Below, one piece after another: positions 1 to 64,000 of a DNA stretch of 64,000 nt (its first letter is position 1; each line of letters begins with the position of its first letter). The DNA comes from Bryobacteraceae bacterium (GTDB lineage Bacteria > Acidobacteriota > Terriglobia > Bryobacterales > Bryobacteraceae), in NCBI GenBank assembly GCA_025056455.1, contig JANWVY010000006.1, positions 1 through 64,000 of the forward strand, read 5' to 3'. The translations under genes and the position numbers were made by a program. The notes beneath the pieces were generated by a model. The model was not told the DNA's origin and did no database searches. It was given only the letters and a program-made list of their open reading frames with translations.

Positions 1-2
1 AT

Positions 3-323
3 CTGCGGCGAGAGAATGTTGCCGCGAGCACATTCAATCGAGTGATTGGGCGTGACGAAGCTAAGCGGCAGGGACAGCCCTTTCAGGCAGAGGCAAGTGA
101 CGCTGATGGATGGCTCGCGGGCGGGCAGCAGGAAAGCAAGAAGGTGTTCAGCTTCAAAGACCCGGCACGTACATTCGGTTTTGTTAAACCCGGCTTATTG
201 TCTCTGGATGACATGCGCAAGCGTTTGAACAGCGTCTGGTCAGATCTGAAAGACGAGAAGTTTCTGACAAGTTCAACCATTCTCGAACGTCTGTTGACCG
301 AGGCTAAGGCAGGTGCTCGATGA
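3..323 (+). CDS. C-terminal part of a CRISPR operon protein, not recognised (partial)
   Basis: The reading frame is open from the first bases of the window, so the gene starts upstream and only about 106 C-terminal residues are visible. I do not recognise the fragment with confidence. It contains FSFKDPARTFGFVKPG followed by an amphipathic helical tail ending LTEAKAGAR. Its TGA overlaps the ATG of the next gene in an ATGA (320-323), so it belongs to the same translationally coupled type III CRISPR operon. By position a further RAMP subunit (Cmr1- or Cas7-like) is the simplest guess, but the diagnostic RAMP glycine loop is not visible here. It could equally be an accessory protein. An in-frame GTG at 42 exists but is probably internal. 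Confidence 0.6.
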   Translation: MRRENVAASTFNRVIGRDEAKRQGQPFQAEASDADGWLAGGQQESKKVFSFKDPARTFGFVKPGLLSLDDMRKRLNSVWSDLKDEKFLTSSTILERLLTEAKAGAR

Positions 324-1231
324 GGTTCGATCTGTACGCTGAGCTGGTGTCTCTCCAGGCATGCCCCACGACGTCGGCGCCGGGCAGGCTGGCGTCAGGA
401 TTTGTTGACTGCTGCACAGCTTTCAGTGCGCGTGATGGCAAGCCCAAGAATGAGGCGCGGGACTGCTATCGGAAGCATGCGGCCGCCGGTACGCTCCAAC
501 TTCCCTCCGGGCTCAACCTGGATCCGGACCTGGGAACGCCTCTCCCGGCGGGCTGGCTTTCTATCGAGATCAAGTTCAAGCTGCTTTTGCCCTGGTATTC
601 CAAGGACGACCGCCCATTCCACGTGTTGGACAACCCGGTGCGAAAGGACCGGGTGTTTGGTGTTCCTTACATGTCCGCGGCAAGCTGGAAAGGGCTTCTC
701 CGCTGGGCCTGCCGGATGCAGGCAGGTCTGCAAGAGCACCTTCAACGGCACGGCAGCAAGATGGACGACTGGTCCGACCCGGATTGGATCATCCATCTTT
801 TCGGCAATGAGAAGGGGGAGACGGAGGATTTTCTGCGTGGTGCGCTGGTTTTCTATCCGACTTGGTTCAACAAAATTGGCTTCGAAGTGATTAATCCGCA
901 CAGCCGGAAGACGCGTGCAGGCACCCAGCCCATTCTCTACGAAGTGGTTCCGCGGGATACCGAAGGCGTGCTGCGCCTGCTTTATGCGCCCCTCCCAGAC
1001 GACGATGGCCTCGGAGATGCCGAGCGCACCGATGCGCTCCAGAAGCTGCTCGATGCAGCCAAACAACTCCTGACGGTCTACGGTTTTTCTGCCAAGCGTA
1101 CTAGCGGCTGGGGTATCGCCGAAGTGATAGCAGCCCGAGCCAATGGCGGGGAGTGGAAACAAGAGAATCCCTTCCAAGAGTTGAAGGACGAGCTTGCCAC
1201 TCTGCTTTCCTCCGAGGTCGATCCGAGATGA
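320..1231 (+). CDS. RAMP-superfamily CRISPR protein, Cmr6-like (Cas7 family)
   Basis: 303 residues. A RAMP-type backbone subunit of a type III effector complex, expected to help hold the crRNA-target duplex. The family signs are the motif GVPYMSAASWKGLLRWA at about residues 114-130, which matches the GxPYIPGSSxKGxLRW element of Cmr1/Cmr6/Cmr4, and a C-terminal glycine loop GFSAKRTSGWG at about 255-265, which matches the GxGAKTxxGWG loop of Cmr6. It sits directly before the csx11 gene and overlaps it by an ATGA (1228-1231). The upstream gene also ends in an ATGA overlap, which fixes the ATG at 320 as the start. Assignment to Cmr6 rather than Cmr1 or Csm-type Cas7 rests on the late position of the loop and is moderate. 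RAMP identity itself is firm. Confidence 0.8.
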   Translation: MRFDLYAELVSLQACPTTSAPGRLASGFVDCCTAFSARDGKPKNEARDCYRKHAAAGTLQLPSGLNLDPDLGTPLPAGWLSIEIKFKLLLPWYSKDDRPFHVLDNPVRKDRVFGVPYMSAASWKGLLRWACRMQAGLQEHLQRHGSKMDDWSDPDWIIHLFGNEKGETEDFLRGALVFYPTWFNKIGFEVINPHSRKTRAGTQPILYEVVPRDTEGVLRLLYAPLPDDDGLGDAERTDALQKLLDAAKQLLTVYGFSAKRTSGWGIAEVIAARANGGEWKQENPFQELKDELATLLSSEVDPR

Positions 1232-4224
1232 GCGTTCCCGCCCAGGAAACAATGATCAAGAAGCTCCGGGAGAACCGGGCGCTCCTGCTGGCCTGCGAAG
1301 CCATCGGCTGGCTCCATATGACCGGTAAGGCGCATCCCGATTTCCTCCGGCGCCACGGCAGCGCCGGCGTGAGCTACAAGCCTGAGGACTGGTACAAGAC
1401 TCTCATGCCAGCCTGGAGCGACCGGCTCGCCTGGCTCAGGTCGTCCAACAGTGGGATGCCTCTGCCCGACAGCTTTACCGAGTTTCTGGAGAAGTACGAT
1501 GCGGGGCAATCAGAGAACAGCTTGGTCGGTTTCCTCCAGGCTGCCCACGCGATGGCCTCAGGCATCGAGAAGAACCTGCCTTCCTCCACCTCGGCGTACC
1601 TTGGCCAGGACATAACGCACATGTGGCTGGCTTCGCCGTTTGGGCATCCGGTGAGGAATCTGCTTGCCGATCCGCCGCCCGTCCTGGCGCCGGGCGCCTT
1701 CGACAGCCTGCTGAATCGCATCGGAAAATTGCTTGACGATCTACACACGCTCGCTCAGACCGCGGGCACAGACGTGCATGCGTGGTGGCAATGGCGCGAG
1801 GCGGCTACGGGTCCTGACGGCTGGCTGCGCGAGGCGTTCCTTTCTACACTTGCTGAAACACGGCTGCCCAACAACGACGTAACCCTGTGGGATCAATCCT
1901 ATGTAGCGGCTGCACTGTTCAAATCCGCCGTCGCTGGGGCTCTGCTAGCAGGGTGCAACGAGTGGAGTAACCTGAAGCAGCAGACACGCTGGCGCGTGCT
2001 CACCATCGGTCTGGGCAGCCGGCATTACGAGGCGCGGGCCGTGAAGATCGGAGATTGGGTGGGCGCCCGGCGTGACATCGACGGCTTCTTTAAGCAAGTC
2101 CGGCGCTTGATCGAAGTGGACCTCGCGTTAGGTTCCCTGATCTTTCAAGAGGATGAGACGCTGGCCTTCACCTTCCCGGGCCTGCGCTCCGACGCGACCT
2201 GTCAGGATTCCAAAGGCAGTCTCGACGATACGTGCGCGGAGTCACTGCGAAGAGAGATGGGAGCTGAGGTTGAACAGATTGCACAGGCCAGGAAACTTGA
2301 GACCCCACCTCTGACGCTACTGTCCGAATCCACGCGATCGTTCATCGGCATGGTGGAGCAGCTTCGCAAGGCACGTGAGACGCTTGCCATTCCCCTGCAC
2401 CGGACATGGGCGATCCCGGAGCCCGGGACGGCGGGAGGCCACGTCTGTCCCGTCTGCCAGGTGCGCTTTAATCAACCGCACACGAATGACCAGACCGAGA
2501 ATGCCCGTAAGCAGCGCGTCTGCGCGGTCTGCGCGGATCGGCGGAAAGGGCGGCTCGATGCCTGGCTCGATGGCGAGGGGGACACGATCTGGATCTCCGA
2601 AGTCGCCGACAGCAATGACCGTGTCGCCTTGTTGAGCTTCAACCTCGACATCGAAGCCTGGATTGGCGGCGATCACGTGGATTCGCTCCGCGCGCAAAGC
2701 ATCCTTGATTGGCGGCGCTTCAACGCCACACTAGATAATCGCGACAACCCGATCGATCTTGCCAAACCGTTCGTGTCCTTGGTTGAGTATGTTCGGGCGA
2801 AGCTCTCGAACTTCGACAAGAATGATCCGGTCCTCCGCAGCCTGCAAGAGGGCTACCGGTACGAATCGAATTGGGCCAGCTTCTTCTCTAAGATCGTCGA
2901 GGACCGTTCCGGTGCGCCGGAATGGGGGCAACTTGATGATGATGCGCGAGCCCGGTGGATCGTCCATCAACTCTTTCGCAAATTACCGTCGCCTGGCCGC
3001 ATCCACCGCTTCTGGCGCGCTGCTGAGATCTTCTTCGACGATCTGTTCGTGCGCTTCCGTGAGATAGCCGCCGCTTATCCGAACCGGTGGAGGACTCGCC
3101 GGCTGGTGCTCGAGCCGGATAACAGCAAGGGCGGATGGGAGGACCGGGAAACGTATGCTGAACGGCTTGGCGACGCTCCGTTTGAGGTGCTGTACCGGAA
3201 CGACATCGGCCGCTTCGTGACCATCTGCAATCTGGCTCGTTGTCTCGACGCGGATAAGTCGGAGCGAAGCCTCAAAGGTCGATCCGTGAAAGTGAAAGGC
3301 GACGACGGCCAGACGCGCACCTTCACCATTCGACGCGTCGGCACTCCCGACAAGATCGCGGCCTATGCGCCAGTGATTCCTCTTGAACGCAGTCCCCAAC
3401 GGTTCCGGGTGCTTGTTCCTTTGGAATGCGCCTCAGCGTGCATTGAAACGGCGATGAAAAAGTGGGAGGAAGAATTTGGGCGCGTTTGGGACCGGATGCC
3501 GATTCGCACAGGCGTCGTCGCATTCCCCAGGATGACTCCTTTTCACGGAGTGATCGAGAGCGCCCGTAACTTGGAAGCGGATCTGACAGAAGCAAAACCT
3601 GAAGTCTGGCGCCTGCAGGATCGCCGCACAAAAGACGGAGTAACGGCTTTGATGCTCGTTCGTTCCGATCGCGTGCGTGAAACGGTTCTCATGCCCACGG
3701 CTTTGCCCGACGGCCGGGATGACGTTTTCTATCCGTACTTCCGTGTGGAAGATCGCGAACTCCGGGACGCGCGCGACTTCTCGCACCCGGACGGAACGGT
3801 GTACCGGCATGCCGCGGCGCTCCGTCCTGGAGACGGCGTCGTTGTCTACCCGAGCTGCATAACCGCGGTCTTTCTGGACGCAACCGCTCGCCGGTTTGAG
3901 AAGGGCAAACTTTGGCACCTTTCCGATTTTCGCCGCATGCGGGACACGTGGGACTTGCTCGCTCAGGTCGCGCCGAGCCTGGGCGCCTTGCGCGGTGCGT
4001 GGGCCGAGTTGGAAGAGCGGCTAGTTGCCTGGCGCAACGCAGACGGCAGCTGGGTGGACGGCGCAGACCAGGAGTGGATCGAATTGGCGCGCGCTGTGCT
4101 GAGCGACCGGCTCGGCGTTTCCGGCGCGGCGCTGGAACACTTGGTGGAAACGTCCCGCGACGGCATTCTGGAATGGGCCATCGAATGGCATCTGAGCTGG
4201 CTGAAGCTAGGAATGGAGCGTTGA
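1228..4224 (+). CDS. csx11: Csx11, Cas10-family large subunit of a type III-C CRISPR complex
   Basis: 998 residues from the ATG at 1228, which overlaps the previous stop. The zinc-finger region HVCPVC...RVCAVC (C407, C410, C432, C435) followed by TIWISEVADSNDRVALLSF (about 453-471) is characteristic of Csx11, the divergent Cas10 that defines subtype III-C. In Cas10 an N-terminal HD nuclease carries HDxGK. Here the equivalent reads LHMTGKAH at 29-36, so the aspartate is replaced by methionine. A second HD-domain element, LWDQS with D222, is kept. The palm cyclase GGDD motif is missing: the expected strand reads RFRVLVPLE at 725-733. A GGDH at 480-483 lies in the first palm-like segment, not at the cyclase position. 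So I infer neither DNase nor cyclic oligoadenylate synthesis. Known for III-C: an inactivated Cas10 palm. Family identity is strong; loss of activity is inference. Confidence 0.9.
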   Translation: MSVPAQETMIKKLRENRALLLACEAIGWLHMTGKAHPDFLRRHGSAGVSYKPEDWYKTLMPAWSDRLAWLRSSNSGMPLPDSFTEFLEKYDAGQSENSLVGFLQAAHAMASGIEKNLPSSTSAYLGQDITHMWLASPFGHPVRNLLADPPPVLAPGAFDSLLNRIGKLLDDLHTLAQTAGTDVHAWWQWREAATGPDGWLREAFLSTLAETRLPNNDVTLWDQSYVAAALFKSAVAGALLAGCNEWSNLKQQTRWRVLTIGLGSRHYEARAVKIGDWVGARRDIDGFFKQVRRLIEVDLALGSLIFQEDETLAFTFPGLRSDATCQDSKGSLDDTCAESLRREMGAEVEQIAQARKLETPPLTLLSESTRSFIGMVEQLRKARETLAIPLHRTWAIPEPGTAGGHVCPVCQVRFNQPHTNDQTENARKQRVCAVCADRRKGRLDAWLDGEGDTIWISEVADSNDRVALLSFNLDIEAWIGGDHVDSLRAQSILDWRRFNATLDNRDNPIDLAKPFVSLVEYVRAKLSNFDKNDPVLRSLQEGYRYESNWASFFSKIVEDRSGAPEWGQLDDDARARWIVHQLFRKLPSPGRIHRFWRAAEIFFDDLFVRFREIAAAYPNRWRTRRLVLEPDNSKGGWEDRETYAERLGDAPFEVLYRNDIGRFVTICNLARCLDADKSERSLKGRSVKVKGDDGQTRTFTIRRVGTPDKIAAYAPVIPLERSPQRFRVLVPLECASACIETAMKKWEEEFGRVWDRMPIRTGVVAFPRMTPFHGVIESARNLEADLTEAKPEVWRLQDRRTKDGVTALMLVRSDRVRETVLMPTALPDGRDDVFYPYFRVEDRELRDARDFSHPDGTVYRHAAALRPGDGVVVYPSCITAVFLDATARRFEKGKLWHLSDFRRMRDTWDLLAQVAPSLGALRGAWAELEERLVAWRNADGSWVDGADQEWIELARAVLSDRLGVSGAALEHLVETSRDGILEWAIEWHLSWLKLGMER

Positions 4225-4226
4225 GC

Positions 4227-5183
4227 ATGGGAGAAAGCTTCAAAACGCATCGCGTCATAGGAATGGCAGTCGATCCAATTCACGTCGGCACCGGGGGCGG
4301 GCGGCTCGGGCGGGTGGATCAGTCCATTGTCCGGGACCCGGTAACGCGCGTGCCGAAGATTCCCGGCTCGAGCCTGGCCGGTGTCTACCGCGCCTACGCC
4401 GCCATGGCCAAACAGAAGTACCCCGACTGCGCAGGCCAGGGACAGCCGAACAAGCAGGGCAAGGGAGGCCATTGCGGCAAGCCTGACTGTCCCATCTGTA
4501 CCGTGTTCGGTTTCGCTCGGAGCGCGGGCGGCGGATTCGCCGGGCTGGCCGCTTTTAGCGATGCGCAGGTGCTGTTCTTCCCGGTGGCGACCCGAGAAGG
4601 CCCGGTGTGGATCAGCTGTCCAGGAGCGATGCGGCTCGCCGAAGCTGATATCGATGAACTTACCGATGCCGCGGTATACCGTTCCAAAGGAGGGCAGTCG
4701 TTGAATCTTGGGTGGCTCATGTTGCCAGTCAAGCAGTTCCCTCAACCGAACGATGGGTTGAAAAGACTTGAGTCAACAGTTCCGGCCTACCTTAGCGAAC
4801 GGATCGCTCTGGTCTCCGACAAGCTCTTCTCCCATATCGTCAACAGCAACCTGGAAGTGCGGACGTCCGTGTCCATCAATCCAGAGACCGGAGCAGCCGA
4901 GGAAGGGGCGCTGTTTACCTACGAAGCCCTGCCTCGCTCCACGGTGCTCCTGTGGGAGGTGATCTCGAAGAACCCAACACACTTCAAGGTGGGCGATGCC
5001 GCAGTTAGTGCCGTGAAGGACATGAATGACGTTTCCAAAGTGGTGGAGGCAGCACATTCCTATTTGGAGTGCCTTGGCGTCGGCGGAATGGGCACCCGCG
5101 GGATGGGACGTCTCCGCGTGTTGTCGTTCAAAGCTATTCCACAGCAGCCCGCCGCTCCCCAAGAACAGACCGGAGGCGCCTGA
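4227..5183 (+). CDS. cmr4: Cmr4-like Cas7 backbone subunit (target-RNA cleaving)
   Basis: 318 residues from the ATG two bases after the csx11 stop. Cmr4 forms the filament that binds crRNA and cuts target RNA every six bases using an aspartate in the loop after the first strand. The N-terminus HVGTGGGRLGRVDQSIVRD then PKIPGSSLAG (residues 19-52) is the standard Cmr4 signature, and D31 aligns with the catalytic aspartate of the VDLPI-type loop. Further Cmr4 signs are FSDAQVLFFPV, ERIALVSDKLF, an INPETGAAEEGALFTYE segment and a C-terminal GVGGMGTRGMG loop at about 285-295. A cysteine cluster (C68, C83, C88, C91, then VFG) could bind zinc, as in several Cas7 proteins. This is the only subunit of the visible operon in which I can name an intact catalytic residue. 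Confidence 0.92.
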   Translation: MGESFKTHRVIGMAVDPIHVGTGGGRLGRVDQSIVRDPVTRVPKIPGSSLAGVYRAYAAMAKQKYPDCAGQGQPNKQGKGGHCGKPDCPICTVFGFARSAGGGFAGLAAFSDAQVLFFPVATREGPVWISCPGAMRLAEADIDELTDAAVYRSKGGQSLNLGWLMLPVKQFPQPNDGLKRLESTVPAYLSERIALVSDKLFSHIVNSNLEVRTSVSINPETGAAEEGALFTYEALPRSTVLLWEVISKNPTHFKVGDAAVSAVKDMNDVSKVVEAAHSYLECLGVGGMGTRGMGRLRVLSFKAIPQQPAAPQEQTGGA

Positions 5184-5542
5184 TGCAGAACCTGGACGTC
5201 GAATGTGCGAACCTCGGCAGAGAGCTCGCTCAACTCGATAAAGTTGATCACAAGACGCTGACCAGCGCGTTGGGCGTGTTGGAAGAGCAAGGCGTCTATG
5301 CCTGTTTCCTCTTTCTGAACGCCCAAGGAGGGCCGGCTGGCCAGGAGGTCAGTGGCGAGCTTGCTAAGTTTCTTCAAAAGCTTCCCGCAGGTTCGCCCCT
5401 GCTCGGGAGAGGCGACTTGTTCACCGCCCTTCAAGCGCTCGCCGGAGATGTCGACAAGTTGCTGTTCGCGCGAGACCTGCTCCGCCAGGCGCTCGTCTAT
5501 GGCCGCTATCACGCCAAGGCCAAGGAGGCGAAAGCGTCGTGA
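5183..5542 (+). CDS. cmr5: Cmr5-like small subunit (Cas11)
   Basis: 119 residues, mostly helical, with the size and composition of type III-B/C small subunits: an N-terminal helical segment, VLEEQGVYACFLFL at about 31-44, a GDLFTALQAL segment and a C-terminal helix DLLRQALVYGRYHAKAKEA, the last two being typical of Cmr5. Cmr5 packs along the inner face of the effector filament and stabilises the target duplex. It has no catalytic role. The ATG shares its first base with the last base of the Cmr4 TGA (5183) and its own stop overlaps the next GTG by four bases, so it is translationally coupled on both sides. Assignment rests on this order (cmr4-cmr5) plus the tail motif. Confidence 0.85.
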   Translation: MQNLDVECANLGRELAQLDKVDHKTLTSALGVLEEQGVYACFLFLNAQGGPAGQEVSGELAKFLQKLPAGSPLLGRGDLFTALQALAGDVDKLLFARDLLRQALVYGRYHAKAKEAKAS

Positions 5543-6399
5543 GTTGGACGCTTTATCGCTGGACCTGGCGGTTGGAGTCTTCGCTGTTTGTGGGCGTGCC
5601 ACCCGCCGGGAGCCTGAATCGTTGCCGGCTCTACGTGCCCGCCCGGGCTCTGTGGGGCGCCCTCACGGCGGAACTGGCGCGACGCCGCGCGAATGCTTTC
5701 CCGAATTACGCAACGGAGGGCACGGCGCTCCACGAGAACGCCCGCTTCAGCTATCTGTTCCCTGCGGAATGCGACGGGAAGCATTGGCGAGCCTGGCTGC
5801 CGCGGTATGAAGAGCGCGATGGGTTGGTCTGGCGTCGCGAGGACCGGCCGGACGGCAAGCATGACCTCACTGACCGTCAGATGCGCCTGCGGCTGCTCGA
5901 AGCCCGTCCGGGCACCGCAATTGATCCCGATTCCGATAGCGCCGAAGAAGGTAGCCTCCGGGAAACCGAGTGCGTGTTGCCTCAATGGCGAGACATCGAA
6001 TCCCCCGTCGCCCTTGTGGGCTATGTATTCCTTCAGCAGGACTTGCCGCAACTGCGCGACCTCACGGCTCTGTTTCTGGGCGGCGACACCCGGTACGGGC
6101 TCGGCCGGCTGTGCCGCCTGGATATGAATCAGGCGTCTGACGTCTTCGGCGCTCCGGTACAGTACAACGACCAACCGAGCATTCATACGAACCGTGTGCT
6201 AGCCCACGCGCAGCCCTCTGACCGTTTCCAAAAACTCGCCGGTTGCCTCGAACTCCTTGCAGGATGGGATCGAACCTCGGCGAAAAATCCGTTGGTCCCA
6301 ATTAACGAATGCCCGCTGTGGGCGCCGGGCACGCACGTGAACACCGACAGTGTTCCGTGGCAGATTGATTCGCGCACCGGAATCTGGTGTGTCGTCTAA
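5539..6399 (+). CDS. Cas5/Csx10-like RAMP subunit, last gene of the CRISPR operon
   Basis: 286 residues from a GTG that overlaps the cmr5 stop (GTGA). The N-terminus carries LESSLFVGVPPAG and LYVPARALWGAL (about 12-42), the pattern of Cas5-group RAMPs such as Csx10 and Cmr3, where an IPGxxxxGA turn follows the first strand. The middle segment RPGTAIDPDSDSAEEGSL matches the RTAID...TAxEGxL signature of the Csx10/Cmr4-type RAMPs, and FLGGDTRYGLGRL at about 179-191 is the glycine-rich loop. The expected role is capping the 5' handle of the crRNA. It ends 16 bases before the stop of a convergent Oar-like gene, and no adaptation genes, cas6 or array follow, so the CRISPR locus must continue upstream of the window. 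RAMP identity is strong; Cas5 versus Cmr3 is not settled. Confidence 0.78.
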   Translation: MSWTLYRWTWRLESSLFVGVPPAGSLNRCRLYVPARALWGALTAELARRRANAFPNYATEGTALHENARFSYLFPAECDGKHWRAWLPRYEERDGLVWRREDRPDGKHDLTDRQMRLRLLEARPGTAIDPDSDSAEEGSLRETECVLPQWRDIESPVALVGYVFLQQDLPQLRDLTALFLGGDTRYGLGRLCRLDMNQASDVFGAPVQYNDQPSIHTNRVLAHAQPSDRFQKLAGCLELLAGWDRTSAKNPLVPINECPLWAPGTHVNTDSVPWQIDSRTGIWCVV

Positions 6400-6415
6400 A
6401 GCTCCCAGCCAGCGC

Positions 6416-9400
6416 CTAAAACTCCAATCGCAAGCCAGTGCGTAAAGCGCGCGGGCCTGAGGCATCCAGCGAAGATACGCCGCCCACGCCGGTAATCACC
6501 CCAACTTGACCGGCCTGCACAATGTTGGTGCCCGGGTTCGCCCAGTTTGGCGTGTTGGTCACGTTCGTGCCCGTTAGTTCCCAACGCAAGCGCGCTCGTT
6601 CCCGGAAGCTCACGGTCTTGGCCACCCCTCCGTTGAGGACGATCGAACCTGGACCCTTAATCACACCCTTGGCGGAAGTGCCAAAGCGGCCTTGCGCTGG
6701 CGCGCTGAAAGCCGAAACATCGAACCATCGGTTGACCGTGCGGTCGGCGATGTTGGCGTTTCGCAGGTGATCGGGGCGAATCGTGACTTGCGCGGGAGTC
6801 CGGTTGGGAGTGAAGGCCGTTCCTGTCGGATCGGGCCCTGTCCAGAGCGGGGTGAGGAATTGACCCGAATACGTACTGAAGACGGCGTTGAGTTCCCAGC
6901 CTGAGGCCAGCGCGCGCACCAGTGGACGAGCCCCGCTCAGCCATTTCCGCCCCCGTCCAAAGGGCAATTCCCAAAACATGTTGCCCGTCACGCGATGGGT
7001 TGGAATGTCGAGCCAGACGGCGCGCTCGCGTCTGCGATCAAAAGCGTCCTCAGGGCTTTCGCCGCGCTCCAAGTCCCCGATGTCGCGAGCCCAAACCCAG
7101 GAAAGCTGCCAGGCAAGACCACGGGCATAACGCCGCTCGGCTTCTAAACTCAGAGCATGGTACTGGTGACCAGCGCCGTTGGTGATGTACGTGATTGCTG
7201 GGAAACGCGGGAAGGGACGCGGTTTGTCCACAAACACACGCCCGTCCGGCACGGGCTGGTTGGCGTTGTAGCCAAACTCACCCTGGCGGGTGTTGGTGCC
7301 AATGTAAGACGCCCGAAAGCCAGTGTTCCATCGCTCGTGTTCAATGGTGACGTTGTACTGCATGGAGTAAGGATTGCGCAGGGAAGGATTCACGCCGCTT
7401 GGCAAGGTGATGGTGGTTGGGCCTGCGACGGATTCGGGAAAGACGCGCGGGAAAAGCAGCGTGGGCACGGGAGTAGGATTGGTGAACGAGGGTTCGTTGA
7501 CTACAAAAGGCGCCCCGCCAGCCCCTGCCGCCCGCGTGATGGTGTCGTAGAAGATGCCATAGCCGGTGCGGAAGACCGTGCGGTTTGAGAAAGGACGCCA
7601 CGCCAAACCGAAGCGCGGCGCCCAGTTGGTCCAGTCGTTGCGGAGCAGCAGCCGCGAATGATATCCAAGCGAGCTCGCTTCCACAATCTCAACATAGTCT
7701 CTGGGCATCAAAGGGCTGATTTGATTCAAAGCGCCATCGGGCACGACGATCTTGCCTGCCACAATGTCAAATACGGCCTGCCGGTCGTTGGCCTCGCTCC
7801 AGGCGGGCTTGATCTCGTAGCGCAATCCCAGGTTGAGCGTGAGCTTTGGGGTCACCTTGTACTCATCCGTGATGAAGAAGTCCCAAGCGTTACGTAACCG
7901 GTCAACCAGAATGGCGGGCGCCTGACGCGACGCCGTTGTGGGGATCCCAAGGAGAAAGTCCGCGTAAGGATGTCCGGTGAAGCGATTGGAGAAGTTGACG
8001 CTTCCAAACAAGGCGGTGGGCATATTGCGATCGCGGAACTGAGTGCGGTTTAAAACGGCTCCCAACTTGATGTTGTGCTTGCTGCGGAACCACGAGAGGT
8101 AATTCTGATACTGCTGTGCGTTGTTTTCAAAGCCCGGATGTCGCCAGTCGGTTTGACTTAATCCGGTGAGTCCGATGCCAGCAAACGAAACGCGGAACAG
8201 ACCGTTGATGTTCGGCAAGTTGTCTAATAAGCCCGTGATGCCAAGATCGCGCACGACCTCCTGGCCCATCAAAGGACCATTCCGCGGATTGTTGTTATAA
8301 GCGTAGCCCCATCGAAATTCATTGATGAGGTTGCTGCGCAGCGTTGCCGTGTAGGAGAGGTTCAAAGCCCTGGTGTCACGGGTTTGCCAGCGACGCCCGA
8401 TTGCCGGCAGATTCCCTTCGTACTCGCGGGAGTGGGAGCGGTTCCAGGTGTAACGTCCAAAGATAAAGTGGCGATCATTGAAGCGGTGATCGATGCGCGA
8501 GGTCCAGTAGGTGTTGGGATCGAATGGCCGCGAAAGTTGTTCCCGGTAGTTCTGCGCCCGGAATGTTTCTGGGTCTGGTTGATTCGGGAGGGGAAAGAAG
8601 CGCTCTTGAATCCGTCGCGACACGCTGCTGATGCGCGATGCGGGGATGATGTTGCCGGAGAAGGGGGCGTTATTGGCGAAAGGATCGCGAACCACGGTGC
8701 CCGGAGCAAGACGGGAAAAGTCACCCCCGCGCCAGGAGGGTGGCGCCACCGTGGGATCGAGTAACTGCAACACCTGGCTTCCGCGCGAGGTTTCAAACGA
8801 ATAGAAGAAAAACGTTTTGTTGCGCCCGTTGTACAGCTTCGGTAGGTAGATCGGGCCGCCAATGGCCGCACCAGGCTCGTGCCGTACGCCCGTACCGCGC
8901 TGCGCGGCAAAAGGATTTCGAGAACGGAACCAGGGTGTCGAATAATAATCAAAACCGACACCATGCAGCTCATTGGTGCCGCCCTTCGAAACAATCGTCA
9001 CCTGTCCAATGGCTCCAAATTCGGCCGTGTTGTTGGCCATATCGATCCGAACTTCCTGAAAGCTCTCAATCTGTGAGACGAGTGGCGAGATCTGCGTTCC
9101 GTCCCAACCGTTCGAAATGGTGATACCGTCAATCGAGGCGTCAGACTGGTTCAGGCGGCTACCAGAAAAGCGCCGGTTCGCTGACCCAGCCCCCGCTTGA
9201 ACCACACCCGGCGACAACCCTATGAAGTTCCACAACGAACGCGTGTTGAGCGGAAGTACTTTGAGTTGCATGGCGCTTTTGGAATCGCTAATGCGCGCGG
9301 TTTCGGTTTCAATTAGCGCTCCCTCTGCCCTGACCTCGACCTTGGTATCGACCGAGCCAACTTCCAGCTTGATGTCGATTCGCCGCACGTCGAGAGAAAC

Positions 9401-9673
9401 GAGCTCGATGCGTGGAATGAACACTTCTTTGAATCCGTCCATTTTTACCCGGAGCGAATAAACGCCTTCTCGCAGCTGCGCCAAAGTGTAATTCCCAGCA
9501 TCGTTCGAAACCGACGTATAGGAGTAGTTGGATTCCAAATGAACGGCTGTCACTTTGGCCCCGGACACGACGGCGCCTGTCTGGTCGGTGATATTCCCGG
9601 TAATCGAGGCAAAGGTCGTTTGCGCCTGAATTGCGGGCGCAACCAAAAACACGAGCCACAAAAGCTTCGACAC
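6416..9673 (-). CDS. Oar-like TonB-dependent outer-membrane receptor with carboxypeptidase-regulatory domain
   Basis: 1085 residues from a GTG with a GGGGGTG ribosome site. A signal peptide (about 1-18, ending AIQAQ) is followed by a carboxypeptidase-regulatory-like beta-sandwich (about 20-110: ITGNITDQTGAVVSGAKV, then a GNYTLAQLREGVYSLRV strand pair), a plug region and a long beta-barrel that ends in RLEF, a terminal phenylalanine typical of Bam-assembled barrels. This architecture is the Oar/SusC-like group expanded in Acidobacteriota, presumed to take up oligosaccharides, peptides or other large ligands. The substrate cannot be read from sequence. It is transcribed towards the CRISPR operon, and its leader contains a possible hairpin next to the ribosome site (9674-9702). 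No SusD-like partner is adjacent. Confidence 0.92.
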   Translation of the reverse strand: MSKLLWLVFLVAPAIQAQTTFASITGNITDQTGAVVSGAKVTAVHLESNYSYTSVSNDAGNYTLAQLREGVYSLRVKMDGFKEVFIPRIELVSLDVRRIDIKLEVGSVDTKVEVRAEGALIETETARISDSKSAMQLKVLPLNTRSLWNFIGLSPGVVQAGAGSANRRFSGSRLNQSDASIDGITISNGWDGTQISPLVSQIESFQEVRIDMANNTAEFGAIGQVTIVSKGGTNELHGVGFDYYSTPWFRSRNPFAAQRGTGVRHEPGAAIGGPIYLPKLYNGRNKTFFFYSFETSRGSQVLQLLDPTVAPPSWRGGDFSRLAPGTVVRDPFANNAPFSGNIIPASRISSVSRRIQERFFPLPNQPDPETFRAQNYREQLSRPFDPNTYWTSRIDHRFNDRHFIFGRYTWNRSHSREYEGNLPAIGRRWQTRDTRALNLSYTATLRSNLINEFRWGYAYNNNPRNGPLMGQEVVRDLGITGLLDNLPNINGLFRVSFAGIGLTGLSQTDWRHPGFENNAQQYQNYLSWFRSKHNIKLGAVLNRTQFRDRNMPTALFGSVNFSNRFTGHPYADFLLGIPTTASRQAPAILVDRLRNAWDFFITDEYKVTPKLTLNLGLRYEIKPAWSEANDRQAVFDIVAGKIVVPDGALNQISPLMPRDYVEIVEASSLGYHSRLLLRNDWTNWAPRFGLAWRPFSNRTVFRTGYGIFYDTITRAAGAGGAPFVVNEPSFTNPTPVPTLLFPRVFPESVAGPTTITLPSGVNPSLRNPYSMQYNVTIEHERWNTGFRASYIGTNTRQGEFGYNANQPVPDGRVFVDKPRPFPRFPAITYITNGAGHQYHALSLEAERRYARGLAWQLSWVWARDIGDLERGESPEDAFDRRRERAVWLDIPTHRVTGNMFWELPFGRGRKWLSGARPLVRALASGWELNAVFSTYSGQFLTPLWTGPDPTGTAFTPNRTPAQVTIRPDHLRNANIADRTVNRWFDVSAFSAPAQGRFGTSAKGVIKGPGSIVLNGGVAKTVSFRERARLRWELTGTNVTNTPNWANPGTNIVQAGQVGVITGVGGVSSLDASGPRALRTGLRLEF

Positions 9674-9702
9674 GATACACCCCCGGCGACAGAGAGTGTA
9701 TC
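9674..9702 (-). promoter_or_regulatory. Inverted repeat flanking the ribosome-binding site of the Oar-like gene
   Basis: On the minus strand, GATACAC and GTGTATC form a perfect 7-bp inverted repeat with a 15-base interval. The second arm directly abuts the GTG start codon, and the G-rich ribosome site lies at the end of the interval and the start of that arm. In the mRNA this would form a stem that hides the ribosome site. As DNA it could instead be an operator. Both readings are inference. Confidence 0.4.
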
Positions 9703-9742
9703 AAATGTCGGCTTGTCTTGGGCTGTTGCCGTGAAAGCTGGC

Positions 9743-9763
9743 CGGCCCCGTGCGCCAGGGCCG
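9743..9763 (-). terminator. GC-rich stem-loop after the coiled-coil gene
   Basis: CGGCCC and GGGCCG form a 6-bp stem around a 9-base loop, 20 bases beyond the stop of the coiled-coil gene and before the Oar-like leader. There is no U-tract, so it is at best a weak terminator or an mRNA end-stabilising hairpin. Confidence 0.25.
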
Positions 9764-9782
9764 CTGCGCTTTCTTTCTCAGG

Positions 9783-10670
9783 TCAGCGAGCCACAGTGAC
9801 CTTGGGTGTGGCGAGATAGCCAATGATCTGATCCTTCCGCAGTTCGTTGATGACAATTTCGTAAGGGATCCGGGCCTTCGACGTATAAAACTGCACAGGT
9901 TCATTAATTCCCTTGTCCTTCTTCTCTGTTTTCTTGTCATCAGCCCAAACTTCGATTGTGTACTTGTTTCTCTTCTGGTCCACTTTTTTAAGCAAGAGAG
10001 CGATGTCACCCACCTTTACCGGTGTCTTCGTCTTGCCCAGATTGATGTCGAAGTAATTGCGTTCCCCTAGGGCCTTCAAGGCCGCGAGTTCTTTGGCGTT
10101 GGTGGCGATGAGCCCGCTCTGCACGCCAAGATCGCCGCGCACAGACTTCAACTCAGCAATGGTCTTTTCGAGCTCGGATTTCGCGGAAGCCACTTCCGAT
10201 TTCACCTGGCCCACTTCTGACTTGACCTCGCCCACCTTTTCCTTGGTCTCAACGGCCACCGACTTCACTTCGCCAATTTCTTGGCGAATGGCTTGCTGCG
10301 CAGCTAGGTTTTTCTTCTGCTCCAGCTCAATTTGCTTTTGAACCTGAGCCACCTTGGCCTCAGCTTCGGTCTTCGCTTGACCGACAGCGAGACTGGCTTG
10401 ACGGCGGGCGGTCTCAAGCTCATCTCGAAGCGTTTCAAGGGTCCGCTTGCTTGTCTGCGCACTCACTGAAGAGGCTTCCCGGAGATTTGCGATCTCGGTT
10501 TGTAGCGACTCGCGCGTCTTGGTGAGATCCTGACGAGTCTGATCCAACTGCAAAAACAGGTAAACATTCGCCGCCAGAAGCGCTAGGACGGCTCCAAAAA
10601 GAATGGCGATTTTGACGTTGGCCCCGCTCGATGGTGCCGGTTGATGGGGTTGCTGGGCAAAGTTGCTCAT
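9783..10670 (-). CDS. Membrane-anchored coiled-coil protein, function unknown
   Basis: 295 residues behind a strong AGGAGGAGG ribosome site. A short proline- and glutamine-rich cytoplasmic head is followed by one transmembrane helix (about 20-41), then about 160 residues of charged heptad-like coiled coil rich in E, K, A and Q (about 42-205), including short repeats of the type GEVKSEV/GQVKSEV (about 145-165). A compact C-terminal domain of about 90 residues follows (YFDINLGKTKTPVKVGDIAL onward). I do not recognise the family. The topology suggests an inner-membrane protein with a long periplasmic rod carrying a small globular head, perhaps an envelope spacer or tether. It lies between an XRE-cupin regulator and an Oar-like receptor on the same strand. 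Confidence 0.8.
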   Translation of the reverse strand: MSNFAQQPHQPAPSSGANVKIAILFGAVLALLAANVYLFLQLDQTRQDLTKTRESLQTEIANLREASSVSAQTSKRTLETLRDELETARRQASLAVGQAKTEAEAKVAQVQKQIELEQKKNLAAQQAIRQEIGEVKSVAVETKEKVGEVKSEVGQVKSEVASAKSELEKTIAELKSVRGDLGVQSGLIATNAKELAALKALGERNYFDINLGKTKTPVKVGDIALLLKKVDQKRNKYTIEVWADDKKTEKKDKGINEPVQFYTSKARIPYEIVINELRKDQIIGYLATPKVTVAR

Positions 10671-10720
10671 GGACCTCCTCCTGATTCCCGAACGTGGGTG
10701 CGCGAACTCCCTATCGACCT

Positions 10721-10741
10721 ATTCTAAAGCAGTGCTAGCAC
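10721..10741 (-). promoter_or_regulatory. Possible promoter and palindrome upstream of the coiled-coil gene
   Basis: On the minus strand TAGAAT (10721-10726) resembles a -10 box. The perfect palindrome GTGCTAGCAC (10732-10741) lies just upstream, where it would fall between the -35 and -10 elements. No good -35 is visible. A repressor site is possible. Confidence 0.3.
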
Positions 10742-10761
10742 CGCAATAGCCCTCGCTGCTG

Positions 10762-10820
10762 AGGCCAGAAGCGAGGCGCGATCGCTTTAGCCGTCGAAAC
10801 GGCGGAAAGCTCGCTGGCCT
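10762..10820 (-). terminator. Nested inverted repeat downstream of the XRE-cupin gene
   Basis: AGGCC (10762) pairs with GGCCT (10816), GCGAG (10771) with CTCGC (10810), and an inner perfect hairpin GCCGT-CGAA-ACGGC spans 10790-10803. The structure begins about 40 bases after the stop of the regulator gene on the minus strand. There is no T-run, so this may be an RNA structure or a weak terminator. Confidence 0.3.
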
Positions 10821-10861
10821 AGCCCGGGTGGTTTGCGGGGGAGAGCTTTCTCCAGCACTGC

Positions 10862-11491
10862 CTACAGGCGAGGTGGCGTCGTGATCACTATGGCTTTGGC
10901 AGGCTTCCTCGCGGAGTAAGAATGCGGCTCTGAGGAGTCGAAATATACGCTATCGCCTCGTCGCAAAACATGCGTCTCATGTTGAAAAGTGATTGCGAGT
11001 TCCCCCTCCAGCATAAACAGAAACTCAGCCCCTTCATGGTAGTGCTCCGGAGTTTCCCGGTTGGTTACGGGAAACTCAGCAAGATAGGCCTGAAGACCTT
11101 TCTCCTGGGCCGAGAAGGCTAAAACTTCGAAATAGTAATTTGGGGTTGGATTGTCCGCGCGATCGGGAAAACGCATCCGTTCTTTGGCTCGCACAATGGA
11201 GAACAGCTTCCTGCGCCGCTTGTCCGCAAAAAAGTAATCCAGACCTACATCGAAGACCATGGCAATGCGAGCCAGCGTGGGCAGTGTGGGCACGAGCTTG
11301 CCGTTCTCTAGCTGCGAGAGCATCGACGCCGACAGGCCCGTGTGCTTTCCAAGATCAACTAGCGAGATTTTTTTTCGCAAGCGCAGCATGCGGAGTTTGT
11401 TGCCCAGCTCGTAAGAGGAAAGCACGCGCGTGATGGTCTGCTCACTGGTCTCTTGGGGAGCTGCTTCGCGGGTCCCTGTTTCAACAATCAC
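10862..11491 (-). CDS. XRE-family transcriptional regulator with C-terminal cupin sensor
   Basis: 209 residues. A helix-turn-helix of the XRE type (about 28-85, with KISLVDLGKHTGLSASMLSQ as the core) is followed by a cupin_2 domain (about 130-208) with the HYHEGAEFLFMLEGEL and GDSVYFDSSEPH motifs. The histidines and glutamate there could bind a metal, as in SutR/PuuR-like regulators. The start is a GTG with no ribosome site. A TAAAAT -10 box ends only 7 bases upstream, so the mRNA may be leaderless. It is divergent from an ECF sigma factor, and the shared region holds repeated AGCTAAA-type half-sites. Autoregulation and control of the sigma factor are the likely roles. The ligand is unknown. 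Confidence 0.88.
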   Translation of the reverse strand: MIVETGTREAAPQETSEQTITRVLSSYELGNKLRMLRLRKKISLVDLGKHTGLSASMLSQLENGKLVPTLPTLARIAMVFDVGLDYFFADKRRRKLFSIVRAKERMRFPDRADNPTPNYYFEVLAFSAQEKGLQAYLAEFPVTNRETPEHYHEGAEFLFMLEGELAITFQHETHVLRRGDSVYFDSSEPHSYSARKPAKAIVITTPPRL

Positions 11492-11498
11492 AAAAATG

Positions 11499-11528
11499 AT
11501 TTTAGCTTAGCTCAAATCCGATCGGCAA
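11499..11528 (-). promoter_or_regulatory. Candidate leaderless promoter of the XRE-cupin gene
   Basis: Read on the minus strand, TTGCCG (11523-11528), an 18-base spacer and TAAAAT (11499-11504) form a sigma-70-like promoter. The expected transcription start falls at or within a base or two of the GTG start codon at 11491, which also lacks a Shine-Dalgarno sequence. Confidence 0.5.
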
Positions 11529-11558
11529 TTTTCTATATAGCTAAATTGAAATTTAGCG
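11499..11558. promoter_or_regulatory. Four half-sites (AGCTAAAWT type) between the regulator and sigma factor
   Basis: Site A (11499-11517) is ATTTTAGCT-T-AGCTCAAAT, an imperfect inverted repeat that covers the regulator's -10 box. Site B (11539-11558) is AGCTAAATT-GA-AATTTAGCG, with a perfect 8+8 core. All four arms resemble AGCTAAAWT on one strand or the other, and two arms in the same orientation begin exactly 30 bases apart (11509 and 11539), about three helical turns. This is the arrangement expected of cooperative binding by the adjacent XRE protein. Confidence 0.5.
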
Positions 11559-11599
11559 ACGCCTGGAAATTTCCGTCCTTCCTTGCTACCTTGAAGTTG

Positions 11600-11620
11600 G
11601 GTCGTTAGTTGGTAACGACC
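11600..11620 (+). promoter_or_regulatory. Perfect 8-bp stem-loop just upstream of the sigma factor start
   Basis: GGTCGTTA-GTTGG-TAACGACC is a perfect 8-bp inverted repeat with a 5-base loop, ending 4 bases before the GAGGGG ribosome site (11625-11630) of the sigma factor. It could be an operator or an mRNA hairpin that tunes ribosome access. Confidence 0.45.
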
Positions 11621-11633
11621 AATGAGGGGCCCG

Positions 11634-12254
11634 ATGAAACCAGAGTTAAACAACTTGAGCTCCCTAGGTGATGACCAGCTTGTCGTGCTGGCTCAAGGGG
11701 GCTACGATCCCGCCTTTGCCGAGTTGATACGGCGACACCAATCTTCGTGCCTAAAGCTCGCGATGTCGATTCTCCGCGACCGATCGGATGCGGAAGATGA
11801 AGTGCAGAACGCTTTTTGGAAAGCGTTTGAACATCTCGGACAGTTTCAACGCGACGCGCGGTTCTCCACATGGTTGACGCGCATTGTGGTGAACCAGTGT
11901 CTGATGAGATTGCGACAAACGCGCCGAGCGAAGTTCTTATATTTGGATGACGCGATGATTGGAGACGAGGTAGGCACGCTCGAACTTCCGGCGCCGGAAC
12001 AGACGCCCGAACAGGAGCTGGGTAAACAGGAAGTGGCGAACCTGCTTCGAAAGGAAATCCGCCGCATCCCGCCGCTATTGCGGAATGTGTTTCTGCTCCG
12101 CGACGTACAGCAGCTGCCGATGCCTGATGTGGCCAAACAGCTGGGCATCTCGGTGGCCGCAGCAAAGTCTCGTCTTCTTCGCGCGCGTTTGGAGCTACGC
12201 TCCCGCCTCGCTAAGCATCAAGGGCGGCTGGGCCCAGCAACGCTGACGGCGTGA
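11634..12254 (+). CDS. RNA polymerase sigma factor, ECF subfamily
   Basis: 206 residues. I chose the ATG at 11634 because GAGGGG lies four bases before it; the in-frame ATG at 11622 would leave no ribosome site. Region 2 (about 25-95) holds FAELIRRHQ, the SDAEDEVQNAFWKAFEHL core-binding helix and FSTWLTRIVVNQCL. Region 4 (about 137-195) holds RNVFLLRDVQQLPMPDVA and GISVAAAKSRLLRAR. There is no region 3, so it is a group 4 (ECF) factor. No anti-sigma factor gene is adjacent. The next gene is a sirtuin, and the divergent neighbour is an XRE-cupin regulator, which may control it in place of a membrane anti-sigma. Confidence 0.92.
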   Translation: MKPELNNLSSLGDDQLVVLAQGGYDPAFAELIRRHQSSCLKLAMSILRDRSDAEDEVQNAFWKAFEHLGQFQRDARFSTWLTRIVVNQCLMRLRQTRRAKFLYLDDAMIGDEVGTLELPAPEQTPEQELGKQEVANLLRKEIRRIPPLLRNVFLLRDVQQLPMPDVAKQLGISVAAAKSRLLRARLELRSRLAKHQGRLGPATLTA

Positions 12255-12296
12255 ACCGCCTCCCCTCCCAAGAGCGGAGAGTGTTAGACTTCCGGC

Positions 12297-13037
12297 ATGG
12301 ACTCTGAGTTGGAGCTAGCGCTCCACTGGCTGAGTCAAGCCAACCACGTCGCCGTATTGACGGGGGCAGGAATTTCCGCCGAGAGCGGTATACCTACCTT
12401 TCGCGGGCCGGATTCGAGATGGCGCGGTTGTCTCCCGGAACAACTCGCCTCACCTGAAGCTTTCAAACACAATCCCCGGCTTGTTTGGGAGTGGTACGAT
12501 TGGCGCCGGGGCTTGATTGCAGGCTCTGCGCCGAATCCGGGCCACTACGCCCTTGCCGCACTCGAGGCCCAGCTTTCCGACTTCACCTTGATCACCCAGA
12601 ACGTCGACGGTCTGCACGCGCGTGCGGGTAGCCAGCAGATTCTCTGCCTGCACGGCGACATCTGGACGCTGGCCTGCACCGCGTGCGGCTGGTCGGGACG
12701 GAATGAATCGCCCCAGATTCGCCCGCTGCCGCCATCCTGCACGTGCGGGGCGATTTTAAGGCCTGGCGTAGTTTGGTTCGGAGAGAGCCTTCCGAGCGAT
12801 GTGTGGTCCCAGGCGCTTCAGGCTGCGCAGCGAGCCGAAGTGTTTCTCGTGGTTGGTACGTCCGCTGTTGTGATGCCGGCCGCCTCGCTAGCCTCTCTCG
12901 CGCAACAGCATGGCGCCAAGGTGATTGAAGTCAACAACCAAGCTACGAGGCTCAGCTCGCAGGTGGATGTTGTTTTGCGCGGCTCCGCCAGTGAGATTCT
13001 GCCTCGCCTTGCTGCTGGCCTCCGGTCCAAGCTCTAA
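12297..13037 (+). CDS. cobB: NAD-dependent protein deacylase of the sirtuin family
   Basis: 246 residues. Removes acyl groups from lysines with NAD as co-substrate. The Rossmann motif GAGISAESGIPTFRG (23-37), the QNVDGLH motif (101-107), the catalytic histidine in LHGD (H119) and a zinc ribbon (C127, C130, C148, C150) are all present. WYDWR at 66-70 supplies the Y-x-x-R pair (Y67, R70) that in SIRT5 and bacterial CobB binds succinyl and malonyl carboxylates, so desuccinylase activity is likely besides deacetylation. It follows the ECF sigma gene by about 40 bases but may have its own promoter. No acyltransferase or acetyl-CoA synthetase is adjacent. Confidence 0.93.
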   Translation: MDSELELALHWLSQANHVAVLTGAGISAESGIPTFRGPDSRWRGCLPEQLASPEAFKHNPRLVWEWYDWRRGLIAGSAPNPGHYALAALEAQLSDFTLITQNVDGLHARAGSQQILCLHGDIWTLACTACGWSGRNESPQIRPLPPSCTCGAILRPGVVWFGESLPSDVWSQALQAAQRAEVFLVVGTSAVVMPAASLASLAQQHGAKVIEVNNQATRLSSQVDVVLRGSASEILPRLAAGLRSKL

Positions 13038-13056
13038 AAACTCGCCCTCGCCATCG

Positions 13057-13071
13057 CGCGCCTGCGGCGCG
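13057..13071. terminator. GC-rich hairpin between convergent genes
   Basis: CGCGCC-TGC-GGCGCG is a perfect 6-bp stem with a 3-base loop, 20 bases after the sirtuin stop and before the stop of the convergent gene. There is no T-run on either strand. It is a weak candidate for a bidirectional terminator. Confidence 0.3.
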
Positions 13072-13136
13072 AGACTTCCGCTCGCCAGCGCGAGCTGCTT
13101 GCCTCGAGCTGGGCCTACCGGCACAAAGCCGTGAAA

Positions 13137-13841
13137 TTAACGGAGATAGAATAAGCTCAGGCGGGGCACTCCGAGCTTTTCCAACAGCCAGCGATCGAGG
13201 AACTGTTTTTCAAGCATGGTGAGCTGCGCGGCGGTCATTCGTCCACGGTAGGGACGGAGATATTGATCTAGCTCGCGACGAGCTTGAAACAAGTCCTCTT
13301 CCTTTTGTTCAGCGCGTGCGATGGCCAGTAATTTGTCTTCCAGCGCAGTGAGCCGTTGTTCCAAGCTTTCCAGGTCTCGGAGATGGTTGTCTACTTCGCC
13401 CGCCAGACGCTCCAACGATGCGCTAATTTCCTCAAGCGCCGGGTGTCCCGTTTGACGTACCAGCAAAGCGTTGTGCCGGAGATAGTTTTCGAGCTCTGGG
13501 GCGCTAAACGGGGGCGGAGGCTCCGCGGAGGCGACGGGTGTCGCTGAGCGCGCGAGCTGTTGCGCTTGTTGCTGGACAGCCTGAGCGCAGTAGGCAAGGG
13601 AATTGATCTGCTGCGTCCGAGACTTGCGGCTGCGCCATTTCTCAAAGGCAGCGTCAATGCCGCGCAGCACCGCTTCCAGCGGAACGCCAGATTCTTTCCA
13701 CACTTCAATGAGCGCCCAATCAAGCGGAGATAAAAGAAACAGGCCGGTGCCTCGGGCGCGCTGAAAATGTTCCTCGATCTCGGTGAAGTAATTGAAGTAG
13801 TTTCGAGGCCAGTCCTCGCGTGACTCTAGTTCTTCCCCCAA
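13137..13841 (-). CDS. Conserved hypothetical protein, helical, coupled to coaX
   Basis: 234 residues from the TTG at 13841, which has GGAGAGGAG upstream; a TTG at 13859 is also in frame without such a site. I do not recognise the family. The N-terminal half (NYFNYFTEIEEHF, then LSPLDWALIEVW and VLRGIDAAFEKWRSR) looks like a small DnaD- or replication-type helical fold. The middle is proline- and alanine-rich and the C-terminal half forms a coiled coil (about 150-205, LESLEQRLTALEDKLLAI). No signal peptide or membrane segment is present, so it should be cytosolic. It overlaps the end of coaX, so the two are co-translated. That location, next to coaX and birA, does not reveal a role. Confidence 0.72.
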   Translation of the reverse strand: MGEELESREDWPRNYFNYFTEIEEHFQRARGTGLFLLSPLDWALIEVWKESGVPLEAVLRGIDAAFEKWRSRKSRTQQINSLAYCAQAVQQQAQQLARSATPVASAEPPPPFSAPELENYLRHNALLVRQTGHPALEEISASLERLAGEVDNHLRDLESLEQRLTALEDKLLAIARAEQKEEDLFQARRELDQYLRPYRGRMTAAQLTMLEKQFLDRWLLEKLGVPRLSLFYLR

Positions 13842-14605
13842 GACCGGCTCCTCTCCCAAATCAAACGTAAGCCTTCGAGCGTGAGATCCTCATCGAGCAA
13901 CCGGAGATATCGCGAGGCGGGCACAATGAGACTTGCCTGGCCGCCGGTTGCAACAGCCTTGGTGTGCGTTCCCATTTCCTGGATCAAACGCTCGAGAACT
14001 CCGTCAATCATCCCGATCATGCCGTAATAGAGGCCAGATTGGATACTGCCGACCGTGTTTGAACCAATGAGTTTTTCGGGCTCGCGAAAATCGACCATCG
14101 GCAGGCGGGCGGTTTTGGCGAAAAGGCCGGAAATGGAGATGCCAATACCTGGGCAGATGACCCCGCCCATGTAGTCGCCAGAAGCACTCACTGCATCGAA
14201 GGTGATGGCGGTTCCAAGGTCTACCACGACGCAAGGCCCGCCGTATTTATGAAAGGCAGCTACGGCGTTCACGACACGGTCGGCGCCCACCTCGCGGGGA
14301 TTGTCATAAAGGATGCGCATGCCCGTGTCGAGGTCGGGACTCACAAACAGCGCCTGGGTCCGAAAATACCGCTGCGCCGTGGTCGCCAAGGTGGAATCCA
14401 GCACTGGAACGACACTCGAAACGATCATTCCCTCGATGCGGGCGGGCTCGAGTCCTGACATGCGGAAGAGATTGAGCAGCAGAATGCCCCATTCGTCTGC
14501 AGTCTGTTCATGAACGGTGCGCAGACGCCAATGATGGGTCAAACTGGCTCCATCAAACAAGCCAATCGTCACGTTCGTATTTCCCACATCGAGAGCTAGC
14601 AACAT
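13826..14605 (-). CDS. coaX: Type III pantothenate kinase
   Basis: 259 residues. Phosphorylates pantothenate in the first step of coenzyme A synthesis. The N-terminal LLALDVGNTNVTIGLFDG is the type III phosphate-binding motif of the ASKHA fold, DLGTAITFDAV is the second acidic motif, and GADRVVNAVAA together with GGVICPGIGIS are typical CoaX segments. I chose the ATG at 14605 rather than the upstream TTG at 14617, because the family begins at M-L-L-x-x-D-x-G-N and GGGAA lies at a suitable distance. It is followed by an overlapping unknown gene and preceded by birA on the same strand, a common coaX-birA pairing. Confidence 0.95.
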   Translation of the reverse strand: MLLALDVGNTNVTIGLFDGASLTHHWRLRTVHEQTADEWGILLLNLFRMSGLEPARIEGMIVSSVVPVLDSTLATTAQRYFRTQALFVSPDLDTGMRILYDNPREVGADRVVNAVAAFHKYGGPCVVVDLGTAITFDAVSASGDYMGGVICPGIGISISGLFAKTARLPMVDFREPEKLIGSNTVGSIQSGLYYGMIGMIDGVLERLIQEMGTHTKAVATGGQASLIVPASRYLRLLDEDLTLEGLRLIWERSRSWGKN

Positions 14606-14653
14606 GAAGATTCCCAAATCATTGTAGTGTGCAAGCTGGCTGAGCCGTGATCC

Positions 14654-15409
14654 TCAAGCCGGGCGCACGCCACCAGCCAGTACAACGGTTCGTTTCCCAT
14701 CGTCGCCCTGGAGGATAAGAAAACCGTTTTCATCTAGGCCGGCCGTGGTTCCCCGCAAGGCCGTTTCCCCCTGATCGATGACGACGCGGCGTCCAACGAC
14801 GTAACTCGAGGCTTGCGTAAAGAGCCGCAAAATCGCTTCCTTGCCCTGTGTCGTGAGAATCTCCAGATGGCGGTCGATGGAGAGGATGAGATCGATGAAA
14901 AGCGGTTCGAAAGCAAACTCTCGCCCCGTTTCTAGGCGCAGTGAGGTTGCAATCGAGGCGAGTTCCTCCGGGAAGGCGGTGTGGTTCACATTCAACCCGA
15001 GGCCGCAAATTAAGTTCTCCTGCTGTTGCTGGATGAGAATGCCGCACACTTTCCGCTCGCCGACGAGCACGTCATTGGGCCAGCGCAAGTCCACGGCGAG
15101 TCCCGTGAGCTGGGTGATGCATTCTGCCGCTGCTAACCCAAGCGCCAGGGTGGCCACGGGAAGTTCATCCGCAGGCAGCGCGATGCGGAGGATCACAGAG
15201 AAATACAGCCCCAGACCGGCCTCCGAATACCAGCTGCGTCCGTGACGGCCCTGGCCCGCGGTTTGACGTTCAGCTCCAACAACTGTACCCGATGCGGCGC
15301 CAAGGGCTGCAAGCCGAGCCGCGTCGTTCATCGTCGAATCGGTTTCGGTCAGCCACAGAACGGTTCGCCCACCAAGCCGCTGCGACACCTGATCCACGTC
15401 AAAGGGCAT
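14654..15409 (-). CDS. birA: Biotin--[acetyl-CoA-carboxylase] ligase, no DNA-binding domain
   Basis: 251 residues. Attaches biotin to the carboxyl carrier protein. Motifs are TDSTMNDAARLA near the N-terminus, the biotinyl-AMP loop GQGRHGRSWYSEAG (about 52-65), and LRWPNDVLVGERKVCGIL with the catalytic lysine (about 103-120). A short SH3-like C-terminal domain follows. The N-terminal helix-turn-helix of E. coli BirA is absent, so it is a monofunctional (group I) ligase that should not act as a repressor. It lies 48 bases upstream of coaX on the same strand, forming a cofactor operon. Confidence 0.95.
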   Translation of the reverse strand: MPFDVDQVSQRLGGRTVLWLTETDSTMNDAARLAALGAASGTVVGAERQTAGQGRHGRSWYSEAGLGLYFSVILRIALPADELPVATLALGLAAAECITQLTGLAVDLRWPNDVLVGERKVCGILIQQQQENLICGLGLNVNHTAFPEELASIATSLRLETGREFAFEPLFIDLILSIDRHLEILTTQGKEAILRLFTQASSYVVGRRVVIDQGETALRGTTAGLDENGFLILQGDDGKRTVVLAGGVRPA

Positions 15410-15424
15410 GCCTCGTTCGAGTTC

Positions 15425-16948
15425 CTACTGTGCTTTCTGGTATTTCAACCACTCATCATAGGCGTGGTGCCGGGGTCCGGTGTATTGAATCGTGTCGAAA
15501 AACTCGGCTTGACCAAGCGCTCGGGGATCACCCTCAGCGCGGAGCGTTTCGTTCATCTTGGCTTGGAGCTTGCGCTTGATGTCAGCGTATTTGAGATTGG
15601 CCGCCAGGTTGCGGAGACATTCCGGATCAGACTTTAGATCGTAGAGTTCCTCGGCCGGGCGCTTGCCGAAGGAAAGCCGGTAGTATTCATCAAAGCGGCT
15701 GGTCAAGAAATCTTTTGTTGGGCTTGGGTCACAATTTCGATACCCCGTTTCCGGGTTGCCCACAGGCCAGCGATCTGGTTCATAGTTGCGTACGTAGAGG
15801 AAGTCCCGGGTGCGGATGGCGCGCACGGGATAGCCCTGATCGTTGGGCCGCCCCAAGTCGTGGCGCTCCTTGCCGATCAGCATAAAGTCACGCGAGGCGT
15901 CCACGATCCCGCTGCGATTTGACTTCAGCACGTCGAGAAAGCTTTTGCCGGTCATGCTTGGCGCGGGCTTCAGTCCTGCGGCCTCGAGGAAGGTTGGGGC
16001 CAGATCGCGGAAATTGATGAAGTCTTCCACCTGGCGGCCACCCTGAAAACCTTGGCCCCAACGCACGGCCAGAGGGACGTGGAAGCCATCCTCGTAAATT
16101 TGCCCCTTCACGCGGGGGAAGGGCATTCCGTGATCCGAAGTGATAACGACCAGCGTGTGATCGAGTTCCCCAATCCGCTCTAGATGCGCCAAGACTTTGC
16201 CAAATTGCTGGTCCATCCATTCCACCTCGAGCGCATAGTCCAGCATGTCGCTGCGAATCACACGGTGGTCTGGGTAGTATTTCGGAAGCACCACATCCGC
16301 CAGGCTACGGCCTGCCCTCTCGCCGGAGCCAGGCTCGTAGACGCGGTGAGGCTCTTGCGTCCCTAGCCAGAAGCAAAAAGGAGCGCCTTTTGGACGCGCG
16401 GCGAGAAAGTCTTCAAAGTTACCCGCATAGTCCACGTTCGAGATGCCTTGATAGGGAGGCTTTAGCCGGCGCTTTTGATACTCGCGTCCAGCTGGATTAT
16501 GGGGCCAGCCAGTGGATTGGTAATCACCTGGACCCCAGCCCTTTCCGGTCATACCTACGTGATAGCCAGCTTTTTCGAGCAGATCCGGGTAGACGGGAAA
16601 TTCGTTGGGAAAAATGGAGTAATGGTTTACTGCTTCCTTGAGCTGCCAGGAGTTGCGTCCGGTGAGGATCGTAGCGCGGGACGGGGAACACTTCGGGTTG
16701 GAGGTAAAGCAGTTTGTAAACAGCACGCCCTCGCGCGCCACCCGGTCAAAGGTGGGGGTTTGAAGCCATTTCGCGCCGTAGGCCCCTGCGTGACCGCGAC
16801 CCCAATCATCGGCGATCATCAAGAGGATGTTCGGACGCTTGCCCGGTGGGCCGGAAGCAGGTTGCGCGGATCGCGCCCAGCCGGTCCCGAGATTCGGCCA
16901 TAGCGCGGCAGCCAAGCTTTTGACAACTTCTCGCCGGTTGATTTTCAT
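15425..16948 (-). CDS. Tat-exported type I sulfatase (arylsulfatase/alkaline phosphatase fold)
   Basis: 507 residues from the ATG at 16948 (a GTG immediately before it is less likely). The N-terminus KINRREVVKSLAA resembles a Tat signal. PNILLMIADDWG is the metal-binding strand, and NPKCSPSRATILTGR contains the C-x-P-S-R formylglycine motif, so the cysteine needs conversion by formylglycine-generating enzyme, which is not encoded nearby. VVITSDHGMPF gives further metal ligands. It hydrolyses a sulfate ester, perhaps of a polysaccharide; the substrate is unknown. An MFS transporter and a beta-hydroxyacid dehydrogenase precede it on the same strand, which may form a small catabolic cluster. Confidence 0.92.
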   Translation of the reverse strand: MKINRREVVKSLAAALWPNLGTGWARSAQPASGPPGKRPNILLMIADDWGRGHAGAYGAKWLQTPTFDRVAREGVLFTNCFTSNPKCSPSRATILTGRNSWQLKEAVNHYSIFPNEFPVYPDLLEKAGYHVGMTGKGWGPGDYQSTGWPHNPAGREYQKRRLKPPYQGISNVDYAGNFEDFLAARPKGAPFCFWLGTQEPHRVYEPGSGERAGRSLADVVLPKYYPDHRVIRSDMLDYALEVEWMDQQFGKVLAHLERIGELDHTLVVITSDHGMPFPRVKGQIYEDGFHVPLAVRWGQGFQGGRQVEDFINFRDLAPTFLEAAGLKPAPSMTGKSFLDVLKSNRSGIVDASRDFMLIGKERHDLGRPNDQGYPVRAIRTRDFLYVRNYEPDRWPVGNPETGYRNCDPSPTKDFLTSRFDEYYRLSFGKRPAEELYDLKSDPECLRNLAANLKYADIKRKLQAKMNETLRAEGDPRALGQAEFFDTIQYTGPRHHAYDEWLKYQKAQ

Positions 16949-17009
16949 CACCTGAACATGGTTTCACAGCAGGCGGCGGGCGGTAAAGACTTCGCAGCCG
17001 CTGGCTTGA

Positions 17010-18266
17010 TCAAACTCTGGCCATGCGAGGGATGGGACGCTCGGTCGTTGGCTCGCGTACGAGCCAGATAGCCAGAAGACCAAGAGCGTAGATGAACGCG
17101 CAAATGGCTCCCACCCGCGGGTAGTCGCCTCCGAGTGCGGAGAACAAAAAGCCGGCCGCCAGTACGCCAGCCGCCGTTGCAAAGCGCCCAAAGTTATAGG
17201 CCAGGCCACTGCCCGTCGCCCGGACATGCGTGGGAAAAATTTCTGGCAAATACAGGGCCAGCCATCCGAAAAACAGGGTCGCTACAAAGCCCTGGGCGAA
17301 CACCACGCCATGAAATCCAGCTTCGAGGGGGGCCGTGAGTTGGAACATCGACACGGTCAGCGCGGTCGAGCCTAGGCTCATCAGCAGGTAACTGCGGCGC
17401 CGTCCCAGCCAGCTGGCAAGCTGGGCGCCGAAGAAGCTGCCGAGCGTAGCGCCCACAGCCCACCATCCCTGTGTCGCGGCTTTGTAATCGGCGTTTGCCG
17501 CGCCCGCAAGTTTATCCGCCCAGGGGATCATCCACTTGCTAGCGGCCCAAGCTCCCACCATCGGAATCGCACTCACAGCGATTGCGGCCACTGTCAAGCG
17601 AATCAAGCCTGGCCGGAAGAGTTCTCTAAGCGGCGGCTGAGGCTTTCGTGCCGCAGAGCGAGCGGCTAACCATTGGGGAGATTCAGGCAGCAGACCGAGC
17701 ACCAGCAGGCCAAGCAACGCGGGAACACCAGCCAGATGAAAAATCCATTGCCAGGAATCCGGCGTAATTGGTTTGAGCCTCGCCAGCTGGGAGAGCAAAA
17801 GAATGCCGGCGTTGAGACCCGCACCCATCACTCCCGATACCAGCGGTTTGGATGCCTTGGGCCAGCATTCGGAAACGAGCGCCATGCCGTTCGGCCAAAC
17901 ACCCCCCACGCCAAGTCCAACCAGAAACCGCAGTGCCAGCATTTGCTCCTGCGTCTGGACCCATGCGCCGAGGGCAGCAAACACGGAGTAGAAGAGAACG
18001 CTCACGCCCATGGCACGCGTGCGTCCCAACCGGTCACCGAGATGACCCAGCGCCACACCGCCAACCGCCGCGCCCAACATCAGGGCGGCGGTGAAGCGCG
18101 CAAACCAATCGCCGCCAAGGGTGGGCGTGTAAGCCTCGCCCAGCAGGCTTTTCGAAACGGAAAGCGAAGCCAGCGGCATGAGCCCTAGTTCCACGCCATC
18201 AAACACCAAAGCGAGAAACGAAGCCCATAGAACGGCCAGCCGGGAAGGTCGGGAGAGCGGGGTCAT
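17010..18266 (-). CDS. MFS transporter
   Basis: 418 residues with about 12 hydrophobic segments and the GHLGDRLGRTR loop 2-3 signature (about 74-84) of the major facilitator superfamily. A second copy-like loop, WLGRRRSYLL, lies in the C-terminal half. The aspartate in LVFDGVELGL of helix 1 and GVGGVWPNGMALVSE in helix 4 recall the aromatic-acid and sugar-phosphate symporter branches. A GAGGAAC ribosome site precedes the ATG. It imports or exports a small solute, probably driven by protons. The neighbours (sulfatase, beta-hydroxyacid dehydrogenase) suggest an organic acid, but this is inference. Confidence 0.88.
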   Translation of the reverse strand: MTPLSRPSRLAVLWASFLALVFDGVELGLMPLASLSVSKSLLGEAYTPTLGGDWFARFTAALMLGAAVGGVALGHLGDRLGRTRAMGVSVLFYSVFAALGAWVQTQEQMLALRFLVGLGVGGVWPNGMALVSECWPKASKPLVSGVMGAGLNAGILLLSQLARLKPITPDSWQWIFHLAGVPALLGLLVLGLLPESPQWLAARSAARKPQPPLRELFRPGLIRLTVAAIAVSAIPMVGAWAASKWMIPWADKLAGAANADYKAATQGWWAVGATLGSFFGAQLASWLGRRRSYLLMSLGSTALTVSMFQLTAPLEAGFHGVVFAQGFVATLFFGWLALYLPEIFPTHVRATGSGLAYNFGRFATAAGVLAAGFLFSALGGDYPRVGAICAFIYALGLLAIWLVREPTTERPIPRMARV

Positions 18267-18292
18267 GGTGGAAGTTCCTCAGGGTAGGCCAA

Positions 18293-19198
18293 TCACTCGG
18301 GCCGGCGCCTCAGCACCTCAAAGATGGCGCTGTTGTCCAAAGCCCCGTAGCCTTGGGCTTCTGCTTGCTCCAGGAGTTTCTGATGGGTCGCGGTGAGCGG
18401 TAGCTCAACTCCCGCCTGGCGGGCGGCCTCCTGCATCAGGCGGACATCCTTGAGATGCTGGCTCAGGCGTGCTTGTGGCTCGTAGTTGCGATCAATCATC
18501 TTGCGCCCCTTGACGTCCATGGTGCGCGAGTAGGCCATGCTCCCGCGCAAGATTTCCAGAGCCGAGGAGGGCTCTACCCCCAGGGCCTCGGCGAAAGCCA
18601 GACCCTCGGCCAGCGCTGCGCGGTTGAGTCCCAGCACGAGGTTGGAAATCAGCTTCATTCGAGCGGCGCTACCGCAAGCTCCGCTGTAGAACACGCGGGC
18701 AGCTAAGACGCCCCACAACTCGGCGCAAAGGTCAAACACCGCGCGGTCGCCTCCTACGATCAGCGTCGCCTCACCCTGGCGCGCTTGTTCACTCGAGCCC
18801 GAGATTGGCGCGTCCAAATAAGCAATATGACGCGCAGCTAGGCGTCGGCCGAGGTCTGCACTGTGTTCTGGCTCCGCCGTCGTTGTATCAATGAGAACTT
18901 GGCCGACGTGCAAATCGGCCTTATGCTGCTGGAGCACTTGCTCAACAATTTCGCTCGTGTAGAGACTAATCAATACCAAGTCCGCAGCAAACGGCCTATC
19001 CGTCCACCGGGCGCCCTTGGCCAGCACCGGCTCTGCTTTCGCGACGGTTCGATTCCAGACGGCAACCTGCCAGCCATGCTCCAGAAGACGCGCGCTGAGG
19101 GCCGTGCCCATCAGGCCTAGCCCCACGACAGAGATCTGTTTGGAGGCAATCGAGATAACAGCAAGCTGCTCCGGATACGGCATGAGAGTAACGAGCAT
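18293..19198 (-). CDS. NAD(P)-dependent beta-hydroxyacid dehydrogenase (3-hydroxyisobutyrate dehydrogenase family)
   Basis: 301 residues. The Rossmann motif ISVVGLGLMGTALSARL (about 22-38) is followed by a family substrate-binding motif, DAPISGSSEQARQGEATLIVGG (split here as DAPISGSSEQ and GEATLIVGG), and GSAARMKLISNLVLG with the catalytic lysine. Such enzymes oxidise or reduce 3-hydroxyisobutyrate, tartronate semialdehyde or related acids; the exact substrate cannot be told. The family normally starts near the KQISV segment, so the first 18 residues may be untranslated and the true start a later codon. It ends 27 bases before the MFS gene on the same strand. Confidence 0.88.
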   Translation of the reverse strand: MLVTLMPYPEQLAVISIASKQISVVGLGLMGTALSARLLEHGWQVAVWNRTVAKAEPVLAKGARWTDRPFAADLVLISLYTSEIVEQVLQQHKADLHVGQVLIDTTTAEPEHSADLGRRLAARHIAYLDAPISGSSEQARQGEATLIVGGDRAVFDLCAELWGVLAARVFYSGACGSAARMKLISNLVLGLNRAALAEGLAFAEALGVEPSSALEILRGSMAYSRTMDVKGRKMIDRNYEPQARLSQHLKDVRLMQEAARQAGVELPLTATHQKLLEQAEAQGYGALDNSAIFEVLRRRPE

Positions 19199-19389
19199 CA
19201 GTCATACAGCATCCCGGTGGCGCAATGCAACTCAAGCGTGATGGAAGATGACTGCTGCGGTGCGGAAATCTTCCGGCCCAAGCGGCGCTCCGGTTCCCAG
19301 ACGCCCCGCCCGCGTGCGGGTCCGCCTTCTCCGGGTCTGATGTGCGGCAAAGACCGCCAGGGGGATGCGAAGTTGCCACGCAGCTGGGC

Positions 19390-19408
19390 TATAATCCCAA
19401 CTGGAGGA
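19390..19408 (+). promoter_or_regulatory. -10 box and ribosome site of infA
   Basis: TATAAT (19390-19395) is a perfect -10 box, and GGAGGA (19403-19408) lies two bases before the ATG. Transcription would start around 19402, giving a leader of about nine bases. No clear -35 is visible at the expected distance. Confidence 0.6.
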
Positions 19409-19410
19409 CA

Positions 19411-19629
19411 ATGAGCAAAGAGGATAGCATTGAAGTAACTGGAACTGTAGTTGAAAAATTTCCAAGCGGACAGTTCAGCGTACAACTGGACCAGGATCGC
19501 ATCATCCTGGCTCATCTTGCCGGCAAGCTGCGGCGAAACCGGATCCGCGTGCTAGCCGGTGACCGTGTGACGATTGAAATGTCGCCTTATGATCTGACCA
19601 AGGGCCGCATTACGTACCGTCACAAGTAA
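19411..19629 (+). CDS. infA: Translation initiation factor IF-1
   Basis: 72 residues, the standard length. IF-1 occupies the A site of the small ribosomal subunit during initiation. The sequence runs through the S1/OB-fold motifs [34 protein letters not shown] and [16 protein letters not shown]. The ATG at 19411 is fixed by family length and by GGAGGA directly upstream; the reading frame stays open further 5' but lacks homology. It stands alone between minus-strand genes, away from ribosomal-protein or map/secY genes. Confidence 0.97.
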
Positions 19630-19728
19630 AAGACACGCAGCCATTCTTACGTCTAAACCTGTTTTTCCACTCTGCCCTTGGCTCTGTGCAAAGGGTTGAC
19701 TTTTCGAAACGGTATCCGCGATTTTCTC

Positions 19729-20175
19729 CTATCCCAACTTCAAACAGCTGTTTGCAGTGAGCGTTTTTGAAAAGGCGTCTCGAATCACAGTGATTTCGGG
19801 CCGGCATTCACCGATCACATTGACCAGATCGAAGCGAGTGCGGTTCCAATCCAGGCCAGCGCGCCGGACGTAGTCGCGAGCCGCGAGAATGAGCTTTTGC
19901 TTCTTCTCTTGGTCCACGGCGCGGTCCGGCGGGCCAAAATCAGCGGACTTTCGCAACTTTACTTCGACAAAAACCAGTGCATCGCCGTCCCAAGCGATCA
20001 AGTCGACCTCGCCGGAGCCCGAACGCGTCCTGTAGTTTCTTGCGACCACGATATATCCAAGCTTGCGGAGATAGCGGTGGGCGAGGTCCTCACCGCGCCG
20101 TCCCCAGGCACGGTCATGGCTCCACCGGGCTAACCTCGCCCAGTGCCGCAAGTCGTCGAAAAGCCGCAGAAACAT
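19729..20175 (-). CDS. yraN: UPF0102 (YraN) family protein, restriction-endonuclease-like fold
   Basis: 148 residues. The central segment, split as RGEDLAHRYLRKLGY and GSGEVDLIAWDGDALVFVEV, gives the PD-(D/E)xK-like pattern E-(x)-D...E-V-K of the YraN family, predicted to be a nuclease related to Holliday junction resolvases. The biochemical role is unproven. The downstream segment KKQKLILAARDYVRR is also family-typical. The extra 20 residues before WGRRGEDLAHRY are common in longer members. It lies just downstream of a methyltransferase on the same strand. Confidence 0.9.
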   Translation of the reverse strand: MFLRLFDDLRHWARLARWSHDRAWGRRGEDLAHRYLRKLGYIVVARNYRTRSGSGEVDLIAWDGDALVFVEVKLRKSADFGPPDRAVDQEKKQKLILAARDYVRRAGLDWNRTRFDLVNVIGECRPEITVIRDAFSKTLTANSCLKLG

Positions 20176-20185
20176 CGCCTACGCC

Positions 20186-20713
20186 CTAAGATGGCCGCTC
20201 CAGCTCGAATTCGATCACTTTGCCCCGCACGACGTAGCAGAGATAGTATTCCCAGAAGCGCCGGAATCGAGGGAACGCATTCACTAAGAGCTCAAAACCC
20301 AAATATCTCCACAATGCTAGTAGCTTGACGCGGACGGAAATCTCGCGCAGTTTCACTGAGCTGTAATAGCCAAAACCGGCGTCATCCTCGCCAAAGTAGC
20401 GGAAGGAGTAGCTGTTGAGGTGCCAGCGATGCGTCGGGTCGCAAAAGGAGCTGAAGTCCGTGTAATGGGGGGTGACCAGTACGATCCGTCCCCCTGGTTT
20501 CAGCAGACGGTGAAACTCCTCCAAAGTTTTGATCACATCGGCCAAATGCTCGATGACGTGGATGGCGCGAATTTGATCAAAACTGCTGTCGCGAAATGGA
20601 TAAGGGAAATGGTCGAGGTCGCACAGCACATCGGCTGCGGTAGCGGGGTTGCGGTCAACGCCAATCGCTCCCGGGTATTTCTTGCGGCCGCAGCCGACAT
20701 CCAGAATCTTCAC
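20186..20713 (-). CDS. Class I SAM-dependent methyltransferase
   Basis: 175 residues from the GTG at 20713, which overlaps the aminotransferase TGA (GTGA). The family SAM-binding motif VKILDVGCGRKKYPGAIGVD stands at the very N-terminus, so the start can hardly be later. CDLDHFPYPFRDSSFD, HVIEHL and LLKPGGRIVLVTPH follow as motifs II-III of the Methyltransf_11 type. The C-terminal third (WEYYLCYVVRGKVIEFEL) is specific to a subgroup found next to cell-surface or lipid genes. The substrate is unknown. It is translationally coupled to the aminotransferase. Confidence 0.87.
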   Translation of the reverse strand: MKILDVGCGRKKYPGAIGVDRNPATAADVLCDLDHFPYPFRDSSFDQIRAIHVIEHLADVIKTLEEFHRLLKPGGRIVLVTPHYTDFSSFCDPTHRWHLNSYSFRYFGEDDAGFGYYSSVKLREISVRVKLLALWRYLGFELLVNAFPRFRRFWEYYLCYVVRGKVIEFELERPS

Positions 20714-22068
20714 GTATTCATGGTAAGAGTTTTCACACAGTCTTCCAGAGTGTCGATGGCGAAGTCGGCTTGATCGCGGGTGAGGGTAAGCGGAGGGCTG
20801 AGGCGAATGCTGTTGGGGCCAGCGCCCAGGACGAGCACGCCCCGCTCGAAGGCGAGCGTCTCCAACTGATCGCGGAATTCGGGAAATCGTTCCCGGCTTT
20901 GTTGGTCTCTGACGAATTCGATTCCAATCATCAGTCCGCGACCGCGGACGTCCCCGACGTAACGATATCGCTGAGGCCACTCACTGAGGCGGTTTAGCAT
21001 GTGCTGACCAACACGCGCTGCGTTGTCGATAAGCTCTTGTTCGAGCAACTCGACCGTGGCGAGGGCCGCCGCCACAGCGACGGGATTCCCCCCAAAAGTG
21101 GAGGCGTGCGCGCCAGGTTTCCACTGCATCAGCTCAACCCGGGCGATGGTTGCACTGAGCGGCAGCCCGCTAGCGATTCCCTTGGCCACCGTGAGGATGT
21201 CTGGCTCGAGGCCGAAATGATCGGAGGCCCACATTTTGCCTGTGCGGCCCATCCCCGACTGAACCTCGTCCACAATGAGGCGGATTCCGTGCCGTTGGGC
21301 AAGCGCCTGCAATTCGTCAAAAAATTTTTGCGGCGGCACGATGTAGCCGCCCTCACCCTGAATCGGCTCCAGGATGATCGCTGCTACTTCTTCGGCTGGC
21401 AGCATGCATCGCAGCACTTCGTGCTCGATGAATTTCACGCACTCCACCTTGCAGGTCTCCGGCTGGCGGTTGTAAGCACACCGATAACAGTTGGCGTAAG
21501 GCACGTGCACGATGCCGGGGAGCAAAGTGCCAAAACCCTTCCGCTGGACCGCCTTGCTTGCTGTCAGCGACAACGCACCCAGGGTGCGGCCGTGGAAGCC
21601 GCCCAGAAAAGCCACGAATTTCTCGCGTCCAGTGTGGTAGCGTGCCATCTTGAGAGCGGCTTCGATGGCCTCGGTCCCGCTGTTTCCAAAGTAGACTTTG
21701 CGAGGCAGTTTGCCTGGAGCCAGTTGCGCCAGTTTTTCCGCAAGCTGCACCATGTTTTCGTAATAGAAGTCGGTGCCCGACATGTGGATGAGCTGTGCGG
21801 CTTGGCGCTGGATGGCTTCCACAACCTTGGGATGGCAGTGACCGGTGGCCACCACGGCAATGCCGGCGTTGAGATCCAGAAAGCGGTTCCCGTCGACATC
21901 CTCTACGATCGCACCTTCCCCTTTCTTCACCACGAGAGGGTAGGGACGGGTGTAGGACGGAGAAAGCACCGTGTGATCGCGCGCGATGATGGCTCGCGCC
22001 TGTGGCCCGGGCAGCGGCGTCACCAGGTGAGGAAGATCCTTTCGAACTGTAGAAAACGCTTGAGTCAT
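20710..22068 (-). CDS. Class III PLP-dependent aminotransferase (acetylornithine/4-aminobutyrate type)
   Basis: 452 residues from the ATG at 22068, preceded by GGAGGGTGAG. Class III signatures are DVDGNRFLDLNAGIAVVATGH, GNSGTEAIEAALKMARYHT (split around the PLP phosphate site), GGFHGRTLGALSLT, LIVDEVQSGMGRTG and the lysine motif ILTVAKGIASGLPLS. The CYRCAYNRQPETCKVEC insert marks the archaeal/thermophile-type branch annotated as 4-aminobutyrate or ornithine aminotransferase, some members of which act as broad amino-acid racemases. The donor cannot be specified. The following methyltransferase overlaps its stop, so they form an operon. Confidence 0.92.
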   Translation of the reverse strand: MTQAFSTVRKDLPHLVTPLPGPQARAIIARDHTVLSPSYTRPYPLVVKKGEGAIVEDVDGNRFLDLNAGIAVVATGHCHPKVVEAIQRQAAQLIHMSGTDFYYENMVQLAEKLAQLAPGKLPRKVYFGNSGTEAIEAALKMARYHTGREKFVAFLGGFHGRTLGALSLTASKAVQRKGFGTLLPGIVHVPYANCYRCAYNRQPETCKVECVKFIEHEVLRCMLPAEEVAAIILEPIQGEGGYIVPPQKFFDELQALAQRHGIRLIVDEVQSGMGRTGKMWASDHFGLEPDILTVAKGIASGLPLSATIARVELMQWKPGAHASTFGGNPVAVAAALATVELLEQELIDNAARVGQHMLNRLSEWPQRYRYVGDVRGRGLMIGIEFVRDQQSRERFPEFRDQLETLAFERGVLVLGAGPNSIRLSPPLTLTRDQADFAIDTLEDCVKTLTMNT

Positions 22069-22218
22069 CTCACCCTCCTCCAAAACAATCTTCGTTCACG
22101 TGAAAAAACAGCGAGAGACGGCAGGAGGGCGGGCTGTTAATCGCAGCCAAAAAGGGAGGGACGCGCCTGGGATGGCACCTTCACGTTTTTATTTTAGCGA
22201 AGTTCGAAGGAGAGCGAT

Positions 22219-22253
22219 GCGCACTGGCTCATGTGACGTCTGAGCCAGTGCGC
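22219..22253 (-). terminator. Perfect 13-bp stem-loop downstream of the glutathione peroxidase gene
   Basis: GCGCACTGGCTCA and TGAGCCAGTGCGC form a perfect 13-bp stem with a 9-base loop (TGTGACGTC), 12 bases after the stop of the minus-strand peroxidase gene. No T-run follows on the minus strand, so factor-independent termination is uncertain. A 3'-end stabilising or transcription-pausing hairpin is an alternative. Confidence 0.6.
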
Positions 22254-22264
22254 CCAATCTGGCT

Positions 22265-22798
22265 CTACTTCTTGAGTGCGTTTTCGATGGCCGCAATCAG
22301 CTCCGGGGCGTCAGGCCGGACGCTTGGCTCAAATCGAGCGATCACCTTGCCGTCGCCGTTGACCAAGAACTTCGTAAAGTTCCACCGGACCTCACCAGAG
22401 CCTTGAGTTAGGAACTGGTAGAGCGGCGCGATGTCAGATCCCTTGGCCGAGATCTTGGAAAACATGGGAAAGGTCACGTTGTAATTACGGGTGCAAAACT
22501 GCTTGATCTCTTCATCGGAACCCGGCTCCTGTCCGCCGAAGTTATTGGCTGGAAAACCAAGCACGACCAGCCCCCGGTCCTTGTACTTTTGATACAAGCT
22601 TTCAAGGCCTGCATACTGAGGCGTATAGCCACAGCGGCTAGCCACGTTCACAATCAGCAAAACCTTGCCTTTATAGTTCGATAGCGGCGTCACTTTGCCG
22701 TCAATCGACTTCGGCGAAAAGTCGTGGACAGAGGAAGCAGCCGAGACGGTGCTGGACATCATCAACACTCCTGTGAGAAAAAGAATCGCCCTGTTCAT
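22265..22798 (-). CDS. Secreted glutathione peroxidase-family thiol peroxidase
   Basis: 177 residues from the ATG at 22798; a signal peptide (about 1-21, ending STVSA) directs it to the periplasm. It reduces peroxides, in bacteria mostly using thioredoxin. Family motifs are LLIVNVASRCGYTPQY with the peroxidatic cysteine C56, GFPANNFGGQEPG with Q90, and WNFTKFLV with W139 and N140, completing the catalytic tetrad. The active residue is cysteine, not selenocysteine. It is divergent from an acyl-CoA ligase, with about 56 bases between starts. Confidence 0.93.
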   Translation of the reverse strand: MNRAILFLTGVLMMSSTVSAASSVHDFSPKSIDGKVTPLSNYKGKVLLIVNVASRCGYTPQYAGLESLYQKYKDRGLVVLGFPANNFGGQEPGSDEEIKQFCTRNYNVTFPMFSKISAKGSDIAPLYQFLTQGSGEVRWNFTKFLVNGDGKVIARFEPSVRPDAPELIAAIENALKK

Positions 22799-22854
22799 GC
22801 TGTTGCTTAGATGCAACGACATGGACACCAGTTCCAAGTAAAATGGGGGGCGGG

Positions 22855-24408
22855 ATGAAGCGTGCACTCACGCCCCTGACCTTTCTCGCCCGCAGCGGCT
22901 TCGTGTACCGCGACAAGGTCGCGGTCATTCACGATGACCTGCGCTTCCGCTATGCCGAGTTTCAAGATCGTTGCCACCGTTTGGCAGCCGGCTTGCGCGC
23001 CTTGGGCGTTGAGCCGGGCGATCGCGTGGCGGTGCTTGCGCCAAACACCCCCATGGCCTTGGAACCACATTTCGCCGTGCCGCTGATTGGCGCTGTGCTG
23101 GTCATGTTGAACACCCGGCTGGCGGGATCCGAGCTCGCCTGGATCCTCAACCACTCTGGCGCCAAGGTGATTCTCGCCGATCCCCAACTGGTCAAAGTTC
23201 TTGATCCGCACCGCGCGGAAATGCCCGAACTCAAGCACGTCGTTACAGACTACGAGGCGTTCCTGGCTGGGGGTGTGCTGCCGCTTGAACCACTGCCCGA
23301 ACCTGACGAAGACGGTTTGCTTTCGATCAACTATACGAGCGGCACGACGGGTTTTCCCAAGGGCGTAATGTACTCGCACCGCGGCGCCTATCTGAACGCG
23401 CTCGGCGAGCTCCTGCAGTACGGACTTTGCGAATCCAGCGTGTACTTGTGGGTGCTGCCCTTGTTTCACTGTAATGGCTGGTGTTTTCCCTGGGCCGTAA
23501 CGGCCGCTGGTGCAACCCACGTCTGTTTGCGCCAGGCTCATCCGGAGCAAATCGCCGCCGCCATCGCCAGTTACCGGGTGACTCATTTTTGTGGTGCGCC
23601 CGTGGTGGTGGGGAGCCTGGCCCATTACGCTGCTACGCAAGGCATTCGCTTTGATCACGGCTTGCGCATCATTACGGCGGGAGCGCCCCCCTCGCCGGCC
23701 GTGCTCCGCGCCGCCGAAGCGATGGGTGCGGAAATCTTTCATTGTTATGGTTTGACCGAGACCTACGGGCCGATGACGCTTTGTGACTGGCGGCGAGAGT
23801 GGGACGCGCTTCCTCCCGAGGAGCGAGCGCGCATCAAAGCCCGGCAGGGAGTGCCTTACATCATTGCCGGAACCGACGTGCGGGTGGTGGATGAACAAAT
23901 GAATGACGTGCCTGCGGATGGCGTCACGATGGGTGAAGTAGTCATGCGGGGCAACAACGTCATGATCGGTTATTACAAGAACCCGCAGGCAACGGAGCAG
24001 GCTTTTCAGGGCGGCTGGTTTCATTCCGGAGACTACGCTGTCATGCACCCAAACGGCTATTTAGAAATTCGCGACCGGAAAAAGGACATCATCATTTCAG
24101 GGGGAGAAAATATTTCGTCCGTGGAAGTAGAGCGCGTGCTCTATGAACACCCTGCTGTGCTGGAGGCAGCCGTCGTGGCCGTACCCGATGAAAAGTGGGG
24201 CGAGGTTCCCAAAGCGTTCCTCACACTCAAAGAGGGGCATTGGGCAACGCCAGAAGAAATCATTGCCTTTTGCCGGGAGCGAATGGCGCATTTTAAATGT
24301 CCGAAACACGTAGAGTTTCGCCCGTTGCCAAAAACGGCGACGGGCAAGATTCGGAAGAATGAATTGCGGGAACTCGAATGGGCGGGCCGCGAAAAGAGAG
24401 TCAACTAA
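22855..24408 (+). CDS. AMP-binding acyl-CoA synthetase (fatty-acid--CoA ligase family)
   Basis: 517 residues from the ATG at 22855 (an ATG at 22843 is also in frame). It activates a carboxylic acid to its CoA thioester through an acyl-adenylate. The P-loop motif YTSGTTGFPKGVMYSH, the A5 motif HCYGLTETYGP, GWFHSGDYA (A7), DRKKDIIISGGENISS (A8) and PKTATGKIRKNELR with the A10 lysine are all intact. The pattern fits the medium-chain acyl-CoA synthetase group. The next gene, an enoyl-CoA hydratase-like protein, begins one base after the stop, suggesting beta-oxidation or the breakdown of a specific acid. Confidence 0.93.
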   Translation: MKRALTPLTFLARSGFVYRDKVAVIHDDLRFRYAEFQDRCHRLAAGLRALGVEPGDRVAVLAPNTPMALEPHFAVPLIGAVLVMLNTRLAGSELAWILNHSGAKVILADPQLVKVLDPHRAEMPELKHVVTDYEAFLAGGVLPLEPLPEPDEDGLLSINYTSGTTGFPKGVMYSHRGAYLNALGELLQYGLCESSVYLWVLPLFHCNGWCFPWAVTAAGATHVCLRQAHPEQIAAAIASYRVTHFCGAPVVVGSLAHYAATQGIRFDHGLRIITAGAPPSPAVLRAAEAMGAEIFHCYGLTETYGPMTLCDWRREWDALPPEERARIKARQGVPYIIAGTDVRVVDEQMNDVPADGVTMGEVVMRGNNVMIGYYKNPQATEQAFQGGWFHSGDYAVMHPNGYLEIRDRKKDIIISGGENISSVEVERVLYEHPAVLEAAVVAVPDEKWGEVPKAFLTLKEGHWATPEEIIAFCRERMAHFKCPKHVEFRPLPKTATGKIRKNELRELEWAGREKRVN

Positions 24409-24409
24409 T

Positions 24410-25186
24410 ATGGCCTATCAAAATGTGCTTCTCGATGTAGAGGCTCCTTTGGCTGTGGTGACGCTGAACCGTCCTTCACGCCGTAACGCCTTATCTCTCG
24501 AACTTATGCTCGAGCTCATCGACTGCCTGGAACGCATTTCCCAAAACCGGGACGCCAGGGTGGTAATTCTAAAAGCCTCGGGCGTCGCCTTTTGCTCGGG
24601 CCATGACCTTTCCGAGATGACCGCCGGTTCCATCAACGACTACCGCCGGCTGTTTGATGTTTGTACAGAGCTGATGGTCAAGCTGCAATCGATTCCTCAG
24701 CCCGTCATCGCCCAAGTTCAAGGCGTAGCGACGGCAGCGGGCTGCCAGCTTGTAGCCAGCTGCGATCTGGCAATCGCGTCCGAAAATGCTTGGTTTGCAA
24801 CGCCAGGAGTCAAAATCGGCCTCTTCTGCACGACTCCCATGGTGGCGTTGACGCGCGCCATTGGGCGCAAGCGCGCCATGGAAATGCTGTTAACTGGTAA
24901 ACCCGTGCCGGCAACACTAGCTGCCGACTGGGGTTTGATTAATCGCGCGGTTCCAGCCGAGCAGCTGGCCTCGACGGTTCGTGACTTGGCTCTCCAAATC
25001 GCGGCTTCCAGCAGCTTCACGGTTGGGCTCGGCAAACAAGCCTTCTATGCACAGATTGATCTTGATCAGCCCAAGGCCTACGCCTACGCCAAAGAGGTCA
25101 TGAGCATGAATGCTCTGGCCGGAGATGCACAGGAAGGGATCGCCGCTTTTCTTGAGAAGCGAGCTCCCTGCTGGTCTGGTCAGTAA
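24410..25186 (+). CDS. Enoyl-CoA hydratase/isomerase family protein (ECHDC3-like)
   Basis: 258 residues from the ATG one base after the ligase stop. Crotonase fold: VVILKASGVAFCSGHDLSEM forms the first half of the oxyanion hole and GVATAAGCQLVASCDLAIAS the second. ATPGVKIGLFCTTP is characteristic of the ECHDC3 branch. The usual catalytic glutamate pair of true hydratases is not clearly present (the glycine-rich AAGCQL replaces the typical GGGxE), so hydratase activity is uncertain and isomerase or thioesterase chemistry is possible. Co-transcription with the acyl-CoA ligase implies a CoA-thioester substrate. Confidence 0.88.
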   Translation: MAYQNVLLDVEAPLAVVTLNRPSRRNALSLELMLELIDCLERISQNRDARVVILKASGVAFCSGHDLSEMTAGSINDYRRLFDVCTELMVKLQSIPQPVIAQVQGVATAAGCQLVASCDLAIASENAWFATPGVKIGLFCTTPMVALTRAIGRKRAMEMLLTGKPVPATLAADWGLINRAVPAEQLASTVRDLALQIAASSSFTVGLGKQAFYAQIDLDQPKAYAYAKEVMSMNALAGDAQEGIAAFLEKRAPCWSGQ

Positions 25187-25287
25187 CGGGAACCGGTTTA
25201 CTGGCGGCGCCGGCGAGGCGGTGGTGGCGAAACCGGAACCCGGCCAGCGCCCGGCAGTTGCAACAGGCGCCCGATTTTGACTTCCCA

Positions 25288-26376
25288 CTAACCGCGCTTC
25301 AATTCTGCCTGAGCGGCGTGGTAAAGCGCGCGGATGTAGCCCATGCTATAGGACCACCCTGAATGTCTCCCTCCTGCCATCGCCGGGACGTGATCGGCGA
25401 TGAGGTTGCCACGAAAGTCCACTTCAACCAGCGTCTTCATCAACTTGTACATATCCGTGTAGCCGTTATCGACAAAAGTCTCCACGAAGTTGGGAACCGG
25501 GCTAGACACATTGCGAAAGTGAATTTTCCATAACTTCCCCATCTTGGCAAAGGCACGCACGGCTTCAAAGACGTCCTTGCCCATGTGTTTTCCGCCTTCC
25601 ATCCACGTGCCGCAACACAGGCAAACGCCGATTGCTGGTGAGTTTGCGATTTCAAGCGCCTTGACGTAGCCGTCAAAAGTGCCAAAAATGTGGCGGGGAA
25701 TTCCCCCAAGCTCTGGCACGGGCGGATCGTCGGGATGGATGCCAATGCGCACGCCCACCTCTTCGGCGACGGGCGCGATTTGGCGGATGAAATAGGTGTA
25801 GTTGTCCCAGAGTTCTTCTTTGGAGTAGCGCCGGCCGTGCGTTAATGGGCCCTCGTAGACCTTGCCGTTCCAGTACCCTTTGGCGGTTGCCAGCCGGAAG
25901 GCCCGCGCGGGAGCCCCACCGCGGGTCGTCTCCCGTTCGCTGGACCAAATTCCATTGGCCATATGCGCGTAAGTGATATAGCCAATTCCGGCTTTTGCTG
26001 TATCTCGGATGTACTGCTTCAGCCACTCAATTTTTTGGTCCCTTCCTGGAAGGCCCAGAGTAATCTCTTCGATGTTGCGGTTGTCGTTGTTGGAAATGTT
26101 CCAAACTTTCAGGCCATGGGATTCCATGCGGGTCTTGATGGCCACGAAGTTTTCATACGTGGCCCGGCCTTTGCCTGTCTGCACGTTGAGATACTCCACG
26201 CCCATCTGTTTGATCCAGCTCAAATCCTCGTCCGATACGTCCTCGTTCACCTGCATGGAGATCTTAATTCCCGGGGTGAGAGGGGCAAATTTGGGTGGCG
26301 GCGGGGCCGGAGACGCTGCGGGCGCCATGGCCACGGCCGGGGCAAAGGTAAAAGCTCGTCGGCTAATCTCGCTCAT
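25288..26376 (-). CDS. Tat-exported TIM-barrel enzyme related to mannonate dehydratase (UxuA-like)
   Basis: 362 residues from the ATG at 26376. The N-terminus SEISRRAFTFAPAVAM resembles a Tat signal, and a proline/alanine linker follows. The body is a xylose-isomerase-type TIM barrel with GIHPDDPP, HIFGTFDGY, GVCLCCGTWMEGG and WKIHFRNV segments that resemble the metal-binding motifs of D-mannonate dehydratase (HPDD, CxGT, HxRN). UxuA dehydrates D-mannonate to 2-keto-3-deoxygluconate in glucuronate catabolism, but the secreted form may act on another sugar acid. It is divergent from a Tat-type Gfo/Idh/MocA oxidoreductase. Confidence 0.85.
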   Translation of the reverse strand: MSEISRRAFTFAPAVAMAPAASPAPPPPKFAPLTPGIKISMQVNEDVSDEDLSWIKQMGVEYLNVQTGKGRATYENFVAIKTRMESHGLKVWNISNNDNRNIEEITLGLPGRDQKIEWLKQYIRDTAKAGIGYITYAHMANGIWSSERETTRGGAPARAFRLATAKGYWNGKVYEGPLTHGRRYSKEELWDNYTYFIRQIAPVAEEVGVRIGIHPDDPPVPELGGIPRHIFGTFDGYVKALEIANSPAIGVCLCCGTWMEGGKHMGKDVFEAVRAFAKMGKLWKIHFRNVSSPVPNFVETFVDNGYTDMYKLMKTLVEVDFRGNLIADHVPAMAGGRHSGWSYSMGYIRALYHAAQAELKRG

Positions 26377-26493
26377 AGGATTCACTCCGCTTCTGCAGAT
26401 CATATCCCTGCGGGCAGCCGGCGGAAAGGTGAGCCTGCGAGCCCCGCGTTCGCTGGCGATAAAATGAGAAAGCCAAAAGAAAAAGGAGCCCTC

Positions 26494-27771
26494 ATGGAAT
26501 CCACCAACCTTTCTCGCCGTTCTTTTTTTCGAACCTCCACAAGCGCCGCGGCTGGAGCGACTGCCTTTCAAATCATCAAACCGGAACTTGTGCGCGGAGC
26601 GGGCAAGGAGAAGTTGAAAGCCGGCCTGATTGGCTGCGGCGGACGGGGTAGACAAGCCGTTATCGACATGATGAACGGCACCGAGAACATCGACTTCGTC
26701 GCCATGGCCGACATCTTCGAAGACAAACTTGAAGGCAATTTACGCTGGCTGAAAGAAACCCCGAGCCATGCGAAATTTCAGGACCGCATCAAGGTGGATC
26801 CAGAGCACCGTTTTATTGGTTTCGATGCCTACAAGAAGTTGCTGGCCACCGATATCGACATCGTTATGCTGTGCACGCCTCCAGGTTGGCGTCCGCTTCA
26901 CTTTGAGGCCGCTGTCGAGGCCAGGAAGCATGTTTTTTGCGAAAAACCTTTTGGCACGGATCCGGTCGGTGTGCGCCGCTTCATGAAAGCGGCAAAAAAG
27001 TCCGAGGAGCTAAAACTAACCGTTGTGTCAGGCGCGCAGCGTCGTTTCGCCACCGAGTACATACAAACCATCGAGAAAATTCAGAATGGCGCCATCGGCG
27101 AGGTCGTGGCCACTTATGCCTATTGGGTGGGCACGCCCGTGATCCAGCAGAAAGGGCGCGATCCAAAGTGGGGCGATGGCACCTGGCAGCACCGCAACTG
27201 GTATTCCTACGTTTGGATTTGTGGCGATCAGGTGGTGGAGCAGCATCTGCATAACATCGACGTGATCTGCTGGGTTATGGGGACGCATCCGGAACGAGTC
27301 TGGGCCAGTGGCGGCCGAGCCTGGCGTCCGAATGAGGAGCTCTATGGCAACATTTACGACCATCTTTCCGCCGATTTCGAATTTGCCAATGGTGTTCGTC
27401 TGTCGAGTTACTGCCGCCAATACCCGCGCGGTAACAACATACACAACAACATCAGCGAACTCGTAGTGGGCACCAAGGGTCGAAGCAAATGCAACGATAT
27501 GGGCGAAAAAGGCGGCAATCCTTACGTTAACGAGCACGCGGCTCTAGCCAACAGCATCCGTGGCGACGGTCCCTACGTCAACCATGCCATGGCCGTTGCT
27601 GAAAGCACCATGGCGTGCATCATGGCGCGCGAAGCAGCTTATTCGGGCGAGATGGTGACCTGGGAACGAATCATGCAGTCCCAGCTGGATCTTATGCCCA
27701 AGGAAATGGGCTACGACGTGAAGATACCGGTCACTCCGATTCCCGTCCCCGGCGTCTACAAGCTGATCTAG
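26494..27771 (+). CDS. Tat-exported Gfo/Idh/MocA family oxidoreductase
   Basis: 425 residues from the ATG at 26494 behind AAAGGAG. The N-terminus LSRRSFFRTSTSAAAG is a twin-arginine signal. The Rossmann motif LKAGLIGCGGRGRQAV (about 43-58) binds NAD(P), and HVFCEKPFGTDP carries the catalytic E-K-P. GDQVVEQHLHNIDVICWVMG is a typical C-terminal-domain segment with the conserved histidine. Members act on glucose, inositol or other polyols. The periplasmic form probably carries a tightly bound cofactor, as glucose-fructose oxidoreductase does. Paired head to head with a UxuA-like enzyme. Confidence 0.92.
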   Translation: MESTNLSRRSFFRTSTSAAAGATAFQIIKPELVRGAGKEKLKAGLIGCGGRGRQAVIDMMNGTENIDFVAMADIFEDKLEGNLRWLKETPSHAKFQDRIKVDPEHRFIGFDAYKKLLATDIDIVMLCTPPGWRPLHFEAAVEARKHVFCEKPFGTDPVGVRRFMKAAKKSEELKLTVVSGAQRRFATEYIQTIEKIQNGAIGEVVATYAYWVGTPVIQQKGRDPKWGDGTWQHRNWYSYVWICGDQVVEQHLHNIDVICWVMGTHPERVWASGGRAWRPNEELYGNIYDHLSADFEFANGVRLSSYCRQYPRGNNIHNNISELVVGTKGRSKCNDMGEKGGNPYVNEHAALANSIRGDGPYVNHAMAVAESTMACIMAREAAYSGEMVTWERIMQSQLDLMPKEMGYDVKIPVTPIPVPGVYKLI

Positions 27772-27929
27772 TCGCCGCCGAAATCGCCGCCTCAACTCGA
27801 GCGCCGCGCAGATTCCCTGAGCGCCAAAGCTGCGCTGAGCTTGAATAACGGATTTTCCCCAAGCGGCCGCTGTTGTTTGCCGCGCAATTTCGGTCGACGG
27901 GAATACTTCAAGGATTTGACGCCAAAACG

Positions 27930-28673
27930 ATGCCTGAACTGTCGTGGTGGAAATGGCTGCTCGGAGCATGGTGCGCGTTCAACATTGGCGTGGCAAAGAC
28001 GGGGGTGCCTGGACTCGGGATTTTCGCCATCCCCCTGTTTGTTTTTACGGTCGGTGACGCCAGGCTTTCAGCCGGATGGCTCTTGCCGGTTCTGATTAGC
28101 GCGGATGTTTTTGCCGTGTATTACTACCGCCGGCACCCTGCGGCGAAGCGTTTGTTTTCGCTGATGCCCTCGGTTTTCGCCGGCCTTGTTGTCGGCGCAT
28201 GGGTGCTCCGCTACGATGACCGCGTGCTGCGGCCCCTAGTGGGCGCCATCATCCTGGTGATGCTGGGTCTTTACCTCCTGCGCCAACGCGCCGTGAATCC
28301 GATGCCAACCGAGGGGGCTTTTTTCACCGCCTTTTATGGTGTCTTTGCGGGCTTCGCCACGATGATTGCCAATGCTGCGGGGCCCGTCATGAACCTGTAT
28401 TTGCTCACCAAGAAGCTTGCCCGCGAGGATTTTGTCGCAACGGGAGCGTGGTTTTTCTTTTTCGTCAATCTTGCGAAGCTCCCGGTCTATGTGAGCCATG
28501 AGATGATCAGCAGAACGTCGCTGGCGTTTGACGCGGCCATGCTTCCAGCGGTCATCGCTGGGGCGCTAACGGGCCGCCAGCTGCTCAAGCGGATCCCGCA
28601 AAAAGCTTTTGAGTTCGCCGTCTTGGGCTTAACGTTACTGGCTACGGTCGCCCTATTTGTGCCGGCCCGCTAG
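27930..28673 (+). CDS. TauE/SafE-like sulfite exporter family membrane protein
   Basis: 247 residues from the ATG at 27930, the first start that gives the family N-terminus; the frame is open about 57 bases further upstream. About 7-8 hydrophobic helices, arranged as two repeats, with GVAKTGVPGLGIFAIPLF (about 21-38) and ATMIANAAGPVMNLYLL (about 149-165) as the repeated TauE motifs. These proteins export sulfite, sulfoacetate or other anions. The substrate is unknown; a sulfatase is encoded about 11 kb away but is not linked. The 3' end overlaps the convergent P1 peptidase gene by 21 bases. Confidence 0.88.
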   Translation: MPELSWWKWLLGAWCAFNIGVAKTGVPGLGIFAIPLFVFTVGDARLSAGWLLPVLISADVFAVYYYRRHPAAKRLFSLMPSVFAGLVVGAWVLRYDDRVLRPLVGAIILVMLGLYLLRQRAVNPMPTEGAFFTAFYGVFAGFATMIANAAGPVMNLYLLTKKLAREDFVATGAWFFFFVNLAKLPVYVSHEMISRTSLAFDAAMLPAVIAGALTGRQLLKRIPQKAFEFAVLGLTLLATVALFVPAR

Positions 28674-29627
28674 ACCCGGCACGCCGCCCATGGAGGTCGC
28701 CGTGCGGACAGCCCGGAGAATCGCCCGGCTCACAGCCTCCGCAGCCGCGACCCCCAGGGAATCTAAGGGTGCTGAAGCGTCGCCGAGTGAAAGAGCAATC
28801 ACGGTGTCCCCGTCTGAGAGGCTCCAGACGGGCTGAATGGTGCGGGCCAGGCCAAGGCTGCCGAACTGAGCCAGTTTTGTGGCCTGCACTTTGGTCAGTT
28901 TCGCATTCGTGGCCACGGCCACCAGCGTGGTGTTCGCCGTCGAAGCAAAGCCACTGCCACCACCCCGTTTGAGAACCGCGCAGGCGTCTATCAAGTCTTC
29001 GCTGTCGGGTGAACGGCGAGCGCCCGCCACCAGTTGCCCGTTTTCGGGATCGCGAACGTCCCCCCAGGCATTGACCACGGCTAAGGCGGCCACCCGGACA
29101 CCCGCCAGATCGCCATCCAGCCACACCGTTGCGCTGCCCACGCCAGATTTCATGGCATGGCGCATCCCCAGCACCTTACCGACAGTCGCCCCTGTTCCTG
29201 CGCCGATGCAACCCTCTTCGACTGCTCCCTCATGCGCCGCGGCCGCCGCGGCCTCCCCCATTTCCCGCGTTGGCCGCGCTGAAGCCGAGCCGATCGCCAA
29301 ATCATAGAGGATGGCGCAAGGAACCAGCGGAACAACTGCGGCGCCTGCGGGGAATCCAACCTTCTTCTTCTCCAAATAGCGCCGGACGCCGCTGGCCGCT
29401 TCCAAGCCATAAGCGCTTCCGCCAGCGAATGTGACTGCATGCACCTGGGGAGTCACATGCAACGGGTTCAGCACCTCGAACTCTTGGCTACCGCTGGCTG
29501 AGCCTCGCACGTCGACACCGGCCACGGCTCCTCGTTCACAGAGAATCACCGTGCATCCGGTCAGGCCGTGAAAGTCTGAGACGTGTCCCACGCGAATCCC
29601 AGCAATGTCAGTGAGTCCCTTGCTCAT
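28653..29627 (-). CDS. P1 family peptidase (DmpA-like aminopeptidase)
   Basis: 324 residues. N-terminal-nucleophile peptidases of this family mature by cutting themselves into two chains and act as aminopeptidases or D-esterases. Family segments are GIRVGHVSDFHGLTGCTV at the N-terminus, HAVTFAGGSAYGLEAASGV, GCIGAGTGATVGK, and STANTTLVAVATNAKLTK, in which the nucleophile should be a threonine after the asparagine. No signal peptide is visible, so it is probably cytoplasmic. It overlaps the convergent TauE-like gene by 21 bases and is divergent from the Mla-like operon, 49 bases away. Confidence 0.9.
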   Translation of the reverse strand: MSKGLTDIAGIRVGHVSDFHGLTGCTVILCERGAVAGVDVRGSASGSQEFEVLNPLHVTPQVHAVTFAGGSAYGLEAASGVRRYLEKKKVGFPAGAAVVPLVPCAILYDLAIGSASARPTREMGEAAAAAAHEGAVEEGCIGAGTGATVGKVLGMRHAMKSGVGSATVWLDGDLAGVRVAALAVVNAWGDVRDPENGQLVAGARRSPDSEDLIDACAVLKRGGGSGFASTANTTLVAVATNAKLTKVQATKLAQFGSLGLARTIQPVWSLSDGDTVIALSLGDASAPLDSLGVAAAEAVSRAILRAVRTATSMGGVPGLAGRHK

Positions 29628-29676
29628 CAGCTTTTGGACACCGGTATGGTAGCATCAAGTTTCAAGGGATAGCGGA

Positions 29677-30432
29677 TTGCTCGATTTTCTTAAGCCGCCT
29701 GTTCTGACCATCCAAGAGTTCTTTATTCTCGCTGGCCGCACCATCAGAAGCATCCCACGCCGACCGCACTACTTGAACGACCTGTTAATGCAAATGGACA
29801 TCATCGGCGTGGGCTCGCTACCCATTGTGTTGCTGACGGGGTTTTTTAGCGGCGTCGTTATGGGCTTGCAGATGTCGCGCGCGCTGCAAACCTACGGCGC
29901 GGTGAGCCAAACCGGTCCCATCGTCGCCATCACCCTGGTGCGGGAAATGGGACCTGTACTAACCGCGGTAGCGGCCGCTGGCCGGAACTCTTCGGGCATC
30001 GCCAGCGAGCTGGGGTCGATGAAAGTGACCGAACAAATTGACGCTATGCGCGCCCTCGGCACCGATCCGATCCTCAAACTGGTGAAGCCGCGCTTCCTTG
30101 CCACTTCCTTCATGCTGCCCTGTTTGACCGCCATTGCGGATTTTGTTGGCATGATTGGGGGCTACATCATCGCCATTGGCTTGCTTCATCTGACTAGCGC
30201 AGAATATTGGAACGGGGCCTACCGGGCGCTCGAATATGATGACCTGGCGCAGGGCTTAATTAAGCCATTCATCTTTGGAATGGTAGTGTCTTTGGTGGGC
30301 TGTTTCTATGGATTGCGGACCACAGGTGGAACCCAAGGCGTAGGTCGGGCCACCACGCAAGCCGTTGTCGTGGCGATTGTCTGGATTTTCGCCTTGAATG
30401 CTCTTATCACGAAAATCTTCGTGAGCAGATAA
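29677..30432 (+). CDS. mlaE: MlaE-like permease of an MCE-type lipid ABC transporter
   Basis: 251 residues from a TTG with AAGGGA upstream. Five or six membrane helices with the MlaE family motifs LLTGFFSGVVMGLQ, LVREMGPVLTAVAAAGR, ELGSMKVTEQIDAMRALGTDP and FLATSFMLPCLTAIADFVG. The permease moves phospholipids between the inner membrane and an MCE-domain carrier. It is the first gene of mlaE-mlaF-mlaD and the three are closely spaced (3 and 9 bases). MlaB and MlaC homologues are not present in the operon, as in many non-proteobacterial systems. Confidence 0.93.
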   Translation: MLDFLKPPVLTIQEFFILAGRTIRSIPRRPHYLNDLLMQMDIIGVGSLPIVLLTGFFSGVVMGLQMSRALQTYGAVSQTGPIVAITLVREMGPVLTAVAAAGRNSSGIASELGSMKVTEQIDAMRALGTDPILKLVKPRFLATSFMLPCLTAIADFVGMIGGYIIAIGLLHLTSAEYWNGAYRALEYDDLAQGLIKPFIFGMVVSLVGCFYGLRTTGGTQGVGRATTQAVVVAIVWIFALNALITKIFVSR

Positions 30433-30435
30433 GGC

Positions 30436-31236
30436 ATGGCCGAAGCGATCGTCCGTTTTGAGAGCGTCACCGTGGCCTTTGACGGCGTGCCCGCCATTGA
30501 GGACGTCAGCTTCGAAATCTTCCCCGGAGAAAGCCGCGTCATCCTAGGCGCCGCCGGGAGCGGAAAAACTGTCATCCTAAAAACAACGCTGGGCCTGCTC
30601 CGGCCCGAGCGCGGACGGGTGTTTCTTTTCGGCCACGACATCACCCGAATGAAAGAGCATGAGCTGTTTGATTTGCGCGCGCGTTGCGGAATGCTGTTTC
30701 AAGAAGGCGCTCTATTTGACTCCCTCACCATTGAAGAGAACGTGGCTTATCCCCTGCTGAATCAGAAGTCGGTCTCTTGCCCTCCGGAAGAGGTACGAGC
30801 ACGTGTCGAGGAGGCTCTCCGCTTTGTGGAGCTTGCGCATACCCTCGATAAGTATCCCAGTGAATTATCCGGGGGCATGCGCCGCCGCGTCGGAATCGCC
30901 CGCGCCAATGTCACCGAGCCCAGCCTCGTGCTTTATGATTCTCCCACCGCCGGACTAGATCCCATCACCGCGAACAACATTATGGCCCTGATCGTCAAGG
31001 AAAGGGATGTGCGGCGCGCAACAACCGTGATCGTCACCCAGCGTTTCCAAGATGGCCTGATCATGGACAAGTATCGCTACAATCCTCAAACGCAATCGCT
31101 TGAGCCCGCCCAGCGTGATGGCGAGGGATTGAAATTTTTGGTCCTGAAGCAGGGGCGTTTGGTGTTTGAAGGGAGCCAGCAAGAGCTACAACGCTCCACC
31201 GATCCCTACATTTCCAAGTTCGTCATGAGACACTAA
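30436..31236 (+). CDS. mlaF: MlaF-like ATPase of the MCE transporter, Walker B glutamate replaced by serine
   Basis: 266 residues. ABC ATPase powering the lipid transporter. Walker A GAAGSGKT (38-45), Q-loop FQEGALFDSLT, signature LSGGMRRRVGIARA (144-157) and Walker B LVLYD (164-168). The residue after the Walker B aspartate, normally the catalytic glutamate, is serine (S169, in YDSPTAGLDP), which should slow hydrolysis unless another residue substitutes. The H-loop position also looks unusual (VTQRFQDG rather than VTHD). A C-terminal extension of about 60 residues follows. Both changes may be normal for the acidobacterial branch. Confidence 0.93.
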   Translation: MAEAIVRFESVTVAFDGVPAIEDVSFEIFPGESRVILGAAGSGKTVILKTTLGLLRPERGRVFLFGHDITRMKEHELFDLRARCGMLFQEGALFDSLTIEENVAYPLLNQKSVSCPPEEVRARVEEALRFVELAHTLDKYPSELSGGMRRRVGIARANVTEPSLVLYDSPTAGLDPITANNIMALIVKERDVRRATTVIVTQRFQDGLIMDKYRYNPQTQSLEPAQRDGEGLKFLVLKQGRLVFEGSQQELQRSTDPYISKFVMRH

Positions 31237-31245
31237 AAGTTCGCC

Positions 31246-32319
31246 ATGCCGTCGCCCAGCAAAATCACCTGGATGCAGCTTCGAGTCGGAATCACGGCGA
31301 TATTTGCGCTCAGCTTGATCGGCGTTTTGGTCTTTTTGTTGACCGGCGTACGCAATCCCTTTGCCCGCGAGGTGGTCATCTATACCTATCTCGGGGATGG
31401 CGCAGCTGTAGCCGTCGGAGCTCCTGTGCGCATCAATGGCATCAATGCGGGAAATGTCGCCAACATTGGCCTGTCGGGAGACACCAATCCCATGCGCATC
31501 GTCCGCGTGGAAATGGCCGTCGAAGAGCGCATGCTCAAAGAGATTCCCGTTGACTCGGTGGCGACCATTAGCGCTGAAAATTTGCTGGGCGCTAAGTTCA
31601 TCAACATTAAAAAAGGCAAAAGCCAAACCTTTGTTAAGCCCGGCGCCGAGATTGCGAGTCTCGCCTCGAAGGAAATCTTCGAAATTATGGACTCCTTCTT
31701 TCCGTTGCTCACCTCGGTTCAAGTCACCTTGAAGCGAATTGACAACATTGTCGATTTTATTGAAAGCGGACAGGGCAATATTGGAAAACTCATCAAAGAC
31801 GAAACACTCTATAAACGTATCGACAACATTTTGGCCGAGTTCCAAAAAACGTCGGCCGCGGTGAACGACGGCAAAAGCACGATTAGTCGCTTGCTCTATG
31901 AAGATGCACTCTACCAAGATATTCGAGGTTCTCTGTCTCGCGTCGATCGCATTCTGGCGGGAATCGAAAAAGGCGAAGGGACAGCCGGAAAACTGTTGCG
32001 AGATCCGGCCATCTACGACGAGCTCCAAAAAAACCTCCTGCTGGTGCGTGCCTTGTTAGAAGATTTGCAAGCCGGCAAAGGCACCGCTGGGAAGTTGCTG
32101 AAAAGCGAAGAACTGCACAACCAGATCGCAGGCTTGATGCGCCGTGTGGACACCACGCTGGAAAAGATCAACAGCGGGCAAGGTACGCTCGGGCAGCTGC
32201 TGGTCAATCCGCAGCTGTATGAGCAGCTGAATTTGACTTCGCGCGAAGTCACTGGGCTACTTAAGGACTTCCGGGCTAATCCAAAGAAATTCCTTCATAT
32301 TAAGCTAGGCCTGTTCTGA
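31246..32319 (+). CDS. mlaD: MlaD/MCE-domain periplasmic lipid carrier
   Basis: 357 residues. One N-terminal transmembrane helix (about 13-34) anchors it in the inner membrane. The MCE domain (about 45-125: LGDGAAVAVGAPVRINGINA, then ISAENLLGAKFINIKKG) follows. The C-terminal 200 residues are helical with repeated segments of the form GxGTxGKLLxDxxxY (for example GNIGKLIKDETLYKR, GTAGKLLRDPAIYDE, GTAGKLLKSEELHNQ, GTLGQLLVNPQLYEQ). These heptad-containing repeats are usual in longer MCE proteins and may build a tunnel or coil towards the outer membrane. Confidence 0.93.
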   Translation: MPSPSKITWMQLRVGITAIFALSLIGVLVFLLTGVRNPFAREVVIYTYLGDGAAVAVGAPVRINGINAGNVANIGLSGDTNPMRIVRVEMAVEERMLKEIPVDSVATISAENLLGAKFINIKKGKSQTFVKPGAEIASLASKEIFEIMDSFFPLLTSVQVTLKRIDNIVDFIESGQGNIGKLIKDETLYKRIDNILAEFQKTSAAVNDGKSTISRLLYEDALYQDIRGSLSRVDRILAGIEKGEGTAGKLLRDPAIYDELQKNLLLVRALLEDLQAGKGTAGKLLKSEELHNQIAGLMRRVDTTLEKINSGQGTLGQLLVNPQLYEQLNLTSREVTGLLKDFRANPKKFLHIKLGLF

Positions 32320-32322
32320 CCC

Positions 32323-33141
32323 GTGGCGGCCAGGCGCATCCTGATTGTGAATGCCGACGACTTCGGATTCACGCGCGACGTGAACGCCGGTATCGTGCAG
32401 GCGCACCGCACTGGCATTCTGACAGCCACTACGCTGATGGCGAACGGTGCGGCTTTCAACGACGCGGTTTGCCTGGCGCGCCAACATCCTTCGCTGGATG
32501 TTGGTTGTCACTTGGTGCTGGTCGGCGGTCCCTCGCTATCCCGGCCGGGTCAAGCGCTGCCAGCCAGCATCCAGGGACTTTTGCTGGCCCTGGCGCGGCG
32601 AGACCTCGATATTGAAAAAGAACTCGAGCTTCAGCTGCTCAAGCTTTTCCAGGCTGGAATTCAACCCACGCACCTCGATACGCACAAGCACACACACTTC
32701 CTGCCCCCGGTGCTGAATGTGGTGGCGAATTTAGCGGTTCGATATCAAGTGCCATGGGTCCGGCGACCCATTGATTTCCCTCTTCAAGCGCGGCAACTTC
32801 CCTGGACGCGGCGGCTGCTCAGCGGCACGCTGGGCTTGCTCGGCCCCCATGTTCACCGCGTGTTGTCTCAGCACGGTTGCCGCACGACGGATCATTTTGC
32901 AGGCTTCCGTTTCACCGGTTCTCTCAAAACCCGGGAACTGATCGAACTGCTCGAACAGTTGCCGGTCGGCGTCACCGAGTTGATGACGCATCCTGGCTAC
33001 TGCAGCTCTGAGTTGCTCGCCGCGCGCACGCGTCTAAAAGAAAGCCGCGAGGAAGAATTAAAAGCCCTTATCGCACCCGAGACCCAGGCTGCCATACAAC
33101 GCCTCGGCATTGAGCTTTCGAGCTTTCGCGATCTTCGCTGA
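32323..33141 (+). CDS. ChbG/HpnK-family (YdjC-like) carbohydrate deacetylase
   Basis: 272 residues from a GTG four bases after the mlaD stop. Members remove acetyl groups from chitobiose or, as HpnK, from N-acetylglucosaminyl hopanoids. ILIVNADDFGFTRDVNAGI gives the D-D metal motif, THLDTHKHTHFLPP the histidine pair and ELMTHPGY the third ligand segment. Sharing an operon with an MCE lipid transporter makes a lipid-linked glycan, such as a hopanoid or glycolipid, a more attractive substrate than chitobiose, but this is inference from context. Confidence 0.9.
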   Translation: MAARRILIVNADDFGFTRDVNAGIVQAHRTGILTATTLMANGAAFNDAVCLARQHPSLDVGCHLVLVGGPSLSRPGQALPASIQGLLLALARRDLDIEKELELQLLKLFQAGIQPTHLDTHKHTHFLPPVLNVVANLAVRYQVPWVRRPIDFPLQARQLPWTRRLLSGTLGLLGPHVHRVLSQHGCRTTDHFAGFRFTGSLKTRELIELLEQLPVGVTELMTHPGYCSSELLAARTRLKESREEELKALIAPETQAAIQRLGIELSSFRDLR

Positions 33142-33161
33142 GCGTTTCTTTCCTCGAGCCG

Positions 33162-35567
33162 TCATTGCGCCAGGACGGCGTATCCCGGATTGAGAACAAC
33201 CTTGGTGGGTGGCGCCGCCACTGGCAAATCAAAACTGACTGGCGTTGAGCCCGTTTGGACCCACTTGGTGATGGCGCGCTGGCGCGGGAGTTGAATTTCC
33301 ACTGGGACCCAAGTGCTGAATTCCTCGTCCACCGCGCTCTGCGTAACGGTTACTCGAAGCACGAGCTTTGGCGCCTTGCCAGTTAGCGTATGGCTTAGTT
33401 TCAGCGTGGGGATCCCAGTGCCGTAGACCCAGGTCTCGAAAAAGTTTTCGAGTTTCGGGTCTACGGCGCCTGCTGGCATGTGCTGGCTTGCCGCCCTGTG
33501 GAATTCTTCGGTGGTAATCCGGTTGTACAGATGCTGCCGGTAGATGCTGTTCAGGAGTTTCCAGAATTGCCCGTCGCCTAATCTACGTCGCAGCATATGA
33601 AGAATCCAGCTGCCTTTTTCATAGGTCACCACCGACCACGAGGCCGGCGACTGGGAAGAGTACAAACGGTGGCCCATGGTGACCGGGCCGGCTGATTCGA
33701 TCGTCCGGCCATCCTCCAGTTTCTTCAGCAAGTTGGACCGGTAGGATTCGAGTACGGCCTCGAGCGTGCGGCTCCCTTTGCGTTTCTCGAGCAGCAGGAG
33801 GGCGCAGTAGTTGGCCAAGGCTTCCATAAGCCAGTCGTCTTGGTAGTCTGCCGAGGTCACTCCGTTGCCCCACCATTGATGCGCCACTTCGTGAGCATGA
33901 ATGATCTCGGAATAAAACAAATGATCAATTGGCTCTGAGCGCGAAAGCTGTCTTTCCGCCGGATCCAAATAGGCGAGCGTTGAGAGATACAGAAGGCCCG
34001 GAAAACCCTGGCCAAACCTGCCGGGAATAGGAGAGGCGATGAGCTGGTTGAGCGGAGGCGGGCCAAGCCGTGCCGAAAGTTCCGCAAAGGAGTCACTAAT
34101 TTCGTTTGCGAGTTTCACGAGTTGTGCTGTCGGATCGGGTGTTGGGGGCGACAAGAGGATAATTTCGGGGGGACGCCGCAAGGGCCCGCGGGGCGGAAAA
34201 GGACTTCCCGGCATGTTCCCCACTTCCAAGGGGCGAGGTTTGGGCTGCAAGGCGGTTTCTACGCGACGGTTCGCACACACTTCCACCGTTAAAGCTCCTC
34301 GGCTCACCTTTTTTCTCTCAAAATCGCCGAGGTTGAAGCCGAACAGGCGGACCGGGGCAGAAGTTTTGCGGCGTGTGACGCGGAAATCCCCAACCGTCTC
34401 CTCGCTCACAATCTCTCCTGCGGCAACGAAGTCGAGCGACTTGGGGTACCGGAAGGTCACGTCATACAGCGCGAACTGGAGCGTCCGGTTCGGATACCAG
34501 GAGCCGCGTGAGCCCACATAATACACGTTGTTACCGGCCTCTAAAATCACCTGTCCCTCGTGGTGGAGCTCGACTTCCACCACCTTTGCTGGTTCAAATT
34601 CACCTGCGCCAGCTGAAATCAAGAGGATCTGGTTGTCGATGCTCCGCAGCAGATTTGCACGAATCGACTCGGGAGAATAAGCCTCGGCGGCTTGTCCATC
34701 AACCGTGGCCCTAGTAACTTTCATGCGCTGGGAAAGCTCGAGGGCAAGCGTCTTTTCTCTGCGCTCTGGCTGAATCCGCAACGTGGTAACGGCTCGCAAA
34801 TACAGTTCTGGCGTGATCTCGGCTTGAATTTTGACGGATTGGATACGGAGACCATCCCCAAGCGCTCGTCTCGTCCCCGTGCGCCAGGGCCGGGCTTGGA
34901 AATGAGTCCAGGTATCAAAAAAGCGCCGGTTTTCCCGGAAGGCCACCTGCCCCACACTGATTTGATGTGCGGCCCGGGGATCCCAAATGACATCGAAATT
35001 GCCAAGCGTTTTTCCCGTGAAGGCCCCGAAGAAAAAGCCGAGTTCTCGCCGATGCGGCGAAAGCAAGTCTTCGGCCAGCCGGACTTCGAAGCTGGACAGG
35101 AAGTTTTGAATTACTCCGTTCCACTTTTCCGCGAGTAAATTCCCCATTTCCGGACTGGGTTTACTTTCGGCCTGCTGGATCATGCTCAGTAGCTCGGCGG
35201 CTGTGTCGTCAGTGAACACCAGGACCGCGTTTTGGACGTGCTCGTTGAGCGTTGGCGAGCCGGTGAAGGAAGCAAGCGACCTTCTTTCGCGCACAAAGGG
35301 AGGGATTAACAGCACTTCGCCATCGCCGCCCTCCACCTCGGTTGAAAAAATTGCGGCCACGCGCTGCCCCTGGACCGGCTTGGCGAAAACTAAGTAGCCT
35401 TCGCTGAAGTAGATTTTGAGCTCATCGCGCGCGAAACGCAGGTCGCGAACCCGGTAACAGGCAGCGGGATCGAGGCCGGAGCTTCTGGCAAGTTTTGCCA
35501 GCTCACCCGCTGTGGCGCCGTTTAACGCCGCCGAGCAAAGCAGCAGAAATGTAACAACCGCGCCCAC
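33162..35567 (-). CDS. Secreted M1-family zinc metallopeptidase
   Basis: 801 residues from a GTG, with a signal peptide (about 1-20, LLLCSAALNGATA). The zinc motif HEVAHQWWGN is at 559-568, followed by the second glutamate in DDWLMEALANYCALLLLE, 18 residues after the second histidine as in gluzincins. An N-terminal domain of about 230 residues precedes the M1 beta-saddle and is not typical of PepN; it may bind substrate or partners. Likely periplasmic or surface aminopeptidase for peptide scavenging. The C-terminal region lacks the long ARM repeats of PepN. Confidence 0.9.
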   Translation of the reverse strand: MGAVVTFLLLCSAALNGATAGELAKLARSSGLDPAACYRVRDLRFARDELKIYFSEGYLVFAKPVQGQRVAAIFSTEVEGGDGEVLLIPPFVRERRSLASFTGSPTLNEHVQNAVLVFTDDTAAELLSMIQQAESKPSPEMGNLLAEKWNGVIQNFLSSFEVRLAEDLLSPHRRELGFFFGAFTGKTLGNFDVIWDPRAAHQISVGQVAFRENRRFFDTWTHFQARPWRTGTRRALGDGLRIQSVKIQAEITPELYLRAVTTLRIQPERREKTLALELSQRMKVTRATVDGQAAEAYSPESIRANLLRSIDNQILLISAGAGEFEPAKVVEVELHHEGQVILEAGNNVYYVGSRGSWYPNRTLQFALYDVTFRYPKSLDFVAAGEIVSEETVGDFRVTRRKTSAPVRLFGFNLGDFERKKVSRGALTVEVCANRRVETALQPKPRPLEVGNMPGSPFPPRGPLRRPPEIILLSPPTPDPTAQLVKLANEISDSFAELSARLGPPPLNQLIASPIPGRFGQGFPGLLYLSTLAYLDPAERQLSRSEPIDHLFYSEIIHAHEVAHQWWGNGVTSADYQDDWLMEALANYCALLLLEKRKGSRTLEAVLESYRSNLLKKLEDGRTIESAGPVTMGHRLYSSQSPASWSVVTYEKGSWILHMLRRRLGDGQFWKLLNSIYRQHLYNRITTEEFHRAASQHMPAGAVDPKLENFFETWVYGTGIPTLKLSHTLTGKAPKLVLRVTVTQSAVDEEFSTWVPVEIQLPRQRAITKWVQTGSTPVSFDLPVAAPPTKVVLNPGYAVLAQ

Positions 35568-35778
35568 GTTTTCAGTCTATCCCGCCTTGGGTCGCGCTTG
35601 GTTTTCCCTCCGCCCTACGGGCCTTTGCGAGGCTATTTACAAACGCGCTTCGAGCTTGAGGCAGGGCCTTGCTCGCGAACGTGGCGTGGGCGATTGGCTC
35701 TCGGGTTTCGAACCCCTTCTGGCCTTCTGGCGAGGTTCTGCGCTGGCCACCCTGCGGTAGAATCAATACTAGCTTTTC

Positions 35779-36318
35779 ATGAAGTCCCGCATTCGCTCCA
35801 CCACGATCCTCTGTGTTCGCAGAAACAACCAGGTGACCATGGCGGGAGACGGCCAAGTGACGCTTGGACAAGAGGTGTTGAAAGCCAACGCGCGAAAGCT
35901 CCGCCGGCTGCATAACGGCAAGATCCTCGCCGGCTTTGCCGGCTCAACGGCGGACGCTTTCTCCTTGTTTGCCCGTTTCGAGAGTAAACTCGAGCAGTTT
36001 AATGGCAACCTTCCCCGCGCTGTTGTGGAGCTAGCCAAGGATTGGCGTACGGACAAAATCTTGCGTCACCTGGAGGCGCTGCTGCTGGTTGCTGACCTGG
36101 CGAACACCTACATTGTGAGCGGCAACGGCGATGTGATCGAGCCCGACGAGCCTCTAGCCGCTATCGGTTCTGGCGGCCCATTTGCCAAAGCCGCTGCTGT
36201 CGCGCTTTATGAGAATACGTCGTTGTCCGCCCGCGAGATCGCGGAGAAGGCGATGAAGATCGCCGGCGATTTATGTATTTACACCAACCGCAACACCGTT
36301 TTTGAGGATCTCGCCTAA
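35779..36318 (+). CDS. hslV: ATP-dependent protease subunit HslV
   Basis: 179 residues. Proteasome-like peptidase forming dodecamers activated by HslU. The N-terminus is [15 protein letters not shown]; by alignment with (M)TTIVSVRR the nucleophile is T8, so a seven-residue propeptide is removed. [20 protein letters not shown] and [16 protein letters not shown] are conserved. The ATG lies 16 bases after a possible -10 (TAGAAT, 35758-35763). The stop overlaps the hslU ATG by one base. Known function: degradation of misfolded and regulatory proteins under heat stress. Confidence 0.96.
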
Positions 36319-37676
36319 TGGTGATCTATCTGCCTAGCCAGTCTCTGGATGAAGAGCCGGCCCTCGATGAACTTACGCCGGCGGAGATTGTGCGCGAACT
36401 TGATAAGCACGTGATCGGACAGTCAGAAGCTAAGCGCGCCGTCGCCATCGCCCTTCGCAACCGCATCCGCCGCCAGCGGCTTGAGCCCGAAATGGCCGAA
36501 GAGGTGATGCCCAAAAACATTCTGATGATTGGGCCGACCGGGGTCGGCAAAACGGAGATCGCGCGGCGGCTCGCCAAGCTCGCAAACTCCCCGTTTTTGA
36601 AAGTCGAAGCCAGCAAATTCACGGAAGTGGGTTATGTCGGCCGGGACGTCGAGTCGATGATCCGTGATTTGGTGGAAATCGCCATCGAGATGGTGCGTGA
36701 GGAGCGCTTAGACGAAGTAGCCGAGCGCGCCGAGCGCAATGCGGAAGAGCGGCTGCTCGACTTGCTGATGCCTCCTCAAGCCGATCCTTCCGAGTCGGCT
36801 GAGCGCACGCGCGAGAAGCTGCGGGAGAAACTGCGGGCCGGCAAACTCGATGACCGGACGGTGGAGATTGACGTCAAAGAGCGAGGTCCTAGCTTTGAGA
36901 TTGCAGCCGCCCCGGGCTTTGAGGAAATGGACATCAACCTCAAAGAGATTCTGCCCAACCTCTTTGGCCCCCGTTCGAAGAAGCGCAAGATGCGTGTTCA
37001 TGAAGCGCTCGACTACCTCACTCAAGAGGAAGAGCAAAAGCTGATTGACATGGACCAGGTGACCCGTGTTGCCTTAGAGCGCGTGGAGCGAAATGGGATT
37101 ATCTTCCTCGACGAGATCGACAAGATCGCTGGGCGCGAAAGCGGGCATGGGCCCGACGTGAGCCGTGAAGGTGTCCAGCGCGACATCCTGCCCATCGTAG
37201 AGGGTACAACGGTTAACACGCGTTACGGCTTCGTTCGCACAGATCACATTTTGTTCATTGCAGCTGGCGCCTTTCACGTCGCCAAACCAAGCGAGCTGAT
37301 TCCCGAATTGCAAGGCCGCTTCCCAATCCGCGTGGAACTGAAGTCGCTCACCGAGGAGGATTTCGTTCGCATTCTCAAAGAGCCAAAAAACGCTCTCATC
37401 AAGCAATACGTCGCGTTGCTTGAAACCGAAGGCATCCGGCTCACTTTCACCGACGATGCCATCGAAGAGATGGCGCGCTATGCCGCCCAGCTAAACCAGT
37501 CCATGGAAAACATCGGGGCGCGACGTTTGCACACCATCATGGAAAAAGTGGTGGAAGAGATTTCCTTTCAGGGGCCGGACCTCAAAAAGAAGAATGTGAA
37601 GATCGACGCTGCCTATGTGCGCCAGCAGCTGGCGCCGATTGTCAAGGATCAGGACCTGAGCCGTTACATCCTCTGA
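36318..37676 (+). CDS. hslU: ATP-dependent protease ATPase subunit HslU
   Basis: 452 residues, full length. AAA+ unfoldase that feeds substrates to Hsl[16 protein letters not shown] (71-85) is Walker [13 protein letters not shown] Walker B, and the intermediate I domain (about 110-240) is present. [12 protein letters not shown] and [17 protein letters not shown] are the sensor regions. The C-terminus DLSRYIL is the tail that docks into HslV. Coupled by overlap to hslV upstream and to a lipoprotein gene downstream (TGATG at 37674-37678). Confidence 0.97.
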
Positions 37677-38701
37677 TGAAGGACCCATCCCACGCCAGGG
37701 CTCGCCGTGTCGTTGTCGCTACCCTCTGGCTGGTCAGCGTCTTGAGCGGGTGTGGCTATGTCGGAGACCCCATGCCGCCAGCTTTACTGATACCGATGCC
37801 ACCCTACCAGCTGACGGTCCAGCAACAAGGGGGCAACCTAATCGTCACCTACCAGTACGCCAGCATGACCACCGAGGGGTTGTCCGTTGCTGGGTGGAGC
37901 GAGGCGGAGCTCCGAATTGGTCCCATCCCGAGCGGTCCTTTCCAGCCGGAGGTTTGGGCGGCTCAAGCGCGGCGAATTCCCGTAAGCCATCTCTCCGTGG
38001 CCTCGCCCGTTCGCCTCGAGATTCCAGTCACCGATTTCGTGGATCAGGAGATTGCTTGCGCCGCTCGCGCCGCTGGTCCCAAGGGGCGCTGGTCCGGTTG
38101 GTCGAACTTCGCCGCCTTGCGGATTGTGAAACCTCTTCCGCGACCGGAGGCTTTGCTCGCCCGGTCAGCGCCCGAGGGAGTGATTCTGAGCTGGCAGGTG
38201 GCCGAATCCCGGGCCGGCATGATCTTCCGTATCTGGCGCCAGCAGGAAGGCGAGGAAGAATTTCACTTGCTGGCCGATACCCTGGCGTCGCCCTACGTTG
38301 ACAAAAGCGCGGAATACGACAAACCATACCGCTACCAGGTGCGAGCTGTGCTCAAACAGGAAGGCAGCGAGATCGAAGGCGACGCCTCGGAGATTGTGCC
38401 CATCCGGCCGGCGGATGTCTTTCCACCCTCCACACCAACGGGCCTCAACTTTATCCTGGGGGTGAATTCGGTTGAGTTGGTCTGGGACCGCAACACAGAA
38501 CCCGATTTCCGCGGCTACGTTGTTTACCGCGCCTTAGCCGGCGGCGAATTTGTGCGCCTAGCCGGGCCGCTGCCCTCGCCGGCCTACTCCGATAAAACCG
38601 TCGAAGCTGGGCGCAGCTACCGCTATGCGGTTAGCGCCCTCGATGTGGCGGGCAACGAGAGTCCTCCCTCAGTGCCGGTGCTGGTGACCACCCCCCCTTA
38701 A
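37676..38701 (+). CDS. Lipoprotein with fibronectin type III domains
   Basis: 341 residues. The N-terminus is a lipoprotein signal with lipobox LSGC (C26), preceded by an arginine-rich stretch. After a proline-rich linker (about 30-45) come about three beta-sandwich segments. The last two (about 140-240 and 245-340) are fibronectin type [22 protein letters not shown], then [20 protein letters not shown] and [19 protein letters not shown], with [19 protein letters not shown]. Surface or periplasmic protein-binding role expected. The start overlaps the hslU stop, an unusual partner for HslUV. Confidence 0.85.
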
Positions 38702-38718
38702 CCTTCGCTCAGAAGATC

Positions 38719-39534
38719 ATGCATATGATCATGCATACGCCTATGAGAAAGCACATTCGCTTCAGCCCCAACCGAAAGACCTGGCCTACCGCGCCCGATA
38801 GCTCTCCCCTAGTTCGCTACGGTATTGTCCAAGGCGATACGGTCTATGAGACCGATTCCTTGTGGTCCACAGAAACCAAGGATGAGTTTGCGCTAACCGA
38901 CATCCGCCTGCTTCCACCCTGCTGGCCTTCCAAAATCGTCTGTGTCGGCAGGAACTATGCGGACCACGCAAAGGAACTTGGCAATCCGGTTCCAAGTGAG
39001 CCCCTGATCTTCTACAAACCGGTCAGCTCGCTCCTTGCAAGCGGCGATTCCATTGTCTATCCCTCGCTGAGCCAGATGGTCAGCTTCGAGGGAGAGCTCG
39101 GCGTCGTCGTGGGACGGCAGGCCAAGTTTGTCCGTGCCGAGGATGCCTTGGATTACGTCTTTGGCTACACCATTGTCAACGATGTCACGGCACGGGACTT
39201 ACAGAAAAAGGACGGCCAGTGGGCGCGGGCAAAAGGATTTGACACATTTTGTCCGGTGGGGCCTTGGATTGTTCCTGCCCGCGAGGTCGACTTCGACCGC
39301 TTGCGCATCCGCACCTGGGTGAATGGGGAAAAGAAACAGGATGGCTCAGTCCAAGAGATGATTTTTTCGGTGAGTGCTATAATCGCCTACGTCACGCAGT
39401 TTTTGACACTAGAACCAGGCGATTTAATCGCCACAGGCACTCCTCCGGGAGTGGGTCCACTAGAACCGGGCGATACGGTCCGCGTCGAAATCGAGGGTAT
39501 CGGGGCGCTCGAAAACACGGTTGTCCGAGGCTAA
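38719..39534 (+). CDS. Fumarylacetoacetate hydrolase (FAH) family protein
   Basis: 271 residues from the ATG at 38719. In-frame ATGs at 38725, 38731 and 38743 are alternatives, and the family usually begins at the M-R-K-H-I-R-F segment (38743). Members hydrate or hydrolyse C-C bonds of 2-oxo acids, or act as oxaloacetate decarboxylases. [39 protein letters not shown] (E-x-E metal ligands), [14 protein letters not shown] and [14 protein letters not shown] are the conserved motifs. The next gene, a transaldolase-like enzyme, begins two bases after the stop. Confidence 0.92.
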
Positions 39535-39536
39535 CC

Positions 39537-40199
39537 ATGAAGATTTTTCTGGACACTGCGAATCTCGATGAGATCCGCCGAGGGGCGGAATGGGGCATTG
39601 TGGATGGAGTCACCACGAACCCCTCCTTGATCGCCAAGGAGGGCAGGCCAGTTGAGGAGCAGATCCGCCGCATTTGTGAAATTATCGACGGCGATATTAG
39701 CGCCGAGGTCGTTGCTGTTGACGCCAAGGAAATGATCCGCGAGGGTCGCCAGCTCGCGAAAATTCACAAAAACGTGGTGGTGAAGTTGCCGCTCATCCGA
39801 GAAGGAATTAAAGCCTGCGCGGCGCTTTCCAAAGAGGGGATCCGCACCAATGTCACCCTCTGCTTCACGCCTGCCCAGGCCTTACTGGCAGCCAAGGCTG
39901 GCGCCTACATCGTAAGTCCGTTTGTCGGCCGCTTGGATGATATCGCCACCAGCGGAATGGACTTAATCCGCAACATTTGCGCCATCTACAAAAACTACGG
40001 CTTCACCACACAGGTGCTGGCTGCCTCGCTCCGGCATCCAATTCACGTGACGGAATCTGCTCTGGCCGGCGCTCATATTGCAACCATGCCCTTTAAAGTT
40101 CTGGACCAGCTCTTCAACCACCCCCTGACCGATAAGGGGCTCGAGCAGTTCCTCAAAGATCACGCGAAAGTGTTTCAGGAAAGCGGCGCAGTTGGCTGA
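39537..40199 (+). CDS. fsa: Transaldolase-like fructose-6-phosphate aldolase
   Basis: 220 residues, the short (about 220) TalC/FSA subfamily. Transfers or releases a dihydroxyacetone unit through a lysine Schiff base. [41 protein letters not shown] (the catalytic lysine in VKLP), [20 protein letters not shown] and PFVGRLDD are diagnostic. Transaldolase versus fructose-6-phosphate aldolase activity cannot be decided from these motifs. Likely co-transcribed with the FAH-family gene upstream (two-base gap). Confidence 0.94.
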
Positions 40200-40205
40200 T
40201 CGCCT

Positions 40206-40607
40206 GTGAGTCCGACGCTCGCCCTTGCTTTTCTTGGCAGTTTTGGCGCTGCGCTCCTGATCCTTGTAGGGTGGCTACTCCTCGGAAAGCGCCGCTCGGC
40301 AGAAGAAAGAGAGAGAGCGCGCCGCCGGTTTCTCAGCCTGCGCGGTCGAGTCGCCGAGGCGGAAGTGACCGACGTCGACGGCCTGACACTTTGTTACTGC
40401 TATCAAGTGGGCGGAGTTACTTATCACTCCACGCAAGACGCAGCGCTGTTTGCGCACATGCTTCCCCAGGATCTGTCCTTACTTTTGGGACCGGCCGTGA
40501 TCAAATATGCGCCGGGCAACCCGGCGAATTCCATCCTGATCAGCGAGGAGTGGAGCGGCATTCGTTTGGCCAAGCTACCCTCCCTCGCAAAATCGAAAGG
40601 AGATTAG
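40206..40607 (+). CDS. Small membrane protein, function unknown (DUF3592-like)
   Basis: 133 residues from a GTG. One N-terminal transmembrane helix (about 5-27), an arginine- and glutamate-rich stop-transfer segment (RRSAEERERARRRFLSL) and a soluble beta-rich domain with CYCYQVGGVTYHS and KYAPGNPANSILI, the last resembling the DUF3592 pattern YxPxNP. No function is known. Six bases after the transaldolase-like gene and six before the next gene, so it is part of the same operon. Confidence 0.7.
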   Translation: MSPTLALAFLGSFGAALLILVGWLLLGKRRSAEERERARRRFLSLRGRVAEAEVTDVDGLTLCYCYQVGGVTYHSTQDAALFAHMLPQDLSLLLGPAVIKYAPGNPANSILISEEWSGIRLAKLPSLAKSKGD

Positions 40608-40613
40608 CACCCC

Positions 40614-41000
40614 ATGCAAACTTGGTTGTTGAGAAGCTTGTTTGTGGCGGCGGCCACGCTTCTGCTGAGCGGGCCGGCTTCGAGCGCCGACAAGCCGAAA
40701 TCCATCATCCACGTGGTGACCTTGTACTTTAAGCCTGGAACCACAGAGGCGGACAAGAAAAAAGTTTTGGATGGTGTCGACGAGATGGGAAAAAAGATTC
40801 CCGGCATCAAAAACGTCTGGCTCAAGAGCATTAAAGTCCAGGGCGACGCCAATGGAGTCCCTCTAACGACCGCATTTGTCATGGAGTTTGTGGACGAAGC
40901 GGCGTTCAAGGCCTACGAGAATCATCCGGCACACCGCGCCTGGGAGAAAATTTACTTTCCCGTGCGGGGAGAAAGCCGGACGCACGACATCACAAACTAA
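40614..41000 (+). CDS. Secreted Dabb-family (stress-responsive alpha-beta barrel) protein
   Basis: 128 residues with a signal peptide (about 1-24, ending SGPASSA). The body is a dimeric alpha-beta barrel of the Dabb family: IIHVVTLYFKPGTTEADKKK at the start, KIPGIKNVWLKSI, and TAFVMEFVDEAAFKAYENHP with the H-P motif of the family. The role in bacteria is unknown. AGGAG precedes the ATG. It is the last gene of the FAH-transaldolase operon and is convergent with the cold-shock gene. Confidence 0.88.
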   Translation: MQTWLLRSLFVAAATLLLSGPASSADKPKSIIHVVTLYFKPGTTEADKKKVLDGVDEMGKKIPGIKNVWLKSIKVQGDANGVPLTTAFVMEFVDEAAFKAYENHPAHRAWEKIYFPVRGESRTHDITN

Positions 41001-41145
41001 TTCGCAGCAGGAAAAAACCTGATGGCCCGTAGAGTTTCCCTTTACAGGCCTCTCAGTTTTTGTCATTCGCCTTTGGGAGTTTCAGGCACCCTCGACACCC
41101 AAGAGTGGGTAGCCTGACGCGGCGCCGGGTGGCCACTGCGGCCCG

Positions 41146-41358
41146 TTAGTTCGGCAGCACGTTTTCGGCGTGCAGACCCTTGGGGCCCTCCTTCAACTCG
41201 AACTCCACCTCGCTGCCGTTGGTCAGGCTACGGTAGCCGCTCATCTTGATCGCAGTGTGATGAACGAAGACGTCTTCGCCGGTTGACCTCTGAATGAAGC
41301 CATACCCTTTGGCAGCGTTAAACCATTTCACGGTGCCTTTTTCCTTACGTCCAGTCAC
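41146..41358 (-). CDS. csp: Cold-shock domain protein
   Basis: 70 residues, the standard length, from a GTG behind AGGAGAGGG. Single-stranded nucleic acid binding OB fold: GTVKWFNAAKGYGFI (RNP1 KGYGFI), DVFVHHTAI (RNP2) and EGPKGLHAENV. It melts RNA secondary structure. The leader may be long: a -35/-10 pair on the minus strand lies at 41572-41577 and 41549-41554, about 190 bases upstream of the start, which would give a 5' untranslated region of about 175 bases, as in known cold-shock genes. Confidence 0.96.
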   Translation of the reverse strand: MTGRKEKGTVKWFNAAKGYGFIQRSTGEDVFVHHTAIKMSGYRSLTNGSEVEFELKEGPKGLHAENVLPN

Positions 41359-41838
41359 AGTCCCTCTCCTGAATCATTCGAAAAACACCAGAATGAGTGC
41401 CCGGGCACGAACAGAACTTGGATCCCGCGCGAGGTAAGTTTGCAAACCGGGGCTACCACGGAGTTCTGACCTCTAGCCTAGCTCCCAGCAAGTGCAGACC
41501 CAAGCACCCCAAGCCTCCCGGACATCTTTCTGACGCTGTGTCTCCCAAATTTTGGCAGAGTCAATTAAAACATTCAAGATAAATTTTGTTTCAAACAATA
41601 AGATCTCCTCTGTCGACCGCTGCCAGCCGGGGTGGCGGGGGAGGGAGTTCCCCAGGCCTGCCTGCAAAAACAGAGTGCAGGCTCGGGACGGCGAGCGTGC
41701 CGCCGCCTAGGCGGTTGAGACCGTCTCGCGTTTGTGGCGGGCCTCTCACCTCCTCGTCTGCCGAAACGCTCAGCAAAACCTGAGAAAATCAGAAAGTTCC
41801 CGGCACTAAATGTCGTGCTCCACGGAAATCCTCGCTGG
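41359..41838. other. Structured intergenic region between csp and the FkbM gene
   Basis: About 480 bases with no convincing reading frame (a GTG at 41734 could be an upstream start of the FkbM gene). It contains the csp ribosome site (41362-41370) and probable minus-strand promoter (TTGAAT, 17-base spacer, CAAAAT). A 13-base palindrome TTGTTTCAAACAA lies at 41586-41598, a 7-bp hairpin GCCTGCA-loop-TGCAGGC at 41660-41682, the palindrome CCGCCTAGGCGG at 41703-41714, and GAGACCGTCTC at 41717-41727. The AT-rich part (about 41560-41600) contrasts with the GC-rich hairpin cluster. Confidence 0.5.
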
Positions 41839-42594
41839 ATGGCCAGCACCATCCTCAGGCTCCCCCTCCGCCTGGTCCCTCGCGATGCCGTAATTCCCAT
41901 CCTGAGCGGCCCGCTACGGGGAAAGAAGTGGGTTGCCGGCTCGAGCGTGGCTTCTTGCTGGCTGGGAATCTATGAGCGGGCGAAGCTTGAGCAGATGCAG
42001 GCTTCAGTCCCGCCAGGCGGTGTTGTCTATGATGTGGGAGCGCAATCTGGCTACCACACCCTGCTCGCCTCGCGGCTAGTGGGCAGAAGCGGTCGGGTAT
42101 ATGCTTTTGAACCGCTGCCGCGCAACTACGAAATGCTCGTCAAGCACCTTTCGCTCAATGAAATCTTCAACGTAGAGCCGGTCCGAGCAGCTGTGAGCGA
42201 CACCGACGGAGAACTCTGCTTCGACCCTGGCCCGGGTTTTATGGCAGGTCGGCTTTCCGAGCAAGGGACACTTCGGGTCAGATCCGTGACCTTGGACCAC
42301 TTTCTTTCCAGCCAGGACCGGATCCGGCCTCCCGACGTCATAAAAATTGATGTGGAAGGAGCCGAGTTGAGGGTGCTGCGTGGCGCTCGCCAAATGTTAG
42401 CCCAATGGCGGCCCACAGTTCTTCTCGACACCCACGATTTTCTGGGGGGAGCAAATGTAGGCTTGCACGAGGCTTGTGCGCGCTTTCTCGCAGAGCTAGG
42501 TTATCAGCTCGAGTGCCAGATTTCCCGCTCCCCGAACCAAGCGTCGAGCATCCTGGCCCAGCCCCCCTCACGCCCAGTCGCCTGCTGCCTTTGA
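41839..42594 (+). CDS. FkbM-family SAM-dependent methyltransferase
   Basis: 251 residues from the ATG at 41839. A GTG at 41734 would add 35 residues rich in basic and proline residues that do not look conserved; no start has a clear ribosome site. FkbM-type O-methyltransferase: GVVYDVGAQSGYHTLLASRL is the SAM motif, AFEPLPRNYEML follows, and IKIDVEGAELRVLRGA is the diagnostic FkbM segment. The preceding PLRGKKWVAG...WLGIYE stretch is seen in the acidobacterial members. Likely targets are sugars or polysaccharide precursors. No glycan cluster is adjacent. Confidence 0.85.
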   Translation: MASTILRLPLRLVPRDAVIPILSGPLRGKKWVAGSSVASCWLGIYERAKLEQMQASVPPGGVVYDVGAQSGYHTLLASRLVGRSGRVYAFEPLPRNYEMLVKHLSLNEIFNVEPVRAAVSDTDGELCFDPGPGFMAGRLSEQGTLRVRSVTLDHFLSSQDRIRPPDVIKIDVEGAELRVLRGARQMLAQWRPTVLLDTHDFLGGANVGLHEACARFLAELGYQLECQISRSPNQASSILAQPPSRPVACCL

Positions 42595-42700
42595 TGGCTG
42601 GCCGCAACTCCAGCATCTTTGCCGGAAAGCCTGCCGCATTACACTAAGGCAAGGAACTGCCGCCCGGCCGGTTCCAATCCAAAGGGTTTCTGCAAACGGC

Positions 42701-43879
42701 ATGAAGCTTCTTTTCTTCCTTGTTGCGAATTTTGTCCTCTGCGCTCAGGATGCGCGCAAACTGCATCGCGACGCCCTGGTTTTTGACGCCCACCTGCACA
42801 TGATTAACCGGCAGTTTTATCACGGCGGCGATATTGGAGATCGCGTGGCGGACGGGCAGGTCGATTTGGTACGCGCCCGCGAGGGCGGTCTCGACGCCAT
42901 GTTCTTTACCCTTTATGTCACAGAACATTACTATCCCCCACGCTATGAGACCAAGCAGGCGCTGCGGCTGATGGATTTGGCCTTATCACAGATCGAAAAA
43001 AACCGGTCCCTTGTAGGGCTAGCCTTAAACGCCAGCGATGTCGTTCGCCTGAACCGCGAAGGAAAGATCGCCGCCATGCTCGACCTTGAGGGCGGATTTG
43101 ATCTAGACGGCGACCTGGCGGTGCTGCGTAGCTTGTACCGGATGGGGTTGCGCGTGGTGCAGCTGCCTGCTCACAACTGGGCAAATCACTTTGCAGAATC
43201 CTGCTGTGCCCAAGGCGCCGTGAAAGGGCTGAATGAACACGGCCGCGCCGTGGTGCGGGAAATGAACCGCCTCGGAATGGTGATTAATGTCTCGCACGCT
43301 TCGGACGCTACCATCGAACAGGTGCTGGAAATTAGCACGGACCCCGTTATGGCGACGCATCACGGTCTGCGCAGTTTTAACGACATCCCTCGCACGATGC
43401 CCGAGAACTTGTTGCGAAAACTCGCGGCCAAGGGCGGCGTCATGGGTTTTCATCTCGGGTGCGAATTCCACAGCCGGCGTTTTTTTGACTACCGCACCCA
43501 GCGCGCCGGAAAGCCGTTTTGGGATACTCGAGAAATTGGCAAAAAGGAGGCCCAGCTGACGATTTTTGAAATTGACCGCTTGGTGGCGCCGTTGTTTCCT
43601 TCCGTGGGTATTCCCGCTCCGGAAGAGATCAAGCTGTCACTGGACGAGTGGTTCAAGGTCGTGGACCGGGCCATCGAGATTGCCGGAGAGGACCATGTCG
43701 CCCTGGGCACAGATCTGGATGGCGGACCGACCTTACCGCGAGGCATGCGCGACATCCGGGATCTCCCGCTGTTAACCGAGGCCATGCTCAAACGGGGATA
43801 CTCCGAGAAGCGGATTCGCAAGTTTCTAGGTGAAAATACGCTGCGGCTTGTGCGCCAAGTGACCGAAAAACGCCGCTAG
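42701..43879 (+). CDS. Membrane dipeptidase (peptidase family M19)
   Basis: 392 residues with a short signal peptide (about 1-16). Binuclear zinc TIM-barrel dipeptidase. The metal motif DAHLHM (D-x-H in the family), AMLDLEGGFDL with the bridging glutamate, VINVSHASD and ATHHGLRSFND (histidine ligands), and GTDLDGG are present. Renal-dipeptidase homologues cleave L- and D-containing dipeptides, including cell-wall fragments. It ends four bases before the stop of the convergent M81 gene. Confidence 0.92.
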   Translation: MKLLFFLVANFVLCAQDARKLHRDALVFDAHLHMINRQFYHGGDIGDRVADGQVDLVRAREGGLDAMFFTLYVTEHYYPPRYETKQALRLMDLALSQIEKNRSLVGLALNASDVVRLNREGKIAAMLDLEGGFDLDGDLAVLRSLYRMGLRVVQLPAHNWANHFAESCCAQGAVKGLNEHGRAVVREMNRLGMVINVSHASDATIEQVLEISTDPVMATHHGLRSFNDIPRTMPENLLRKLAAKGGVMGFHLGCEFHSRRFFDYRTQRAGKPFWDTREIGKKEAQLTIFEIDRLVAPLFPSVGIPAPEEIKLSLDEWFKVVDRAIEIAGEDHVALGTDLDGGPTLPRGMRDIRDLPLLTEAMLKRGYSEKRIRKFLGENTLRLVRQVTEKRR

Positions 43880-43883
43880 CCCT

Positions 43884-45440
43884 TCACTGGATTCCGAAGA
43901 GTCCTGGCCGCACCAGCTTGAACCGAAACCGCGCGGGATTGACGGCCGTGGCGCCGGGCGAGTCCACATAAATGATTTCCGCTGCGACTGGTTCGTAGGC
44001 GGCGCGCGGCGCGATGGTACCTTTCGCTACGAGAATTCGCTGGCGCTCAGGATAGATACCAACGCTAATGATCTGATGGAGGCTGTTGGGGCTCGAGCGG
44101 CGGGTGGTGAGCAGCAGTAGATTGGGCAGGTCGCGCGTGGATCCCTCCACCTCAATGACAGCGGCATGTCCCAGGTCGTGATAGCGTCCGCCGCCGTGTC
44201 GAACCTCCGTTTCGATGTATCGCCCGTCGTGCAGCGACTTCACTCTTCCTCGGATGCGGACGGGATTACCGTGAAGATGATCAGTTTTCCCTCCTACTTC
44301 TAAGTCGAAAACCCCGCCGATGCCCGCCTTCTTGGCTGCTTCTACCCCGGCGCGATCAGCCAGAACAAACACCCAGCCTTGGGCTTTCTGCTTGAGCAGC
44401 TCTTCCAGGATAAACGTGCTGTCTCCCGCGGATCCCCCGCCAATGTTGTCCCCGGTGTCCATCAGCGCCACGGGGAATTTCGGGGCGTTGATGGCCCGGC
44501 GCACGGCTTCGGCCGGCCCCGGCAGGTTGAGCCTCAGTTCGTGGCGGCTGGCCCACATCATGTCTGCGATGCGCCGCGCCTCGCGCTCGGCGAGAGCTTG
44601 GTCGTTGTCCGTCACCACAATCACCGACGGGCCCATAAAGGGCACATCCGCCCATTGATATCCTCCACAAGCGCTCGCCGCTAGCACTTTGGGATGTTTC
44701 TCCAGTTCCATCGTAGCTTGCGTGATTGGCAGAAACGGTTTTTGGTAGGTGTTCTGAAAGATGATGTTATAGACCATCGGCGGCTTGACGATGGCTTGGG
44801 TGATCTTAACCTCCTTTCGCAGGACCCGGTTGAGGATGCGCGCCGCCTGAATGCCGCGATCCTTGGTGTCGAGGTGGGGCACCTGCTTATAGGTAATCAG
44901 CGCTGTTGCCAACCGTACGATTTCCGGCGAAACGTTGGCGTGAAAATCGTGAGTCACCACAATCGGTAGCTCCATGCCGAAGGCGGCTCGAAATCGCCGC
45001 AGCAGCTCTTCATCTGCATGGGGAAAATTTTCCGCCACCATGGCTCCGTGCAGCGCCAGCAGGATGCCATCCAGCTTCCCAAGCGATTTCATTTTCGCGA
45101 TGAGTCGAGAGGCGATGGTCTCGAACGTACTCTGCGTCAAGGGGCCTTTGGGGGTTGCGTCGGCGTAGAGCGCAGGAAGGAGCTCGAAGCCCAGTTGCTT
45201 GCCCGCAACGATAAAACCTGCCAGCTCGGTCGAGGAACGGCTCCAGAGGTCGAGCAGTTCAGCCGGCGAGTTTCCCGCTTCCTCAATGTCGAAGTCTTCC
45301 AGCGTTGTCGGCGAAGGATTAAAGGAGTTTGACTCGTGCGCGAATCCGCCAATCGCCACTCGGAAACGTGGTTGCGCCAGAGCCTCGGCGGCCGACGCCA
45401 CCAGCAGGAGAAGGAGAAACCGGACGATCATGCGTTTCAT
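43884..45440 (-). CDS. Secreted M81-family metallopeptidase (microcystinase C/MlrC-like)
   Basis: 518 residues from the ATG at 45440 (45443 is equally possible). A signal peptide (about 1-22, LLLLLVASAAEALA) is present. The MlrC N-terminal domain begins RVAIGGFAHESNSFNP. DGILLALHGAMVAE, VVTHDFHANVSPEIV and the C-terminal domain start (ALMDTGDNIGGGSAGDST) are the recognised M81 motifs with H and D zinc ligands. MlrC hydrolyses linear microcystin; the relatives in soil bacteria act on unknown peptides or amides. Convergent with the M19 gene. Confidence 0.9.
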   Translation of the reverse strand: MKRMIVRFLLLLLVASAAEALAQPRFRVAIGGFAHESNSFNPSPTTLEDFDIEEAGNSPAELLDLWSRSSTELAGFIVAGKQLGFELLPALYADATPKGPLTQSTFETIASRLIAKMKSLGKLDGILLALHGAMVAENFPHADEELLRRFRAAFGMELPIVVTHDFHANVSPEIVRLATALITYKQVPHLDTKDRGIQAARILNRVLRKEVKITQAIVKPPMVYNIIFQNTYQKPFLPITQATMELEKHPKVLAASACGGYQWADVPFMGPSVIVVTDNDQALAEREARRIADMMWASRHELRLNLPGPAEAVRRAINAPKFPVALMDTGDNIGGGSAGDSTFILEELLKQKAQGWVFVLADRAGVEAAKKAGIGGVFDLEVGGKTDHLHGNPVRIRGRVKSLHDGRYIETEVRHGGGRYHDLGHAAVIEVEGSTRDLPNLLLLTTRRSSPNSLHQIISVGIYPERQRILVAKGTIAPRAAYEPVAAEIIYVDSPGATAVNPARFRFKLVRPGLFGIQ

Positions 45441-45614
45441 CATACTGCGAGGGGGCCGGCAAGCCGCCACCCAGCTAACGTTGTTTTCAAGGGGGGGCGT
45501 GATCGCCACAACCCTCGAGCGCCTTGCACTCCAAAGGGATTCCCGCCAGAGCTTGCATTTCGAAGCGGGAACGAAAATTTGTTTCTCGGAAGAGGATTTG
45601 CCCCAAGCGCTCGC

Positions 45615-46391
45615 CTAGCGAACGACCCCCTCAAGCGGGCTGCTTGCCGTGGCATAGAGCTTCTTCGGCATGCGTCCCGCCAGATAAGCGAGGCGGCCCG
45701 CCTCTACGCCCAGCTTCATGGCTTCGGCCATTTTCACCGAGTCCTCGGCGGCTGCAATCGCTGTGTTGAGTAGCACGCCATCAAAGCCGAGTTCCATGGC
45801 CACAACGACATCGGAAGCCGTCCCGACGCCAGCATCCACAATCAGCGGAACGGACGTGATCATTTCACGGAGGATGCGGAGGTTGCTTACGTTCTGGATG
45901 CCGAGTCCCGAACCGATGGGCGCGGCGAGCGGCATGACCGCCGCAGCGCCAGCATCAATCAGCTTGCGGGCGTTAATCAAATCGTCGTTGGTATAAGGCA
46001 GCACAGTGAAGCCTTCTTTGACGAGGATCCGTGTTGCTTCGAGCAAACCTTCATTGTCGGGAAACAGGGTGCGCTCATCGCCAATGACTTCCAGCTTCAC
46101 CCAGTCGGAGAGCCCGAGCTCACGGGCGAGCCGCGCCGTGCGTACGGCTTCTTCAGCCGTGTAGCAACCGGCAGTGTTGGGCAAAAGGAAGTACTTTGAG
46201 CGATCGATATAGTCCAGCAGTGATTCCTTGGATTTGTCCGTTAAATTCACGCGGCGCACCGCAACCGTGACCACTTCAGCCCCGGAAGCCTCATGACACC
46301 GGGCCATTTCTTGATAGCTCCGGTACTTGCCCGTTCCCACAAACAAGCGAGAACGAAACTCTCTTCCGGCAATGACGATGCGATCCGACAT
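45615..46391 (-). CDS. thiG: Thiazole synthase ThiG
   Basis: 258 residues. Builds the thiazole moiety of thiamine from 1-deoxyxylulose phosphate, dehydroglycine and ThiS thiocarboxylate. [16 protein letters not shown] at the N-terminus, [29 protein letters not shown] with the Schiff-base lysine, [14 protein letters not shown] and [10 protein letters not shown] are diagnostic. The gene stands alone: no thiS, thiH/thiO, thiF or thiE is visible within 1 kb either side. The 174 bases between its stop and the M81 start hold nothing I can identify. Confidence 0.95.
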
Positions 46392-46501
46392 ATCTTCATT
46401 GTAGGTGCGCGGCGAGAGCCTCGGAAAGCAGTGCTTACGCGGGATGGCTATGGCGGCTTCTCCCTCGGCGCAGGTCTCTACTTCCTGCTACTCTGGTAAG
46501 T

Positions 46502-46807
46502 ATGAAAAGAGCTCTTCTGGCCACGATTCTTCTGGGGTCCGTGCTCTCCGCAGCGGAGATGACGGGCTGGATTAGCGACAGTTCCTGTGGTGCAGCCAAC
46601 GCCAGCAGCGACAAAGGTGCCCGCGAATGCGCTGCTGCTTGCATCAAGGGCGGAGCGAAGGCTGTTTTTGTCACCGAAAAAGACAAAGCCGTCTACAAAA
46701 TTGCCGATTCCAGCAAGGCGGTGAAATTTCTCGAGAAGAAGGTGAAAGTGTCCGGCAAGATTTCGGGCGACACCATCGAGATCACGAGCATTGCCTACGC
46801 CGAATAA
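46502..46807 (+). CDS. Small secreted protein (DUF5818-like), function unknown
   Basis: 101 residues with a signal peptide (about 1-17, ending VLSAA). The mature part starts EMTGWISDSSCGA and contains REACAAACIKGG-type cysteines (three more, probably disulfide-bonded) and a C-terminal beta-hairpin VKVSGKISGDTIEITSI. It resembles small acidobacterial secreted proteins annotated as DUF5818, with the same TGWISDSxCG start. No function is known. Divergent from thiG, convergent with the second Oar-like receptor. Confidence 0.78.
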   Translation: MKRALLATILLGSVLSAAEMTGWISDSSCGAANASSDKGARECAAACIKGGAKAVFVTEKDKAVYKIADSSKAVKFLEKKVKVSGKISGDTIEITSIAYAE

Positions 46808-46842
46808 GCGTTTGAGCGTTTAGAGCGGGGCCCGGAGCCGCC

Positions 46843-49800
46843 CTAAAATCCCAGCCTGAGGGCAAGCTGTGTCTGGCGCGGAGCCTTGGCCGAAAAAATC
46901 CTCCCAAACGTAGCCGGTTCGTCTGCGTACCGTTCGGGCAGATCAAAATTCCTCCGGTTGAGCACATTGTAGGTTTGAAATTCAAGCGTGAGACGCAGCC
47001 GGTCATTCCAGGCAAAGCTCCGCGAAAGAGCGACGTCCAAACTCGCATAGCCCGGCCCGCGCAACACATTCCGCCCAGCATTGCCAAAGCGAAAGCGCGG
47101 CGGGACAGCGAAAGCGGCGGTTTCAAACCACTGTGCAACGGTTTTCGGATAACTTGGCCGGCGCAGCACGTTTGGTCGGTCTGAACCAAAATTTCCGCCA
47201 GTATTCCCCGAATTGCTGTTGTCGAAACGAAGCAGGGGCGTGAACGCTTGACCGCCTTGCACGGCTTGGATGGCTCTAAGTTCTAGCTTCTTGGGCAGGG
47301 CCACGACCGCGGCTGCCACCAGGCGGTGTCCAAGATCGAAGCTCGAAAGACCACGCTCGGCGCGAAAGTCGTTGCTGTTTTGCGGAAAATTCTTGTCGGG
47401 CTTGGTGCTGAGAAAGGCAGAAGTATCGTCGATTGATTTCGACCACGTATAAGCGGCGAGCAACGACGTGCGGTTGAACAAGCGGCGATCGAGTGTCAGT
47501 TGTAGGGAATGGTAGTTTGAACTGGCGGCACTTTCGATGAAGATGATTCCGCCATATCGCGGGTCGGGCCGCCGGCTTGCAACGTCGCCAGGTCCCGGTG
47601 GCGCTTGGTTCAGATCGCGCGACCGGATGAGATGCGTCCCTTTGGACCCAGCGTAAAAGGCGCTCAGCGTCGTCGCAGCGCCCCACTGCTGTTGCAGGCC
47701 AAAACTCCAATGTTGTACGTAGGCTGTGGAGAAGTCTGGGTTCACCGTGCTGGGCGACACGGGCCAGATCCCACCCCGCGAGGGAAAAGGGTCGTCTAAA
47801 CTCAACAGTGCGCTCGAGGTCGGGAAGAAAGCGCGCAGAACGAAAAACGGGGGATTGAAGTACTGCGAAGAGGCCACCACTAGCATCCCGCTGTCGAAAT
47901 ACAAACCATAGCCCGTACGCAGGACCAGGTTTGGCCGTAGATTCCAGGCCAGGCCCAGACGGGGTGCGAAGTTGTTGCGGTCGGCGCCAATTCCGGAGCG
48001 TGAAACACCTTGTGTCCCAACCCGCACGATTTCGCCGGTGCCAAGGTTCAACACGCTCATGCGATTGTAGGGATCCGTCGCTGGGGTGTTGAACTCATAC
48101 CGCAGTCCGGCCACCAGGCTCAGCCTTGGCCGCGGGCGCCATTCATCCTGAGCGTACAGATTGTAGGACGTCGTGCGCAGCGTTTGCGTATTGTCAAGCT
48201 TGGCTTGCAGCGTGAAGGAGGGCAGCCCGAGCAGCAGATCTGCGAATCCGACACCGGTAAGCGCGCCGCTAAAGGACAACGAACCGCGCGCCAGTAGGTC
48301 CACGTTGGCGTTCGACCGCGTGGCTCGTCCCTGAAATCCAACTTTAAGCGTGTGCCGGCCTCGAATCCAGGCCAGATCCTCCATCAGCTGGTAGGTTGTG
48401 TTAAACCGGATTAACGGCAGCGGCGTGGCGTCGCCCACGGGAGATAGACCTTGCACATTAAAAAACGGATAGCCGTAGGAGCGGGGAGCGATCCCGTCGA
48501 GCCACTGAGCGTCCCATTCTTGGGCGATATTCCGGGAGTGATTCTCCGGCAAAACCTTGCGCGTGGCGCGGTTGAATCCCAGCCGGAGAGAACTGAGGAC
48601 TCCAGAGCGAAAACTTCGTTGATAATGCACCAAGGCGTTGTGTCCGGGGTTTTGAACGAAATTCCCAAAGCCTGGAACGTCGGTCGACTCCTCGGCATAG
48701 GGCTCGAAAAGATGCTGACGCCCGTAAAAGTGCCGCACCGTGATCGAATGTCCCCCGCTGCAGTGCTCATCCCATCGCGCCCCGCCTTGGGGAAACGATT
48801 CGCGCAAGACCGGTTGGGCAAGTAGATTTCCCGCCAGCGACTCGGAGCTTGCTGCTGGAAACAAATTCACAATCTTGCGCGCAAGGCGGTGAATGCGGCT
48901 GGGTGGAATGAGGTTGTTTGGGAATGGCGACCAGGCCAGCGGATCACGTACCACAACCTCGCGGCTCGAAAAATCGCCTTCCCGCTCGACCGCTCGCGGG
49001 ACCGTGGCGAGCCTTGACAAACCGCGGCGCTCTTCGAGCAGATCCGCATTGAAGAAGACAAATGTACGGTTCTTGCGCACGGGACCACCCAGCACACCTC
49101 CAAACTGGTTTCGTCCGTACTTGTTCCTGGTGTTTGTCTCAAAGTAGTTCCCGGCGTCCAGCCGGCGGTTGCGAAAGTATTCGTACAGAGTGCCATGCCA
49201 TGAATTGGTTCCACTACGGGTAATGACGTTGATCTGCGCTCCGCCGCTGCGCCCGTATTCGGCCGAGTAGCTGCCAGCCGTGATCTTGAACTCCTGGATC
49301 GTATCAACTGAAGGCTCCATGACGTAACGGTTGGTGTAGAGATCATTGTTGTCGACGCCGTCGAGCAAGAAATTGTTGAATTCTTCGCGGCCTCCGTTGG
49401 CGTGAGCAGCGAAGGCGCCACGCGTCGAGAGCTCGGAGTCCTGAACAGGTGGGGCAAGGCCGGCCACAAGGAGCGCAAGTTGGAGAAAATTGCGGCGGTT
49501 GAGTGGAAGTTTCTCAATCCGCTGGCGCTCGATCGTGTAGCCAGAGTCGCTCGCCTCAGTTTGCAGAGCAGTAGACTTGACTTCCACGGTCGTGGAAGCG
49601 GTGTCGAGTGCGAGTTGAAAGTCCACTTGGCGTGACGAATCCACGGTAATGGGAATGAGCGGGCTCAGCTGGCTCTGAAATGATGGTTTGGAAACCGCCA
49701 CCTGGTAAGTTCCCGGCGCCAGTTGCACCAAGCGAAAGAATCCCGTTTCGTCCGTTGTCGTGCGCCGGGTGACTTGGCGCAAAAATTCACGCGCCTCAAC

Positions 49801-49944
49801 CAAAACACCTGGCACGGCCCGCCCCGACGGATCCCAGATATAGCCGAAAAGACTTCCGCCCGTTTGCTGGGCCAGGACCTGGTTGGCAAGGCCAACCGCC
49901 AGCACGAAGAACATGCGAATGAACCTGCTGTAGTTGCCCTGCAT
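46843..49944 (-). CDS. Oar-like TonB-dependent receptor, last gene of a larA operon
   Basis: 1033 residues. Signal peptide (about 1-25, ending NQVLAQ), carboxypeptidase-regulatory domain (about 28-110: GYIWDPSGRAVPGVLVEA, then DETGFFRLVQLAPGTYQV), plug with FLLDGVDNNDLYTN, and a barrel ending LALRLGF, a terminal phenylalanine. Six bases separate its ATG from the stop of the upstream oxidoreductase, so it belongs to the operon larA-oxidoreductase-receptor. It therefore probably imports the substrate handled by these enzymes, a hydroxy acid or sugar-acid containing compound. This link is inference. Confidence 0.92.
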   Translation of the reverse strand: MQGNYSRFIRMFFVLAVGLANQVLAQQTGGSLFGYIWDPSGRAVPGVLVEAREFLRQVTRRTTTDETGFFRLVQLAPGTYQVAVSKPSFQSQLSPLIPITVDSSRQVDFQLALDTASTTVEVKSTALQTEASDSGYTIERQRIEKLPLNRRNFLQLALLVAGLAPPVQDSELSTRGAFAAHANGGREEFNNFLLDGVDNNDLYTNRYVMEPSVDTIQEFKITAGSYSAEYGRSGGAQINVITRSGTNSWHGTLYEYFRNRRLDAGNYFETNTRNKYGRNQFGGVLGGPVRKNRTFVFFNADLLEERRGLSRLATVPRAVEREGDFSSREVVVRDPLAWSPFPNNLIPPSRIHRLARKIVNLFPAASSESLAGNLLAQPVLRESFPQGGARWDEHCSGGHSITVRHFYGRQHLFEPYAEESTDVPGFGNFVQNPGHNALVHYQRSFRSGVLSSLRLGFNRATRKVLPENHSRNIAQEWDAQWLDGIAPRSYGYPFFNVQGLSPVGDATPLPLIRFNTTYQLMEDLAWIRGRHTLKVGFQGRATRSNANVDLLARGSLSFSGALTGVGFADLLLGLPSFTLQAKLDNTQTLRTTSYNLYAQDEWRPRPRLSLVAGLRYEFNTPATDPYNRMSVLNLGTGEIVRVGTQGVSRSGIGADRNNFAPRLGLAWNLRPNLVLRTGYGLYFDSGMLVVASSQYFNPPFFVLRAFFPTSSALLSLDDPFPSRGGIWPVSPSTVNPDFSTAYVQHWSFGLQQQWGAATTLSAFYAGSKGTHLIRSRDLNQAPPGPGDVASRRPDPRYGGIIFIESAASSNYHSLQLTLDRRLFNRTSLLAAYTWSKSIDDTSAFLSTKPDKNFPQNSNDFRAERGLSSFDLGHRLVAAAVVALPKKLELRAIQAVQGGQAFTPLLRFDNSNSGNTGGNFGSDRPNVLRRPSYPKTVAQWFETAAFAVPPRFRFGNAGRNVLRGPGYASLDVALSRSFAWNDRLRLTLEFQTYNVLNRRNFDLPERYADEPATFGRIFSAKAPRQTQLALRLGF

Positions 49945-49950
49945 ACGTGA

Positions 49951-50967
49951 TTACAATTCCTGGGAGGCGCGCAAGATCGTCTCCTGGAGGAGGAGTTCGA
50001 AATCATAGGAATAGCGAAGCGGGGAGCTTGTTTGGATGGCGCGCGCAAGATCTTGAAAATCCCCGATATAACGTTGCTGCGGCGGCAGTGAAATATTTTG
50101 CCAGCCCGCTTGGTAACTGCCCCGCGCGGTGCGCAAATTGACGCGCATGTTCGTGCCGGGCTCAACGGGCTGGATCAATACGCAACCGTCGCTGCCAATG
50201 ACCTCAAAGCTTCGATGCTCCGAGCTTCCGGACATGCGCGCAGAAGTTGTAATCACGGCTAAGGCGGAGTCGTATTCCAGCACCGCCAGCGCGTGATCCG
50301 CTAAATCACCTTTTCCGTTCGTGCCTTTTTGCAGCCAGCTTTTGACTACCTTCGGACGTCCGAAAAGATCGACGGCCCGGTCCAGGAGGTGACAACCGAG
50401 CTCGAACATCATGCCGCCTTTGTAGCGCGCCAGGGGCGCGCGTGCTTCTTCGCTTAAGTCGGTGTGGATGGCCCCCCGCATCAAGTACACTTTTCCAAGC
50501 ATGCCGCCTTTGGCCAGTTCGATGGCGCGGCGAATGCCCTCATGAAACCGCCAGATGTAGCCAAGCTGCACGAGCAGCCGCTTTTGGCGGGCTTGCTGGA
50601 TCAATTCTTGAAAAGGCTTCCACTCATTCGTCGGTGGCTTCTCGAGGTGCAGATGCTTTCCGGCTGCGATCACCTTGCGGGCATAGTCCATCGCCTCCCA
50701 GACCGGTGTTTCTACGACCACGAGTTGAATTGTTGCGTCGTGGAACAGTTGCTCCTCGCTAAGTTTTGGATAGGCGGCAAAACTGGCGGGAAGCGCTGGT
50801 TGCTGCGGCTCGCAGATCCCAGCTAGCTCATAGTGCGGCAAATTCAGCAAGGCGTTCAGTTTGCCGCGTGCATGGCTATGGCGGGTCCCATAGAGCGCAA
50901 AACGAATCTTTTGCTGTGCCGGGGCAAGCGAAGCCGCGCTCGCGCTAAGAAATCGACGGCGGTTCAT
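49951..50967 (-). CDS. Gfo/Idh/MocA family oxidoreductase with Tat-like signal
   Basis: 338 residues. The N-terminus NRRRFLSASAASLA carries twin arginines, followed directly by the Rossmann region IRFALYGTRHSHARGK, in which the usual GxGxxG is degenerate (YGTRHSH). HLHLEKPPTNEW holds the E-K-P motif, and GGMMFELGCHLLDRAVDLFG the conserved histidine. The altered glycine motif suggests weak or altered NAD(P) binding. Its ATG overlaps the larA stop by four bases (ATGA) and the receptor follows six bases later, so it acts with them, probably as a dehydrogenase or epimerase on a sugar acid. Confidence 0.88.
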   Translation of the reverse strand: MNRRRFLSASAASLAPAQQKIRFALYGTRHSHARGKLNALLNLPHYELAGICEPQQPALPASFAAYPKLSEEQLFHDATIQLVVVETPVWEAMDYARKVIAAGKHLHLEKPPTNEWKPFQELIQQARQKRLLVQLGYIWRFHEGIRRAIELAKGGMLGKVYLMRGAIHTDLSEEARAPLARYKGGMMFELGCHLLDRAVDLFGRPKVVKSWLQKGTNGKGDLADHALAVLEYDSALAVITTSARMSGSSEHRSFEVIGSDGCVLIQPVEPGTNMRVNLRTARGSYQAGWQNISLPPQQRYIGDFQDLARAIQTSSPLRYSYDFELLLQETILRASQEL

Positions 50968-52223
50968 GAGGCGAGTGCTTCCTTTCCGCTGAGAAATGGC
51001 AGGGTGAACCCCGAATAGGGCAGCACGCCGATACGCCGAGCCTTGGCCGCCAGTTCGGTGACCCGCTGCTGGTGGCGCTCTGGAGCGACAGGCTGAAAAT
51101 GGCAGCGACGGACGAAATCCTCGGGTAGTTGAGAAACCAAGTGCACGTCAAAGAGGCGACCTAGCCGGGCAATCCACCAGGCTTTATGTCCGCCCACCGC
51201 GAAGTTGCGCCTGAGTTCTGCCTCCATCTCTTGATCGTTGGCGAATCGATGGAGGTAATCATCGATGCCAGGATGACCCGATCCGCTGCGGCATTCTGCG
51301 TAAAACACGATAGACCCGCCTGGTTTCAGGGCCTGTACGGCGTTCTCGAGCCCTTTGTGCGCCTGACGCAGATCGATGTCCAGCGGGTAGCCACCTGCCG
51401 AAGCAATGAGGAGATCGAAGGGTTCTTCAAGGTCGGCGCGCAGCATGGCGTCGACTGCTTTACAGCCTTCGCGGTGGGCCAGCTCCCAGTGCCCGGCGAC
51501 AGCTTTCACCAGCCGCCCCCGGGGGTCGAGCACGACGTTCAGCAGAAAATCCGGCTCCACTAGCCGGCAGGCCTCCATGAGGTCTTCATGAGCGGGGTTG
51601 CCTTCCAAGCGGCCACTGCGGCAACGGGGATCGAAGATCATGTTGTGATTGAATGTGGTCGTGCGAGCCCCGGCCACGCCCGGAACCAGGCTCTTGCGGC
51701 CTCCGCTGTAGCCCGCAATCAAGTGATAAATGATTTCACCGGTCAGCACAATGCGATCGGCCTCCAGGACGTGCCGGTTGATTTGCACCCGGTTGCCGAA
51801 GGAGGTGACGCCGACCTCGACCAGATTTGCCTCATCAAACGCGTCGTGGTCCATACATCGAAGGCGCCGGTAGAGATCCTCACCGAGAATGCGCCGTCTT
51901 TCGGCTGGCGTTTGAGGGCGGTGGATGCCCAGCGCAAAAACGACGAAAATATCGCGATCGGGAATGCCTGCGGCATTTAAAGCCTGTACCAAGGGGGGAA
52001 GCATCAAGTCGCTGCGCGTGAGCCTCGTGATGTCGTTCACGATCACCGCCACGCGCTCTTGAGGCCGGACTATCTCATCGAGCCGCGGGCTAGCGATGGG
52101 ATGCGAAAGCGCCTCCACGATGGCTCTTGTTTCATCCTCTTGGGGCGGACAGTCTCGATGACGGATCAGCTCCCCATCCACTCTGACGGCCAGTGATGAT
52201 TCGCCATAAGGCAGGAAAAACAT
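50964..52223 (-). CDS. larA: LarA-like nickel-pincer racemase/epimerase
   Basis: 419 residues from the ATG at 52223. Lactate racemase homologue of the DUF2088 family. Residues H101, H167, K177 and H193 have the same spacing (66, 10, 16) as H108, H174, K184 and H200 of Lactobacillus plantarum LarA, where the two first histidines are the acid/base pair, the lysine holds the nickel-pincer nucleotide and the last binds nickel. Surrounding motifs are ALGIHRP, IYHLIAGYSGGRKSLVPG and TTTFNHNMIFD. The substrate is unknown, since LarA homologues include malate and gluconate-type epimerases. The pincer biosynthesis genes larB, larC and larE are not in the window. Confidence 0.92.
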   Translation of the reverse strand: MFFLPYGESSLAVRVDGELIRHRDCPPQEDETRAIVEALSHPIASPRLDEIVRPQERVAVIVNDITRLTRSDLMLPPLVQALNAAGIPDRDIFVVFALGIHRPQTPAERRRILGEDLYRRLRCMDHDAFDEANLVEVGVTSFGNRVQINRHVLEADRIVLTGEIIYHLIAGYSGGRKSLVPGVAGARTTTFNHNMIFDPRCRSGRLEGNPAHEDLMEACRLVEPDFLLNVVLDPRGRLVKAVAGHWELAHREGCKAVDAMLRADLEEPFDLLIASAGGYPLDIDLRQAHKGLENAVQALKPGGSIVFYAECRSGSGHPGIDDYLHRFANDQEMEAELRRNFAVGGHKAWWIARLGRLFDVHLVSQLPEDFVRRCHFQPVAPERHQQRVTELAAKARRIGVLPYSGFTLPFLSGKEALAS

Positions 52224-52258
52224 GGCCAACCCGTAATTCTCTCATGAAGGATTTCGTG

Positions 52259-53302
52259 TCATCCTCGGAGCCGCTGGTAGAACCACACCAGCCCGGTGAG
52301 CAGCAACAGGCTCGCTGCAACCTTACCCCCGAGCGGCGCGAGTTCAACAAAGCCCCGAGCGATGCGGTCCCGTAGATACGAAAAGAAAGCCACCGCGGCG
52401 AGATTTGAGAGCGCCACGCCAGCAAGAACCGGCAAAGCCTCGTAACCTGTCGCCGTCAGGTAGATAGCGTAGGACAGCCCGTGAAACAGACCCAGCACGC
52501 CGCACACGGCCCAGCGATATCCCGCGGTTGGCAAACTGAGGATCTCAACCGCCAGATAGGCGATGGTCAAAGCCAGCGCTGCCTCCACGAAACGGGGCGA
52601 GGGATTCCAGGGCATCAAAGGCACTACGATGGCCGAAATAGTTTCTCCAAGAAAAAATGCCAGCGTGATCCAGCCGAGCTCGATCCAGTTCCGCGCTGCC
52701 AGCGCCAGGCAAGCGAGAAATAGTACCGCCGCAGCACTTGAAAACGCCCGCGCGATTCCCGAACCAAACGCGGTCATCCAGGTCTCAAACGGAGTTGGCG
52801 GCCGGAAGCGTATTTGCGCCTTCGGCTGCGAAAAATCAAACACTGCCTGATCGGACTTCTCGCCCTTTACAGCTCGAACTAAATGAACATGGTTCGGCAC
52901 CGTGACCGCGTAAAATGTGCAAACGATTTCGAGCTCCTCCACTGGGTTATCCCACTCATATTCGGCTTTACAGAGAAAAGCGCCCTCCTTGGCGTCCTCT
53001 CGGCAGTCTTTTGCGACGAGTCGGCCTGCCTTACCCTGGCTGAGGATCCGGATGTGATCAAAGATCGCTTTTTCAGGGCCCGGCATGTGTTGCAGTTCGT
53101 AGAGAGGCATGCGCAAGCGATACACGGCCTTGGCGCCGCTCACTTCGAGATCGGCGGTGCTCATACTAATGACGTGGGCGCCGGCCGGGGCCGCTAGAAC
53201 CGCCCAGAGAATCAGCCAGCCGCTCCGTCGCCCGCTAGCTGCACAGTAAGCTCCGCTTGTTACCAAGTTCAACTGCCACAGTCTGAAAAACGCCAAGCTC
53301 AA
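52259..53302 (-). CDS. HupE/UreJ-like membrane protein with periplasmic N-terminal domain
   Basis: 347 residues from a TTG behind GGAGGA; a TTG at 53296 is as good. An N-terminal hydrophobic segment ending PAGAHVIS (about 30-45) is probably a signal, then a periplasmic beta-rich domain (about 46-165), then seven membrane helices (about 175-345) with VEAALALTIAYLAVEIL and GVLGLFHGLSYAIYL, the HupE/UreJ_2 motif. Such proteins are linked to nickel or other metal uptake. The H-x4-D HupE motif itself is not seen, so nickel transport is uncertain. Adjacent to a nickel-enzyme operon (36 bases upstream of larA), which is suggestive. Confidence 0.78.
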   Translation of the reverse strand: MSLAFFRLWQLNLVTSGAYCAASGRRSGWLILWAVLAAPAGAHVISMSTADLEVSGAKAVYRLRMPLYELQHMPGPEKAIFDHIRILSQGKAGRLVAKDCREDAKEGAFLCKAEYEWDNPVEELEIVCTFYAVTVPNHVHLVRAVKGEKSDQAVFDFSQPKAQIRFRPPTPFETWMTAFGSGIARAFSSAAAVLFLACLALAARNWIELGWITLAFFLGETISAIVVPLMPWNPSPRFVEAALALTIAYLAVEILSLPTAGYRWAVCGVLGLFHGLSYAIYLTATGYEALPVLAGVALSNLAAVAFFSYLRDRIARGFVELAPLGGKVAASLLLLTGLVWFYQRLRG

Positions 53303-53322
53303 GATCCTCCGCCAGTGGGCCG

Positions 53323-54054
53323 TTAGGGAAGATCGTTTTCAAAGCTTTGTGGCGGATTGTAATAGAGAATCCGCTTACAATACTCGCAATAGAGAATAGC
53401 GTCTGTTCCTTTTCGCAGATCTTGGATGAGCTGTGGCCGTAAAACCAGCTGGCAGGCGGAGCAGCGGCCGTCCACAGCCTCGGCAACCGCAACGGGCGTT
53501 TTTTTCCGAATCTTTTCGTAGGTGTTGATCCACTCTGCGCTGGTGGCGGCTACGAGCTCGGCCCGCCGTGCCCGCAGCTCGACCACCGTTTTTTGGTCAG
53601 CTGCGGAGCGCTCAAGCGCGGATTTCTTCTCCAGTTCAACCTGTTTTTTTTGCTCCGCAAGCTGGGCTTCGGCTTTTTTCACCGCGGCTTCGAGCGGTTC
53701 GGATTCCGCCATCAAATCCAAAATGCGGTCTTCATACTTTCGAATTTCGTTGGCGCAATATTCAATTTCATGCTGGAAGGCGCGGTACTGCTCGTTCGTT
53801 TTCGCTGAAAGCATCTGATCCTTCAGACGGGAAATTTTCTGATCCTGAACCTTAATGTCGTCTTCGAGTTTCTTACGTTCCCGCTGGTTCGCCGCCAGCG
53901 CAGCCTTGTCGATTTCCAGCTTTTTTTTGTGGGTGTCCAGCTGTTTTTCGATCTCAGCGATGTGCTTGGGGAGCGCCGCAATTTCCTTTTCGAGCTCAGC
54001 GACTTTCAGGTCTAAAGATTGGATCGTAAGAATTCTTCGAAGATCCGGATTCAT
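53323..54054 (-). CDS. Coiled-coil protein with C-terminal C4 zinc ribbon (CT398-like)
   Basis: 243 residues. The first 170 residues form a helical hairpin coiled coil (LDLKVAELEKEIAALPKHIA onward), followed by a zinc ribbon with CSACQ and CEYCKRILYY (about 203-232, four cysteines). This is the C4-type zinc ribbon family (DUF164, CT398/HP0958-like). Helicobacter HP0958 binds RpoN and flagellin mRNA, and CT398 binds sigma-54, but no such partner is known here. Widely conserved in Acidobacteriota. Its ATG is 11 bases from the murJ stop on the same strand. Confidence 0.9.
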   Translation of the reverse strand: MNPDLRRILTIQSLDLKVAELEKEIAALPKHIAEIEKQLDTHKKKLEIDKAALAANQRERKKLEDDIKVQDQKISRLKDQMLSAKTNEQYRAFQHEIEYCANEIRKYEDRILDLMAESEPLEAAVKKAEAQLAEQKKQVELEKKSALERSAADQKTVVELRARRAELVAATSAEWINTYEKIRKKTPVAVAEAVDGRCSACQLVLRPQLIQDLRKGTDAILYCEYCKRILYYNPPQSFENDLP

Positions 54055-54065
54055 CGAAACAAAGT

Positions 54066-55700
54066 TTACCGGATTTTGTCACGGCGCCCGCGAAGCCGCC
54101 TCAAAACAGGGCCGGAGAGTGCGCGCATGGCCGGTTCGAGCTCGGGGATTCCCAACAGCCGTGAGACAGCGTAGAAGACGCACAGACCGAGAGGGATCGA
54201 CAAAGCGAGGTCGACAAGGAAAGCGACACGCCGTTCACCAAACCAGCCGAGCATCAGCTGGTGGGAGGCCGCCACAATAATTCCCATCATCCCAGCTGCA
54301 AGTGTCACCTTGGAGAAACTCGCCACGAGATCGCGCCCGTAGACCCCGCCCAGGCGCCATCTCAGCACTGTAAACAGCGTTAAGAAATTGAAGATCGCTA
54401 CGATGGAGGTCGAAAAAGCCAGGCCCGAATGCCCGAAATGAAAGGCGTAAATCAGCGTGGCTGCCGTCGCAAAATTAATCAACACTGACAGCAAACTGAC
54501 CAGCATTGGCGTGCGCGAATCCCCGAGCGCATAAAAAGCTGGCACCACGACCTTGAGTCCTGCGTAGCCAGTGAGCCCGATGGCGTAAAGCGACAGAGCC
54601 TCGGCCGTTTGTTGGGTGTCGTAAAGCTCAAACCGCCCGCCTTGATAAATGGCCCCGATGATGGATTCCCCCAAGACAATCAGCCCGACGGAAGATGGAA
54701 CGGTGAGCAGAAACACGGTCGCCAGGGAGCGCGAGAGAGTGCGGCGGAACTCATCGAAGTTGCCAATTTCCGCGCTGCGCGAAATCGCAGGCAACGTAGC
54801 CGAAGCCATGGCCACGCCGAAGATGCCTAGTGGAAGTTGCATGAACCGGAAGGCGTAGCCGAGCCAGCTAACCGGCCCGTCAGCGCCGCGAACGGCGTCA
54901 AAGAGCGACGCTGCGAAGTTGGTGTTCACCATGACATTAATTTGCACAGCAGCGTTTCCCAAGATGGCCGGTCCCATCATGGCGATGATCTTGCGCAATC
55001 CCGGATCTGACCAGTCGATCTCCGGGCGGAACGGGAAGCCCTGGCGATAGAGGCTGGGGAGTTGCCAGAGCAGCTGGAGCGCGCCACCAAGGACCACGCC
55101 GTAGGCCATTCCCTCAATCGAAGAGATGCCGATTCGCGGTCCTGCCACACTGCCCAACAGCAAACCGAACAGCACCGAGCCGATGTTGAACATCGTGGAA
55201 GACAAGGCGGGGACGCCGAACTGTCCGCAGGCGTTCAAGATTCCCATGGCCTGTGCCGCCAGCGCCACCAGCAACAGGAAGGGAAACATGATGCGGGTCA
55301 TTGTCACCGCGAGTTCGAATTTGCCAGGAATTTGATGAAATCCAGGGGCGAGAAGATTGACCAGTGCGGGCGCAAACACCGCTCCCAAAAAACATCCCCC
55401 TCCCACGATCAAGATCAGGGCCGTGGCGACGAGGTTGGAGAGCCGCGCCGCGGCCTGCGGGCCACGCGCTGTCAAATACTGCGTGAAGACCGGCACGAAG
55501 GCGGACGTCAGAGCGCCCTCGGCGAATAAATCCCGGGTGAGATTGGGAATGCGGAAGCCTAACAGAAACGCGTCATAGGCCATGCCCGCCCCGAACATCC
55601 GAGCCATGACGATTTCCCGCACCAAGCCCGTGATCCTGCTCGACAGGATGGCGATCGAGGCGACACCAGCGGACCGGACAACGTGATCCGAAGCCGGCAC
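54066..55700 (-). CDS. murJ: Lipid II flippase MurJ
   Basis: 544 residues from a GTG, with about 14 membrane helices. It moves lipid II across the inner membrane for peptidoglycan synthesis. Family motifs: SRITGLVREIVMARMFGAGM (helix 1), DAFLLGFRIPNLTRDLFAEG (loop 1-2, with the essential arginine and aspartate), FVPVFTQYL, and NVMVNTNFAA and GVAMASATLPAIS. The upstream M20 dipeptidase gene and the following zinc-ribbon gene lie on the same strand. Confidence 0.95.
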   Translation of the reverse strand: MPASDHVVRSAGVASIAILSSRITGLVREIVMARMFGAGMAYDAFLLGFRIPNLTRDLFAEGALTSAFVPVFTQYLTARGPQAAARLSNLVATALILIVGGGCFLGAVFAPALVNLLAPGFHQIPGKFELAVTMTRIMFPFLLLVALAAQAMGILNACGQFGVPALSSTMFNIGSVLFGLLLGSVAGPRIGISSIEGMAYGVVLGGALQLLWQLPSLYRQGFPFRPEIDWSDPGLRKIIAMMGPAILGNAAVQINVMVNTNFAASLFDAVRGADGPVSWLGYAFRFMQLPLGIFGVAMASATLPAISRSAEIGNFDEFRRTLSRSLATVFLLTVPSSVGLIVLGESIIGAIYQGGRFELYDTQQTAEALSLYAIGLTGYAGLKVVVPAFYALGDSRTPMLVSLLSVLINFATAATLIYAFHFGHSGLAFSTSIVAIFNFLTLFTVLRWRLGGVYGRDLVASFSKVTLAAGMMGIIVAASHQLMLGWFGERRVAFLVDLALSIPLGLCVFYAVSRLLGIPELEPAMRALSGPVLRRLRGRRDKIR

Positions 55701-55738
55701 TGCTGGCTCCGCGGGTATGGGTGAGGTCGTGCGAATGT

Positions 55739-57109
55739 TTATGCTCCGTATTCTTCCAAGAAATGGGCGATCGTGAGAATGCCCTGATAAAAATTTTCCA
55801 GTTTAAATTTCTCGTTTGGAGAATGTAACCCATCATCGGGCAGGCCGAATCCCATCAGCACCGTGGGAATTCGAAGATGCCGCGCAAACTCGCCAACGAT
55901 CGGGATGGAGCCGCCAGATCGCGTCAGCACCGTTGGGCGACCAAACTGATCGCTGAACACCTTTTGGGCCACGCCGATGGCGGGATGATCCGGATTCACC
56001 AGAATCGCCGGACTTGCGCTGAGCACACGAAGCTCGATCCGGGTGCCTTGCGGCGTATTGGTAGCGAGAAACTCCCGCCATCTTTCGATCACCCTTTCGG
56101 GGTTTTGCTCGGGGACGAGCCGAAAACTCACCTTGGCAGTAGCCTTGGCGGGGATCACGGTTTTCGCCCCAGCGCCTGTAAATCCTCCGGCGATGCCGTG
56201 TACTTCCAAAGTTGGCCTAGCCCACACCCGCTCGAGTACACTGTATCCTGGTTCTCCCACCAACGCCGTGGAGCCAACCTCGTGGTTCAAAAACTGCTGC
56301 TCATCAAACGGAAGGCTGTGCCAGCTCTCGAGCTCCGCCGCAGCCGGTGGCTTCACTTCGTCGTAAAAACCGGGAATCTGAATGACGCCATTTGAGTCTT
56401 TTGCCTTGGACAACAATTCAATCAACGCAAAAACGGCGTTCGGGGCCGCGCCGCCGTATAGTCCGGAATGCAGGTCGCGCGCTGTCGCCGTGCACTCCAC
56501 CTCGGTGTAGATCAGCCCGCGTAAACCAATACAAAGCGTCGGAATGCCTTCCGCATACAGCGATGTATCGCTGATCAAGGCGACGTCAGCCCGCAATTTT
56601 TCAGTGTGCAAAGGGACGTACTGAGCAATCGACGCGCCGCCGACTTCCTCTTCTCCTTCAATCAAAAACTTCACGTTTACGGGTAGGGTGGAGTGAGCGG
56701 CGAGCAAAGCCTCCACTGCTTTGATGTGGGTGTACATTTGGCCCTTGTCGTCGGCGGCGCCCCGGCCGTAAACATTTCCGTCGCGAACGGTCGGTTCAAA
56801 GGGCGGGGTGCGCCAAAGCTCGAGCGGGTCCGGAGGCTGAACATCATAGTGCCCGTAGCAAAGCACAGTGGGTTTTCCGGGGGCGTGCAGCCAGTCTGCG
56901 TACACCAGAGGATGCCTGTCCGTGTCGATGACCTCGACGTGTTCCAGGCCCGCTGCCTGCAACCGGTCCGCCACGAATTGGGCCGCACGCTGCAGATCCG
57001 GCTCATGTTCGGGCAACGTACTGATGCTCGGAATGCGAAGAAACTCAAACAATTCGTCGAGAAAGCGCTGCTGATTGGTCTGAACGAAGGCGTCTACGGC
57101 AAGGGACAT
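55739..57109 (-). CDS. M20-family dipeptidase (CNDP/ArgE-DapE type)
   Basis: 456 residues from the ATG at 57109 (an upstream start at 57133 is possible). Di-zinc metallopeptidase. YGHYDVQPPDP supplies the H-x-D ligands, VYGRGAADDKGQMY the bridging aspartate, IEGEEEVGG the catalytic glutamate pair, and DLHSGLYGGAAPNAV and FTGAGAKTVIP the dimerisation lid domain typical of carnosinase-like dipeptidases. No signal peptide. Acts on dipeptides in the cytoplasm. Followed by murJ, 38 bases away. Confidence 0.93.
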   Translation of the reverse strand: MSLAVDAFVQTNQQRFLDELFEFLRIPSISTLPEHEPDLQRAAQFVADRLQAAGLEHVEVIDTDRHPLVYADWLHAPGKPTVLCYGHYDVQPPDPLELWRTPPFEPTVRDGNVYGRGAADDKGQMYTHIKAVEALLAAHSTLPVNVKFLIEGEEEVGGASIAQYVPLHTEKLRADVALISDTSLYAEGIPTLCIGLRGLIYTEVECTATARDLHSGLYGGAAPNAVFALIELLSKAKDSNGVIQIPGFYDEVKPPAAAELESWHSLPFDEQQFLNHEVGSTALVGEPGYSVLERVWARPTLEVHGIAGGFTGAGAKTVIPAKATAKVSFRLVPEQNPERVIERWREFLATNTPQGTRIELRVLSASPAILVNPDHPAIGVAQKVFSDQFGRPTVLTRSGGSIPIVGEFARHLRIPTVLMGFGLPDDGLHSPNEKFKLENFYQGILTIAHFLEEYGA

Positions 57110-57260
57110 GTTGGTATTGCAGGATTCGACCATTGTAGCGCTCCCGATTTTTCAACGCTCCCTTTCGCCACGACTCAAACGAGGGTCGCCGGCCCTAAGA
57201 TCCGCGGAGGAAGCGTTCACCGGTCCCCCACAGACCGGCGTTCAACGCTTGCCGATGTCG

Positions 57261-57289
57261 TTGACGTCTGAAATCCCCTTCGCTATTCT
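57261..57289 (+). promoter_or_regulatory. Sigma-70-type promoter of rpsT
   Basis: TTGACG (57261-57266), a 17-base spacer and TATTCT (57284-57289) form a good consensus-type promoter. Transcription should start near 57296, giving a leader of about 34 bases before the ATG at 57330. The downstream sequence TATTCTGAAAG also occurs at the lptC promoter (60403-60413). Confidence 0.7.
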
Positions 57290-57329
57290 GAAAGTTCGCT
57301 CGAAATTTTGATCGATTGGTGTTTGACGA

Positions 57330-57596
57330 ATGGCGAATACTTTTTCTGCACTGAAACGCGTGCGGATGACTCAGCGCCGAACCGCCGTGAATCGCATGCG
57401 CAAGTCTCGCTTGCGGCATACAATTCGCGCCATGCGGCGGCTTTTGGAGAAGAAAGACATCGAAGGGGCGCGGAAGGCCTTTCCAAAAACCTTTTCCATC
57501 ATTGACCGCGCCGCGAAGTGGGGAATCATTAAAAAGAACACGGCTGCCCGCTACAAGTCCCGTCTCACGGCGCGTTTCGCCAAGCTGGTTGCTTAG
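57330..57596 (+). CDS. rpsT: 30S ribosomal protein S20
   Basis: 88 residues, standard length. Binds 16S rRNA early in assembly. [19 protein letters not shown] at the N-terminus (commonly ANxxSAxKRxR), [15 protein letters not shown], and [20 protein letters not shown] are the family segments. Strongly basic and helical. The start codon has no Shine-Dalgarno sequence, which is usual for rpsT: the E. coli gene starts at UUG and is autoregulated. It has its own promoter at 57261-57289. Confidence 0.97.
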
Positions 57597-57607
57597 TGAG
57601 AGAGCGT

Positions 57608-60286
57608 TCAAGGCGCTGGCCGCGCGTGCGCTGGGCCGCGCAACACGGCGTTCAGAAACAGCAAGTTCATCCCATCCAAGAAAGCGCGAAAGTTGGGGTC
57701 GGCGGTAAAGGCGATCACGTGCCCGCGCCCCTCGCGCTGGACCATCACGAGGGGCTTGTAGGCTAGCTGCTTGCGGTTCTCCTCCCAGATATAACCCGAC
57801 CCTAAGATTTCCTCTGGCCCTACAAAGTAAGCCACGTTGTAGCCCGCATCCAACTTGAGCGGTGTAAAAATCGCCCTGCCATCCACCATGGCAAACACCG
57901 TTTCGCTCAAGCCGGCGCACATCCAGTGCTCGAGATCGAGCTTCGCTTTCAGCAGGACGCCTGAGAGCGAATCCGGTAACTCAACATCTGCCTGAATTGC
58001 TTTGTCGAAATCTTCTTGTTTCGTGAAGACTTGTCCGGCTACGCGGGCTTCAGGCTCCTTCTTCTTTGCGCCATCACCCAGCTTTGCTCGATTTTCTTGC
58101 GAGACTGCCAAAAGTCCGACCTTGGGATCGGCGAGGAAGGGAATCGAACCGCCCACGGCCACCAGCGTGCCGCCCGCCGCCACCCAATCTTTGAGGCGGC
58201 GAGCGCCATTTTCGCCAAACATAGACCGGTAATTTTCACCACTAGGGCCTGTATCCGGCAGGATCAGCACCTGGAAGCGCGACAGGTCGGCTGAGGCCAG
58301 CTGGCGAGTCCGCACCGCCGTCACGGGAATACCGTACTGCCGTTCCAAGACAAAGCGCGTATGTCCTGCCGAAGTGGCGCTTGTGGGCACATCCCAGGCC
58401 AGAGCAATGGACGGGCTGCGCAAGGGCAGCACATATCGACTGCCAAAATTGACCCCCTCTTCCACCCAGCCCGTATCCGTGGCCACGACCTCCACCCCGG
58501 TGTCCGTCGCCAAATCACGGATGGCCGTCGAAAGGTTTGCTGGATTCTCCTTTACTTTCACAATGAGCGTTCCTGCTGGGAACTGGCGCCCCTGTTGGCG
58601 GAAGCCTTTGTCCGTGCTCCAAACCTTAAAACCCTGCCGCAGCAATGCCACGAGCAAGCGGGCCGCGCCACTGGTTCCCCAGGGCGCTAGATACGCCACG
58701 GTTGCCGGTCCGCCAACCACCTTGCCTTTTGGCGTCTCGCCGGGTTTCACCATCTCCGAGGAGGCCGTAATTGGCGCTTCGCTGGAGAGCATTTCCACGT
58801 TGTAGAGCAGGGGTAACGACCAGCCAGTTACATCGTAAATCTCGTCGGGAAGTTTTCTAGCGCGCCGGCGTTCCTGTTCTTTCAGAAATTCCGCTTCCAT
58901 CGGCACCTGCCGGTCGAGAAGCACACGCACCAGCCGCTTGGCAGGTTGCGCCAGCGAGATGGCGTAACTGCCTGCTGGCAGCTCTCGATCCTTGAGCCTG
59001 GTTGGGGCGAGCAAACGCCGCACCTCTACCCCTTGTTCGGCCAAAACCGAAGCCAATTTGTCCACCGCCGTGACGTTGCCCGTGCGGGGAAAGACATACT
59101 CCCGGACGGGTTCCTTCAAACCCTCCTCCACGGCGCTTTGTCGGAACCGGTAAAACTTTTCAAGGAGTTTTTCCCGGTAGCGAGCTGCCGTCTCCAGGGT
59201 GGAAAGCGAAGCCACAAAATGCTGACGCACCGTGTCGCGGAAGTGAAATTCGGTGCCGTCGGATTTTCGCATCCGCAAGCCTCGGGCCGAGGCTTGCTCA
59301 TAGGTCATGGCCACTCCGCCGTAATAGCAAGGCCAGCTGGCGCCATAGCCTGGATAAAAATTGTCGTAAACTTCCCGCGTGAAGTAACTAAAACCAAACT
59401 GGTCGAACCATTTGGCGTTGTTCTTGCCGATCCACTCTAAGCTCTCCATGAGATCCTTGCTGAGGTGCGGATTAAAGGGATCGGCCTCCGGCGCAAAATA
59501 GTAGGTCGAGTCCGAACCCATTTCATGTAAGTCGACAAACACCACCGGATACCACTCCAACAGAGCTTTCACGCGCCCCCGCGTTTCCGGTTGCGTCAGT
59601 GCAAACCAGTCGCGGTTCATGTCGAAGTGATAGTGGTTCGTCCGGCCTCCTGGCCACGGCTCGTTATGTTCCGCGGCGAGGGGGTGGGCATCCGGTTCTA
59701 GGCCCTCAGCCATTTCAAAGTTGTGCACGAACCGATCGCGGCCATCCGGATTTTGAACCGGATCGATGAAGACCAGCACATGGTTGAGAATCTCCTGCAC
59801 CATCTTGTCCTGGCGCGCCGCCAGAAGATGGTACGCCGTCCGGAGGGCTGCGTCGGGAGAAGAAATCTCATTCCCGTGCACTCCGTAACCTAGCCAGACT
59901 ACGGCGGGGAGGCCGGCCACCAGCTTTCGTGCCACCTCGGCCGGCGTCTTTCGCGGATCCGCCAGCTGATGCATCCCACTGCGCACTTCCGCCAGACGCC
60001 GGAGGTTGGCTTCTGAACCAATCACAGCGTAAATCAACTTGCGCCCTTCCCAACTTCTGCCGTATTCGACAATCTTCATTCTTGATGGCGCTGCAGCGGC
60101 CAGCGCCTCCATGTAGCGCATCAGGTTGGCATGGGAGCTGATGCGCTCGCCGCTGTCATAGCCGAGAACTTGGCGCATGGTGGGAATCGAAGGATCGTAT
60201 TGAGCTCCGGGCCAGAACTCGAATTTCTGGCTCCACAGGGTTGCGACACTGGCAACCATCCAGCAGCGAACAAGAAACAGAAGCAT
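57608..60286 (-). CDS. Secreted M14-family zinc carboxypeptidase with amidotransferase-like C-terminal domain
   Basis: 892 residues with a signal peptide (about 1-19, ending ATLWSQ). The catalytic M14 domain holds GVHGNEISSPD with H137 and E140 (zinc ligands), NPDGRDRF, DMNRDWF, and FVDLHEMGSD with H254 as third ligand. Further downstream come a linker and a C-terminal region (about 680-750: FQVLILPDTGPSGENYRS, then WVAAGGTLVAVGG) that resembles a type 1 glutamine amidotransferase or ThuA-like Rossmann fold, typical of this large subfamily. Presumed periplasmic peptide scavenging. Convergent with rpsT, 11 bases apart. Confidence 0.92.
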   Translation of the reverse strand: MLLFLVRCWMVASVATLWSQKFEFWPGAQYDPSIPTMRQVLGYDSGERISSHANLMRYMEALAAAAPSRMKIVEYGRSWEGRKLIYAVIGSEANLRRLAEVRSGMHQLADPRKTPAEVARKLVAGLPAVVWLGYGVHGNEISSPDAALRTAYHLLAARQDKMVQEILNHVLVFIDPVQNPDGRDRFVHNFEMAEGLEPDAHPLAAEHNEPWPGGRTNHYHFDMNRDWFALTQPETRGRVKALLEWYPVVFVDLHEMGSDSTYYFAPEADPFNPHLSKDLMESLEWIGKNNAKWFDQFGFSYFTREVYDNFYPGYGASWPCYYGGVAMTYEQASARGLRMRKSDGTEFHFRDTVRQHFVASLSTLETAARYREKLLEKFYRFRQSAVEEGLKEPVREYVFPRTGNVTAVDKLASVLAEQGVEVRRLLAPTRLKDRELPAGSYAISLAQPAKRLVRVLLDRQVPMEAEFLKEQERRRARKLPDEIYDVTGWSLPLLYNVEMLSSEAPITASSEMVKPGETPKGKVVGGPATVAYLAPWGTSGAARLLVALLRQGFKVWSTDKGFRQQGRQFPAGTLIVKVKENPANLSTAIRDLATDTGVEVVATDTGWVEEGVNFGSRYVLPLRSPSIALAWDVPTSATSAGHTRFVLERQYGIPVTAVRTRQLASADLSRFQVLILPDTGPSGENYRSMFGENGARRLKDWVAAGGTLVAVGGSIPFLADPKVGLLAVSQENRAKLGDGAKKKEPEARVAGQVFTKQEDFDKAIQADVELPDSLSGVLLKAKLDLEHWMCAGLSETVFAMVDGRAIFTPLKLDAGYNVAYFVGPEEILGSGYIWEENRKQLAYKPLVMVQREGRGHVIAFTADPNFRAFLDGMNLLFLNAVLRGPAHARPAP

Positions 60287-60402
60287 GAATCCCCAGAATA
60301 ATGGAAGCTCCTAGGGCGGGTAAACGGGCTCGTAAACCGGAGGAAACTGTGCCTGCTCACTTGGGCCCTTGCGGAAAAAAGCGGTCTACTTTTCGAGGTT
60401 GC

Positions 60403-60408
60403 TATTCT
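60403..60408 (+). promoter_or_regulatory. Possible -10 box of the lptC/lptA-like gene
   Basis: TATTCT at 60403-60408 is followed by GAAAG and a start codon 14 bases later, so the mRNA leader would be only about seven bases. The context GCTATTCTGAAAG is identical to that of the rpsT promoter. No -35 box is visible at 17 bases. Confidence 0.4.
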
Positions 60409-60421
60409 GAAAGAGTCTGCG

Positions 60422-62719
60422 ATGAGGCGGATCCGCCCGCTATTTCTAATTTCGATTCTCGGCATTTGCGTTTACCTTGCATACACCTACCGGTTGCGAG
60501 TCGAAGAGCAGCGCCGGAATGCTCCTCCCCCTCCCCCAAAACTTCCCCCTCGCGTGCGGTCCACCGCCGAGTCCTGGCGATGGGAGAAAAGCTCTGAAAA
60601 CGGCGGGCCGGCAGTTTCGGTGAAAGCAAAGGACTTCAAGGCCCTCGAGGAGCCCAGCCGGTTCGAGCTCGAGAAAGTGGAATTGAAGATTTGCAGCGAA
60701 CAGAAGGGCGCCTGTGACCTTGTCACCAGCGATCACGCTGAGTTCGACCTTGCGGCTTCCTCCCTATACTCCGAGGGTGAGGCCGACATCACCATGGGGA
60801 TCCCAACCGAGGAAACACAACCCCTGCCTGCGGGCCGCATCGTCCGGATCCGGTCCTCCGGCATCCGGTTTGACAGCAAAACTGGCAAAGCGGAGACCGA
60901 TCGCGAGGTGACCTTTGAGCTCGAGAAAGGACAGGGCAGGGCCATCGGTGCGCAATACGATCCCGCGACCCGGGAGCTCATCCTTCGCAGTCAAGCGGAA
61001 TTGATTTGGAAGGACCAGGGACCGAAGCCGCGACCGATGAAGGTCGAGGCTGGTCACGTGGTCTACAAAGAAGCGGAAGCCAAGGTCTATCTCTCGCCGT
61101 GGTCGAAATTCTCGCGCGACACCATGGTTCTTGAGGGGAAGGCCGCCACCGTCACCCTGGACAAAGACGGGATTCGCCTCGTTGAAACCACCGATGCCAA
61201 GGGCTCCGACACGGCGCCCCATCGCAAAATCGAATATGCCGCCGGCGAGCTCACCCTTCACTTCTCCGCAAACAGCGAAATTGAACGGATTGTGGGACGT
61301 ACCAACGCCCGCCTGGTGACGACTGCAACCCAGGCGGTCACCACCGTCGAAACCAACCAAGTGGAGATGGAGTTCGAAGCACACCGGGATGACAGCGTCC
61401 TAAAAAAGGTGACGGCTCGGGGCGCTAGCCGGGTTCATTCCAAGCCTCTCCCAGCGGGCCCCGGCCGTGCGCCTCTGGAATCCAAATCGCTTCGCAGTGA
61501 GGTGATTGAACTCGCGATGCGGCCCGGAGGCCAAGAAATTGAAACCATGGATGCGCCCCTGGCCTCCGTGCTGGAATTCTTGCCTCAGGCGCCAAATCAG
61601 AAGCAGCGGCGCATTGAAGGCGAGGCATTTCACTTTGCCTATGCGCCAGGCAACCAGCTAGAATCCTTTCGCGCTCGCAAAGCCACGACGCGAACGGAAA
61701 ACCCGCCGAAGGACAACAAGCCTGGGCCACCCGCCATTACCAACAGCGCGGAGCTCGCGGCGGAGTTCAACGCGCAGGGCGAGCTGGCGCGGCTCGAACA
61801 GTGGGGCGACTTCCGCTACCAAGAGGGCGAGCGTCGCGCGCGGGCCGAACGTGCCATCTTCCAGCCTCAAATCGAGCAGTTCATGCTGGTTCAACAAGCT
61901 CGCTTGTGGGACCCGCAAGGAGCTACAAGCGCCGATGAAATTGTGCTGGACCAGCGAACTGAAGATTTTCGCGCCGAGGGTAACGTGCAATCGAGTCAAA
62001 CGCCGAACCAAAAGGGCGGCGGCACGGCGATGTTGTCTCGCGAAGAGCCCATCCAAGCGAAGGCCGCGCGCATGTGGACGCGCCAGCGCCAAACCGTGAT
62101 CACCTACGAAGGCCAAGCAGTCCTCTGGCAGGGAGCAAGCCGTTTACAAGCGGACCGGATTGAAATTGATCGCGCCCGTTCCCTCCTCCTCGCCTACGGA
62201 GGGGTCTTCAGCCAGTTGTTGGATCAACCAAGTGACGCCCCTCGCTCCGAACCTTCCAACAGCCCAAAAAATCGAGCCGCCCGCCCTGGCTCGCCGGTCT
62301 TCACCCTCATCCGGGCCTCATCCTTGGTTTACAGCGACCAAGAGCGCATGGCTCACTACAGCGGAGGCGTAAGCCTAAAACGCGGAGACCTCGACGTCAA
62401 ATCCCAACAGTTGCGAGCGTTTTTTAAGGATTCCTCGCAAACGAAACCAGGCGAATCGTCACTTGAGCGGGCCGTGGCCGATGGCTCGGTTCTCATTATT
62501 CAAGATCTGGCTGGCCGTACCAAACGAGGGTCCTCCGAACATGCTGAATACTTCGTCGCCGAGGGACGCGTGGTTCTCGAAGGAGGCCAGCCGCAACTTG
62601 AAGATTCCGTGCAAGGCCTGACCCGCGGCAAACAATTGATCTACTATGCCAACGATGATAGGCTGCTCGTGAATGGGGTCCCTCAACATCCAGCCGTGAG
62701 CAAAGTTCGGCGCAAATAG
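60422..62719 (+). CDS. lptC: LptC/LptA-like LPS transport protein, long fusion form
   Basis: 765 residues, four times the size of E. coli LptC or LptA. An N-terminal transmembrane helix (about 4-22) and a proline-rich linker (about 34-43) precede beta-jellyroll segments with LptC-like spacing (ADITMGIPT, GIRFDSKTGKAETDREVTF). The C-terminal 215 residues (about 551-765) look like LptA/OstA: AVLWQGASRLQADRIEIDRA, MAHYSGGVSLKRGDLDVKSQ, AVADGSVLIIQ, SSEHAEYFVAEGRVVLEGG and a closing NDDRLLVNG. So one protein may span the periplasm as both adaptor and bridge. It is followed three bases later by lptB. Fusion is inference from length and motifs. Confidence 0.85.
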   Translation: MRRIRPLFLISILGICVYLAYTYRLRVEEQRRNAPPPPPKLPPRVRSTAESWRWEKSSENGGPAVSVKAKDFKALEEPSRFELEKVELKICSEQKGACDLVTSDHAEFDLAASSLYSEGEADITMGIPTEETQPLPAGRIVRIRSSGIRFDSKTGKAETDREVTFELEKGQGRAIGAQYDPATRELILRSQAELIWKDQGPKPRPMKVEAGHVVYKEAEAKVYLSPWSKFSRDTMVLEGKAATVTLDKDGIRLVETTDAKGSDTAPHRKIEYAAGELTLHFSANSEIERIVGRTNARLVTTATQAVTTVETNQVEMEFEAHRDDSVLKKVTARGASRVHSKPLPAGPGRAPLESKSLRSEVIELAMRPGGQEIETMDAPLASVLEFLPQAPNQKQRRIEGEAFHFAYAPGNQLESFRARKATTRTENPPKDNKPGPPAITNSAELAAEFNAQGELARLEQWGDFRYQEGERRARAERAIFQPQIEQFMLVQQARLWDPQGATSADEIVLDQRTEDFRAEGNVQSSQTPNQKGGGTAMLSREEPIQAKAARMWTRQRQTVITYEGQAVLWQGASRLQADRIEIDRARSLLLAYGGVFSQLLDQPSDAPRSEPSNSPKNRAARPGSPVFTLIRASSLVYSDQERMAHYSGGVSLKRGDLDVKSQQLRAFFKDSSQTKPGESSLERAVADGSVLIIQDLAGRTKRGSSEHAEYFVAEGRVVLEGGQPQLEDSVQGLTRGKQLIYYANDDRLLVNGVPQHPAVSKVRRK

Positions 62720-62722
62720 ATC

Positions 62723-63445
62723 ATGCCCGTTCTGCAAGCTTCTGAGCTTTCCAAAAGTTATCGCGGACGCAAGGTTGTGGACGGCGTTTCTCTTTCGGTG
62801 TCCAACGGAGAAGTGGTCGGGCTGCTCGGCCCGAACGGCGCTGGTAAGACCACATCCTTCTACATGATTGTTGGGCTCATCACTCCCGACTCGGGAAAAG
62901 TGCTTCTGGATAACGAAGACATCACTTCCCTGGCCATGTACCAGCGCGCACGGAAAGGCATTAGCTACTTGCCCCAGGAGGCCTCCGTCTTCCGCCGTCT
63001 GACGGTTGAAGAAAACCTCATGGCAGTGCTCGAAACCATGCCCTTAAGCAATGCCAAGCGACGGGAGCGCATGACCAAGTTAGTGGAAATGCTGGGTCTT
63101 GGCGCTGTGCGCCAAAGCAAGGGCTATGTTCTTTCGGGCGGAGAACGTCGGCGCGTGGAAATCGCCCGCTCCTTAGTCATTGAGCCGAACTTCCTCCTAC
63201 TAGACGAGCCTTTTTCCGGCATCGACCCCATTCAAGTGATGGAATTACAGCGCATCGTCTTCGATCTGAAGCGCGCCGGCATCGGCATTCTCGTCACGGA
63301 CCATAACGTACGCGAAACGCTGGCTGTCACCGACCGTGCCTACATTATCAACGAGGGCAGAATTTTTCGCGCCGGCACGCCCGAGGCCTTGGGCCGGGAC
63401 CCCGAAGTGAAACGCGTCTATCTGGGCGAAAGTTTTGCGCTTTGA
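62723..63445 (+). CDS. lptB: LPS export ABC transporter ATP-binding protein LptB
   Basis: 240 residues. Drives LptB2FG extraction of lipopolysaccharide from the inner membrane. Walker [22 protein letters not shown]-loop [18 protein letters not shown], signature [15 protein letters not shown], and Walker [14 protein letters not shown] with an intact glutamate, then H-loop [10 protein letters not shown] (typical LptB). The gene begins three bases after the lptC/lptA-like stop, so they form an operon. LptF/LptG are not within the window. Confidence 0.96.
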
Positions 63446-63493
63446 GCGCGCATTAGCCCTTTCATTCCCCACCAATACTGGTAGTCTAAAGCC

Positions 63494-64000
63494 ATGAGTC
63501 GAGTTTTCGGGGTTTTCTCTCTTCTTTGGGCGCTCGCAAGCGCGCAAACCTTTAATGCCCGCATTACGGGAACCATCAAAGACGCAACCGACGCCGTTGT
63601 CCCGGGCGCCACGGTAACGGCCATAGAAGTCTCTACGAGGGTGCGTAAAACGGCGGTTTCCGAAGCCTCCGGTGTGTACAACATTCCCTTACTTCTGCCC
63701 GGGACCTATGAGGTGACCGTCGAACTTGCGGGTTTTCAAACACAAGTGCGCCGCGACGTCCGCCTCGAAGTCAACCAGACGGCCACACTTGACTTCCAGC
63801 TTGCTCCCTCGCAGGTGGCCTCTCGTGTGGAAGTAACGGCCGAGATCCCGCTGCTTCAATCCGAGACTTCCAGTGTCGGCGCCACGCTGGAAAACAAGCT
63901 AATCACCCAGTTCCCTCTCATTCAACGCGACATCATGGGCTTGTTGCGCAGCATTCCGGGAGTGATTTCGGCCTCCCAAGTCGGCGACGCTCGGGGTGGA
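63494..64000 (+). CDS. Oar-like TonB-dependent receptor, N-terminal part (cut by window end)
   Basis: 169 residues are visible before the window ends. A signal peptide (about 1-18, ending ALASAQ) precedes a carboxypeptidase-regulatory domain (about 20-105: ITGTIKDATDAVVPGATVTA, then VYNIPLLLPGTYEVTVELAG) and the start of the plug, with a TonB-box-like EVTAEIPLLQSETSSVGATL stretch before the first plug motif. Same type as the receptors at 6416-9673 and 46843-49944. It starts 48 bases after lptB, with no clear ribosome site, and may be cotranscribed. Confidence 0.85.
   Translation, partial: MSRVFGVFSLLWALASAQTFNARITGTIKDATDAVVPGATVTAIEVSTRVRKTAVSEASGVYNIPLLLPGTYEVTVELAGFQTQVRRDVRLEVNQTATLDFQLAPSQVASRVEVTAEIPLLQSETSSVGATLENKLITQFPLIQRDIMGLLRSIPGVISASQVGDARGG

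Follow-up and report, generated by a model that had tools for sequence, protein, structure and literature searches.

Palindromes beside their own genes are bound by the Pseudomonas XRE-cupin proteins ErfA, PsdR, PauR and others, which are described as local regulators (PMC7901475). ECF sigma factors are mostly held by anti-sigma proteins, and control is obscure for many of the groups that have none. Setting the transcription of the sigma factor gene itself, with no anti-sigma protein, is a known if less common way of controlling an ECF, exemplified by HrpL (ECF32) and SigE (ECF39); it has also been proposed for ECF203, with TetR regulators, and for ECF234, with two-component systems (PMC8999054). 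In a search of the open-licence PMC literature, no paper on the control of an ECF by an XRE-cupin protein came up.

The locus described here lies in a stretch of 64,000 nucleotides (the window) at the start of contig JANWVY010000006.1, from the genome of a Bryobacteraceae bacterium (GCA_025056455.1; 4.98 Mb, 29 contigs). Two divergent genes, for an XRE-cupin regulator and an ECF sigma factor, are separated by a short interval, which, judging from its conserved sequence, is probably a pair of divergent promoters governed by the XRE-cupin protein, with the ECF set at the level of transcription. The features are the following (window coordinates; half-site means are out of 7 in 68 aligned orthologous loci):

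10862-11491, minus strand: XRE-cupin transcription regulator, 209 aa, GTG start, HTH_3 and Cupin_2 domains.
11499-11504, minus strand: TAAAAT, the regulator's -10 box, 7 nt ahead of its GTG; columns -41 to -36 and -34 are conserved to differing degrees in the 68 loci.
11500-11506, minus strand: half-site R1, GCTAAAA, overlapping the regulator -10 box; offset -40, mean 5.78.
11510-11516, plus strand: half-site L1, GCTCAAA, in the spacer of the regulator promoter; offset -30, mean 5.34.
11530-11536, minus strand: half-site R2, ATAGAAA, weak in the window (5 of 7); offset -10, mean 5.10.
11540-11557, no strand: predicted main operator, perfect palindrome GCTAAATT-GA-AATTTAGC, made of half-sites L2 (11540-11546) and R3 (11551-11557).
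11564-11569, plus strand: weak -35-like TGGAAA of the ECF promoter.
11584-11592, plus strand: extended -10 of the ECF promoter, TGCTACCTT, 26 nt past the palindrome.
11600-11620, plus strand: perfect stem GGTCGTTA-GTTGG-TAACGACC, where the ECF mRNA is predicted to begin.
11622-12254, plus strand: ECF sigma factor, 210 aa if counted from the first ATG, with Sigma70_r2 (1.2e-15) and Sigma70_r4_2 (4.3e-12).

An earlier note, made from the letters of the window alone, had named both proteins, and profile searches agree with it on each. The regulator, with Pfam matches to HTH_3 (1.1e-11) and Cupin_2 (4.1e-16), couples an N-terminal XRE HTH to a C-terminal cupin domain, which is the layout of the XRE-cupin local regulators. 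The second protein has the two Sigma70 regions listed above (2 and 4) and no further Pfam domain, and scores 101.7 bits against TIGR02937 (cut-off 42.9). Its likelier start is the ATG at 11634, which has GAGGGG ahead of it and is preferred over that at 11622. Within the cupin domain H150, H152, E156 and H190 are invariant in 22 orthologues, which we take for the HxH, E, H pattern of the metal site in classical cupins. Because the protein combines a cupin domain with four invariant residues of the metal-ligand type, we regard it as a putative ligand sensor, with a putative metal-dependent ligand site. A structure model (mean pLDDT 77.9, pTM 0.47), used for the fold only, retrieved 1Y9Q first (TM-score 0.40), with HppE, a metal enzyme, also high. 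The same 1Y9Q, the solved structure of an HTH_3-family regulator from Vibrio cholerae, is the best sequence match over both domains (1.9e-18); on our reading of the alignment it differs in being without the second of two conserved histidines. PuuR (NCBIfam NF007408) is the best NCBIfam match and has the same domain layout, but at 53.5 bits against a cut-off of 211 the regulator is not classed as PuuR.

The four half-sites reported in the earlier note are all found where it had placed them, at 11499-11507 (ATTTTAGCT, the reverse of AGCTAAAAT), 11509-11517 (AGCTCAAAT, one mismatch), 11539-11547 (AGCTAAATT) and 11550-11558 (AATTTAGCG, one mismatch), and the direct copies at 11509 and 11539 are, as it said, exactly 30 bp apart. 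Its count has to be raised to five, since the profile of orthologous loci adds R2. Its proximal pair was said to cover the regulator's -10 box: this holds for R1, which coincides with TAAAAT at 11504-11499 and can be explained by that box alone, while L1 falls in the spacer. The main palindrome is a perfect 8-2-8 arrangement, and its halves L2 and R3 (offsets 0 and +11) have means of 6.19 and 5.88. Exact AGCTAAA occurs 4 times in the window with 4.16 expected, and the count of exact 7-mers was dropped as evidence, being at chance level. Among 1000 Markov resamples of the 142-nt region, 26 contain a perfect 8-bp palindrome with a spacer of 0-6, so that one of this quality is only moderately rare. 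A matrix derived from 62 sites of other loci placed 11540 first among the 63,983 positions of the window, at 14.3 bits (next best 11.7), a score reached in 8 of 5000 resamples. The 7-mer by itself proves nothing, and it is because the arrangement is conserved that we rate it above chance.

Relatives of the regulator were gathered from three sources: a set of 151 genomes, 40 of which gave a match; the 399 genomes of the class, of which 146 did (paralogues are counted in both figures); and GTDB contigs (the best 80 of 128 loci). The named loci closest to that of the window belong to records of Bryobacterales and other Acidobacteria. From 136 loci we obtained 85 distinct upstream regions (Bryobacterales). 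Two GTDB records titled 'Arcobacter sp.' and 'Nevskia soli' (loci L117 and L091) bear the Bryobacterales locus, and these titles look wrong. The palindrome exceeds 6 bits in 78 of the 85 regions, with an 18-base consensus of about RCTGAAAYNAYTTTCAGT. A common register could be set for 68 regions; the other 17, some of which look like the same layout with altered spacing, were excluded from the column counts. Half-sites were profiled over 106 offsets and both strands of the 68 aligned loci, which revealed exactly five peaks, at -40 (reverse), -30, -10 (reverse), 0 and +11 (reverse), with means of 5.1-6.2 out of 7 over a background of 2.2-2.5; no other offset reaches 4. As the alignment had used offsets 0 and +11 only, the peaks at -40, -30 and -10 are independent evidence. 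The repeats from -40 to -10 and from -30 to 0 are each exactly 30 bp, and the same five offsets, and no others, stand out in the 48 loci that are less than 60% identical to one another (mean pairwise identity 41%).

Summed over the five offsets, the module score (out of 35) has a median of 28 in the 82 loci with an ECF and is 30 in the window, while 99.9% of pooled shuffles score below 24.3 and the rest of the 64 kb does not exceed 23. On the reverse strand there is a score of 28, which by our identification is the module itself read backwards, because four of its five half-sites are symmetrically arranged. The earlier note had offered conservation between orthologous intergenic regions as a check, and the half-sites are indeed conserved in them: this is a real, widely conserved control module. 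A predicted palindromic operator thus lies beside the regulator's own gene, as is typical of the XRE-cupin local regulators. In 13 of the 68 loci the 18-mer situated 30 bp before the main palindrome also exceeds 6 bits as a second palindrome; that of the window scores -8.9. Loci L128, L131, L132, L135 and their relatives have, at a distance of 30 bp, a further palindrome that is nearly complete; relative to other loci, it looks as though one half-site had shifted by 9 bp. No significant covariation between the palindrome halves was detected in 9 column pairs from 66 distinct sites (lowest p 0.17), and hence the matching change in both halves of the window's palindrome is a single case that lends no support.

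We considered whether the conserved letters of the module are the N-terminal coding sequence of the regulator rather than an operator. The regulator frame is open through the palindrome in 39 of the 68 loci, and in some loci an ATG lies 117 nt before the conserved codon. However, a stop closes the frame in 29 of the 68, with similar palindrome scores (15.1 vs 16.4), the palindrome is found in all three phases (41, 10 and 17 loci), and at least 48 of the 68 loci have a start codon 5-15 nt past a -10-like hexamer, near the conserved protein. The closed frames and the three phases led us to reject this explanation, which is scarcely credible. In the window the regulator has about 10 extra N-terminal codons (11453-11491) relative to many orthologues, and the module is displaced by the same 30 nt, lying 87 nt from the conserved codon vs the commonest 57. 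This displacement equals the repeat spacing of the half-sites.

The module is accompanied by a persistent gene neighborhood: a divergent XRE-cupin/ECF pair, with the ECF within 600 nt, is found at 82 of the 85 distinct upstream regions. In the 399 genomes of the class, counted by hand with a threshold of at least 299 bits, 54 have an orthologue of the regulator; all 54 have the ECF, 53 of them back to back on one contig. Two further genomes have the ECF and no regulator orthologue, one of them (G408) at a contig start, where the 122 nt available upstream of the ECF are uninformative. The three regulator loci with no adjoining ECF are L112 (at a contig end), L133 and L140, with module scores of 26, 24 and 21, the last being matched by 6 of 200 shuffles. 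XRE paralogues at 20 loci, 44-54% identical, showed no ECF match in the 3.7-8.7 kb fetched around them, and so the pairing is not general to all such regulators. Four paralogous XRE-cupin genes (L179, L184, L186, L187), none with an ECF, share an upstream element, TTTACAGTNAAA, with looser forms in neighboring loci; it has the look of another operator used within this protein family.

Genomes in which the pair is broken bear on an alternative by which the module would serve only the autoregulation of the regulator, with the ECF as a bystander. Each place was compared with 200 shuffles. In G058, where the two genes are separated, the module is kept both at the regulator (25) and at the ECF (27), with none of the 200 shuffles as high for either, which counts clearly against a bystander; this genome is a draft with 6% contamination, and its two contigs might stem from two organisms. 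G449, with 24 at the regulator and 24 at the ECF (0 of 200 shuffles as high), points the same way weakly, as both values are near the 24.3 limit. The third split genome, G357, favors the bystander: the module is present at the regulator (25) and at neither copy of the ECF (18 and 20; 149 and 36 of 200 shuffles as high). For control of the ECF in trans, the split cases therefore comprise one that supports it clearly, one that supports it weakly and one that lends it no support. In G057, which has the ECF orthologue and, in place of a regulator orthologue, a 49% identical paralogue only, the region upstream of the ECF scores 19, at background (144 of 200 shuffles); this again argues against the bystander, as does the conservation of the gene pair and of the -10 phase described below. 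The ECF upstream region of G027, a 62% complete genome with no regulator match, scores 20 (15 of 200 shuffles as high). ECFs only 37-43% identical, taken as negative controls, gave background scores of 17-19 (two places were fetched twice). Even though two of the five half-sites lie in the regulator core promoter, we consider a bystander role for the ECF improbable.

The module stands at a rigid distance from each of the two promoters. On the regulator side, the GTG begins 7 nt past TAAAAT and hence the mRNA is probably leaderless. The R1 columns also serve as the extended -10 of the regulator in the 68 loci, and R1 and L1 both lie inside its core promoter. This placement predicts the self-repression that the earlier note had proposed, and autorepression is the part of the regulatory scheme that we hold most likely.

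On the ECF side, the strict extended -10 element TGNTANNNT (TGnTAnnnT) is present in 36 of the 68 loci, at exactly 26 nt past the palindrome in 35 and at 27 in one, and missing from 32; 3.7 loci would be expected to have it anywhere in the scanned stretch. The -35 is not conserved among the 68 loci. The ECF could alternatively drive its own promoter, with TGAAA in L2 as the -35 and CT(A/G)G as the -10, these being the letters of ECF-type promoters used for the comparison. Indeed, CT(A/G)G occurs at +23 to +26 (window 11563-11566) in 18 of the 68 loci, compared with 0-3 for any other offset in the range +18 to +43. Nevertheless, conservation is stronger for TGNTANNNT, which 35 of 68 loci have at one offset and which is present in 13 of those 18 loci, and L2 of the window reads GCTAAAT, not TGAAA. 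Self-driven transcription is thus very unlikely. Further downstream, the stem at 11600-11620 is found in 3 of 207 loci, all three being copies of the window's own place. The stretch 11598-11640 folds strongly (-17.2 kcal/mol, z -3.75), pairing bases of the GAGGGG ribosome-binding sequence, and possibly reflects extra translational control, or chance.

With start sites predicted by setting them 7 nt past each -10, the center of the main palindrome falls at about -50 of the ECF promoter and about -57 of that of the regulator. None of the five conserved offsets lies within the ECF core promoter; on its upstream side, the closest half-site stops 6 bp short of the -35 position. The earlier note had the regulator repress the ECF as well as itself; as stated this is unsupported, the conserved sites all being upstream of the ECF core promoter. 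The palindrome at about -50 and the 6 bp separating the nearest site from the -35 would allow activation as well as repression. Activation, which the geometry favors, comes close to an even chance in our judgment; repression, favored by the precedent of local inhibitors in the family (PMC7901475), is a serious possibility; and an effect in neither direction is unlikely. The ECF would be transcriptionally controlled if either of the first two holds.

The strongest competitor of the arrangement preferred below is double repression, in which the regulator would occlude both promoters and its ligand would lift both; it differs only in the direction of the effect on the ECF. The XRE-cupin regulators characterized in Pseudomonas aeruginosa are inhibitors, most likely through promoter occlusion (PMC7901475), and a complex on 11500-11557 might get in the way of RNA polymerase where the ECF promoter has its upstream boundary. 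Set against this, in the 68 loci the stretch from the palindrome to the ECF start region has none of the conserved half-site offsets, and the rigid 26-nt phase to the -10 would be unnecessary for simple occlusion. We therefore regard double repression as possible, though well short of probable.

The absence of an anti-sigma gene next to the ECF, noted earlier from the window alone, was borne out by each scan. The next gene in the window (at 12297) is of the Sir2 family, and no anti-sigma gene was found beside the ECF. The HxxxCxxC motif is absent from all 71 first downstream ORFs across loci (with crude, longest-first ORF calling), and among the 25 commonest of the 90 Pfam families matched by the downstream ORFs there is no anti-sigma family; 73 of 138 ORFs were sent to Pfam, with spurious-looking ones and many near-duplicates omitted. 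In the whole genome zf-HC2 has 11 matches, 8 of them over the cut-off, and the nearest on the contig is about 155 kb off and below the cut-off. An anti-sigma factor at an unlinked place, or one of another kind, is still conceivable. The gene set 3' of the ECF is variable: on similarly crude ORF calls, phoH-/ybeY-like genes are found in 26 of 81 loci and corC-like in 25, the names ybeY-like and corC-like being our reading and PhoH being backed by Pfam in 17 of the 73 ORFs. On the other side, two genes beyond the regulator (6416-9673), the window encodes a large outer-membrane barrel protein with a carboxypeptidase-regulatory domain; of 81 loci, just 6 have a similar ORF, in scattered positions.

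We also searched for further sites. The window's own genome has no other place within 2 mismatches of the palindrome, and with up to 3 mismatches allowed, 12 forward matches compare with 9 for the control. A loose palindrome pattern gave 2 matches in this genome vs 2 for the control, with no sign of a larger regulon, and in 23 genomes 10 forward matches vs 11 for the control, with any match in 7 of the 23. In 1 genome of the 23, the window's, the pattern recovered the site at the regulator/ECF pair, so that it misses most native sites and the test is weak. A larger palindrome regulon was set aside, with matches at the control level in this weak test.

Taken together, these observations suggest the following scheme. 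Dimers of the regulator would bind the palindrome at 11540-11557 and, probably together with it, the partial sites at 11500-11536, about three helical turns off. The bound protein would cover the regulator's own -10 and spacer and thereby repress its own gene, and the same complex, situated directly upstream of the ECF promoter with its poor -35 and its rigidly positioned extended -10, would set the transcription of the ECF. A metabolite or metal bound by the cupin domain would switch the complex, and the sigma factor would be governed by the amount made and not by an anti-sigma protein. In its fullest form, which we put forward only tentatively, a cupin sensor of the metal type would act from a helically phased module as a two-faced switch, repressing itself and activating the ECF, in place of an anti-sigma factor in much of the family, and in trans where the genes separate. 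For a large lineage of soil bacteria that has been little studied, the anatomy of the locus points to a likely controller, to its sites and to both promoters. If the scheme is true, the reach of XRE-cupin regulators would extend from metabolic operons to a sigma factor, with a possible two-step cascade.

Comparison with the known systems brings out what is shared and what is distinct. The Pseudomonas regulators likewise combine an XRE and a cupin domain with a palindromic site and an adjacent target; they have 1 to 12 binding sites each, and autoregulation is suspected there (PMC7901475). Their targets are mostly metabolic genes and their neighbors mostly enzymes or transporters, with sigma factors unmentioned in the accessible part of the source (PMC7901475), whereas here the neighbor is an ECF in 82 of the 85 distinct regions. 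HrpL, SigE and the proposed cases ECF203 and ECF234 resemble the predicted state of affairs at this locus in that the output of an ECF is set through transcription of its gene under another regulator (PMC8999054). There the controller is an enhancer-binding protein, a two-component system, a TetR protein or a further ECF (PMC8999054), while here the candidate is a one-component XRE-cupin protein.
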